Shown here: positions 1 through 44,748 of the stretch, piece by piece
How the letters are laid out: the number at the start of each line of letters is the position of its first letter
Position numbering within the stretch: position 1 is the stretch's first letter
NCBI GenBank assembly: GCA_012514975.1
Contig: JAAYZF010000032.1
Span: 1-44,748, forward strand
DNA: 44,748 bases
DNA from: a bacterium
GTDB taxonomy: Bacteria; Auribacterota; UBA3054; JAAYZF01
Reading direction: 5' to 3'
Position numbers and translations under genes: made by a program
The notes under the pieces: generated by a model
Seen by the model: the letters and a program-made list of their open reading frames with translations, nothing else
Databases searched by the model: none
What the model was told of the DNA's origin: nothing

Positions 1-260
1 CCGAGATTGATCACCCGGTTGCGGTCGCCCTGGAACCATTTCTTCAGGCTGAAACCCGCGCGGCCGAAGAAGTCGCTGTCGCCCAGCGCCATCTCCTCCT
101 CTTTCCACGTGCCGATCTGGTTCTTCGCCGGGTCGCCGGCGAGAGCCACGCGTTCCTGCTCGGTGTACGCGGCCCAGCGGATCGTGGGGTAGACGTAGTA
201 GAGGCAAACGAGGATGCCCAGGGCGATGAGTATGCTCTTCAGACGAAGCTCGCGGGTCAT
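1..260 (-). CDS. secD: Protein translocase subunit SecD, N-terminal part (runs off window edge)
   Basis: Reverse translation MTRELRLKSILIALGILVCLYYVYPTIRWAAYTEQER...KKWFQGDRNRVINLG; N-terminal TM then the RVINLG start of the SecD LGLDLxGG region; directly downstream of yajC. Confidence 0.8.
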   Translation of the reverse strand, partial: MTRELRLKSILIALGILVCLYYVYPTIRWAAYTEQERVALAGDPAKNQIGTWKEEEMALGDSDFFGRAGFSLKKWFQGDRNRVINL

Positions 261-317
261 AACGAATCCTGCGGATGAGTTAAGCGAACGACTCGGATGT
301 CAGGCCTCGATGCCGGG

Positions 318-800
318 TTACTTTGTTTCGGCCGGCGCCGCGCCTTGCGCACGCTCGAGCACGGTGCCGATGGCGGCCTTGGCGAGCTCGATGCGCGTGT
401 TGTCGTCGATTTTCAGCCTGACTGAGTCCTGTTTCACCTGGGTCACCACCCCGTAGATCCCGCCGGTGGTGACGATCTTGTCGCCCACGCCGACCGCGCG
501 CAGCATCTGTTCTTTCTCGCGCTGCTTCTTCTGCTGGGGCCGGATCATGAGGAAGTACATGATGGCGAAGATGGCGATGAAGGGGAGAAGGCTCTTGAGC
601 ATGTTGCCTTGGGGCGCAGGCTGCTGTACCGCTTCCTCCCCCGCGGCCTGCACGGGCGCCTCGGGCGCCGGCGTTCCGGCCGGGGCGGACTGGACGGAGG
701 GAACGGCGGGGGCCTGCCCGGCGCCTTCCGGCGCGTCGGCGGCGTATACGAGCGCGGCTGCCGCCACGCAGACGAACAATGCTGCGGAGATCTTCTTCAT
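318..800 (-). CDS. yajC: Preprotein translocase subunit YajC
   Basis: MKKISAALFVCVAAAALVYAAD... signal/TM, then FAIMYFLMIRPQQKKQREKEQMLRAVGVGDKIVTTGGIYGVVTQVKQDSVRLKI, typical YajC. Confidence 0.93.
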   Translation of the reverse strand: MKKISAALFVCVAAAALVYAADAPEGAGQAPAVPSVQSAPAGTPAPEAPVQAAGEEAVQQPAPQGNMLKSLLPFIAIFAIMYFLMIRPQQKKQREKEQMLRAVGVGDKIVTTGGIYGVVTQVKQDSVRLKIDDNTRIELAKAAIGTVLERAQGAAPAETK

Positions 801-825
801 GATGAGATTCCTTGTGTGCTGCGCG

Positions 826-3207
826 TTATTTCGTGACAAGGCCCAGCCAGCCCTGAATGACCGGCGCGAGCTTGACAATCACGGGGGTGAACACGACGCT
901 GACCATGCTCATCAGCTTGATGAGAATGTTGAGTGACGGGCCCGCGGTGTCCTTGCACGGGTCGCCCACGGTGTCGCCGATGACGGCGGCGCCATGCACC
1001 GGGTTCTTCGAGCCGTCAGGCAGTTTCTTTCCGCCGTAATTGCCCTTCTCGATGAATTTCTTCGCGTTGTCCCATGCGCCGCCTGCGTTGTTGAGCATGC
1101 AGGCGAGGACAAAGCCCGTCGTCAACCCGCCGGCCAGCAGGCCCATCACGCCCGCCACGCCGAGAATCAGGCCGGTGATCACCGGCACGGCGATGGCCAT
1201 GAGCGACGGGATGATCATCTCGCGCTGCGCGCCCGCGGTCGATATCTCGACGCAGCGCGCATAATCGGGCAGGTCGGTTCCCTGCATGATGCCGGGTTTC
1301 TCCTTGAACTGGCGGCGCACTTCGTTCACCATGGCGCCCGCGGCACGGCCGACGGCCTTGACCGTCATCGCGCAGAAGACAAAGGCCATCATCGAGCCGA
1401 TGAAGATGCCGCACAGGAGCAGCGGGTTCATCAGCGAGAGGTCGAATTTGTCGACAAAGTCGCTGATTCTCGCGTTCATCACCTGCTGGGCGTCGCTGAA
1501 GCCCATGAAACTTGCGCCGGTTTCCTTGATGATGCGGCCGACCCAGAGGCGGACTTCCTCGATGTAGGCGGCCAGGAGCGCCAGCGCCGTCAGCGCGGCG
1601 GAGCCGATGGCAAAGCCCTTGCCCGTGGCAGCCGTCGTGTTGCCCAGCGCGTCGAGCGCGTCCGTGCGCTCGCGGACCTGCGGCGGCATATGGCTCATCT
1701 CGGCGTTGCCGCCCGCGTTGTCCGCGATCGGGCCGTATGCGTCAGTGGCAAGTGTGATGCCCAGGGTGGCGAGCATGCCGACCGCGGCGAATCCCACGCC
1801 GTACAACCCCATCGCCATGTTCCCAAAGCCGCCGGAGAAGCCGAACGCGCAGAGAATGCCGATGACAATCGTGATCACCGGTATGCCGCTCGAGAACATG
1901 CCGACGGCAAGGCCGTCGATGATCGTCGTGGCAGGGCCCATCTGCGCCTGGATGGCAATGCCTTTCGTGGGGCCGTATTCATCCGACGTGTAATACTCGG
2001 TCGCCTGGCCGATGATGACACCGGCAACGAGGCCCGAGGCGACGGCCATGAACACGCCCCAGCCGAGGCCCATGAACCAGCAGACACCTGCCGTGCCGAG
2101 AAGAATCAGAACCGAGCTTGACAGCGTGCCCGTCAGCAGTGCGCGCAGGAGATTACGCTGCGTCGCCCCTTCCTTGCAGCGCACCGTGTAGATGCCGATG
2201 ATCGAGAGGATGATGCCAATGCCGGCGACGACCATTGGCGCGAGCACGTAGGACAGCGTCTTTGACACCGCCTGGTCGGCCGGGAAGAACTTGAACAGCG
2301 ATGCGCCCAGCGCCGCCGTCGCGAGAATCGAGCCGCAGTATGACTCGTACAGGTCGGCCCCCATGCCGGCGACATCACCGACATTGTCGCCCACGTTGTC
2401 GGCGATGGTGGCCGGATTGCGCGGATCGTCTTCCGGGATGCCCGCCTCGACCTTGCCGACAAGATCGGCGCCGACGTCAGCGGCCTTGGTGTAGATGCCG
2501 CCGCCCACGCGGGCGAACAGCGCCTGTGTCGACGCGCCCATGCCGAACGTCAGCATCGTCGTGGTGATCTCGACGATCTTCTGGTCGGGCGTCGTGCCTG
2601 CATGGACGAGGGTCAGGCCGATGAACTTCAGTCCGCTGACCATGTGCTCGGGCGTGAACACGAACTTGTCGAGCACGAAATACCACATCGCTATGTCGAG
2701 CAGGCCGAACCCGACGACCACAAGGCCCATCACCGCGCCGGAACGGAAGGCGACCTGCAGGCCCTGGTTGAGGCTCTTGGACGCGCCCTGCGCGGTGCGC
2801 GAGCTGGCGTTCGTCGCGGTCTTCATCCCGAGAAAACCGCACAGGCCCGAGAAAAAGCCGCCCGTCAGGAATGCCACCGGCACAAACGGGTTCTGAATGC
2901 CGATGATGGCCAGCACGGCGAAAATCACCACGAGCACCAGGAACACGATGCTCACCACCCGGTACTGCCGGAACAGGTAGGCCAGGGCGCCCTCGCGCAC
3001 GTATGACGCGATGGTCCGCATGGTTTCGTTGCCATCCTCCGATGCCATCATCTGGCGGTAGAAAACGAACGCAAAGACAAGCGCCAGCACCGAGGCGACA
3101 GGCGCGATCCACCAGTAGACCGGTGTGCCGCTCACTCCATCGGCGGCAAAGACACTTGACGTGGCGAACAGGGCTGCTGCACAGGCGACAACGCGGTTGC
3201 GTACCAT
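826..3207 (-). CDS. hppA: Membrane-bound ion-translocating pyrophosphatase (K+-dependent type)
   Basis: Polytopic; contains [51 protein letters not shown] and [19 protein letters not shown] motifs; start placed at [14 protein letters not shown] (ORF open further upstream). Confidence 0.95.
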
Positions 3208-3297
3208 GGTTGATAGCTCCATTATCATTAAGTGTGGGCAAAGCCGCGGCGCTGTCTCCTTGCAGACGCACGGCTTTACCATACCTAAAAGCGGCAA

Positions 3298-3326
3298 AGT
3301 ATACCATTTCCATCTTTCGGTGTCAA
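3298..3326 (-). promoter_or_regulatory. Sigma70-like promoter for hppA
   Basis: Minus strand TTGACA (3326-3321), 17-bp spacer, TATACT (3303-3298). Confidence 0.7.
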
Positions 3327-3927
3327 AAACTGCCGGATGCGGCATGAGATTCGTTTGCGTTTGGGGTTTCGTTTGGGGTCGGACCACGGCAAGTATTTGG
3401 TATTGAGGATGATAGAGAGTTTTTTGGGGCTGTTTTCCGCGTTAGAGCGCTGTTTTTGGCCCCGAAAAGGGGTCTCTAAGAAGCAGAAGCGGAGTCAGAG
3501 ATGGATGGCGGTGGCCCGGGTGCCTCTTTCGGACGGGCGTGTACGCGTTCCCACAGCCTTGAATCCGCGGTCCAGATCAGTTGCCCGAACGGCGGCGCAA
3601 CAGATTTGGGAGCCGGGCAGGAGGCGCGCTGGGCTGCCGCATGACCGCATAGGCACAACGGCGCGCGAAAGGTGGCAGGCGGCGACTCCAGTCGTGGCCA
3701 TCCGGTGCTGAAAGGCGTTGGCAGACGCGGACGCCACGTGTTGACGCGAAGTCACGTCATCCCCCCGCCTGGCAGCCTTTGCCTGACCATATATATGGCC
3801 GTCCCTGTGTTCTTTGTGCCTCGGTGACAGGACATATCTGTTGGTTTTGCCTTGCTGTTTCTGGCGCTTTTGTTTGTTTTTTGCTACCATACTAGCGGAT
3901 TCACCCGGGTTGCTTTGCATTTCATCC

Positions 3928-4632
3928 ATGATGGTAACATGCCAGAACCGTACGTTCGATCTTCGCGGCGATGCCGCGGCATGCGCGTTTGTCCTTGCAA
4001 GCACGCAGTTCAACACGTGGCTCGGCCGGATGGATGAACGGTTTGTCATCACGGCGATCGAGGTGCAGAGCGTGGACAAGCGTTTCGATGGCGGTCTCCT
4101 GTTCGCCAAGCTGCGCGCCGAGGTGACCGACCCTGAGGGCAATCGCATTCCCGGCTCGGTATTTCTGCGGGGCGATGCGGTTGCCGTGTTCATCGTGCTG
4201 CACGACGGGACGCGCGACTGGGTGGTGCTGACGACGCAGCCGCGGTTCCCTGTGGGCGTGTTCGAGAGCGTCGAGATACCCGCGGGGATGATGGATGACC
4301 GCGGCAGTTTTGCCGGCACGGCGGCGCGCGAGGTGCAGGAGGAAACGGGGCTCGTCATTAATCACGAACGTCTCACGTTGCTTGATGAGTTCGCCCCGTC
4401 CGGCGGCGGCAGTGATGAGTTCATAAAGCTGTATTCGTACGAGGCCGCGATGCCGCCCGGGGAGATCGCCGCGCTGCAAGGCCGCCTCGCCGGCGCGCAC
4501 CACGAGCATGAACGCATGTCAGTGCTTCTCGTGCCGCTCGACGAGCTGCCGCAGCATACCAAGGACATCAAGGCCCTGCTTGCGTACGGCTGCTATCATC
4601 GGTGGAGGATGGAGGGCCGCCGTTCCCGGTGA
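3928..4632 (+). CDS. NUDIX hydrolase (ADP-sugar pyrophosphatase-like)
   Basis: NUDIX box region GTAAREVQEETGLVI; start at ATG 3928 preferred over the upstream in-frame ATG. Confidence 0.8.
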   Translation: MMVTCQNRTFDLRGDAAACAFVLASTQFNTWLGRMDERFVITAIEVQSVDKRFDGGLLFAKLRAEVTDPEGNRIPGSVFLRGDAVAVFIVLHDGTRDWVVLTTQPRFPVGVFESVEIPAGMMDDRGSFAGTAAREVQEETGLVINHERLTLLDEFAPSGGGSDEFIKLYSYEAAMPPGEIAALQGRLAGAHHEHERMSVLLVPLDELPQHTKDIKALLAYGCYHRWRMEGRRSR

Positions 4633-4663
4633 CCGCACGCCGGTTGCACGGTAACGACCGAGT

Positions 4664-4699
4664 ACGATTACGAGCACAAGGACGAGCACGAGGACGAGC
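4664..4699. repeat. Hexamer tandem repeat (ACGATT ACGAGC ACAAGG ACGAGC ACGAGG ACGAGC)
   Basis: Read directly in the intergenic region between the NUDIX gene and nadE. Confidence 0.8.
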
Positions 4700-4712
4700 A
4701 GGCAGCGTGTTC

Positions 4713-4733
4713 AATCTGAAATCTGAAATCTGA
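4713..4733. repeat. Heptamer tandem repeat (AATCTGA)x3
   Basis: Read directly. Confidence 0.9.
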
Positions 4734-4735
4734 AA

Positions 4736-4791
4736 TCATCAAATCATCAAGTCATCAAATCATCAAGTCATCAAATCATCAAGTCATCAAG
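4736..4791. repeat. Octamer tandem repeat (TCATCAAR)x7, first six alternating A/G
   Basis: Read directly; 16-bp higher-order unit TCATCAAATCATCAAG x3 plus one more octamer. Confidence 0.9.
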
Positions 4792-4807
4792 TCCTGCCGA
4801 GGTCACT

Positions 4808-6751
4808 GTGAATACGACTCATGGTTTTGCCCGTGTGGCCGCCGCGACGCCGCTGGTGCGCGTTGCGGACACGGCGTTCAACGCCGCCCAGGCGATCGCG
4901 CTGCTCACGCGGGCTGATCGCGCGGGCGTGCATGTGGTCGTGTTTCCCGAGCTGAACCTGACGGGGTACACGGTAAACGATCTGTTCCACCAGCAGGCGT
5001 TGCAGGCGGGCGCGCTCGATTCGCTCGATTCGGTGTGCCGGGCGACGAAGGAGCTAGCCGTGCTCGGCATCGTGGGCCTGCCGCTCGCGGCGGACAACCA
5101 GTTGTTCAACTGCGCGGCGGTGGTACAGCGGGGCCGCGTGCTTGGGATAGTGCCCAAGACGTTCATCCCGGGGTACAAGGAGTACTATGAAGAGCGCTGG
5201 TTTGCCCGTGCAACGGACAAGGTGAGCGACGAGGTGGCGTGTGGGGGCGGCCATGTGCCGTTCGGCGCCGACCTGTTGTTCCGCGCGGCGGACATGCCGG
5301 GCCTGGTGGTCGGCGTCGAAATCTGCGAGGATTTGTGGGTGCCGATCCCGCCGAGCTCATACCAGGCGGTGGGTGGCGCGACAGTGTTGGCCAATCTTTC
5401 CGCGAGCAACGAGCTTGTGGCAAAGCCGGAGTACCGCGCCGCGTTCGTCCGCCAGCAGTCGGGCCGGTGCGCCGCGGCGTACGTGCTTGCCGCGGCCGGC
5501 GTGGGCGAATCGACGACGGACATGGTGTTCAGCGGGCACACGATGATAGCCGAGAACGGCGTGATGATTGCGGACGGCACGCGGTTTGCACGCACGCCCC
5601 AGCTTGCCGTCGCCGACATTGACATCGACAGGCTTGTCGCCGACCGCCAGCGCACGACGAGCTTTGGCGAGAGCGTTGGGGCGATGAAGCCGCGGTTTCG
5701 CGCCATCCCGTTCACGTCAGCGCAGCCGGCGTGGAAGCCGCCGCTCGAGCGGCCCGCGGTGCCGCATCCGTTCGTTCCGCAGGATCCGGATCTCAGGGAT
5801 GAGCGGTGCGCTGAGATCTTCGCCATCCAGACGGCCGCGCTGGCCAAGCGGCTTGAACACACGCGGACGTCCACCGCCGTCATCGGGCTGTCCGGCGGGC
5901 TTGATTCGACGCTTGCGCTTCTTGTGTGCGTCAAGACCTTCGAGCTGCTCGGGCTCGACAAGAAAGGGATACACGGCCTGACGATGCCCGGGTTCGGCAC
6001 ATCGCGGCGCACGTATGCGAACGTGCAGAAGCTCTGCGCGGCGCTGGGCCTGCCGCTCGAGTCGATCAGTATTGTCGCGGCGTGCAGGCAGCATTTCCGC
6101 GACATTGGGCAGGACCCGGGCGATCATGACAACGTCTACGAAAACACGCAGTCGCGCGAGCGCATGCAGATCCTGATGAACCGTGCGAACCAGCTGGGCG
6201 GGCTTGTGGTCGGCACGGGCGACATGTCCGAGCTTGCGCTGGGATGGTGCACGTACAACGGCGACCACATGTCGATGTACAACGTCAACTGCGGCGTGCC
6301 CAAGACGCTTGTCCGCTATCTTGTCCACTGGGTGGCGGAGCGGCAGGTCGAGGGCGCGGCGCGCAGAGTCCTGCTTGACATCGTGAGCACGCCTATCTCG
6401 CCCGAGCTGCTTCCGACGGGCGAGGATGGGGAGATCAGGCAGAAGACGGAGCACGAGATAGGCCCGTACGATCTGCACGATTTCTTTCTGTACCATGTGG
6501 TGCGTTTTGGCGCGCGGCCGGCGAAGATCGTGTTTCTCGCGGGCCAGGCGTTCAAGGGGGCGTACACGAAGAAGGAGATCAAGAAGTGGCTGCGCGTGTT
6601 CTACACGCGCTTCTTCGTCCAGCAGTTCAAACGGTCATGCGTGCCGGACGGGCCGAAAGTCGGCTCGGTCAGCCTGTCGCCGCGGGGCGACTGGCGCATG
6701 CCGAGCGATGCGGAGGCGGCGACGTGGCTGGCCGAGCTGGACAAGGCGTGA
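4808..6751 (+). CDS. nadE: NAD+ synthase (glutamine-hydrolysing; nitrilase + NAD synthetase domains)
   Basis: N-terminal nitrilase fold (FPELNLTGYTVNDLF, GVEICEDLWVP); C-terminal PP-loop GLSGGLDSTLALLV and VGTGDMSELALGWCTYNGDHMSMYNVN; GTG start. Confidence 0.95.
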   Translation: MNTTHGFARVAAATPLVRVADTAFNAAQAIALLTRADRAGVHVVVFPELNLTGYTVNDLFHQQALQAGALDSLDSVCRATKELAVLGIVGLPLAADNQLFNCAAVVQRGRVLGIVPKTFIPGYKEYYEERWFARATDKVSDEVACGGGHVPFGADLLFRAADMPGLVVGVEICEDLWVPIPPSSYQAVGGATVLANLSASNELVAKPEYRAAFVRQQSGRCAAAYVLAAAGVGESTTDMVFSGHTMIAENGVMIADGTRFARTPQLAVADIDIDRLVADRQRTTSFGESVGAMKPRFRAIPFTSAQPAWKPPLERPAVPHPFVPQDPDLRDERCAEIFAIQTAALAKRLEHTRTSTAVIGLSGGLDSTLALLVCVKTFELLGLDKKGIHGLTMPGFGTSRRTYANVQKLCAALGLPLESISIVAACRQHFRDIGQDPGDHDNVYENTQSRERMQILMNRANQLGGLVVGTGDMSELALGWCTYNGDHMSMYNVNCGVPKTLVRYLVHWVAERQVEGAARRVLLDIVSTPISPELLPTGEDGEIRQKTEHEIGPYDLHDFFLYHVVRFGARPAKIVFLAGQAFKGAYTKKEIKKWLRVFYTRFFVQQFKRSCVPDGPKVGSVSLSPRGDWRMPSDAEAATWLAELDKA

Positions 6752-6801
6752 CGCGCCCGCGCGCGGTGGCACGGAGAGGCGGCAACAAGACAGGGACGCA
6801 C

Positions 6802-7329
6802 ATGCACGACGACATCAAGAAACGAATCCGCACCATCCCCCATTGGCCGAGGAAAGGCGTGATGTTCCGCGACATCACCACGCTGATCAATGACGCCGGC
6901 GGCCTGCGCGCCTCGTGCGACAGGCTGCACGACCATTACCGGCACATGCAGATCGACGCGATTGCCGGCATCGAGTCGCGCGGGTTCACGTTCGGCTGCG
7001 TGCTGGCGTACCTGATGAACAAGGGGTTCGTGCTCTTGCGCAAGCCGGGGAAGCTGCCCGCGAAGACCGTCAGCCAGGAATACAAGCTCGAGTACGGGAC
7101 GGACAGCATCGAGATGCACGAGGACGCGATCAGGCCGGGCGACCGCGTGCTGATTGTTGACGATCTGCTTGCGACGGGCGGCACGATGCGCGCGGCGTGC
7201 ACGCTTGTCGAGAAGCTTGGCGGGAAGGTCGTTGGCTGCGCTTTTGTCGTCGAGCTGCCGGAACTTGGGGGCCGCAAGGCGCTCGCGGGGTATGATGTAT
7301 TCTCGCTGGTGGAATTCGAGGGGGAGTGA
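6802..7329 (+). CDS. apt: Adenine phosphoribosyltransferase
   Basis: IRTIPHWPRKGVMFRDITTLINDAGG, IAGIESRGFTFG, PRPP loop VLIVDDLLATGGTMRAA. Confidence 0.95.
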   Translation: MHDDIKKRIRTIPHWPRKGVMFRDITTLINDAGGLRASCDRLHDHYRHMQIDAIAGIESRGFTFGCVLAYLMNKGFVLLRKPGKLPAKTVSQEYKLEYGTDSIEMHEDAIRPGDRVLIVDDLLATGGTMRAACTLVEKLGGKVVGCAFVVELPELGGRKALAGYDVFSLVEFEGE

Positions 7330-9039
7330 ATGCACCACACCGCGGAGAAACTGGCGGCGGCGCGCCGCGACGTGCCGTGTGATCTTGTGATTCGCGGGGC
7401 GCGCGTGGTCAACGTTTTCAGCGGCGAGGTGGTCGAGACGGGCGTCGGCGTGTTCGAGGGCCGGATAGTCGGCCTCGGCGACTATGACGGGCGCGAGGTG
7501 GTGGAAGCCGGCGGCGCGTTCCTCGTGCCCGGGCTCATCGAGGGGCACATCCACGTCGAGAGCACCATGCTGACGATCCCGGAGTTCGCGCGGCTTGTCC
7601 TGCCGTGCGGCACGACGGCCGCCGTGATCGACCCGCACGAGATCGCCAACGTGTTCGGCGTTGACGGCATCCTGTACATGCTGCGCAGCGCGGCGTACAG
7701 CCCGCTCGATGTGTTCGTCATGCTGCCGTCGTGCGTACCCGCCTCGCCCTTCGAGTCGGCGGGCGCAAACCTCACGGCGGACGATCTTGCCGCGCTGATC
7801 AACGAAGCGTGCGTTGCCGGCATTGGCGAAGTCATGAATTTCCGCGCCGTGTGCGAGGGCGATCCGGAGTTTCTCAGGCGCATCGACGTGGGCAAGGGAA
7901 AAGTCGTTGACGGCCATGCCCCCGGCCTCGCCGGCCCGCTGCTCAATGCGTACGTCCTTGCCGGCATTACAAGCGACCATGAGAGCACCACGGCGGCGGA
8001 GGCGCGGGAGAAGCTGCGCCTTGGCATGCACCTCCACATCCGCGAGGGCAGCACCGAGCGCAACCTGCTCGACCTGGTGCCCGTCGTTACGCAGGCCAAC
8101 GCGCGATTCTGTTCGTTCGTCACCGACGACAAGCACCCGGACGATTTTCTTGCCGAGGGGCACCTGGATCACTCGATCCGCCTGGCGATCAAGGCGGGCG
8201 TGCCGGCGGTGACGGCGGTGCAGATGGCGACGATCAACACGGCGCAGCATTACCGTCTGCCGAATCTCGGGGCGATCGCCCCGCGGTACCACGCGGATTT
8301 TTTCCTTGCGGAGACGCTCGAGGAATGCCGGCCCGCGCGCGTGTACAAGCGCGGCGTGCTGGTGGCCGAGAACGGCAGGTGCGTTGCGCAGACGGGCGCG
8401 CCGCCGCCGCTGTCGCGCGCGACGATGAACGTCAAGCCCTTCGCGGACAATCCGTTTGCGGTTGCCGCGGCAGGCGCGCGGGTCCGCGTCATCAACATCG
8501 TCCCGCGGCAGATCGTCACGAAGGAGAGCATCGAGCCCGCGCCCGTGCGCGGCGGGATGCTCGAGGCGGACACAGGGCGCGACCTGTTGAAGATCGCCGT
8601 CGTCGAGCGGCACAAGGCGAGCGGCAATGTCGGCGTCGCGCTCGTGCGCGGATTCGGCCTGCAGCGCGGGGCGATTGCGAGCACGGTGGCGCACGATGCG
8701 CACAACATCATTGCCGTGGGAACGAACGACGGCGATCTGCGCGCGGCGGTGGAGGCCCTTGTCCACCTGGGCGGCGGGCTTGCGGTGGTCGAAGGCGGCG
8801 TTGTGCGCGCGACGCTGGCGCTGCCCATCGCAGGCCTTATGAGCACGAAGAGGTTCGAGGATGTTGCGGCGGGCGAACGCGCGGTGGTCGAGGCGGCGCG
8901 CGCCCTTGGCTGCACGATGCGGAATCCGTTCATGACGCTCAGCTTCCTCGCTTTGACGCCAGTACCCGAGCTGAAAATAACCGACCAGGGCCTTGTTGAC
9001 GCCCGCGCATTCACGCACGTCGCGCTGTTCGTGGAGTAA
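7330..9039 (+). CDS. ade: Adenine deaminase
   Basis: VPGLIEGHIHVESTMLTIPEFARLVLPCGTTAAVIDPHEIANVFG and C-terminal VVEGGVVRATLALPIAGLMS; about 569 aa. Confidence 0.93.
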   Translation: MHHTAEKLAAARRDVPCDLVIRGARVVNVFSGEVVETGVGVFEGRIVGLGDYDGREVVEAGGAFLVPGLIEGHIHVESTMLTIPEFARLVLPCGTTAAVIDPHEIANVFGVDGILYMLRSAAYSPLDVFVMLPSCVPASPFESAGANLTADDLAALINEACVAGIGEVMNFRAVCEGDPEFLRRIDVGKGKVVDGHAPGLAGPLLNAYVLAGITSDHESTTAAEAREKLRLGMHLHIREGSTERNLLDLVPVVTQANARFCSFVTDDKHPDDFLAEGHLDHSIRLAIKAGVPAVTAVQMATINTAQHYRLPNLGAIAPRYHADFFLAETLEECRPARVYKRGVLVAENGRCVAQTGAPPPLSRATMNVKPFADNPFAVAAAGARVRVINIVPRQIVTKESIEPAPVRGGMLEADTGRDLLKIAVVERHKASGNVGVALVRGFGLQRGAIASTVAHDAHNIIAVGTNDGDLRAAVEALVHLGGGLAVVEGGVVRATLALPIAGLMSTKRFEDVAAGERAVVEAARALGCTMRNPFMTLSFLALTPVPELKITDQGLVDARAFTHVALFVE

Positions 9040-9097
9040 CCGCGCCACACGGCCACTCATGCTGCCAATGTCCTGCATCTGCCACTGCATCAGCCGC

Positions 9098-11740
9098 ATG
9101 GCCGGCTTCCACAGGCGCGCCGCCGCAGCCGTGCTGGCGCTGTGCGCCGCGATGGCTGTCCGCGCGCAGGAGCAGGAGGCGCCCAGCAACGGAACCGTCT
9201 TCGCCCTGTCGATCGAGGTGCCGAGTTTCGCGGCGGAGACCGTCCTTCCTTCTCCGCGCCAACTGATCGATCCGCTTGCGGCAGGGCGCATGCCGCACTG
9301 GCGATTCAGGTACGAGCGCGGCCGCCTGGTGGAAGTGTCGCGCCGCGACGCCGGCGGCACGTACCGGCCGATGGCGCTTCCGTATTACCTGCCGCCGACC
9401 AACGGGTATGTGTTCGAGTACGCGGGGGACGACGGGCAGCCATGCGCGCTTGTCGTGCCGTCGGGCCTGCGGTACGCGCTCTCGTGCGACTCGACGGGGA
9501 GGGTGTGGCGGATCGTCTCGCGGAACGACTACGACGAGCGGCGGGTGCCGTACGCGGAAGTCCGCGTGGCGAGGGACGCGGAGGGCAGCGTTACGTCCGT
9601 ATCGTTCTGGGCGCGGAGCGGCATGCCATCGGGCGATGCGTTCGGCGTGCACGCGCGGGTGTTTTCGTATGACACGAACGGGTATGTCAACGGGGTGCGC
9701 CTTACCGATGCAGCCGGCGGCGCAGTCAGCGGCGCCGTGTCCAAGGAATACACGCGCGGCGCGCATGGCGAATGGCTGTCCATCGCCAGCCGCGCGGCGG
9801 ACGGCGCACTGACGGACGACTGGCGGGGGGTCGCGCGCCATGTCTTTGCGTACGACCGTGGCGGGCAGATCACCGAGGCGGCGACGTATACGAGTTCGGG
9901 CCTGCCGCGCACCAACGTGCTCGGCGTCTATCGCATCAGGCCCCAGTATGACGTGCTGGGCAATCTTGTCGGCATGCAGGGATTCGGCACGAATGACGTG
10001 CTCGTGTTCGACGGACCCGCGCTGGCGCCGGAGCTGTTCAACCGCGCGTGGTGCCACGCGGTCGTCGCCGAGGAGAAGGGATGGCTGAATCTGCCCGTGT
10101 GGACATTCATGGACTACTCGGAGCTCTCGAGGGCGTACCGCCGCTGGGGCCACGGGGCGGACCGCCGGTGGCGCCCGGGCCCGTTCGAGATCGAGCAGCT
10201 TCGCGTGCTCGCCGATTTCCTCATCCAGGCGCAGGGAGGATTGTACGCGCTTGCCGCCGCATACGATTGCTGCGCAGGCGGGATCGCCACTTCCGCGGCG
10301 ATCAGGCAGGCCTTTCTGCGCAGCGGCGTCGTGCCGCATCCGGCAAGCGACGCCGGACGCCTCTGGCTGGACGAAGCGCACGCCGCGCTCGGGTCGAACG
10401 CCCTTTACTGCGGCGGCTATGATTTCGGGTGGCAGCTCGTCGAGTACGCCGCGCGCGTTGACGGCGAGCGCAGCGACATCGTGGCCGTGCTGCTCGCCAG
10501 CCTGTCGGACACGACGTACTGCGGCGCGCTCTCGCGCTTTCACGGCAGCGGCCTCTGGCTGCCCGGGGCCGAGGAATTCCGATCCATCATCCGTTCGTAC
10601 GCGCAGGCGTTCAGGCAGCCGGGGGTGCGCGACGACACCGCGCTCGATGTCAGGCCGGGCAGCGTCACCCTTCGTGGCCGGCGCACCATGCAGACGATGA
10701 CCGCGCGGCTGCTTGACGAGGTGATTGCCGGCAATGAATCGCGGCCCGTGTTCCTTGACGCCGCGCCCCCGTTCACCGACCTGTGGCGCCGGGTGACATT
10801 CGCCGGGCCGCTGCTCCGCGCGCTTCCCGCCGGCGCGGCGCCGGAGGGCACGAACGGGTATGCCCGTGCGTCGGCCTACTGGCGATCGCTCGAGCAGCGC
10901 GTGCGCTCGCTGCGTCCATCGCAGGACGCCTGGGCCGTCCGCAAGCTTTTCGCCTTCTGCGCCATCGCGCAGGGCGATGTTGCCCTGGCCGCGGATGCGG
11001 GCGACGCGGCGCGCGGGCTGTATCAGCATGCCATCACCCTCGCCCCGCGCGAGCCGCAGGCCTATGCGCGCATCGTGCGTCTCCTTATTGATCGCGAGTG
11101 CATTGCCGACGCAGTCGCCGTTGCCGGCGCCCTTCTTGCCGAGAGGCCGGATGATCCGCTGGCGCGTGCGTTGCGCGAGGAATGCGCTGCCACGCTGGAG
11201 CGGCATCGCCGCATCGGCGACATTGAAGCGCTTGTCGCCGGCGGGAATGCCACGGTCACCGCGCGGATCGAGCTCGTCGAACTGCACACGCGCGAGAATC
11301 ACCGGCCGCAGGCCCGCGCGGCGCTTGCCGCCATCGCCCCGCACTGCGCAACCAATGCCTTCCTGCTCGAGAAACTGATTCCGCTGTATGCGAGCCTTGA
11401 CGATCTCGACGGCGTGGAGTGGTGTCTCGAGAAGCTCACCCTTCTTCAGCCCGCCTCGTTCAACCACTGGCTGCGCCGCGCCGCCGTCGCGTTCGAGCGC
11501 CGCGAGCCGGCTGCGGCGGTCGCCTGCCTGAAGCGCGCCGCGGAGATCGACCGGCCGCGCCTCGCGCGCCTGCTGCGCTCCAGCAACACCATCGAGCAGC
11601 TCCGCGAGGATGAGAACACCGAGCTTCTCAGAAGCATCGAGGAACTCATCGCTCCTGCATCGCCCGGCGTGGAGGAAGGCACGGAGGAAGCGCCGGATGC
11701 GCCGGAGGAAGACGCCGGCGGACTCCCGTCAGTGGAATAG
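9098..11740 (+). CDS. Secreted protein with RHS/YD-like N-terminal segment and C-terminal TPR-like repeats, function unknown
   Basis: Signal peptide MAGFHRRAAAAVLALCAAMAVRAQE; YD-like strings (FAYDRGGQITEAATY, QYDVLGNLVGMQGFGTND); C-terminal helical repeats (DAARGLYQHAITLAPREPQAYARIVRLLIDR). Confidence 0.7.
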   Translation: MAGFHRRAAAAVLALCAAMAVRAQEQEAPSNGTVFALSIEVPSFAAETVLPSPRQLIDPLAAGRMPHWRFRYERGRLVEVSRRDAGGTYRPMALPYYLPPTNGYVFEYAGDDGQPCALVVPSGLRYALSCDSTGRVWRIVSRNDYDERRVPYAEVRVARDAEGSVTSVSFWARSGMPSGDAFGVHARVFSYDTNGYVNGVRLTDAAGGAVSGAVSKEYTRGAHGEWLSIASRAADGALTDDWRGVARHVFAYDRGGQITEAATYTSSGLPRTNVLGVYRIRPQYDVLGNLVGMQGFGTNDVLVFDGPALAPELFNRAWCHAVVAEEKGWLNLPVWTFMDYSELSRAYRRWGHGADRRWRPGPFEIEQLRVLADFLIQAQGGLYALAAAYDCCAGGIATSAAIRQAFLRSGVVPHPASDAGRLWLDEAHAALGSNALYCGGYDFGWQLVEYAARVDGERSDIVAVLLASLSDTTYCGALSRFHGSGLWLPGAEEFRSIIRSYAQAFRQPGVRDDTALDVRPGSVTLRGRRTMQTMTARLLDEVIAGNESRPVFLDAAPPFTDLWRRVTFAGPLLRALPAGAAPEGTNGYARASAYWRSLEQRVRSLRPSQDAWAVRKLFAFCAIAQGDVALAADAGDAARGLYQHAITLAPREPQAYARIVRLLIDRECIADAVAVAGALLAERPDDPLARALREECAATLERHRRIGDIEALVAGGNATVTARIELVELHTRENHRPQARAALAAIAPHCATNAFLLEKLIPLYASLDDLDGVEWCLEKLTLLQPASFNHWLRRAAVAFERREPAAAVACLKRAAEIDRPRLARLLRSSNTIEQLREDENTELLRSIEELIAPASPGVEEGTEEAPDAPEEDAGGLPSVE

Positions 11741-11762
11741 GGAAACGCGGCAGACGGCCCGC

Positions 11763-12506
11763 TCAAGGCTGCTGCGCCTTGCCCGTCATCGGGACGAACA
11801 TCACGCCCATGAGGCGCTCGCGCTGCAGGTTCTTTCCGCGCCTTGTCACGCGCACGAGCTCCTGCCCGAACCCGCCGCCGACAGGAATGACGATCCGGCC
11901 GCCATCGGCAAGCTGGTCGATCAGCGGTTGTGGAATCGCATCGGGCGCGCAGGTGACGATGATGCCGTTGAACGGCGCGTGCTCGGGCCATCCGGCGTAC
12001 CCGTCGCCCGCGCGCACATGGACGTTCGTGTGGCCGAGGCGTTCAAGCGTTGCCTTCGCCTGCGCAGCGAGCTCGGGCACGATCTCAATCGAGTAGACAT
12101 TCGACACGAGCGCCGCGAGCACCGCGGCCTGGTAGCCCGAGCCGGTGCCGATTTCGAGCACAGCATCCGACGGCTTCAGCTCGAGCGCCTCGGTCATCGC
12201 GGCGACGATGTACGGCTGTGAGATTGTCTGGCCGAATCCGATGGGCACGGGGTGGTCGTCGTACGCCTCGTTGCGGAAGCGCTCGGGGATGAACTCATGA
12301 CGCGGCACGCGGCGCATGGCGGCGAGCACGGCGGGGGCGGCGACACCGCGCGCCTCGATCTGCAGGCGCACCATGTGCTCGCGCTGCGCCACCAGCGTGT
12401 TTGTCGCACCGGGCGAGGCAAAGGGCATGGCGCCGCCCCCTTCGCCACACGCGGCAAGCAGTGGCAATGGCAGGAGAATGGAGAGCGTTTTCATTGACAG
12501 TGCCAT
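11763..12506 (-). CDS. pcm: Protein-L-isoaspartate O-methyltransferase, predicted exported/lipoprotein form
   Basis: RRVPRHEFIPERFRNEAYDDHPVPIGFGQTISQPYIVAAMTEAL and DAVLEIGTGSGYQAAVLAAL; N-terminus MALSMKTLSILLPLPLLAACGEGG with lipobox-like LLAAC. Confidence 0.9.
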   Translation of the reverse strand: MALSMKTLSILLPLPLLAACGEGGGAMPFASPGATNTLVAQREHMVRLQIEARGVAAPAVLAAMRRVPRHEFIPERFRNEAYDDHPVPIGFGQTISQPYIVAAMTEALELKPSDAVLEIGTGSGYQAAVLAALVSNVYSIEIVPELAAQAKATLERLGHTNVHVRAGDGYAGWPEHAPFNGIIVTCAPDAIPQPLIDQLADGGRIVIPVGGGFGQELVRVTRRGKNLQRERLMGVMFVPMTGKAQQP

Positions 12507-12546
12507 GTGGCTTGTGAGCCTGTTTGAGATGTCTGCTGACAGGACT

Positions 12547-12575
12547 AGTGTACCGCCGCCGCGGCGAAAAGTCAA
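12547..12575 (-). promoter_or_regulatory. Sigma70-like promoter for pcm
   Basis: Minus strand TTGACT (12575-12570), 17-bp spacer, TACACT (12552-12547). Confidence 0.6.
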
Positions 12576-12714
12576 CCTCTGCGGAACCGTGTGCTCTGTA
12601 CGGCTTCTCACCACAGAGTCACAGAGGCGCAGAGGAACCGGGGAGCGGATGAGTATGCGGAGGGAAGCGCGAAAGCAACGGACACGGGCCCGCAGTGCGC
12701 CCGTGAGGGCGTAC

Positions 12715-12757
12715 CAAGCCGCACGGCGCGGCCATGTCACCGCCTCGACATCCGGAC
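12715..12757 (+). repeat. Left copy of island-flanking direct repeat A
   Basis: CAAGCCGCACGGCGCGGCCATGTCACCGCCTCGACATCCGGAC; 27/30 identical to the 3' 30 nt of 15064-15104. Confidence 0.75.
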
Positions 12758-12771
12758 ATCCTTTGGCGATA

Positions 12772-13245
12772 ATGAGCGCGTGGTTGCGGTCTGAAGAAGC
12801 GGCAGTAGAGCACACCGTTGCCCTGTCCCTTCACGTGGTTGCTGACGACGGCCAGGCAATCCACACCAACAATGTCCCCTGGACAGTCGGCGCTACAAAC
12901 TGCGTCACTCTCACCCTCCTCCGCAACCCGTGCGTCGTGGCCGGTACCCTACAAGACGATGAGGACAAGCCGCTGGCAGGCGCCATCGTGCATCTGGCAC
13001 AATGGTGTAGAATGAGATTGGATGGAAACGGACAAGCGGCAGCGCGTTTTCCGAGTGGCACCTACCGCAATGGCGTGCTCGTGCATATGAACACGGAATA
13101 CGTGGTGGAGCCATTCACGGCTACACCGCAGACACGAAGTCTCACGCTGACGGCGCGGCCGCTTGGCGCCGAGGAAGCAGCGCAACGCAAGAGGCGGTTC
13201 CCGTGGTTTACCCCAGCCGAGGCGGCGGACAGTGGCGCGAGATGA
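12772..13245 (+). CDS. Hypothetical protein/possible gene remnant with carboxypeptidase regulatory-like (beta-sandwich) pattern
   Basis: VAGTLQDDEDKPLAGAIVHLA...LDGNGQAAARFPSGTYRNGVLVHMNTEYVVEPFTATPQTRSLTLTA; no convincing RBS or signal peptide. Confidence 0.4.
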   Translation: MSAWLRSEEAAVEHTVALSLHVVADDGQAIHTNNVPWTVGATNCVTLTLLRNPCVVAGTLQDDEDKPLAGAIVHLAQWCRMRLDGNGQAAARFPSGTYRNGVLVHMNTEYVVEPFTATPQTRSLTLTARPLGAEEAAQRKRRFPWFTPAEAADSGAR

Positions 13246-13306
13246 TCTGATGCCCAACTACAATGTCCGGCGCGCACTTCCGCATGCACGTATCCCTGTA
13301 CGCATG

Positions 13307-13333
13307 GCCGTTACTGAACACTGAGTAACCGGC
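13307..13333 (+). repeat. Left copy of island-flanking direct repeat B with ACTGAAC heptamer
   Basis: GCCGTTACTGAACACTGAGTAACCGGC; shares both outer ends with 15428-15474. Confidence 0.8.
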
Positions 13334-13387
13334 AGCAATGTGCTGCTTGGCTGGAAGCGAGGCTGAATGTACGAATACACGGAATAC

Positions 13388-13417
13388 TTGACTTTTTAGT
13401 ATGTATAATGTATACTA
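13388..13417 (+). promoter_or_regulatory. Promoter with overlapping palindrome (candidate operator)
   Basis: TTGACT (13388-13393), 17-bp spacer, TATACT (13411-13416); inverted repeat TAGTAT (13397-13402)/ATACTA (13412-13417). Confidence 0.7.
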
Positions 13418-13423
13418 TAAAGT

Positions 13424-14038
13424 ATGACAATGCTTGATGGTCAGTCTGGTGTACATGCTTCACTCGCACGGCTTGGCAGACGGCTCCTGTACGAGTACGC
13501 AGACCCGATCGCGCTCGTCGTCTGTGGAGGCAGCGCGCTGAACGTGGTGGGCATCGCGCAGCGCACCACTCGCGATGTCGATGTTCTAGCTTTGGCTGAA
13601 GAGACACGTGGGGGCGTGGTTCTGAGAACAGGCAGTGCGCTGCCCGAAGCGGTTGTCAATGCCGTGGCACGGGTCGGTACTGACCTCGGTTTGCGTCCCG
13701 ACTGGCTCAACATGGGGCCGAAGGATCTCGTAGTGATATACGGCATTCCGCCCGGCATGCTTGAGCGTTTGGTACGGCATCAATACGGGCCGTCGCTGAC
13801 GGTTTTTTTCATAGGCCGGTTTGACCAAGTCCACTTCAAGGTTCTGGCTGCGGCAGATCCGCACGCCCAGCCGCACCACATGGAAGATTTGAACCTGCGC
13901 ATCAAACCATCTGCGGACGAGCTTCGAGCCGCCGTCACGTGGCTGTTGGATCGAAAGACATCACCTCAGTTCCGGGCTCGGCTGAAACATGTTGTCAACG
14001 AGTTGGGCTATGAACAGGCTGCTGCAGACATTCCGTGA
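13424..14038 (+). CDS. Nucleotidyltransferase-fold protein (MNT/AbiEii/DUF6036-like), putative toxin-antitoxin or defence component
   Basis: VVCGGSALNVVGIAQRTTRDVDVLAL matches the GGSA...TxDxD NTase signature. Confidence 0.7.
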   Translation: MTMLDGQSGVHASLARLGRRLLYEYADPIALVVCGGSALNVVGIAQRTTRDVDVLALAEETRGGVVLRTGSALPEAVVNAVARVGTDLGLRPDWLNMGPKDLVVIYGIPPGMLERLVRHQYGPSLTVFFIGRFDQVHFKVLAAADPHAQPHHMEDLNLRIKPSADELRAAVTWLLDRKTSPQFRARLKHVVNELGYEQAAADIP

Positions 14039-15041
14039 AGGGCTCCGCGAGATGCTCCTTGACCTCGTCTGGCGTCAGTGGTGTCAGATGGGAGTCTCCG
14101 GGGTTGTGAACCGCCGCGACAACTGGGTCATCGACCCCGAAGCGCTTCTGGCGTTCACCACGCAGGCGGGTCGTCACGACGCACGCCTGTTCGATGCAAC
14201 GCTTGACTGGCTCGTGCGCAATGGCCAGTGGATCAACGTGCAGCGTCTTGGTTCACTGATCGAGAAGGACAAGACTGGCTGCGGACCAGTGGCAGGTGCG
14301 ATTGCCGCATGGATGATGCGGCACGACAAGAGCGCCAAATGGCACGGACTGGCCGCGCGCATGCTCCCGGCCATGCCTGTCACGCCGGTGGCATTGTTTC
14401 ACTCCCAGTCAGTCGAATCCTTTCGAAGCGGCGCAGAGATCGACCCTGATTTCTCGCGCTATGGCCTGCTGCGCGCACCCGTTGTGTGCCGCGGTGCCAG
14501 TCAGGACGTTGACATGGTTCAGGGTGTGAATGTACTGTTCAGGTTTCGAGCGCTTTTCGGCATCGGCATCCGTGCCGATGTGATCGCGTCCATACTGATC
14601 AGCCCTGGTGGCCATGCCCGCGGCATCGCCGAGGCCCTGGCCTACAACCCGCTGCGCGTGCAGCGAGTGTTGGCGGGCTTGGCGGAAGCGGGCTTCGCGA
14701 CTGTGCACAGGAAGGGCAGGACCAAGAAGTACGAAATGGAGACGGAACGATGGTGGAAGGTGTTGATGGGAAACGAACACACCCCTGCTTCGTGGATCGA
14801 CTGGCGCGCCTTGACGCGCGCGTTGACACGTATCTGGCGTACGGCGTCAGCCATGGACGCTGAACGGGCGGACGACGACATCGTGCAGTCGGAGTTGCGC
14901 GCGGCGCTTCGTGAAGCCCACGACGATCTCCACCGCACCGGGCTTCAGTTTCACCTCCAGGAAGCGCCGGACCAAGGAGCACAGGAATTTGTGCTCTCCT
15001 TGTTGAGCATGTTGAGCATGCCGCTGAAAGGACTTCCTTGA
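14010..15041 (+). CDS. Winged helix-turn-helix domain protein, partner of the NTase gene
   Basis: Overlaps the upstream gene by 29 nt; wHTH-like IRADVIASILISPGGHARGIAEALAYNPLRVQRVLAGLAEAGFATVHRKGRTKKYEM; long ORF. Confidence 0.7.
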   Translation: MNRLLQTFREGLREMLLDLVWRQWCQMGVSGVVNRRDNWVIDPEALLAFTTQAGRHDARLFDATLDWLVRNGQWINVQRLGSLIEKDKTGCGPVAGAIAAWMMRHDKSAKWHGLAARMLPAMPVTPVALFHSQSVESFRSGAEIDPDFSRYGLLRAPVVCRGASQDVDMVQGVNVLFRFRALFGIGIRADVIASILISPGGHARGIAEALAYNPLRVQRVLAGLAEAGFATVHRKGRTKKYEMETERWWKVLMGNEHTPASWIDWRALTRALTRIWRTASAMDAERADDDIVQSELRAALREAHDDLHRTGLQFHLQEAPDQGAQEFVLSLLSMLSMPLKGLP

Positions 15042-15063
15042 GCCGAGCGCCCGGCACGTTCAT

Positions 15064-15104
15064 CAAGCCGGTGTGCGGCCACGACACCGCCTTGACATCC
15101 GGAC
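15064..15104 (+). repeat. Right copy of island-flanking direct repeat A
   Basis: CAAGCCGGTGTGCGGCCACGACACCGCCTTGACATCCGGAC. Confidence 0.75.
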
Positions 15105-15170
15105 GGGAAAACCGGCAATCCCGGCGTTGAGTCCTACCCGGAAAACGGCGGGTCGCGCATCCTGATCGTC

Positions 15171-15401
15171 GTGAAAAGCCGTGATGCGCTTTCACCGCGT
15201 GGCCTGTTGACCTTCACCGACAAAACCGGCGCCGTGTGCGCACGAGTGCCTTCAGGCACCCGGGCGCGTGTGTCCAATGAGTACACAGTGGAACTGCCGC
15301 CCGGGGAATACACATTGCTTGCGCGCGAAGAGACGGGCCCGCTCTCCGAGGATGACAGAAGACACTTGGAAATGGTGGATGCGCCGCCCGCCGGCCCCTG
15401 A
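15171..15401 (+). pseudogene. Probable remnant of a carboxypeptidase regulatory-like domain protein
   Basis: In-frame ...DGKTGNPGVESYPENGGSRILIVVKSRDALSPRGLLTFTDKTGAVCARVPSGTRARVSNEYTVELPPGEYTLLAREETG; lacks a plausible N-terminus. Confidence 0.35.
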
Positions 15402-15427
15402 AAGCATTCCGCGCCTCCGCGCAACAC

Positions 15428-15474
15428 GCCGTTACTGAACACTGAACACTGAACACTGAATACTGATCACCGGC
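15428..15474 (+). repeat. Right copy of island-flanking direct repeat B with expanded CTGAACA heptamers
   Basis: GCCGTTACTGAACACTGAACACTGAACACTGAATACTGATCACCGGC; about five heptamers, last two degenerate. Confidence 0.85.
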
Positions 15475-15476
15475 CG

Positions 15477-16628
15477 TCAACCAGCCGGGAACAGGTGCTT
15501 GACTGTGTTGGCGTAATAGTCGATGATGTCCGCGCGTTTGACGCGGATGTACATCGAGCTGTCCTTGGTGTGGATGCAGATGGCGTCGCGGAATCGCACG
15601 CGGTTGCACAGGTGTTCGAGCGCGCGTTTGAACACCTGGCCGGGGGAACGATGGCTGACGCCGCGGCCGATGAGGAGGCAGTTGTCCTTCGTGTATTTGA
15701 GGTCGGCGCGGATGTGGCGGAAGAGATCGTCCATCGGCACGGACGTACGGCCTGCGAGCGCGCGGCAGACGAGCGCCACGGCCGTCACGCGGATGAGTCT
15801 GCCCATGCGGGTGCGGAGCTCGCGCTCCAACTCGTCCATGTACTTGACATCCTTGACGTACATGGGCTCGCCGAAGTCGACGTACACGGCGCCTTTGGGC
15901 TGGAAGATGGCATGGCGGATGAACCCTCGTTTGTCGTAGGCGCGATAGGCATCCGCACCGGCGGCTTTCTGCTCGCGCATGCGATGAAAGCGCTCATCCT
16001 CGGTGACGCGGTCGTACGTCATGCCGACGGGCAGGAGAGCGACGCGGTGGGTGCCTTCCTTGAGCGCCCGTTTGGCGATGCCAAAGACGCCGAGCGCGAG
16101 CGGCTGGATGCTGCCGTCGTACGAGCGGCCCGCTTCAGGGAAGATGGTGATCGCGTCGCCCCTGTTCATGACTTCGTCCATCAGGTAGTCGTAGAAGGTC
16201 GACAGGTAGAGGAGGTTCTCGCGCGAACGAAGGTTTTTCGGATTGACCTTTTCGCGGTCGAGGCAGACGCCCTTGAACCGCGGGAGCATCCCCTCGAACA
16301 GGCCATGAAAGAGATTCTTGCCGGCGATGGTCGCGGGCAGCGACTTCATGTTGCTGAAGAGCACGTGGCCGAGCACGATGTAGTCAAGATGGCTCTTGTG
16401 GACGCAACTGAGGATCACGTAGGTGTCTTTTGGCATCGTGAGAATGTGATCGAAGCCGCCGACGATGACCTCCGAGAGGAAGAACCGGTCGAGAACAAGC
16501 CTCACGGGCCTCGCCATCCAGCGCGTGAACTCGTAGCTGTAGCGGTGGGCGATCTCGCTGCGATACTGCTTCGAGAGCCTTGCGGCCGCATCCTCGGTCA
16601 ATCTGCCTGCAGAAGCCATTGCATCCAT
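15477..16628 (-). CDS. Glycerol-3-phosphate/lysophospholipid acyltransferase family protein (PlsB/PlsC-like)
   Basis: HKSHLDYIVLG (HxxxxD box), IFPEAGRSYDGSIQPLALG (FPEGxRS-like box). Confidence 0.82.
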   Translation of the reverse strand: MDAMASAGRLTEDAAARLSKQYRSEIAHRYSYEFTRWMARPVRLVLDRFFLSEVIVGGFDHILTMPKDTYVILSCVHKSHLDYIVLGHVLFSNMKSLPATIAGKNLFHGLFEGMLPRFKGVCLDREKVNPKNLRSRENLLYLSTFYDYLMDEVMNRGDAITIFPEAGRSYDGSIQPLALGVFGIAKRALKEGTHRVALLPVGMTYDRVTEDERFHRMREQKAAGADAYRAYDKRGFIRHAIFQPKGAVYVDFGEPMYVKDVKYMDELERELRTRMGRLIRVTAVALVCRALAGRTSVPMDDLFRHIRADLKYTKDNCLLIGRGVSHRSPGQVFKRALEHLCNRVRFRDAICIHTKDSSMYIRVKRADIIDYYANTVKHLFPAG

Positions 16629-16728
16629 CCGGTGTTTTGAGCGATAGTATAGCAAAAGAAGGGCGCAAACGCACGAGCACGGCGGAAATGACGTATACCT
16701 GTTGGGCGAGCGTGCAGGGAAGGCGCTC

Positions 16729-16757
16729 TTGACCTCTGCCGTTGCTTCCGGTATGAT
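16729..16757 (+). promoter_or_regulatory. Sigma70-like promoter for the giant membrane protein gene
   Basis: TTGACC (16729-16734), 17-bp spacer, TATGAT (16752-16757); RBS-like AGGAAGGAAAG before ATG 16793. Confidence 0.65.
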
Positions 16758-16792
16758 AGACGGACGTGTCACAGCCCACAGGAAGGAAAGGC

Positions 16793-19700
16793 ATGAATTC
16801 GCGCGAGCAGAATGATCTCATCCTGTTTCTTACCGGCCGCGCAGCGTGCGGCGCATTGCCGGCCGAACACATTGTGCCCGTGCTGCGTGAGCTGTGTGCC
16901 GGAGCAGGCGCGCAACGGCTGTCATCGACGCTGATAGAGCCGCTGGCCGGCCTGCAGGCGCCTGTTGCGGCAGCGTTGTTCGGTCAGTTGTGCGGCGAAC
17001 TGGTTGCAGACGCGCAGACGTGCCATGTTGCGTACGTGACCAGCGGGGCGTTGCCGGCTGATTGGCGCGCGCTGCTTGGCGGGTGCGCGCGGGAAATTCC
17101 GCCGGCATGGGCGGGCGTCACGGAGTCGTGTGCTGAACTCGACAAAGGCATTGCCCTTGCTGGTGATCAGTTTCTCGCCGTGGCGCACCGTGCGTGGCTC
17201 GGCGGCGTCACGGCGAAGATTGACGCAGCATTGCGCGGCGCGGCGGTGCTGGTGCACGACAGCCCGTGCGCGTGGCATGGCGATCTTGTGCGCGCCATCA
17301 TCGGCATGCTCGAGCACCGCGCAGCGACGCCGGAGCAGGCCGCGCGCATCGCCGCGTTGCGCGCGCGGTGCGATGAATGGATGAATGCCACGGCCACGGG
17401 CACGCCTGCCACGGCGGACGCCATTGGGGCTCTCGCGGCGCTTTCGGCGCGCAATGATCGCGGCGCGCTTGGCGCTGCACAGGCGGCGTTTGCCTCCACG
17501 ACCGATCGCGCCGCGCGCGCCGCGATACTCGACGTGCTGTGCACGTGGCCGACATGGCGCATGGCATGCGTGCTGCCAGGCCTCGCAACCGAGCCGTGGG
17601 CGCAACTGCGCGCGGCGGTGCTGCTGACGCTGCGGTTCGGTGCGCCACCGGATGCGCGATGGCCCTATTGGCAGCGATGGCTGGAGCTGACGGCCGGCGC
17701 AGTGCGCAGGGAGGATGATCGATGCGCGGCAGTGTGCGCACAGCATCCTGCGCGGGCGGCTGCGTTGTGGCTTGCCGGATTGCCCGAACGCGACACGGCG
17801 CTCGAAGAGGCGCTGGCCGGATGGAGCGGTGCGCTGGAGGCATCGTCGGGCGGGTCGTTCGTCCAGCGCTGGGGAACGGAAATGCCCGCGGAGGTCCGGG
17901 CCGGCATCGCCGGCATCAATGCCGCCGGCATGTCCGTGGCAGGCGAGGACGCGCCGCGGCAGGCGGTGCTGGAGAAGCCGGAGGAGGGCTTCCAGGCGGA
18001 GCCGTCAGTGCTGCGCGCGCGCGTCCACTCATTCCTTGCAGGGAACTGGTTCATGATCGCGGGCGCGCTGATGGTGGTGATCGGCAGCTCGCTTGTTGCG
18101 TACTACACATGGGACAAGCACTGGCTGTGGCGCTACACGATCATGCCGGCGCTGCTGGCGCTGCTCACGGCGGGGATTGCGCGCGTGGGCGGCTGGATGG
18201 AGCGGAAGGATGAGCAGTTCCGCGATACTGCCGCCGTGCTTCGCGCGATAGCGATCGGCCTCGTGCCGGTGAACATGATGGCCGTCGCACTGCTTGCGCG
18301 CGACCCGCAGGTGATGGTGCGCGGCGTGCTTTCGCCCGTGGTTGCAGCCGCGTATCTTGCGGTGGCGGGCGTGGCGTTGGTGCGCTGGTGCCGCGCGGTG
18401 CATCCCCCGCTGGGCGTTCCGCTGGGCATGACATTGCTTGCATTCACGGCGCAGGTTGTGCTGGTGCCGGTGCTGGGCGCGATGGGCGGGTCGTCCATGG
18501 CGGCGGACGAAGTGCTTTCATGCGGTTTCCACGGCGCGTTCGCGGTGGCGGTGTTGTTCGTGCTGCACGCGCTGCGGAGCGGCGATGCGGCGATGCCGGC
18601 GCGGCGCGTCATATGGTTTGCCGCGGCAGCGTGCGCGGTGGTTGTCATCGAGGCGTTCATCTGGTCGTACGGCTATCTGGGCCTTGCGCCGCGCGCGCGG
18701 ACGTATGCGTTGATGATGGCAGCGGCTGGCTGGCTGCTGCTGGTGATCGCGCGGCGCATAGGGCGCCCGGGCGCAGAAGGCGGGCCGATCAACGTGGAGG
18801 CGTTCGCGGGGTACGCGGCGGTGCTGCTGGGCGTGCTCATGGGGGTCACCGGGCAGTGGATGCGCATCGCGGTATGCATCACAGCCGCCGGCGCGCTGAT
18901 GCATGAAGCCATCGCGCGGCGCCACACGGTTCAGTACTGGCTGTCATGTGCGTTTCTGACCGCGGGCGCGGCGTCCGTCGGATTGCTGGACGTGTTCCCG
19001 CGCGAATGGCTGGCAGCGCTGGGCATCGGGTACGCAGCCGTGCTCAGCGGCATCATCATGGCGGGCGGACGGGCGAAACTTTCCGTCCTGGTTTCCGCGG
19101 GCATTGGGACACAGGTGACCGTCCTGTTCATTACGTCCGTCGTGGCGGTGCTTGCGCAGTGGCAGTACCGGACGGAGCCGGTGTGGACGGGCGCGGCGCT
19201 GGTGTGCATCGCGGCGCTGTTCGCCCTGCGCGCCGTGCGCGGGCAGCAGGTGCGCTGGCTGCACACGGCTGCGGTGATGCCCGCGCTGGCGCTGCCGTAC
19301 CTTGGCTGCGTGGACATCATGGGCCGCACGCTGCGCGGGAACACGCTTGTCTTCGGCCTTGCCGTGCTCTCGCTCGCGTGGATGATTGTGGCACGCGTGC
19401 GGCGGACAGGGCTCGTTGCGCGCGCTCGGTCGACGGTGCTGACACTGTACGGTGCATTTGCCATTGCGGCCATGGTGGTGCGCGTGCTCATCGAGCAGTT
19501 CAGGCCCGCGCACGGGCCGTCGTGGCATACGGGAATGGACCTCGGCGGCCCGCTGATGATCACCGCGGCGCTCGCCTGCACGGGATATTTCACGCGGTCG
19601 CTGCTGCCGATGGGCATGGGCGCGGTGATCATGGTCATTCTGTTCCCGGAGATGAAGGCGGATCTGCAGCTCTGGTTTCCGCAACTGGCGTGGGGCAGCG

Positions 19701-22700
19701 GGCTGGGCAGCGCGATCAGTGCGTTCGTCCTCGTGCTCGCCTGCTTCGGCGTGCGGCGCATTCCGCGGCTGCAGCGGCTCGAGGGCGGCGACAAATTCAT
19801 GGATGCAGCGGCGTATCCGCTGCTCCGGAGCGACTACTCGCTGTTCACGATTCCCGTGCTGATTTCGGCGGCGTTCCTGATGGGCAAGGTTGCGACGTGG
19901 AACGTGCTGAGAAACCTGGCGCTGTCGGGCGTGGGCACGCACACATGCGCCGCGCTGCTCATCGGCGGCGCGGGATGGATGTGGATGGCGGTGTATCTCC
20001 GCGCGCGGGGCAGCGCGCCTCTGTTCACGCATCTTGGCTGGCTTTCCCTTGCCGAAGGCGTCATGTTCGGGTACCGCCATGTCGTTGACAAGCCGCACTG
20101 GAGCTGGCCGGTGCTCGCCACGCTCGTTTCGTTCCAGATGCTGTACTGGGCGTATCGCTTTGTCGTTGAGCGCTGGTGCGACTGGGCGCGGCGGGTGCTG
20201 ACAACGCCGCTGCTGCACGTGCTGCGCTACGGCAGCCAGGCGGCGCTCGCCGTGTGCGTCATTGCGCTCTGGTGCGGCGGCATGTTCGAGCGCACATGGC
20301 CGCTGGCGGCGTTCCTCGGGGCACAAATGGCGTGGCAGGCGGTCATGACGGGCGGAGTGTTGTACGGCACGCACCTGTTTGTCCTCGGCATCACGTGCCT
20401 GCTCGCGTGGACCGGCGCAGACAGAAGGCTGATCGTGCACCGGCTGTCGGTTGCGCGCGATTTCACGCCTGCGTTGCTGTATCTGGCTGCGTGGCAGGTG
20501 GTGCATGGAGCGCTTGAATGGAGCGGGAACGTGTACGGCAGGCTGCGCGGGCTGATCCGGCCTGCATTGCTGCTGTCGACGCTGATCGCGGCACTGATGG
20601 CGCTTGTGCTCCCGGCGCTGCTGATGGCTGGCGTGCGCATGCCGGATGCGCTCCAGTTCTCCCTGCTGGGCGGCATACTGCTCGTTGCCGCGCGGGCCAG
20701 CCGATCCATGCCGTTCGTGACGCTCGCGGCTGGAGTGTTGTATCTGCTGGCGAACCGCGCGGGGCTCGTTGCGCAGGCGACCCCGGCGGGAAGGCTTGGC
20801 GTGCTGCTTGCGCCTGACGGCCTGGCGGTGCTTGCCGCGGGAATGGCTGTCGCGCCCGTGGCGGGCATTCTGCCGGCCAGGCGCGCGCGCTGGCTGTTCG
20901 CGCGCGACACGGGCATTCGGGCGCTTGCCGCGCCGGCCGCGGGCTGGCTGTTCCTTCCTGCGGCGCTGTGCGCCATGTTCGCTGTACTCCATTACACCAT
21001 GAATTCCGCGTATTCCGGCGCGCGTGAGTGGCTGTGGGTGCCGTACACATGCGCGGCGGCATGCGGCGTGGTTGCCGCGGTCTGGCAGCCTGGGGTGATG
21101 AGCGTGCTTGCTGCTGTCATTGCCACGGTGGCGAACGTGCACGCGGTGCATCTGCTTGCCGGCGCATTCCTGAGCGCGCATGGTGTTGCGCCGATGCACG
21201 CGGTGCTGCTTGGCTGTGCGGCGACGGTCGCGCAAGCGTACGTTGTGCCGCGCCGTGTCCTGGGTACCGCGCGGGCTGCGGCGGTTGGCGGCGTATGCGG
21301 CGCATGCATTGCCGTGGTCCTGGTGCTCATTGCAGCGGAGTATGCATGGAGGCCGGGCATGGAGCGGCTGACGTTCTGGCGGCTGTGCAGCGCCGGCGCC
21401 GGCGCGCTTGTTGCCGCGGTGTACACCGCGCGCGGCGCAGTGGGTGCGGGAGATGCGCTCCCGCCGGGCAGGCGGGTGGCCCATGCCATCGCGGCAACCA
21501 TCGCGTTGTGGTGCGCTGGGTTCATGATCCCCGTGTGCCGCCTGCCGGAGACGGCGCTGGCTGTTCTGATGGTGCCCGGCGCGTACTTCATGCTGCGCGC
21601 GCGTGCCAGCAGCGGCCGGCAGTTTGTGAACGCGGCAGCCGTCATATGGCTCGCCGTGCTTATCGCCGCCTTTTCGCCTGCTGCGTATCATGTCGCACTC
21701 TTCCCGCGGACGGCGATCGGTGTCATGCACTATCATGGCAGCGCGCCGTATGCAATCGTGGCGGGCATTGCGCTGTTGTGGTTGCACGGCAGGCGCAGGA
21801 TGCCGGGACTGGCCGTTGCGGGCGGCGCGGCGGTGTTCGCGGGCAGTTTTTTTGCTGTAACCGGGTACGACTCGTTCAGCCCGTTCGTGGACGGCATGCG
21901 CGCGGCATGGTGCGCGATCGGGCTGGCACACGCGTGGCTGCTGCTCATGGCGCCGAGATCGCCCGTCATGCGCCTTGTGCAGCGCATGACGGCTGCGGAT
22001 GACGGGCGTGCGGCGATGATGCGTGCATGGTGGCGCGCGTTCCTCGCGTTCGCGATGCATGTTGTGATCATCGCCGGCATCGGTGCATGCGACAGCCGGC
22101 CGCGGATGATCGCTCCGCTGGTCCTCGGGGCCGCATCGGTGATGATACACAGCGGCATCGCGGGCGGCTCACGGCTGGCGCTCGTGCTTGGCGGCATCGA
22201 GCTCTTTGTCGCGCTGCACGCCGATTTCATCGTGGCAAGCTATCTGCCCCGCAGACAGGTCGTCTGGGCGCTGCTTGGCCTCTGGGCGTTGTGGACTGCG
22301 GGGAGCCATGTGCTTGCGCGCCGCGGCAGGGCAGTCCCGGCAGGCATCGTCTCGAGCGCGAGCGCTGCAATCGTTTTCTGCCATATCCTCTACCATCATC
22401 CGTGGTCGACCGCAGGATTGTGGGCCATGGCGGCTGCGTGGTTCCTGGTGGTGCTCACTCCGCGTGCCGCGCGCGCGCCGCGCATGTTTGTGGAACGACT
22501 TGCGTCGTTGGTGGTCCTGCTTGTGCCCGTCTGGCTGGTGTTCTTCAGTCAGGTGCCGGCGCAAGGGCCTTTCGCCAGGCACGCGGACCTGACGTGGGCA
22601 GTCTTGTCAGCGACGGTTGCGCTTGTGGCGGTGGGCATTGCGGCGCGGGCTTTTGCGTTGAGGGCTGCTGCGGCGTACCGGGCGCTGCCGCGCGCATTTC

Positions 22701-23773
22701 CGGTGATGCTCGATCAGTGCCTCGAATGGGCCTGCGGCGCAGGCCCGGCGCTGCACATCGTGACGCTCGCGGCGGGATTCCTCGTGATGGGCATCGTGCA
22801 GGCGGCGCACTACTCGACGGCATTCGCCTTGCGCGAAGCGGTGGCGCTGGGCGCGCTGGCGCTCGGCGGCGCGTGGTGCTGGGTGCGCGCGGGAGCGATG
22901 CGGGAGCGCATGCTGCCGTTCTTCCTTGCACAGCTCTGCCTGCTGTCATTCGCCGTTCTCGTGCGCCGGCATATCATGCTGACAACCAGCCTGTGGAAAC
23001 CCGTGTACGACGTGTGGGCAAGCCTTGCAACATCAGCCTTGCTGACAGGCTTCAAGCACGCGATCGATGCGCGGCCGCGCGCCGTGCGCGTACCGTTCAT
23101 CACCACCGTGCTGATCCTGCCGGTGCTGACAATGGTCTGGGTGCTCGTCCATCATATGGGCAGCACTGCCGTGCTCATCGTTGCCGGCCTGCACACAGTG
23201 TTGTTCGCCTATCTCGGCAAGGACGATCGCGAATCGCCGTACCAGGCGCTCGGCGTGTGCTCGTTCATCACATTCCTGCTGGTCCTGTTCTGGGCAAAGC
23301 TGTCACTGCGCGTCGCATATGCGTATGTGATCCCGGCGGGCACCGGGCTGCTGGTGCTGGTACAACTGTTCCGCGACCGGCTCGCGCCGGCGGTGCGCGG
23401 CATCATCCGTTTCATCGCCGTCACCGCCATGCTGGGAAGCGCGTGTTACTATGCGCTGATTGGCGGCCAGTATCCCGTGGCGCATCTTGCGATCTTCGGG
23501 CTGCTCTGCCTCGGCGTGATGGGGCTTGGCGCCGTGCTGCGCATCCGATTGCACCTGGCACTGGGTTTTGCCGGGCTGGTCGTGGACCTGAGCGCCGTGG
23601 TCTACAAAGTCATCATGACCATGCAGCGCGGCGGGCAGATGATCATGATCGGCGGCATGGTGCTGCTGCTGGGCGTGGTGCTCGTTGCGGGCGCTGTCTA
23701 CTCGAAAACACACCGCGGCACCATCGCGGAGACGCTGGCCGCATGGCGCTCCCGGTTGCGCGAATGGGAGTGA
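16793..23773 (+). CDS. Giant polytopic membrane protein (about 2,326 aa), DUF2339-like, function unknown
   Basis: Soluble N-terminal region of about 400 aa followed by dozens of hydrophobic helices to the C-terminus; FLAGNWFMIAGALMVVIGSSLVAYYTWDKHWLWRYTIMPALLALLTAGIARVGGWMERK resembles DUF2339/DUF2157-type starts. Confidence 0.85.
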   Translation: MNSREQNDLILFLTGRAACGALPAEHIVPVLRELCAGAGAQRLSSTLIEPLAGLQAPVAAALFGQLCGELVADAQTCHVAYVTSGALPADWRALLGGCAREIPPAWAGVTESCAELDKGIALAGDQFLAVAHRAWLGGVTAKIDAALRGAAVLVHDSPCAWHGDLVRAIIGMLEHRAATPEQAARIAALRARCDEWMNATATGTPATADAIGALAALSARNDRGALGAAQAAFASTTDRAARAAILDVLCTWPTWRMACVLPGLATEPWAQLRAAVLLTLRFGAPPDARWPYWQRWLELTAGAVRREDDRCAAVCAQHPARAAALWLAGLPERDTALEEALAGWSGALEASSGGSFVQRWGTEMPAEVRAGIAGINAAGMSVAGEDAPRQAVLEKPEEGFQAEPSVLRARVHSFLAGNWFMIAGALMVVIGSSLVAYYTWDKHWLWRYTIMPALLALLTAGIARVGGWMERKDEQFRDTAAVLRAIAIGLVPVNMMAVALLARDPQVMVRGVLSPVVAAAYLAVAGVALVRWCRAVHPPLGVPLGMTLLAFTAQVVLVPVLGAMGGSSMAADEVLSCGFHGAFAVAVLFVLHALRSGDAAMPARRVIWFAAAACAVVVIEAFIWSYGYLGLAPRARTYALMMAAAGWLLLVIARRIGRPGAEGGPINVEAFAGYAAVLLGVLMGVTGQWMRIAVCITAAGALMHEAIARRHTVQYWLSCAFLTAGAASVGLLDVFPREWLAALGIGYAAVLSGIIMAGGRAKLSVLVSAGIGTQVTVLFITSVVAVLAQWQYRTEPVWTGAALVCIAALFALRAVRGQQVRWLHTAAVMPALALPYLGCVDIMGRTLRGNTLVFGLAVLSLAWMIVARVRRTGLVARARSTVLTLYGAFAIAAMVVRVLIEQFRPAHGPSWHTGMDLGGPLMITAALACTGYFTRSLLPMGMGAVIMVILFPEMKADLQLWFPQLAWGSGLGSAISAFVLVLACFGVRRIPRLQRLEGGDKFMDAAAYPLLRSDYSLFTIPVLISAAFLMGKVATWNVLRNLALSGVGTHTCAALLIGGAGWMWMAVYLRARGSAPLFTHLGWLSLAEGVMFGYRHVVDKPHWSWPVLATLVSFQMLYWAYRFVVERWCDWARRVLTTPLLHVLRYGSQAALAVCVIALWCGGMFERTWPLAAFLGAQMAWQAVMTGGVLYGTHLFVLGITCLLAWTGADRRLIVHRLSVARDFTPALLYLAAWQVVHGALEWSGNVYGRLRGLIRPALLLSTLIAALMALVLPALLMAGVRMPDALQFSLLGGILLVAARASRSMPFVTLAAGVLYLLANRAGLVAQATPAGRLGVLLAPDGLAVLAAGMAVAPVAGILPARRARWLFARDTGIRALAAPAAGWLFLPAALCAMFAVLHYTMNSAYSGAREWLWVPYTCAAACGVVAAVWQPGVMSVLAAVIATVANVHAVHLLAGAFLSAHGVAPMHAVLLGCAATVAQAYVVPRRVLGTARAAAVGGVCGACIAVVLVLIAAEYAWRPGMERLTFWRLCSAGAGALVAAVYTARGAVGAGDALPPGRRVAHAIAATIALWCAGFMIPVCRLPETALAVLMVPGAYFMLRARASSGRQFVNAAAVIWLAVLIAAFSPAAYHVALFPRTAIGVMHYHGSAPYAIVAGIALLWLHGRRRMPGLAVAGGAAVFAGSFFAVTGYDSFSPFVDGMRAAWCAIGLAHAWLLLMAPRSPVMRLVQRMTAADDGRAAMMRAWWRAFLAFAMHVVIIAGIGACDSRPRMIAPLVLGAASVMIHSGIAGGSRLALVLGGIELFVALHADFIVASYLPRRQVVWALLGLWALWTAGSHVLARRGRAVPAGIVSSASAAIVFCHILYHHPWSTAGLWAMAAAWFLVVLTPRAARAPRMFVERLASLVVLLVPVWLVFFSQVPAQGPFARHADLTWAVLSATVALVAVGIAARAFALRAAAAYRALPRAFPVMLDQCLEWACGAGPALHIVTLAAGFLVMGIVQAAHYSTAFALREAVALGALALGGAWCWVRAGAMRERMLPFFLAQLCLLSFAVLVRRHIMLTTSLWKPVYDVWASLATSALLTGFKHAIDARPRAVRVPFITTVLILPVLTMVWVLVHHMGSTAVLIVAGLHTVLFAYLGKDDRESPYQALGVCSFITFLLVLFWAKLSLRVAYAYVIPAGTGLLVLVQLFRDRLAPAVRGIIRFIAVTAMLGSACYYALIGGQYPVAHLAIFGLLCLGVMGLGAVLRIRLHLALGFAGLVVDLSAVVYKVIMTMQRGGQMIMIGGMVLLLGVVLVAGAVYSKTHRGTIAETLAAWRSRLREWE

Positions 23774-23833
23774 TTGGGCGGGACGGCAACGGCCCGGCGC
23801 GTCACGCTCATCCCCCGCAGCCTTGGCGCCGCT

Positions 23834-23854
23834 GCGTGACGGTGCGCGTCACGC
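23834..23854. terminator. Candidate hairpin between convergent genes
   Basis: GCGTGAC ggtgcgc GTCACGC; further GCGTCACGC copy at about 23798. Confidence 0.4.
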
Positions 23855-23863
23855 CGGGCAGCG

Positions 23864-25537
23864 TCACCAGTTCTCCTTGAATACGCCTTTGGGGTCCGGC
23901 TGCACTCTGATGATGCCAGAGTGCACGGGCTCGAAGAGCATCTCGAACGTGACCAACGCGGGAGTCGAGGTAAGCGCGATGTGCTTGAGCGTCACGAGAA
24001 TCTGGCGCTTGTCAGCCTTTGCCTGTTTGAGTTTGAGCTTGTCGCCTGCGGGTGTTCTTGCAGTGCCGGCCGTGCCCTTCCTGTTCCATTTCCATGAAGC
24101 GTCGCCAGCGGTGAACAAGCCCGCCTCCTCATCCTCCAGGGACACCCTCACGTCATTCGTGAACATGAGCGGCAGGGCTTCGTCGTGCCTGACGCGGATC
24201 TTCAGGAGATGGCGTACGGTGTTGATGGAGCCTTTTGCAGCCGTGAACAGCAGGTTGGTCATGGGGCGGAGGAACTGTGTGAGGAAGGGATCCCATGTGG
24301 CATAGCCGGCGTTGGTCTGGCCATCAAAGGAGCTCTGGGTGCCGCCGCAGATGAATGCGTCGCCGCGCGGGGTGGCGGCGACGGCATTGCCCCAGTCACT
24401 GCCGGGCCCTCCCAGAAGATGCGCGCGGCGCCTTGTGCCATCGGTGTAGAAGGCGGTCAGGCAGGCGTCCATGCCGCCTGCGTTGGTCTGGCCATCGAAG
24501 CCGCCGAAGGTCAGGCCGGCGACGAACGGATTGCCTGCTTCGTCGGCGCCGATGCCGTGGGCTTCGTCACTGTCCGCAGAGCCCCAGATGCGCATCCACA
24601 CGAGCGAGCCGTCGGGCGCGTACTTGCGGAGAAAGAGATCAGTGGCGCCGGCAAACGGCTGGCCGTCAATCGGGCCGGAGATGCCTCCGGCGACATAGAC
24701 GAAGCCATTTGAGTCGATGGAGACTGCGCGGGCTTCGTCGTTCCACGTCGCGCCCCAGATGCGCGTCCACAGCCGTTCACCCCACGAGCTGAACTTGCAG
24801 AGGTAGGCGTCGCGGTTGCTGACAGCGGCCTGACCGTCGAACGGGCCGTCGGTCCAGCCACAGACGTACACGGCGCCATCGTGGGCAGCACAGACGCCCG
24901 CCGCGCCATCCATGACATTGCCGCCGGCGCCCCAGATGCGTGATGCTTGTTTCTCACCCGCGGCGTTGTACTTGGTGAGGCAGGAGCTGTAGGAGCCGGG
25001 GTTGGTCTGCCCGTCGAATTCGCCCGTGGTCCAGCCTGCAACATACACGCCGCCGATGCGGTCGACAGAGACCGCCTCGCCGCGTTCCTGGTCTGCGCCG
25101 CCCCATATGCGTGTCCAGTGCGCCGTGGCGTATGCATCGTACTTCTTCAGGAACAGGTCATAGGAGCCTGCGTTGGTCTGGCCATCGAATCCGCCGCCCG
25201 TGTATCCCGTGACGTAGACATGCCCTTCCGCATCAGCGGCAACCGCCTGCGCATTGTCGTCCTCGGCGGAGCCGAACAGGCGTGTCCATTCCTTCCCGCC
25301 GCCGGGGCTGAACTTCGTGAAGAACGCGTCAGAACGGCCCAGATTCGCATGGCCGTCGAACCCGCCTTCCGTCCAGCCTGACACATAGGCATTGCCGGCG
25401 GCATCAAGGCAGACGCTCTTGGCAAAGTCGTTCGTGGGCGTGCCCCATATTCGCGTCCACGCCTTTGTGCTGTCCGCTGCGGGAAGCGACATGGCGAAGA
25501 CCTGTACCACTGCTGCAGCAATCAGTGCATTTTTCAT
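23864..25537 (-). CDS. Secreted SBBP-repeat beta-propeller protein
   Basis: Signal peptide MKNALIAAAVVQVFAMSLPAAD; repeated WTRIWG...GxxYVxGWTxGxFDGQTNxGxxDxFLxKY units. Confidence 0.88.
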   Translation of the reverse strand: MKNALIAAAVVQVFAMSLPAADSTKAWTRIWGTPTNDFAKSVCLDAAGNAYVSGWTEGGFDGHANLGRSDAFFTKFSPGGGKEWTRLFGSAEDDNAQAVAADAEGHVYVTGYTGGGFDGQTNAGSYDLFLKKYDAYATAHWTRIWGGADQERGEAVSVDRIGGVYVAGWTTGEFDGQTNPGSYSSCLTKYNAAGEKQASRIWGAGGNVMDGAAGVCAAHDGAVYVCGWTDGPFDGQAAVSNRDAYLCKFSSWGERLWTRIWGATWNDEARAVSIDSNGFVYVAGGISGPIDGQPFAGATDLFLRKYAPDGSLVWMRIWGSADSDEAHGIGADEAGNPFVAGLTFGGFDGQTNAGGMDACLTAFYTDGTRRRAHLLGGPGSDWGNAVAATPRGDAFICGGTQSSFDGQTNAGYATWDPFLTQFLRPMTNLLFTAAKGSINTVRHLLKIRVRHDEALPLMFTNDVRVSLEDEEAGLFTAGDASWKWNRKGTAGTARTPAGDKLKLKQAKADKRQILVTLKHIALTSTPALVTFEMLFEPVHSGIIRVQPDPKGVFKENW

Positions 25538-25570
25538 AAGAACTCCCTGCACGTGATGTGACTCCGTTCT

Positions 25571-26662
25571 TCAGTGGCGGCCGTAGCGGTAGTACGCGGC
25601 GCAACTGCCTTCGCTTGACACCATGCACGGGCCGATCGGATGCTCGGGCGTGCAGCCGATGCCGAAGAGGCCGCAGTCCTGCGGCATGCATACGCCGCGC
25701 AGCACGTCGCCGCATTTGCATCCGTGCGGCTCGTGCGGCTCGAACGCGGGGACGTCGAGCCTGCCGAGCGCGTCGAGGCCGGCGAATTCGCTGCGCAGCT
25801 TGTACCCGCTGAGCGGGATCATGCCGAGGCCGCGCCACACGTCGCCGGCAACGTCAAACACTCTGGCGATCACCGCCTGGGCCTTGCGGTTGCCCTCGAA
25901 TGTCACGCTGCGGCCATACTGGATTTCCGTGTCGCACCGGCCGTCCGCGATCTGTTCGATGACCATGGCGAGCGATTCGAGCAGGTCGCACAGCTCGAAG
26001 CCCGAGACGACGCACGGGCGCTTGAACTCCTCGCCGATGAACCGGTATGCGTGCGCGCCGATGATCGTGGTGACATGGCCTGGCGCGATGAAGCCGTCGA
26101 TCACCTGTTCCTCGTCCTGCAGCAGCGCGCGCATGGCCGGCGGGGTGAGTTTGCCCGCGGCGAGGAAGAAGAAATTTCCCATTCCGGCTGCCGCGGCAGC
26201 GGTGACGGCGGTGGCAAGCGTTGGCGCGGTCGTCTCGAACCCGACGCCGAGGAGGACGCACGTGGCGTCAGGATGCTGCTGCGCGAACTCGACGGCCTGG
26301 AGGGCCGAATAGATGATGTGAAGGCTGTCTTCCCGCGCGCTGTTCGCCAGCGACGTGTGCGAGCCCGGCACGCGCACCATGTCGCCGAACGTGAACACGT
26401 GCACGCCGGGCCTGCCGCAGAGCCAGATGGCCGCGTCGATCACCGTGCTCGCCGTCACGCACACCGGGCAGCCGGGGCCCGAGATGATGCGTACACGCTC
26501 GGGCAGGACGGAGTGGATGCCGGTGCGGAGGAGCGCAGCGGTGTGGCCGCCGCAGATTTCCATGACACGCACGGGCCTGTCGAGCCTTCCGGCCGCGCTG
26601 TTCAGCCGCCCGAGCAGCGCGCGCGCAAGGCTTGGGTCGCGGAATTCATCGAGGTATTTCAT
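25571..26662 (-). CDS. hypD: [NiFe] hydrogenase maturation protein HypD
   Basis: VMEICGGHTAALLRTG, ISGPGCPVCVT, VLLGVGFETTAPT, GCKCGDVLRGVCMPQDCGLFGIGCTPEHPIGPCMVSSEGSCAAYYRY. Confidence 0.96.
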   Translation of the reverse strand: MKYLDEFRDPSLARALLGRLNSAAGRLDRPVRVMEICGGHTAALLRTGIHSVLPERVRIISGPGCPVCVTASTVIDAAIWLCGRPGVHVFTFGDMVRVPGSHTSLANSAREDSLHIIYSALQAVEFAQQHPDATCVLLGVGFETTAPTLATAVTAAAAAGMGNFFFLAAGKLTPPAMRALLQDEEQVIDGFIAPGHVTTIIGAHAYRFIGEEFKRPCVVSGFELCDLLESLAMVIEQIADGRCDTEIQYGRSVTFEGNRKAQAVIARVFDVAGDVWRGLGMIPLSGYKLRSEFAGLDALGRLDVPAFEPHEPHGCKCGDVLRGVCMPQDCGLFGIGCTPEHPIGPCMVSSEGSCAAYYRYGRH

Positions 26663-26885
26663 CCTTCATCATCTCCGCGTACTCGCGCCAGAGCTGTAAC
26701 TGCTCCTTCGCTTCCTGTTCGTCAAGTTTGGTGATGGCGAAACCGCAGTGCGCGATGACGTAATCACCCACCCTGGCATCATCCACCAGCGACACGTCGA
26801 TCATGATCTCCGTCTCGCCGAACTGGACGCGCGCCTTGTTCGGCTGGGGCATTTCAACTATCTGTCCGGGTATGGCCAGGCACAT
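26646..26885 (-). CDS. hypC: HypC/HybG/HupF family hydrogenase maturation chaperone
   Basis: MCLAIPGQIVEM... VGDYVIAHCGFAITKLDEQEAKEQL; overlaps hypD by 17 nt. Confidence 0.94.
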   Translation of the reverse strand: MCLAIPGQIVEMPQPNKARVQFGETEIMIDVSLVDDARVGDYVIAHCGFAITKLDEQEAKEQLQLWREYAEMMKDEIPR

Positions 26886-26887
26886 GG

Positions 26888-26908
26888 GATTTCAGATTTC
26901 AGGTTTCA
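26888..26908. repeat. Heptamer repeat GATTTCA GATTTCA GGTTTCA (circular match to the repeat at 4713)
   Basis: Read directly; spans the hypF stop codon. Confidence 0.8.
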
Positions 26909-28052
26909 GGTTGCGGATTGACGACGCCATGACAGAAGCGGCCCGCACGCCCGCAAGGACGGCCTGGCCAAGCGACAGGCCGGCATCGCTTGGCGGCACA
27001 CGCGACGGTGTGACCAGCGTGCAGCCGCGTTCCTCAAGCATCGCGCGCAGCGAATGCGTGAAGCGCCTGTTCCAGAACACGCCGCCCGCGGCGGCGACGG
27101 TCTTCACCGCGCCGCCATCGATCCGCGCGCACCACGCCGCGACCGCCTCGGCGAGCGAATCGTGGAACCGCGCGGCTAGCGTCGCCGGCGAAGCCCCTTT
27201 GCCCATCTCGTCACTCATCCGCTGCACCATCGGCCGCCAGTCAAGTTCCTCCAGGGCATCCTCGCGGGCGAACGGCAGCGGGTAGAGCCCGCCGGCGTCT
27301 GTCGCGCCCGCGGCATGCTCGAGCGCGACCGCCGCCTGTGCCTCGCGCTCCGCACACGGGCAGATGCCCAGCAACGCCGCCACGCCGTCGAACAACCTTC
27401 CGACGCTCGAGGACCGCACCGGTGCATCTGCGCCGGCGGACAGCAGATGCTGGACAACGGCAAGCCGTTCGGCCGGCACGCCGCGCGGCAATGCCCGCCA
27501 GCGGCTTTCGTCGACGCCCGCGTCGTGCAGCAGAGCCAGCGCGATGCGCCACGGCTCGCGAATCGCCGCTTCGCCGCCTGCGAGCGTCATGGGCCGCAGG
27601 CGCGCCCTGCGCACGAACCCGTCGTTGAGCGAGCCGGTGAAGAATTCGCCGCCCCACAGCGTGCCGTCCGCGCCGTAGCCCGTGCCGTCGAACGCCAGGC
27701 CGATGACACGGCCCGCGCATCCCTCGGACGCACAGCAACTGGCGACGTGGGCCTCATGGTGCTGCACGGCCAGATGCCGCGCGCGCGGATGGAGCGCGGG
27801 GGCCGCCTTGGTCGTCACATACTCGGGATGCAGGTCATGCGCGATGATCGCGGGCTCGATGCCCAGCTCGCACGGCCATGTTTCGACACGGCAGCGCCAT
27901 TCGTCGAACGAGGCGGCGTCCTTGAGATCGTCGAGGGGGGCGCTCACCCATGCCTGCGTGCCCGCGGCGATGCAGACAGTATTCTTCATCTCGCTGCCCA
28001 GCGCAAGGACGGGCGCGTGAAGCGCGAAAGGAAGACTGACGGTGGCAGCCAT
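26892..28052 (-). CDS. hypF: HypF-like carbamoyltransferase, Kae1-like C-terminal domain only
   Basis: LALGSEMKNTVCIAAGTQAWVSAPLDDLKD, HDLHPEYVTTKAA, VQHHEAHVAS, AFDGTGYGADGTLWGGEFF, AAAGGVFWNRRF; about 386 aa, lacks acylphosphatase, zinc-finger and YrdC regions. Confidence 0.88.
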   Translation of the reverse strand: MAATVSLPFALHAPVLALGSEMKNTVCIAAGTQAWVSAPLDDLKDAASFDEWRCRVETWPCELGIEPAIIAHDLHPEYVTTKAAPALHPRARHLAVQHHEAHVASCCASEGCAGRVIGLAFDGTGYGADGTLWGGEFFTGSLNDGFVRRARLRPMTLAGGEAAIREPWRIALALLHDAGVDESRWRALPRGVPAERLAVVQHLLSAGADAPVRSSSVGRLFDGVAALLGICPCAEREAQAAVALEHAAGATDAGGLYPLPFAREDALEELDWRPMVQRMSDEMGKGASPATLAARFHDSLAEAVAAWCARIDGGAVKTVAAAGGVFWNRRFTHSLRAMLEERGCTLVTPSRVPPSDAGLSLGQAVLAGVRAASVMASSIRNLKPEI

Positions 28053-28081
28053 TGTGCAGGCGCGGAACAGCACGCGCGATC

Positions 28082-28795
28082 TCAGTGATGGTGAGGCTGA
28101 AGCGCCTTGTGCTCGTACCTGCCACGCAGCCACGAGACAAACGCGTCAAGCCCTTCGCCTGTCGTGCTCGAAAGGAGCATCACCGGCAGGTCGGGATTGA
28201 CCTGCCAGATGCCTTCCTTGCAGCGGTCAACATCGAAGGACACATGGGGCAGAAGATCGATCTTGCTTATCACTGCGGCGCTCGCATGGGCGAACGCGGC
28301 GGGGTATTTCTCGGGCTTGTCGTCCCCTTCGGTCACGCTGAGGACGACTAGTTTCTCGTCTTCGCCCACGTCAAACGCGGCAGGGCAGACCAGGTTCCCG
28401 ACGTTCTCGATAACGACGATCTTCGCCGAAAGGAACGGCTCGCGCGCAAGCACGCGCGCCACGCCGTCCGCATCGAGATGGCAGCCGCCGCCCGTGTTGA
28501 TCTGCACCGCGGCGACACCGCACCGCCTCAGCCGCTCGGCGTCATAGCGCGTCTGCACATCGCCCTCGATGACGGCAACGGGCAGATCGCGCATGAGCAG
28601 CGGGATCGCCTTCTCGAGCAGCGTTGTCTTGCCCGAGCCGGGCGCGCTGAGGATGTTCACCATGAAGGCGCCGCGATGCGCAAGCTCGTGCCGCGTTTCG
28701 TCGGCGATGGCATCGTTTTTCGAGAGGACTTTCTCCTCGATCGAGACGACGCGGCGTTCGCCGTGGTCATGGGTGTGTCCGTGTCCTTCGCACAT
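28082..28795 (-). CDS. hypB: Hydrogenase nickel incorporation GTPase HypB
   Basis: MCEGHGHTHDHGERRVVSIEEKVLSKND; P-loop LSAPGSGKTTLLEKAI; EGDVQTRYDAERLRRCGVAAVQINTGGGCHLDA; IENVGNLVCPAAFDVGEDEKLVVLSVTEGDDKPEKYP. Confidence 0.97.
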   Translation of the reverse strand: MCEGHGHTHDHGERRVVSIEEKVLSKNDAIADETRHELAHRGAFMVNILSAPGSGKTTLLEKAIPLLMRDLPVAVIEGDVQTRYDAERLRRCGVAAVQINTGGGCHLDADGVARVLAREPFLSAKIVVIENVGNLVCPAAFDVGEDEKLVVLSVTEGDDKPEKYPAAFAHASAAVISKIDLLPHVSFDVDRCKEGIWQVNPDLPVMLLSSTTGEGLDAFVSWLRGRYEHKALQPHHH

Positions 28796-28821
28796 GAGCA
28801 ATGAGCCTAACCTATTAATAA

Positions 28822-28850
28822 ATTGTAGCATAGACGCGCGCTGAAGTAAA
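28822..28850 (-). promoter_or_regulatory. Sigma70-like promoter for hypB-hypF-hypC-hypD
   Basis: Minus strand TTTACT (28850-28845), 17-bp spacer, TACAAT (28827-28822). Confidence 0.65.
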
Positions 28851-28890
28851 GCGCCGCGCGCCGGAATAACCGGCCGCCGCAGCCGCGGCG

Positions 28891-29451
28891 CTACAGCCCT
28901 GCGCTGCTGAACCAGGCGAACAGGGCAAGCACGCCGAGCGCCACAGGCACTATGACCACCCATGGATTGACGTGCAGGAGACGCGGCAGCGTCAGATCGC
29001 CGAACTCGCCCTTGTGCAGCACCGCGCGGTCGAGCAACGGATACGCAGCCGCAAACAGCCCCGCGCCGATGACGATCCCCGCCATTCCCGCCACGGCATC
29101 CAGCGCGCCGTGCCCCGCCGCGCCGGCGACCGTGCCCGGGCAGTAGCCGAGCAGGCCGAAGCCGACGCCAAACAGCACTCCGCCGATGACCGTCGCGCCG
29201 GCAGAGCCCTGCTTGGGCTTCAGCGTTGCCGCTCCCACGGCGTGCAGCGCGTGGAAGCCCACCATGCCGGTGACCATGGCGGCGAGCATGATTTTCACCA
29301 CTGTCATGTCGCTGAACAGGAGCTGGCCGATGATGACACTGTAATCGGTCGCGCCGCCTTTCTGCAGGAGAAAGCCGAAGCATACGCCGACGAGCAGGCC
29401 AACTCCAAGCTGCCACCAGCGTTGCTGCCTTGGGTTCTTGATCTGTTCCAT
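28891..29451 (-). CDS. YeeE/YedE family membrane protein, half-size (sulfur-compound transport family)
   Basis: GLLVGVCFGFLLQKGG, LLGYCPGTVAGAAGHG conserved Cys motif, several TM segments. Confidence 0.85.
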   Translation of the reverse strand: MEQIKNPRQQRWWQLGVGLLVGVCFGFLLQKGGATDYSVIIGQLLFSDMTVVKIMLAAMVTGMVGFHALHAVGAATLKPKQGSAGATVIGGVLFGVGFGLLGYCPGTVAGAAGHGALDAVAGMAGIVIGAGLFAAAYPLLDRAVLHKGEFGDLTLPRLLHVNPWVVIVPVALGVLALFAWFSSAGL

Positions 29452-29478
29452 AGCGGTCCTCCCTTGATGTTCCACGTT

Positions 29479-29492
29479 CTGAACACTGAACA
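29479..29492. repeat. (CTGAACA)x2 heptamer repeat adjoining the yedE-like stop codon
   Basis: Read directly. Confidence 0.7.
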
Positions 29493-30005
29493 TCAGAAGC
29501 GATAGAGCAGGAATGCCGTCGCAATCCCGCCCGCGAAGAAACATGCCGCTGCAAGCCAGCTACTGACGGCAAGCTGCGCCGTGCCGCTGATGCCATGGCC
29601 GCTCGTGCAGCCGCCAGCCCAGCGCGCGCCCAACCCCATGCACACGCTGCCGGCCAGCGCAACGGCAACGCGCTTGAACACGCCGGGGCCGAACGACGCG
29701 CGCCACATCTCCGGCACCCATTGCAGCGCCCACGTCCCGGACAGCCATGCCGACAGGGCCGCGCCGATGATGACGCCGAGCACGAGCATCCATTCCCAGT
29801 CGACGGAAGGGGGGAAGGCCTGGTAGTATGGTTTCCGGCACACGCGTTCTCCCCGCGCGAGCTTCTCGATCATGCCGCTCGTGCGCGCGAACGCGGTCGA
29901 GCAGCCGATCGGTTTTTCGAGCAGGATGAGCGCGATGGTGTTGAGCACGCCGATGCACACGCCCACGGCATACGGCGACCAGCGATCCATTGCGAGCCAG
30001 TTCAT
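29493..30005 (-). CDS. YeeE/YedE family membrane protein, second half-size subunit
   Basis: IGCSTAFARTSGM, GARWAGGCTSGHGISGTAQLA signature. Confidence 0.87.
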   Translation of the reverse strand: MNWLAMDRWSPYAVGVCIGVLNTIALILLEKPIGCSTAFARTSGMIEKLARGERVCRKPYYQAFPPSVDWEWMLVLGVIIGAALSAWLSGTWALQWVPEMWRASFGPGVFKRVAVALAGSVCMGLGARWAGGCTSGHGISGTAQLAVSSWLAAACFFAGGIATAFLLYRF

Positions 30006-31447
30006 GCGTTACCTCTCTTTGTCCGGGGTTTTCCACCTGGGAATGCCGGCCCGTGCGGCGCGAGGCACGCGGGGCACGCGGCTGCATACCGCGCGTTCGC
30101 ATAGCCTGTCATGCCGCCGGCGACGTTGCACACGCTGGTGAATCCGTGCTGCTCGAGAATGCTTGCGGCGAGGGACGAGCGATGGCCTGTGCTGCAGATG
30201 CACGCAACGGGTTTTCCCCTGTCCACTTCATTGAACCGCGTGCGCAGGTCCGGTGCCGGGATGTTCGTCGCGCCGTCGATATGGCCTGCATCGAATTCGC
30301 GCGGCATGCGCACATCGAGCACGGCAAGCGCAGGCCCTTTGTCCATGCACTTGTGCAGCTCCGCTGCGGAGAGCAGGCCTGTGTGCGCCGTGGGCAGTCC
30401 CGCGACGGCCCAGGCGAACATGCCGCCATCGAGATATCCTGCCGTGCCGTCGAGGCCGACGCGCCGGAGGAGCACCGCGGCCTCCTCAGCCTGTGCCGCC
30501 GTGTGCGCCACGAGCAGGATGCGTTTGTCCGGCGGCAGCACCCAGCCGGCGAACGTCGGGAAATTCCCGCCGCTGTCGATGTGATACGCATGCGGCACGT
30601 GCTGGCCGCAATAGGCCTCGTACGCGCGGACGTCGAGGACGATCGTCCCCGCTTTGCGCGCCCCGGCACTGAACGCAGCGGGCGCCAGCGGCCGCGGGGC
30701 GGGCAGTGTGCGCACGAGCGCCGGCCCCTTGCGGTTGACGGCGCTGCACCGGCTGAAATGGTCGGGCGCGGCGGGCATGTTGGTGGTGAGCGACGCGACG
30801 AACTCTGGTATCGCCCTTATCTGGAGCGCCGGGTTGTACAGGCGTTCATAGCCGATGGTGCTTGTGCGTTTGGCCCCCATGGCGCGGCCGCAGAGGGAGC
30901 CTGCGCCGTGCGCCGGGTAGACTTCGCACATATCGGGCAGCGCGAGCAGTTTGTCATGCAGGCTGTGATACAGCGTGGTGGCAAGCTCCTTCGCGATGCG
31001 CGGGAACAAGTCAGGCCGGCCCACGTCGCCCACGAAGAGCGTGTCGCCGCAGAACACGCCGGCCGGTTCGCTCCCGCGCGCCTTGTCCACGACAACGTAT
31101 GACACGTGCTCGGGCGTATGCCCCGGCGTCTCGATCACGCGTATGACAAGGTTGTCGATCGCGAGGGACGAGCCGTCGGCGACGGCGCGATGCCTGAAGG
31201 CACAGCGCGCGCTCTTTGGCGCGACGATCGTCGCGCCCGTTTGGTCCGCGAGGTCGAGGTGCCCCGAGATGAAGTCGGCGTGAAGATGCGTCTCGAGGAT
31301 GTGGGTGATTGTCATCCCCATGTCCTTTGCCGCGTCAAGGTAGATCTGCACGTCGCGGCGCGGGTCGATCACCGCGCATGACTTTGTCCCGCCGAGCAGG
31401 TAGGACGAGTGGGCGATGCCCTTGACGAAAAACTGCTGCACGAACAT
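30002..31447 (-). CDS. MBL-fold hydrolase with two rhodanese domains (persulfide dioxygenase-like architecture)
   Basis: THILETHLHADFISGHLDLA, TPGHTPEHVSYVV, FCGDTLFVGDVGRPDL; rhodanese 2 active loop CSTGHRS; 4-nt overlap with next gene. Confidence 0.92.
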   Translation of the reverse strand: MFVQQFFVKGIAHSSYLLGGTKSCAVIDPRRDVQIYLDAAKDMGMTITHILETHLHADFISGHLDLADQTGATIVAPKSARCAFRHRAVADGSSLAIDNLVIRVIETPGHTPEHVSYVVVDKARGSEPAGVFCGDTLFVGDVGRPDLFPRIAKELATTLYHSLHDKLLALPDMCEVYPAHGAGSLCGRAMGAKRTSTIGYERLYNPALQIRAIPEFVASLTTNMPAAPDHFSRCSAVNRKGPALVRTLPAPRPLAPAAFSAGARKAGTIVLDVRAYEAYCGQHVPHAYHIDSGGNFPTFAGWVLPPDKRILLVAHTAAQAEEAAVLLRRVGLDGTAGYLDGGMFAWAVAGLPTAHTGLLSAAELHKCMDKGPALAVLDVRMPREFDAGHIDGATNIPAPDLRTRFNEVDRGKPVACICSTGHRSSLAASILEQHGFTSVCNVAGGMTGYANARYAAACPACLAPHGPAFPGGKPRTKRGNA

Positions 31448-31488
31448 GATGCCTCCCTGTGTCGTTGGTTCGGCGGAATCCCGCATGT

Positions 31489-32112
31489 TCAGCGTGCGGC
31501 TTCGCGCCTGCACACCAGCAGGAAGAGCGAATACTCGCGCACGCCGGCCCCGCGCGTGCGGCGCAGGACGTGGCACGTGTCGCACGAGCACGGGGTGAGC
31601 CCTGCCGCCTCGGCCCGCGCCTTCAGCGCCGCGCGGTCAAACCCCCTGTGCCCCTTGAAATCGGCTCCATGGAACGATCCGTCCTCCGTGTCCAGATCAG
31701 CAATGCACACGTATCCGCCCGGACGCACCATTGCGCCGAACGCGCGCAGCACCGCATCAACATCCTCTACATGATGCAATGTCATCTGTGTGCAGATCAG
31801 GTCATACTGCCGCGCCGGCGGCGGCCCGGCCGCAAGATCGAGCAAAAGAGGAGCCATGTTCGCCGCGCCGGCAGCGTTGATCTTTTCAGCGCATACGGCG
31901 AGCATTCCAGGCGAGCTGTCTGCGAGCGTGACATGCCCCAGGCTGTCGCTCAGGGCGAAGCTCAGCAGGCCCGTGCCGCAGCCGTATTCCAGCATGTGCA
32001 TCGAGACATTCACGGGCACGCGTGCGCACACCGCCCGCGCGACCGCGCGAGCCATGTCGCTGCGCGCGAGGTCTTCGTCCCATGATCGCGCCCGGTCGTC
32101 GAACTCGTTCAT
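31489..32112 (-). CDS. SAM-dependent class I methyltransferase
   Basis: HMLEYGCGTGLLSFALSD motif I, MTLHHVEDVDAVLRAFGAMVRPGGYVCIADLD. Confidence 0.9.
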   Translation of the reverse strand: MNEFDDRARSWDEDLARSDMARAVARAVCARVPVNVSMHMLEYGCGTGLLSFALSDSLGHVTLADSSPGMLAVCAEKINAAGAANMAPLLLDLAAGPPPARQYDLICTQMTLHHVEDVDAVLRAFGAMVRPGGYVCIADLDTEDGSFHGADFKGHRGFDRAALKARAEAAGLTPCSCDTCHVLRRTRGAGVREYSLFLLVCRREAAR

Positions 32113-32912
32113 GCAGGTGTCTCCGGGCTGGCGCCCGCGCGGCGCATGTCGGCGAGCGTGGCGGCGGGATGGTGGTAGCGCACCTGCCGCGCCGTCCTCC
32201 GCCCATACTGGATCGCCTGCTTCGGGCACCAGTGGAAACAGGCGTAGCACTGCTCGCAGTGGCCGAGCCAGTGCGGCGCGCCGCCTGCCAGCTCGATGTT
32301 CGCCACCGGGCAGACTTTTGCGCAGACGCCGCATCCGTCGCACTTCCCGTCGGCGTGAAACTTGCGGTCCGCCCCGGAAAAAGCGCGTACAAACGTCCAG
32401 TGCACACACCGGCTTGCGATGCGCCACAGAGGGTTGCGCGGAATGCCCGTGACGGCAGGCCATGTCTTGAGGCGCTCGATGATGGCGGCGATGGCGGCGT
32501 CGGCCTTTTCGAGCGTGCGCTGCTGGCTGGCTCTTCCCGGCGCGCCGCCGAACGGAGGATAATTGTCCACCATCTTCACGCCGAATCCCGCGGCGAGCGC
32601 AGAACCGCGTTTGCGCAGAAGATCGTTAACGATCGCCATCGTCGCGCCCATCATGCCGCCGCACGTCGCCACGGCAAACACGTACGCGCCTGCCGGCAGG
32701 GGCATTCTCGCGATGAACCGTTTCATTATCCCGGGCGGCCCGAGGCCGTAGACGGGGAAGACAAGGCCGATCCGTTCCGCGGGCGCGCCGTCTTCTCCTG
32801 CCAGCCCCTGCACCACCGCCACCAGCTCCGCGCCGCCAAGTCCGTCGCGCAACGCCTTGGCCACCGCAAACGAGTTGCCTGTTCCGGAGAACCAGTATAT
32901 CCGTGTCGCCAT
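32109..32912 (-). CDS. EFR1-type flavodoxin-ferredoxin fusion
   Basis: YWFSGTGNSFAVAKAL (flavodoxin FMN loop); two 4Fe-4S motifs CDGCGVCAKVCP and CEQCYACFHWCP. Confidence 0.9.
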   Translation of the reverse strand: MATRIYWFSGTGNSFAVAKALRDGLGGAELVAVVQGLAGEDGAPAERIGLVFPVYGLGPPGIMKRFIARMPLPAGAYVFAVATCGGMMGATMAIVNDLLRKRGSALAAGFGVKMVDNYPPFGGAPGRASQQRTLEKADAAIAAIIERLKTWPAVTGIPRNPLWRIASRCVHWTFVRAFSGADRKFHADGKCDGCGVCAKVCPVANIELAGGAPHWLGHCEQCYACFHWCPKQAIQYGRRTARQVRYHHPAATLADMRRAGASPETPA

Positions 32913-32926
32913 GGCCGCTCCTTGTG

Positions 32927-35617
32927 TCATTCCAGCAGATGCAGCACGTAATAGAGCACGTCCGGCTTCAGTGTGATCCCCGCGGCCGTGCCCGCCTGCC
33001 CCACCGGCACGCCGTTCGCATCGAGCGCCTCGACGGCGAGATTCACCGCGTCAGCCCGCTTCAGCTTCACCGTGCCGGCGAACTGGCGCACGATGATCGG
33101 CGCGGCGCCAAGGGACTTGATCTCGCGCAGCCCTGTCCCCGGCGCGTCCCACCCGCTGTTCTGCTGCTCGGTCATCACCTGCAGCAGCAGTCTTGTCGAC
33201 GTGGCAATCGGCCGCCCGTCCATTGCGACCAGCGCCACCGCGGCATACTCCATCGGTGTCTCGACCGTCACATCGGGCAGATCGATCGCGCCGGCCGCGC
33301 GGAGGAACCCAACGGCAGCCTGCGCCTTTGGCGCCATGATCTTGACGAGCCCGTTGCCATAGTCCCAGCGCAACTGGCCCGTCGAGCTCGTGATCACTTT
33401 CCCCTTCTCGTCGATGTACTTCTTGAGGTCAATCATCTGCTGGCTGTTGTCGTTCGACGTGAAATTGACGCAGACCTTGCCGACGAAGAACGCGCGCGGG
33501 TCGATCGATTCGAGGGTGTCAACGCGGCCAAGCGCCTCCTTCGGCACATCCTCCGCGCGGTTCGCGTCCTGGCTGGCAACGGCATTGATGGGAACGCCTT
33601 CGAGGTTCATCACGCTCTCGACCGTGCGGTTTACCACGACCGCCGGCTTTGCCTCGTCAAGCAGGCCGAGCCGGTAGATCAGTGCCGCCGCGGGAAACTG
33701 GCCCATGTCCGTCGGCGTCTGGATCGGATAGTAGTCGTCGCACGCGTTCAGCCAGCCGGGCACGGAATCGAGGGCGAACATGATCATCGCATCCTGCCCG
33801 AGCATCGAGGCGACGGACGCGGAGAGCAACGGGGCTTCGGCGCGGAAGCGGTTGGGCGTCGTCCACGCGTATTCCGAGATGGTTGCGGGCATGCCGTTGT
33901 AGATGACGTCGGTAATCGGCAGGCCCCAGTCGTGCGTGCTCTTGCCGCCGCCGGCGGGCTGGAACGTGACGGCCGTGCGGTCGTCATACCAGTCGCCGGG
34001 CGCGGTGGCGAACTCGGGGCTCACTTTCTTCGTCGCGGGAGAGAAGTACCCGTGCGCGTCCATGAAATCGGCGAAGGTGTTGCAGTATTTGTCAATCGGG
34101 CCGAGATACCTGTCGTCAGCGGTGCGCCAGTTCGACGCGTAGATCGATCCCTTGAACCGGCAGTCGTCGCGAATCCATGAGTACATGCGCTTGAAGAAGG
34201 CGATCTGGGTCTCGGCGAGGAACCGCGCGGTGTCCTGCTCGCGCATGCCGCGCGTATTGAACAGCTTCCACAGCGGCACGAAGCCGATGCGTCCCGCGGC
34301 CGGGTCGTCATGCGGGTCCGCGGCATTCGGGCCCCATTTTTTCAGCGCCGTGTCAATCGAGCCGTGGCGCTTGGCGAGCCAGTCGCCGAACTGCTTCTCG
34401 AACAGCGCCATCGTCTGCGCCGGGATGCGCTTGTAGTCGAACGTCCAGAAGAACAGCGAGTCCTCGTTGATGATCTCGATGAACGCCACGGCCGGATCGT
34501 CGCACAACGGTGCGCCCGTCCACCGGTTCGTCGCCGTCAGTAGAGCCTTCTGCCATGACTGGTACATCGCCTGGTAGCCGGGATGGAAGAAATGGATGGC
34601 GAAGGGGAGCGTCTCCTCGGTGTATCCCGGGAACTGGGCGAGCTCATTGATGCGAATCCAATGCTGGAAGTAGATCGAGATCAGCGAGTAGATGCCCTCG
34701 CGTTTCATCGCCGCGACGAAGTAGTACAACTGGTCCAGATAGGCGACATCGGGCTGGCCTGCCTTTGGCCCGCTGGTGAAGTAGACGGGGCCGTGGATGC
34801 GCACGAGATTGACGCCCTTGCGCGCGAGCACGCGGGCAAGGTGGTCGACCTCGTCATGCGACATGCGCACGACGGCAGGGCCTGCGTTGACGGCCCAGAA
34901 ACGGACGGGCTCGCCGGTGTCTGCATGGACGAACGACTCGCCGCGCACGCGGATGAAGCCGCGGCTGCCCGCTTCATTTTCGTTCAGCAGGCCGCGCAGG
35001 TCGAGCGGGGTGTCGGCAAACGCGTCGTACGCGGGCGTGAAATTGAACCAGTTCGACGACGGCGGCGGGTAGGGCGCATCCGGCTTTGCCGGCCCGCGCG
35101 GGATGAACGGCTCCGTCGTCAGGATGAAACAGTCGAAACACGCCGCGCCGCTCTCGAGAATCTCGATCCGCAGCGTGTGCACGCCGGCGGTGAGCGAGAC
35201 CGCGCCCGCGTACACCCATGTCGCCACAAGATGCTGCGCCAGCCGCGCCGAATCGAGCAACGAGATGTCGCGTGTCACCGTCTGCCATTCCTGCGTGTCG
35301 AACCGCCAGCGGAACGGCCCGTGCTTCCAGAATTTCCGCGCGTAGAAGCGATACCCCGCCGTCTCGGGCACCGTGACCGCATACTCGATGAAGGCAGGCG
35401 TCGTCGATACATCGATCACGCCGCCTATCCATGCGCCGCCGGACAGGACGGCCTTTCCAGCCGCGTCGCCCGGCTGGAATGTGTTTCTGCCGGTGATGCT
35501 CGTCTTGCTTGGCTCCTCGCCCTCCCACCAGACGTACGCGGCCGAAGCAGCGTGCGCCGCAAGACATGCGATTGCAGAGATGAGAATGAGTGCGGTTGGT
35601 CTGCGCGTGCGGGTCAT
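32927..35617 (-). CDS. Secreted clan GH-A (GH5-like) glycoside hydrolase-like protein
   Basis: Signal peptide; YVWWEGEEP N-terminal module; GVNLVRIHGPVYF; putative acid/base IEIINEDS and nucleophile ATISEYAW. Confidence 0.75.
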   Translation of the reverse strand: MTRTRRPTALILISAIACLAAHAASAAYVWWEGEEPSKTSITGRNTFQPGDAAGKAVLSGGAWIGGVIDVSTTPAFIEYAVTVPETAGYRFYARKFWKHGPFRWRFDTQEWQTVTRDISLLDSARLAQHLVATWVYAGAVSLTAGVHTLRIEILESGAACFDCFILTTEPFIPRGPAKPDAPYPPPSSNWFNFTPAYDAFADTPLDLRGLLNENEAGSRGFIRVRGESFVHADTGEPVRFWAVNAGPAVVRMSHDEVDHLARVLARKGVNLVRIHGPVYFTSGPKAGQPDVAYLDQLYYFVAAMKREGIYSLISIYFQHWIRINELAQFPGYTEETLPFAIHFFHPGYQAMYQSWQKALLTATNRWTGAPLCDDPAVAFIEIINEDSLFFWTFDYKRIPAQTMALFEKQFGDWLAKRHGSIDTALKKWGPNAADPHDDPAAGRIGFVPLWKLFNTRGMREQDTARFLAETQIAFFKRMYSWIRDDCRFKGSIYASNWRTADDRYLGPIDKYCNTFADFMDAHGYFSPATKKVSPEFATAPGDWYDDRTAVTFQPAGGGKSTHDWGLPITDVIYNGMPATISEYAWTTPNRFRAEAPLLSASVASMLGQDAMIMFALDSVPGWLNACDDYYPIQTPTDMGQFPAAALIYRLGLLDEAKPAVVVNRTVESVMNLEGVPINAVASQDANRAEDVPKEALGRVDTLESIDPRAFFVGKVCVNFTSNDNSQQMIDLKKYIDEKGKVITSSTGQLRWDYGNGLVKIMAPKAQAAVGFLRAAGAIDLPDVTVETPMEYAAVALVAMDGRPIATSTRLLLQVMTEQQNSGWDAPGTGLREIKSLGAAPIIVRQFAGTVKLKRADAVNLAVEALDANGVPVGQAGTAAGITLKPDVLYYVLHLLE

Positions 35618-35643
35618 GCCAGTCTCCGGTTGGGTTGCTCCAT

Positions 35644-35705
35644 AGTATACCACCAATCTCCACGGCACGCAACAGTTGACACATGAGGAAAGGGAATGGT
35701 ATAGT
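35644..35705. promoter_or_regulatory. Divergent, interleaved promoters for the glycosidase (minus) and isomerase operon (plus)
   Basis: Plus: TTGACA (35676-35681) N18 TATAGT (35700-35705). Minus: TTGCGT (35672-35667) N17 TATACT (35649-35644). Confidence 0.6.
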
Positions 35706-35753
35706 GCACACGCAAAGACGCACCACAGGCCAGACACACCCGGGAGACATGCC

Positions 35754-37220
35754 ATGCATGTGCAACGCCGCACACCCCTCACCGCGCGCATCGGCATCCT
35801 TGCCGTCGGCCATCGCACCTACTGGACGCAGTTCGACGGCCTGCGCGACGAGCTGATGCGCAAGTACGACGCGCTTGTCCAGCGTGTCAGGACGATGCGC
35901 GCCGAGGTCGTCACGTTCGGCATGGTGGACAATGCCGAATCGGCCTACGCGGCCGTGCGCGACATCAAGGCCGCCGATCCCGACCTGCTCCTCATCGACA
36001 TGGTCACCTATGCCACGTCGTCCACGTTCGGCGTGATCGCGCGCGAGATCGATGCGCCAATCGTGCTCGTCGCGCTCCAGCCGATGAATGCCATGGACTA
36101 TGCGCGCGGGAGCACGTACATGCAGTTGTGCAACGACGACTTCTGCTCCGTGCCCGAGTTCACCGGCGTCGCCGTCCGCATGGGCAGGCGGCCGCCCGAG
36201 GTCATCCTTGGCACGCTCCATGACGACCCGGCGGCCGACGCAGCGCTCAACGAATGGTGCCGCATCGCCCATGTGCTCCACGACCTCAAGCGCGCCCGCA
36301 TCGGCCACATGGGCCACGTGCTCGAAGCCATGCTCGACATGCACACTGACCCCGCGGCGGTCACCGCTGCCTTCGGCTGCCACATTGCCCAGTGCGAAGC
36401 CGAGGAGCTGCTTCCGCATTACCGCGGCGCGGGCATGGAAGCGGTTGCGGCCAGGAAGAAGGACATCCTTGCGTTCTTCGACACGCCCGATCCTGTCTCC
36501 GACCCTCTCACCAGCAGGCTGAGCGATGGCGATCTCGACACCGCCGCGCGCGCAGCAGTTGCGCTTGACGCGTTCGTGGCCGCGCGGAATCTTGACGGCC
36601 TGGCGTACTACTATGAAGGCGAAGCGGGCAGCGAGCTTCGCACCGTCGTCACGAACCTCATCGTCGGCAATTCGCTTCTGTGCGCCGCGGGATTCCCCAT
36701 GTGCGGCGAATACGACCTCAAGACGTGCATCGCCATGCTGATCATGGACCGGCTCGAGACCGGCGGGAGCTTCGCCGAGTTCCATCCGGTTGACTTTGCG
36801 CGCGACTCGGTCCTCGTCGGCCACGACGGGCCGCACCACATCAACATCGCCGACGGCAGGCCCGTGTTGCGCAGCCTGGCAAAGTACCACGGCAAGCCCG
36901 GCGCGGGCGCCAGCGTCGAGTTCCGCATCAAGGAAGGGCCGATCACAATGCTCAGCATCGGCGTCAAACGCGGCGGCGCGTTCAAGTTCGTCATCGCCGA
37001 GGGCGAATCCCTGCGCGGCCCCATCCCGCCGACGGGCAACACGAACACGCACGGGAGGTTCCCCCCGGACGTGCGCACGTTCCTGACGCGCTGGGCGGCC
37101 GAGGGGCCCACGCACCACTTCGCGCTCGGCATCGGCCACCACGCGCGCACCATCGAGCGCATTGCCCGCTGCCTCGGCATCGAGGCGGTCATCGTCACGA
37201 ACCACAAGGAGAACGCATGA
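35754..37220 (+). CDS. L-fucose/L-arabinose isomerase family protein
   Basis: RIGILAVGHRTYWTQFDGLRDELMRKYD, MVTYATSSTFGVIAREIDAPIVLVALQP, GEYDLKTCIAMLIMDRLETGGSFAEFHPVDF. Confidence 0.75.
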   Translation: MHVQRRTPLTARIGILAVGHRTYWTQFDGLRDELMRKYDALVQRVRTMRAEVVTFGMVDNAESAYAAVRDIKAADPDLLLIDMVTYATSSTFGVIAREIDAPIVLVALQPMNAMDYARGSTYMQLCNDDFCSVPEFTGVAVRMGRRPPEVILGTLHDDPAADAALNEWCRIAHVLHDLKRARIGHMGHVLEAMLDMHTDPAAVTAAFGCHIAQCEAEELLPHYRGAGMEAVAARKKDILAFFDTPDPVSDPLTSRLSDGDLDTAARAAVALDAFVAARNLDGLAYYYEGEAGSELRTVVTNLIVGNSLLCAAGFPMCGEYDLKTCIAMLIMDRLETGGSFAEFHPVDFARDSVLVGHDGPHHINIADGRPVLRSLAKYHGKPGAGASVEFRIKEGPITMLSIGVKRGGAFKFVIAEGESLRGPIPPTGNTNTHGRFPPDVRTFLTRWAAEGPTHHFALGIGHHARTIERIARCLGIEAVIVTNHKENA

Positions 37221-38023
37221 ACTGGCTTGACATCACATCTGAAGACATGCCGAAGGTCATCAGGAAGGTCAAGGGCGTCTGCGTCGTCCCATGGGGCTCG
37301 ATCGAGCGGCATGGGCCGCATCTGCCGCTGGGAACGGACACGCTGATCGGCCAGGCCGTTGCCGAACGCGCGGCGGCGATCGAGCCCGCGGTCGTCTTTC
37401 CCGCGATGTTCCTCGGGCAGATCGCCGAGGCGCGCCATTGCAGCGGCACGGTCTCGCTCGATCACGGCCTGCTGCTCACCATGATGCGCGCCCTGTGCGA
37501 CGAGATCGGCCGCAACGGCTTTACGAAGATTTTCATCCTCAACTGCCACGGCGGGAACAACGGCCTCGTCAGTTATCTGCTCATGAGCATGCTGCAGGAA
37601 CGCAAGCCGTACATCGTCTATACCAACAAAGGCGGCCTGCTGCCCGAAGACGCGAAGAAGTGGAAGGAGATGGTCAAGGGCGACGACGGCCACGCGGGCA
37701 TCACGGAAACGAGCGCGATGATGCACCTGCTGCCCGGCGGCGTGCGTCTTGGCAACATCCGAGACAAGAACGACGGCCGGCGCCGCGGCGTGCTGGGCAA
37801 TCTCAAGGGCGCGCAGAACTCGTTCTGGTGGTACGCAGACTATCCGACGCACTTTGCCGGCAGCCCCGATGGGGCCGGCGAGGAGAAGGGCGGGTTCTTC
37901 GTCGATGCCATGGCCCGCAGCGCCGCAGCGCATATCCGCTCAATCAAGAAGGATGCCGTGACATCGCGCCTCGCACACGCATTCTACTCGGCCGCTGAAA
38001 AAGGCGGACGCGCAGGCCGATAA
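37217..38023 (+). CDS. Creatininase family protein
   Basis: VVPWGSIERHGPHLPLGTDTLIGQAVAERAA, ILNCHGGNNG; ATGA overlap with upstream gene. Confidence 0.88.
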   Translation: MNWLDITSEDMPKVIRKVKGVCVVPWGSIERHGPHLPLGTDTLIGQAVAERAAAIEPAVVFPAMFLGQIAEARHCSGTVSLDHGLLLTMMRALCDEIGRNGFTKIFILNCHGGNNGLVSYLLMSMLQERKPYIVYTNKGGLLPEDAKKWKEMVKGDDGHAGITETSAMMHLLPGGVRLGNIRDKNDGRRRGVLGNLKGAQNSFWWYADYPTHFAGSPDGAGEEKGGFFVDAMARSAAAHIRSIKKDAVTSRLAHAFYSAAEKGGRAGR

Positions 38024-38045
38024 CAACAGCACAGGAGCGTGAGCC

Positions 38046-40727
38046 ATGAACCGCATCGGATTCCCAGCCGGACAGTACCGCATCCACGCCTGCGTATTCG
38101 CCGCCGCCTGCGTCGCGTGCCTTGCCGCCTCCCCGCCCGTCTGGTGGGAAGGTGAAGATGCGACTGTCGTGCCAGAGCAGGCGAAGAGATTCTGCCCGAC
38201 TGTCGAGAGCGAAGGGTTCTCGGGCGGCAGAATGCTTCACGCCTCCATGCAGAAGGTGCCGGATGAAGGCGTGACGCTGCGCTGGGAGATCACCACTCCC
38301 GGGGACGGCGTCTATGCACTGTGGGGCAGGCTGGGCTACCGCCCGTGGTCGAGCCATCAGTGGCGGTTCGACGACCAGCCGTGGAACGAATTCGGCACGT
38401 CATACGGCTTCTTCGAATTCATCAAGGTGCCGACGGAACAAGGGCTGGCCGAGGCGTGCTGGGCGCCGTATGCGAACGTCACGCTGAGCGCGGGCGTTCA
38501 CCGTTTCGAGATCCGCATCGCGGCGACGGAGACGAAGGCGGGTTTCCTGCAGAGCTTCGACTGCTTCGCCCTTGCGCGCGAACCGTTCGTGCCCGCCGGG
38601 AGGTTCAGGCCGGATGACACCATTCCCGTGAACGTCATTCCGGGCACGCTGGCGGACAACACGTGGTGGCCGCTCCATCCGCGCGTCGATGCCGCGCAGC
38701 AGCCCGCCGTCGACCTTTCGTTCATGAACGACGCGGCCGGCGCGCATGGGTTCGTCACCATGAAGGACGGTGAGCTGCTCTTCGAGGACGGCACGCCCGT
38801 CAGGTTCTGGGGCCCGAACGTCAGCTACTGGCAGGGCAACCTTGTGTACATGGAACACATGGCCGCCGACACCTTCGCCGCGTTCCTCGCCCGGCTCGGC
38901 GTGAACATCGTGCGCATCCATGTCCTTCACGCGATCAACAGCCTTATCGACGACACGCGGAATGACACGCAGGAATTCGACCAGGGCAAGCTCGACCGGC
39001 TTGATTACCTCATCGCCGCGCTGGGCCGCCGGGGCATCTATGTCAACATCGACCTGATGTATCACCGCACGTTCAAGCCGGGCGACGAGGTGGGCGAAGA
39101 GCTCATCGTGCCCGAGGGCGGCGGCAGGCGCGGCGATGAATACAATGTTTCGTGGGCATGCGGCGCGGCGTCGTTCTGGCATCCGCGCGTCATCGAGCTG
39201 AATCTCGAGCTGTACAGGAAACTGCTTACGCACGTCAATCCCTACACGAAGAAGTCCCTCGCCGAAATGCCCCAGATGGCCATGTGCACCATTCACAACG
39301 AGCAGTCGATCTTCTGGGGCACGAGCAACATGCGCCGCGGCCGCACGGCGGAAATCCTTGATGAAATCTTCGCCGCATGGCTCGCGCGGAAATACGGCAC
39401 GCACGAGAAACTCGCCGCCGCATGGCAGGCGCCCGGCCAGCCATCACCCTTCGACGGGGACGAGAACCTTGACGACGGGCGCGTCAAAGTCGGCACGATC
39501 GTCATGGGCGCGCACGGCAGGAACGCCAGGCGCGCGGCAGACCAGGTGGCATTCCTGTACGAGATGGAAACGGGATTCTACCAGCGGGTCATTGCGGCCA
39601 TGAGGTCGTGGGGCGTGAAATGCCCGCTGATCACGTCAAACTGGCAGGGCGGCGGGAACACCACGCGCCTCGTGCTCCAGGCCTCGACGCTCGGCGAGGT
39701 GGTCGACCGGCACATCTATTTCTCGCGTCCGGTCACCATGCTCGACAGCGTGGGCAAGGGGCTGCCCATGATCGGGTTCGACCAGCAGGCCGGCCGCGCG
39801 TTCAGCGTGTCCGAGTGGAATCACGGGTCCGACGGGCGGTACATGGCGGAGACGGTGCCATTGATGGCGACCGTCGGCGCGGTCCAGGGGTGGGATGCGC
39901 TGTTCCAATTCTGCGCGGGAACGCCGACGTGGCCGTCGGGCCTCGGCTCGATCACGCCGGGGCACTACGCGCTCTATCCGTTTGCGGCAATGATCTTCCG
40001 CCGCGGCGACATCGCGCAGGGCCCGGTCGTCTTCGAGCGCCGGCGCGATCCGGCATACCAGTTCAGTTCACAACCCGAGTCGCGATCTGAAACGACCGAT
40101 CCGGCGGCATTGCGCTTCAGGGATGCCGGCGGATCAGACGCCACGCCGCGCGTCCCGGCCGAAGTGCTTGCGATCGGCCGCGTGCAGAACGCCTATGTCG
40201 ACGCGCCGACGAACGATCTGCTCGATACGGCGCTGATCGCACGCTGCCGGGACGCGACGAACGGCGTGGTCTCCTCCGCCGCGGGCGACGTTGCATGGCA
40301 TTACGGCGGCGCATACGTCCTGCTCAAAGGCGCACGGACGCAGGGCGCGTTCGGCGCGCTCGCCGGCCGCGCGCTTGCCTGCCCGGACGTGACGATCATG
40401 ACGTCAAACGCGCATGCGGCACTCCTCGTCACGGCGCTTGATGCACGGCCGATCCGCTCGTCAACACGGCTGCTCGCCGGCGCCGTCGGACGCGCGCAGG
40501 GGAACGGCGTGCGCGACCCGCGGACAGGCGGGCTCGTCTCCACGCCTCCCTGCCTCATCGAGCCTGTCACCGGCGAGCTGCGCGTGCGGACGGCGCTGAC
40601 GAACGTCCACGCGGTTTCGTACACCGGCTACCGGCTCGCGCGCGTGCCCGCGCGCCGTGACGGCGCGTTCCTCGTCGTCCCGCTTGCCGGGCAGCCTGGC
40701 GTCATGTACTATGAAATTGCCGAGTGA
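38046..40727 (+). CDS. Secreted clan GH-A (GH5-like) glycoside hydrolase-like protein, paralog of 32927-35617
   Basis: VWWEGEDATVVPEQ N-terminal module; AHGFVTMKDGELLFEDGTPVRFWGPN; LGVNIVRIHVLH; putative catalytic TIHNEQS and SVSEWNH. Confidence 0.75.
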   Translation: MNRIGFPAGQYRIHACVFAAACVACLAASPPVWWEGEDATVVPEQAKRFCPTVESEGFSGGRMLHASMQKVPDEGVTLRWEITTPGDGVYALWGRLGYRPWSSHQWRFDDQPWNEFGTSYGFFEFIKVPTEQGLAEACWAPYANVTLSAGVHRFEIRIAATETKAGFLQSFDCFALAREPFVPAGRFRPDDTIPVNVIPGTLADNTWWPLHPRVDAAQQPAVDLSFMNDAAGAHGFVTMKDGELLFEDGTPVRFWGPNVSYWQGNLVYMEHMAADTFAAFLARLGVNIVRIHVLHAINSLIDDTRNDTQEFDQGKLDRLDYLIAALGRRGIYVNIDLMYHRTFKPGDEVGEELIVPEGGGRRGDEYNVSWACGAASFWHPRVIELNLELYRKLLTHVNPYTKKSLAEMPQMAMCTIHNEQSIFWGTSNMRRGRTAEILDEIFAAWLARKYGTHEKLAAAWQAPGQPSPFDGDENLDDGRVKVGTIVMGAHGRNARRAADQVAFLYEMETGFYQRVIAAMRSWGVKCPLITSNWQGGGNTTRLVLQASTLGEVVDRHIYFSRPVTMLDSVGKGLPMIGFDQQAGRAFSVSEWNHGSDGRYMAETVPLMATVGAVQGWDALFQFCAGTPTWPSGLGSITPGHYALYPFAAMIFRRGDIAQGPVVFERRRDPAYQFSSQPESRSETTDPAALRFRDAGGSDATPRVPAEVLAIGRVQNAYVDAPTNDLLDTALIARCRDATNGVVSSAAGDVAWHYGGAYVLLKGARTQGAFGALAGRALACPDVTIMTSNAHAALLVTALDARPIRSSTRLLAGAVGRAQGNGVRDPRTGGLVSTPPCLIEPVTGELRVRTALTNVHAVSYTGYRLARVPARRDGAFLVVPLAGQPGVMYYEIAE

Positions 40728-40740
40728 CCGCGTCACTCGG
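40720..40740. terminator. Hairpin spanning both stop codons of convergent genes
   Basis: CCGAGTGAC CGC GTCACTCGG, 9-bp perfect stem; stops at 40725-40727 (+) and 40735-40733 (-). Confidence 0.55.
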
Positions 40741-41953
40741 TGCGCAATGCATCGATGGGATTGAGATTCGCGGCCTTCATGGCGGGGTAGAAGCCCGAGA
40801 ACACGCCGATCACACCGGCGGAGATGAGCGACGAGGCAACCGCAAGAGGCGAGATCAGCGTCGGCCATTTCAGCGTGTATCGCACCACCGCCGTGGCGCC
40901 GACGCCGAGCGCAAGGCCGATCGCGCCGCCAAGACATGCCAGCGTCGCCGCCTCGACCACGAACTGCAGCAGAATGTCCCGCGGATGCGCGCCGACGGCG
41001 ATGCGGATGCCGATCTCACGCGTCCGCTCCGTCACGCTCACCAGCATGATGTTCATGATGCCGATCGCGCCCACCAGGAGCGACACGGAGGCGATCACGC
41101 CCAGCAGCACCTGCATCACGCGCGAGGTTGCCGTGCGCGATTTGAGCGCGTCGACCTGGTTGCCGATGAAGAAATTGTTCTCCTCTCCCTCGCGAAGCCG
41201 CTGGCGCTGGCGCAACAGCGCGGTGATCTCCTCCACCGCCTCGTCCATCAGGTCCGCCGACACCACCGAGCACTCGATCGAGTTGATGTGCATGATGTTC
41301 ATCAGCCTGCGTTGCACGGTCGAGAACGGCGCGTAAATGAGGTCATCCTGGTCTTCACCCCAGCTTGCCTGCCCTTTCCTGGCCAGCACGCCGATCACGC
41401 GGAATGGCGCGCCCTCGATCCGCACGGTCGTGTCAAGGGGGCTGCCGCCGTCCGGATACAGATTCTCGACCACCGTCTGGCCCAGGAGGCACACCTTGGC
41501 CATCCTGAGCTGGTCCTCGTCGGTGAACGCCTGGCCCTCGGCAATCGTCCAGCCACGGCAGGGAAAGTACCCGGGATACACGCCGAACACGCGCGTGGGC
41601 CAGTTCTCATTTCCGGCAATCGCCCTGGTGTTGAACCGCACAAGCGGAGAGCCGCCCTGGACGGTCCTGCATTCGGCGAGCACGGCCTTGGCGTCGTCCT
41701 CGGTGAATCCGGAGACGGTGCCTGCGCCGCCGCGCACGGCGCCCGAGCGCGTGCTGCCGGCGAAGATCATCAGGTAGTTGACGCCCATCGTGGCGATCTG
41801 CTCCTCGATCATCACACGCGCCCCGCTGCCAATCGCGACCATGGCGACCACGGAGCCGACGCCGATGACGATGCCCAGCGTCGTCAGCGTCGAGCGCGTC
41901 TTGTGGCGCATCAGCGTGCGCCACGCAAGGGCGATGACGGCAATGATGTTCAC
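40733..41953 (-). CDS. ABC transporter permease, MacB/FtsX type
   Basis: ALAWRTLMRHKTRSTLTTLGIVIGVGSVVAMVAIGSGA; VGAIGIMNIMLVSVTERTREIGIRIAVGAHPRDILLQFVVEA. Confidence 0.93.
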   Translation of the reverse strand: MNIIAVIALAWRTLMRHKTRSTLTTLGIVIGVGSVVAMVAIGSGARVMIEEQIATMGVNYLMIFAGSTRSGAVRGGAGTVSGFTEDDAKAVLAECRTVQGGSPLVRFNTRAIAGNENWPTRVFGVYPGYFPCRGWTIAEGQAFTDEDQLRMAKVCLLGQTVVENLYPDGGSPLDTTVRIEGAPFRVIGVLARKGQASWGEDQDDLIYAPFSTVQRRLMNIMHINSIECSVVSADLMDEAVEEITALLRQRQRLREGEENNFFIGNQVDALKSRTATSRVMQVLLGVIASVSLLVGAIGIMNIMLVSVTERTREIGIRIAVGAHPRDILLQFVVEAATLACLGGAIGLALGVGATAVVRYTLKWPTLISPLAVASSLISAGVIGVFSGFYPAMKAANLNPIDALRTE

Positions 41954-42028
41954 GGAATCAGTATAGCATTTCCGGCGCACGCGCGTCATGCCGGGCGGGC
42001 GTGATGCGCCCTGTTCCGCCGGCCGTGC

Positions 42029-43519
42029 TCAGCGCCTGTCGCTGTCAAACGGCACGACGTCGCACGTCTCGACGTACCACGTCAGCATCCGCTCGCGCAG
42101 CGCGGCGAGCGCATCGCGGTACGCGGGCTCGCCGGCGACGTTGCGCGTCTCGCCCGGGTCGGCCTTCAAATCGTACAGCTCGTCGCGTTCGTACAGCCTG
42201 CGGACGTACTTGAATTCCCTCGTGCGGCACATGGCCGCCTTGCCGTGATACATGACGTCGTCGCGCCGCTGCAGGTCGAGCCGCGGCCAGTAGGGATGCT
42301 CCTCGGCGGGGGCGTTTGTGAAGGACTGCAGTTCCATCGCCTGCTTTTCGCCGCGCAGGCGGCCGCCCTCGCAAAAGGCTGCGTCGCGCACGTCGTCCGC
42401 CTCGCCGGCGAGCACCGGCAGAAGGCTCCTGCCGAACCGCGTGTACGGCGGGTCGATGCCGGTTATTGCATAGACGGTTTCGGAGAAGTCGACCAGCTCG
42501 ACCATAGCGTCGCTTACACGCGGTTTCACGCGCGTGCCGCGGGGCGGCTTGACGACGAACGGCACGCGGCTAAGGCAGTCCTCGAACGTGTTCTGCGTCT
42601 TCTCGACCAGGCCATAGTCGCCCGTGAAATCCCCGTGGTCGGCAAAGAAGAACAGGGCGGTGTCATCGTAGATGCCCGTCTCGCGCAGCGCCTTCAGCAG
42701 CTCGCCCAGCAGGGCGTCGGTCCGCATGCACATGCCGTAGTACACGGCGCGCAGCTCCGTCCATCGTTCCTCGCTCCAGCCCTGCATGCCGAAATTACGG
42801 AGCAGGCCGTCGATGATCGCCGGCTTTGCCGCCGCGGCCCCCGGCGCGGGTATCCGCCGCGGAAGCGCGCCGCGGTCGATCGCGGAGAAGAACGGGTCTT
42901 CGACGCCGTATGGCGGATGGGGATAGACAAGGGGCAGGTAGATGCACAGCGGCCGGTCGTCAGGGCGTGAGCGGATGAGCCTGATGGCCTCCATCACGTG
43001 CAGCCAGTCATCGTCATGGTAATATGCCTCGCCGGCCGCCTTCTCCATCCTGCCGTTGAAGAACGAGTAGTAGCTGTCCTGCCCGTGCGCGCCGCGGGCC
43101 TTCTTGTACACCGGGCCGTGCCAGTTCGGGTCGAGTGTGTAGCGGCTGCGGTCGCTCCACGTCTCCGCGTAGCGGTCTTTGGGCATCTGGCCGGGCACCA
43201 CGTCGTTCTTGCCGCCCCAGAACACGTGATAGCCGGCGTCCTTGAGGATGTTCAGCAGCATCGGCTCGCCGTGCTCGTGATGGAGCATGTAGTACATGGT
43301 GCGATGGCCGCGCGTGTGCGGATACCAGCCGGTCATGAAACTGCAGCGCGAGGGCGTGCACACAGGGTTCTGGCAGAACGCATTGCGGAAACTCACCGCG
43401 TCCTCCCGCACCAGCCGGTCAAGATGCGGCGTCCGTGCGGCTGCGTTGCCCATGTGGCCCAGCACGTCGCCGCGCCACTGGTCGGGGTTGAAGATGATGA
43501 TGTGAGGTTTCTTTTTCAC
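42029..43519 (-). CDS. Type I sulfatase
   Basis: HIIIFNPDQWRGDVLGHMGN; formylglycine motif CTPSRCSFMTGWYP; ALFFFADHGDFTGDYGL. Confidence 0.95.
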   Translation of the reverse strand: MKKKPHIIIFNPDQWRGDVLGHMGNAAARTPHLDRLVREDAVSFRNAFCQNPVCTPSRCSFMTGWYPHTRGHRTMYYMLHHEHGEPMLLNILKDAGYHVFWGGKNDVVPGQMPKDRYAETWSDRSRYTLDPNWHGPVYKKARGAHGQDSYYSFFNGRMEKAAGEAYYHDDDWLHVMEAIRLIRSRPDDRPLCIYLPLVYPHPPYGVEDPFFSAIDRGALPRRIPAPGAAAAKPAIIDGLLRNFGMQGWSEERWTELRAVYYGMCMRTDALLGELLKALRETGIYDDTALFFFADHGDFTGDYGLVEKTQNTFEDCLSRVPFVVKPPRGTRVKPRVSDAMVELVDFSETVYAITGIDPPYTRFGRSLLPVLAGEADDVRDAAFCEGGRLRGEKQAMELQSFTNAPAEEHPYWPRLDLQRRDDVMYHGKAAMCRTREFKYVRRLYERDELYDLKADPGETRNVAGEPAYRDALAALRERMLTWYVETCDVVPFDSDRR

Positions 43520-44625
43520 AGGCGGGTCTCCATCGAGTGCCGCACGGCTTCAAGGTATCGCATGCCGTGCACGGTGTCGGGTTCGAGATAGCTTCCCTCG
43601 CTCCACTCGTTCCAACTGTTTACGGTGATAAGGCGCGGTGACAACGCGTGCGCATCGACGAACGCCATCGCGCGGCGCAGGAAATCCCCAAACAGCTCCG
43701 GCGTGCCGCCTGTTATGAAATCTGGCGCCAGTGTCTTGAAACGCGGGTTCGTGTCCCAGCCGATCGACACATGCGGGTGGAACGGCGCGGAGAATGCCTT
43801 TGCCCATTTCTCCCATGAGGCAACGGCAGCGTCTCCCCAAGCTTTGTACTCTCCCGACGGCGTGACATAGTGGCACCACTGGTAATTGGTGAGACTGTCG
43901 AAGCCGAGCGAACGGATCGTGTTGTCCTGCGTCTGTGCGCGGTCGCCCGGAACCATGCTGAGCGACTCCGGAATGGCGCCCCAGAGGATGGCTTGAAGAT
44001 GAACTCCCGGGAAACCGGCCTCGCGCACGCGTACGCGGAAGGCGTCGAGGGCGTCGCGCGTCGCCTCGAGCCCGCCGAGGCCGTTTATGAGCGTGCCGAC
44101 CTCGTAGATCGAAAGCACCGGCTTCCCGTCAATGCGATAGTATGACGGATGGCTGAAAAATCTCTCGATCAGCCGCCGTGTCGCGCACTCGAACGTTGCG
44201 CGATCCACGGCGCCCGGCCAGACAACCTTGCGCTCATGCGATTGCTCGATGTCCCAGAGCGTCGTCGCATCATGGTTCGCCCACATGATGAAGAAGCGGA
44301 TACGATCGTTGTTCCGCGCTCCGACATACCCGCGGCCTAATGCCTCTTCGAGAAACGGCTGATTCCCGTACCAGTACCAGTCGAAGATGAAGACATTGAC
44401 ACCGTGCGCCGCCGCCGCGTCGATCTTTGTTTCCATCACGCGGGGATCGGCTTCATCGAGGTAGCCCCACAGCGGCACACGCGGCTGCCGGTGCCCGGGG
44501 AATTTCGGTGTTGCCTTGCGAATGGTCTGCCATTCGCCCTCGCCTTCCGGCATGAAACGCCGCCACCGCGGCTCGTCGTGATACGCCGGCCAGTAATAGG
44601 CTGCGATGTCGTATGACGCGTTCAT
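43516..44625 (-). CDS. GH99-like / WbsX-family protein
   Basis: IAAYYWPAYHDEPRW, HGVNVFIFDWYWYGNQPFLEEAL, WNEWSEGSYLEPD; 4-nt overlap with sulfatase. Confidence 0.85.
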   Translation of the reverse strand: MNASYDIAAYYWPAYHDEPRWRRFMPEGEGEWQTIRKATPKFPGHRQPRVPLWGYLDEADPRVMETKIDAAAAHGVNVFIFDWYWYGNQPFLEEALGRGYVGARNNDRIRFFIMWANHDATTLWDIEQSHERKVVWPGAVDRATFECATRRLIERFFSHPSYYRIDGKPVLSIYEVGTLINGLGGLEATRDALDAFRVRVREAGFPGVHLQAILWGAIPESLSMVPGDRAQTQDNTIRSLGFDSLTNYQWCHYVTPSGEYKAWGDAAVASWEKWAKAFSAPFHPHVSIGWDTNPRFKTLAPDFITGGTPELFGDFLRRAMAFVDAHALSPRLITVNSWNEWSEGSYLEPDTVHGMRYLEAVRHSMETRL

Positions 44626-44638
44626 CGACGCTCAGAGC

Positions 44639-44748
44639 TCATCGGTCCTCGAGAACGAAATCCGACAGGCGCAGCGAGTAGCCGCGAATCTGCCCTTTGG
44701 GCGCGTCGTCGACGATGTAATTGACAATGTAGATCTCGCCATCCTCGA
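44639..44748 (-). CDS. C-terminus of a protein, possibly BNR/sialidase-like (partial, runs off window)
   Basis: Reverse frame EDGEIYIVNYIVDDAPKGQIRGYSLRLSDFVLEDR*; DDAPKxQIRGY-type ending resembles sialidase-like proteins. Confidence 0.5.
   Translation of the reverse strand, partial: EDGEIYIVNYIVDDAPKGQIRGYSLRLSDFVLEDR

What the first reader, a model, noticed from the sequence alone, without database searches (positions are those of the whole stretch)
13424..15041. Two-gene nucleotidyltransferase + winged-helix module: candidate toxin-antitoxin/defence system
Gene 1 (about 204 aa) has a GGSALNVVG...RTTRDVDVLAL NTase signature, as in MNT/AbiEii/DUF6036 proteins. Gene 2 (about 343 aa) overlaps it by 29 nt and carries a central wHTH (GHARGIAEALAYNPLRVQRVLAGLAEAGFATVHRKGRTKKYEM) flanked by unassigned N- and C-terminal regions. 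An overlapping NTase + DNA-binding pair in an accessory island resembles AbiE-type logic, but gene 2 is much longer than typical antitoxins. Function is inference.
Basis: partly seen in the sequence, partly recalled or inferred. Interest (0 to 1): 0.75.

Follow-up and report, generated by a model that had tools for sequence, protein, structure and literature searches.

The report
Nucleotidyltransferase toxin with unusual antitoxin
Two overlapping genes, a nucleotide-transferring enzyme with an intact active site and a large DNA-binding partner unlike any antitoxin family tested, travel together across many bacterial phyla and are often inserted inside virus-cutting restriction operons, so they look like a new variety of self-poisoning defence switch.

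Summary
Gene 1 (13424-14038) is a nucleotidyltransferase (NTase); gene 2 (14010-15041) overlaps it by 29 nt and has a central winged helix. An NTase-based search found 261 relatives; of the best 80, 79 have a gene-2 homologue directly downstream, in about 20 named phyla. The active site is intact: R47, T49, K139 and D155 are invariant in 79 sequences, and R-x-T-x-D-x-D matches the MenT toxin loop. MenT1 and MenT3 are the nearest solved toxins (weak scores).

Gene 2 matches no AbiEi family; only its winged helix resembles anything known, and the gene order is the reverse of AbiE. In 20 of 58 loci with both flanks, the pair lies exactly between hsdM and hsdS of a type I restriction operon. Stand-alone copies, the window's included, often carry an inverted repeat over the promoter.

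Best reading: a toxin-antitoxin module of MenT/AbiEii logic with an unrelated antitoxin, repeatedly found inside type I restriction operons. Toxicity, neutralisation and phage defence are inferred, not shown. The claimed 'accessory island' is not there: the window copy sits among ordinary genes.

The parts
13388..13416 (+). sigma-70-like promoter TTGACT-17 nt-TATACT; the only one found in 13250-15300; its second hexamer ends 7 nt before the ATG, so the mRNA may be leaderless
   Evidence: 1 found, 0.6 expected from shuffles; leaderless mRNA is inference
13391..13423 (.). inverted repeat ACTTTTTAGTAT-N9-ATACTATAAAGT (11 of 12 pairs) covering the promoter and abutting the start codon; candidate operator for autorepression by gene 2
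   Evidence: (p<=0.01 against dinucleotide shuffles)
13424..14038 (+). gene 1: nucleotidyltransferase, 204 aa, divergent DUF6036/AbiEii superfamily; active-site residues R47, T49, D51, D53, K139, H152, D155; candidate toxin
14010..15041 (+). gene 2: 343 aa; N-terminal helical domain (about 1-120), linker, wHTH (about 187-242), C-terminal helical domain (about 245-340); candidate antitoxin and autorepressor
14010..14038 (+). 29-nt overlap of the two reading frames (translational coupling inferred); gene 2 is in the same relative frame in the relatives

Best explanation
The pair is a two-gene toxin-antitoxin-type module. Gene 1 is an active nucleotidyltransferase toxin that, by analogy with MenT, would add nucleotides to a host RNA (most likely tRNA 3' ends) and stop growth. 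Gene 2 is its antitoxin: its helical domains would hold the NTase inactive, possibly by pushing T49 towards the bound nucleotide so that it is auto-phosphorylated as proposed for MenT1 and MenT3, and its central winged helix would bind the inverted repeat over the promoter and repress the operon. The overlapping frames couple translation. In many lineages the same pair sits inside a type I restriction-modification operon, where it probably serves as a second defence line or guard of that system. Shown here: gene anatomy, conserved pairing, intact active site, promoter-like site with inverted repeat, hsdM-pair-hsdS arrangement. Inferred: toxicity, neutralisation, RNA target, autorepression, phage defence.
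For: Pairing: 79 of the best 80 NTase relatives have gene 2 directly downstream in the same relative frame; NTase and gene-2 distances correlate (Mantel r 0.69, n=80; 0.92 in 19 embedded loci). Catalysis: R47, T49, K139, D155 invariant in 79 sequences; D51, D53 and H152 kept in 78. R-x-T-x-D-x-D fits MenT1, where T39 of the R37-F38-T39 active-site loop is the phosphoacceptor (PMC11375011). Nearest solved toxins by sequence and by fold are MenT1 and MenT3. Regulation: 22 of 56 stand-alone copies have a significant inverted repeat just upstream (13 at p<=0.01) against 3 of 21 embedded ones, most of which start within a few nt of the hsdM stop. Defence context: HsdM directly upstream in 23 of 67 and HsdS directly downstream in 22 of 67 loci with enough flank, both in 20 of 58, with three HsdM groups 35-47% identical to one another. 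Patchy distribution (4 of 44 genomes in the phylum, 3 of 82 in another) and double copies (L023; G127).
Against: No toxicity, neutralisation or protection has been shown. Similarity to MenT is remote (sequence E=0.026; Foldseek E=0.017, TM about 0.33). The first acidic residue of AbiEii motif IV is a histidine here, so chemistry or substrate may differ. Gene 2 is large and predicted well folded (pLDDT 95), unlike many labile antitoxins. Neighbours of stand-alone copies are ordinary genes, not defence islands. The pair was not found in plasmid records, nor the NTase in phage records.
Confidence: 0.66

Rival explanations
1. The NTase is the antitoxin and gene 2 the toxin, as in HEPN-MNT, where the NTase MntA modifies the RNase HepT to silence it.
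For: A helical partner beside an NTase superficially recalls MNT/HEPN pairs; gene 2 has nearly invariant polar residues (Q23, D42, E44, R59, R79).
Against: No conserved HEPN Rx4-6H motif among gene-2 conserved positions; the NTase has the R-x-T-x-D-x-D loop and distal lysine of the MenT/DUF1814 type; gene 2 carries a DNA-binding domain and no HEPN model is among its listed Pfam matches.
Confidence: 0.1
2. The pair is not a toxin-antitoxin system but a regulatory module of type I restriction: gene 2 controls hsd expression or DNA targeting and the NTase modifies an Hsd subunit or makes a nucleotide signal.
For: In 20 of 58 loci the pair sits in line within hsdM-hsdS, mostly with gaps of a few nt.
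Against: About two thirds of loci lack hsd genes next to the pair, and the window's genome has no detectable HsdM (genome 76% complete). L067 keeps an intact pair beside a broken hsdM.
Confidence: 0.17
3. The pair is a housekeeping RNA- or metabolite-modifying enzyme with its own repressor, unrelated to defence or growth control.
For: Stand-alone copies lie among ordinary genes.
Against: Patchy occurrence, spread across phyla, double copies and repeated placement in restriction operons are atypical of housekeeping genes.
Confidence: 0.07

Closest known systems
MenAT systems of Mycobacterium tuberculosis (MenT1 Rv0078A, MenT3/TglT Rv1045)
   Same: NTase with R-x-[T/S]-x-D-x-D loop, distal lysine and aspartate; nearest solved toxins; MenT toxins already pair with several unrelated antitoxins (PMC11375011).
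   Different: Only remote similarity; motif IV is H-x-x-D instead of D-x-x-D; the partner matches none of the MenA-type families tested here (AbiEi families, COG4861); toxin gene comes first.
AbiE (AbiEi/AbiEii, type IV toxin-antitoxin)
   Same: NTase plus wHTH protein, bicistronic, inverted repeats at the promoter, defence link (PMC3985639).
   Different: In AbiE the regulator gene precedes the NTase gene; AbiEi has an N-terminal wHTH, gene 2 a central wHTH between two helical domains, and gene 2 matches no AbiEi Pfam family.
COG4861-COG4849 pairs (AbiEi_2 plus NTase; includes Rv0837c-Rv0836c, MenAT2)
   Same: Regulator of about 350 aa with a wHTH next to an NTase.
   Different: Profile comparison aligns only 38 wHTH columns (probability 5%); the NTases align only over motifs I-II; opposite gene order.
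Toxins embedded in type I R-M operons: PrrC in hsdMSR (PMC3710099); DarTG2 between hsdS and hsdR (PMC12255303)
   Same: Self-harming module inside a restriction operon.
   Different: Different toxin chemistry; here the insertion point is between hsdM and hsdS, and stand-alone copies are also common.

Membership tests
DUF6036 nucleotidyltransferase (PF19502) | Pfam profile match above the gathering score | tested here: inconclusive
   Window protein 21.3 bits against cut-off 23.6; 75 of 79 relatives match at E<=0.01, best 3.1e-10; other DUF6036 genes fetched from related genomes have no gene 2 beside them
AbiEii/MenT (DUF1814) toxin | Motifs I-II: G-[G/S] then R-x-[T/S]-x-D-x-D | tested here: met
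   G36, R47, T49 invariant, D51 and D53 in 78 of 79
AbiEii/MenT (DUF1814) toxin | Motif III lysine in hydrophobic context | tested here: met
   K139 invariant in HFK[L]xA; aligned with MenT1 MKLLA
AbiEii/MenT (DUF1814) toxin | Motif IV +DxxD | tested here: not met
   H152-x-x-D155: histidine in 78 of 79 in place of the first Asp; second Asp invariant
AbiEii/MenT (DUF1814) toxin | Toxicity through nucleotide transfer | not testable with these tools
   needs expression and biochemistry
AbiE type IV toxin-antitoxin system | AbiEi-family antitoxin | tested here: not met
   No AbiEi family among matches of the window protein at E<=1 or among the 25 most frequent families of 79 members at E<=0.5; no AbiEi structure among the 50 best folds
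AbiE type IV toxin-antitoxin system | Antitoxin gene upstream of the NTase gene | tested here: not met
   NTase first in every pair examined
AbiE type IV toxin-antitoxin system | Inverted repeats at the operon promoter | tested here: met
   Window 13391-13423; 22 of 56 stand-alone loci
COG4861 (AbiEi_2) antitoxin | Homology over the whole protein | tested here: not met
   hhalign: 38 wHTH columns only, probability 5%
HEPN-MNT | HEPN partner with Rx4-6H | tested here: not met
   No such conserved residues in gene 2, no HEPN among listed Pfam matches
Type I R-M-embedded module (PrrC/DarTG-like placement) | Located within an hsdMSR operon | tested here: inconclusive
   Met in relatives: hsdM and hsdS on both sides in 20 of 58 loci. 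Not met for the window copy

The most novel reading that the evidence does not exclude
A new, widespread toxin-antitoxin family with an undescribed antitoxin architecture, in which an RNA- or protein-modifying NTase is held by gene 2 and, when placed inside hsdM-hsdS, is released when a phage disables the type I restriction enzyme (a PrrC-like guard with NTase chemistry).
Probability: 0.3. Interest if true: 0.78.

Novelty: new variant of a known kind. Interest (0 to 1): 0.62.

Why it matters
NTase toxins are kept in check by several unrelated antitoxins, and how they do so is an open question. This family adds a further, large antitoxin candidate whose two helical domains match nothing solved, plus a natural series of stand-alone and restriction-embedded copies. 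Two questions become testable: whether antitoxin-driven auto-phosphorylation of the T/S loop is general, and whether toxin modules inside type I restriction operons act as guards against phage anti-restriction.

Tried and rejected
A single-protein scan of genome contigs with gene 2 gave no relatives; the NTase alignment did. L006 (Fic-like protein) was a false relative of gene 2. PADLOC PDC-M05A matched only the wHTH, and the literature describes PDC-M05 as NTase plus HEPN (PMC12988326), so it is not this system. The Pfam HrpB1_HrpK match (E=0.03) was dismissed as chance. I first guessed that the conserved flanking genes were a two-component system and an efflux pump; Pfam showed RadC, HsdM, HsdS and HsdR. 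Viral-contig scans failed on the machine three times, so presence in IMG/VR is untested. No Rfam match. No paper in the library mentions DUF6036; searches for this pair in hsd operons found only the PrrC and DarTG precedents. The preprint on defences embedded in immune systems (Payne et al., cited) is not in the library and could not be checked.

Full report
OBSERVATION. The window is contig 320 of a 4.1 Mb, 484-contig genome, 76% complete, and gene 2 occurs once in it. Third-position GC is 0.62 (gene 1) and 0.74 (gene 2) against 0.81-0.84 in neighbours, which fits acquisition of the pair alone. The flanking genes are a Pcm-type methyltransferase and a GPAT-like acyltransferase, so there is no sign of an accessory island.

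CONSERVED PAIRING. Gene 2 finds four true relatives in 97 genomes (31-33% identity for three, 21% for the fourth), each with an NTase gene directly upstream. An alignment of the five NTases was used to scan genome contigs: 261 relatives, best 80 kept. A gene-2 homologue lies directly downstream in 79 of 80; the exception is L026, where the NTase stands alone. The overlap is typically 20, 26 or 32 nt and always leaves gene 2 in the same relative frame. Caveat: the search motifs came from paired NTases, and the other 181 relatives were not inspected. The 80 loci cover about 20 named phyla, mostly uncultured. In the NTase tree the window falls with Kiritimatiellota and Lentisphaerota copies (57-61% identity), without strong branch support. 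No match was found in plasmid records or, for the NTase, in phage records.

GENE 1. In 79 sequences G36, R47, T49, K139 and D155 are invariant; D51, D53 and H152 are kept in 78. The Pfam match is DUF6036, below cut-off for the window protein but found in 75 of 79 members at E<=0.01, best 3.1e-10; AbiEii in 40. The AlphaFold model is confident (pLDDT 96). Its best PDB folds are MenT1, a fungal NTase-like protein and MenT3, with weak scores (E 0.017-0.1); the profile also picks MenT1 first by sequence (E=0.026). [quoted passage not shown] T49 here sits at the same place. AbiEii motif IV is +DxxD (PMC3985639); here it is HxxD, a family-specific deviation.

GENE 2. The model (pLDDT 95) shows a helical N-terminal domain, a central wHTH (about 187-242) and a helical C-terminal domain. 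Only the wHTH matches PDB or viral folds or Pfam families recurrently. The N-terminal domain holds most of the invariant or nearly invariant positions (W21, Q23, W24, G28, D42, E44, R59, W67, R79), as expected of a partner-binding surface (inference). A direct profile comparison with AbiEi_2/COG4861 proteins fetched from relatives aligns only 38 wHTH columns at 5% probability.

RESTRICTION CONTEXT. Neighbour lengths suggested a conserved operon; Pfam identified RadC, HsdM, HsdS and HsdR. HsdM lies directly upstream in 23 of 67 loci with enough flank, HsdS directly downstream in 22 of 67, both in 20 of 58. Gaps are often 0-3 nt. Embedded copies occur in at least nine named phyla plus an archaeal bin (L027, with two genes before hsdS). 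Their HsdMs form three groups, 35-47% identical between groups, and the label needs seven changes on the NTase tree, at least three forced by strongly supported branches. N6-methylase genes number only a few per genome, so this adjacency is far beyond chance. Stand-alone copies have no recurrent neighbours. L067 has an intact pair beside a broken hsdM.

REGULATION. In stand-alone copies an inverted repeat often covers the region just before the start codon: 22 of 56 at p<=0.05 against dinucleotide shuffles, 13 at p<=0.01. Among 21 embedded copies (including L025, which groups with them in the tree but has no detected hsd genes) it is 3, all with an intergenic gap of at least 38 nt. In the window, ACTTTTTAGTAT-N9-ATACTATAAAGT (13391-13423) overlaps the only promoter-like site, 13388-13416, and ends at the base before the ATG. 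That resembles AbiEi-type autorepression; binding is not shown.

MECHANISM. The most economical account is a MenT/AbiEii-logic toxin-antitoxin pair whose antitoxin belongs to a family not covered by the libraries searched. The restriction link resembles PrrC, kept silent by a type Ic R-M complex and released when phage T4 inhibits it (PMC3710099), and DarTG2 inside an E. coli type I locus (PMC12255303). Whether this pair guards restriction, or only shares its operon, cannot be decided from sequence.

COMPARISON AND NOVELTY. The known pairs COG5340-COG2253 and COG4861-COG4849 have the regulator first (PMC3985639); here the NTase is first. The antitoxin is unrelated to the tested AbiEi families outside the wHTH, while MenT toxins are already known to pair with several unrelated antitoxins. 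So: a new variant of a known kind. Preprints and most subscription papers could not be consulted, so prior description is possible.

Noticed in passing
L029, L035, L039, L040, L044, L047, L059, L062: A RadC-like gene precedes hsdM in these type I operons (RadC-hsdM-NTase-wHTH-hsdS-hsdR where complete).
   Followed up: no
L023: 7944-9657 (+) and 9903-11319 (-): Two different NTase plus gene-2 pairs lie convergent and adjacent in one Verrucomicrobia contig.
   Followed up: no
L094, L095 (G127 contig 242): Two near-identical pairs in tandem, on a long branch of the NTase tree; a divergent subfamily.
   Followed up: no
L027: 9670-13292: In an archaeal bin two further genes (620 and 587 aa) sit between the pair and hsdS.
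   Followed up: no
L026: 4637-5251: An NTase of this family with its motifs kept but without any gene 2 downstream.
   Followed up: partly
window 16766-23773 (+): A 2335-aa, very hydrophobic, many-transmembrane open reading frame next to the GPAT-like gene.
   Followed up: no
L096-L105: Genuine AbiEi_2/COG4861-type regulator genes, most with an NTase gene downstream, occur in related genomes; used as a contrast set.
   Followed up: partly
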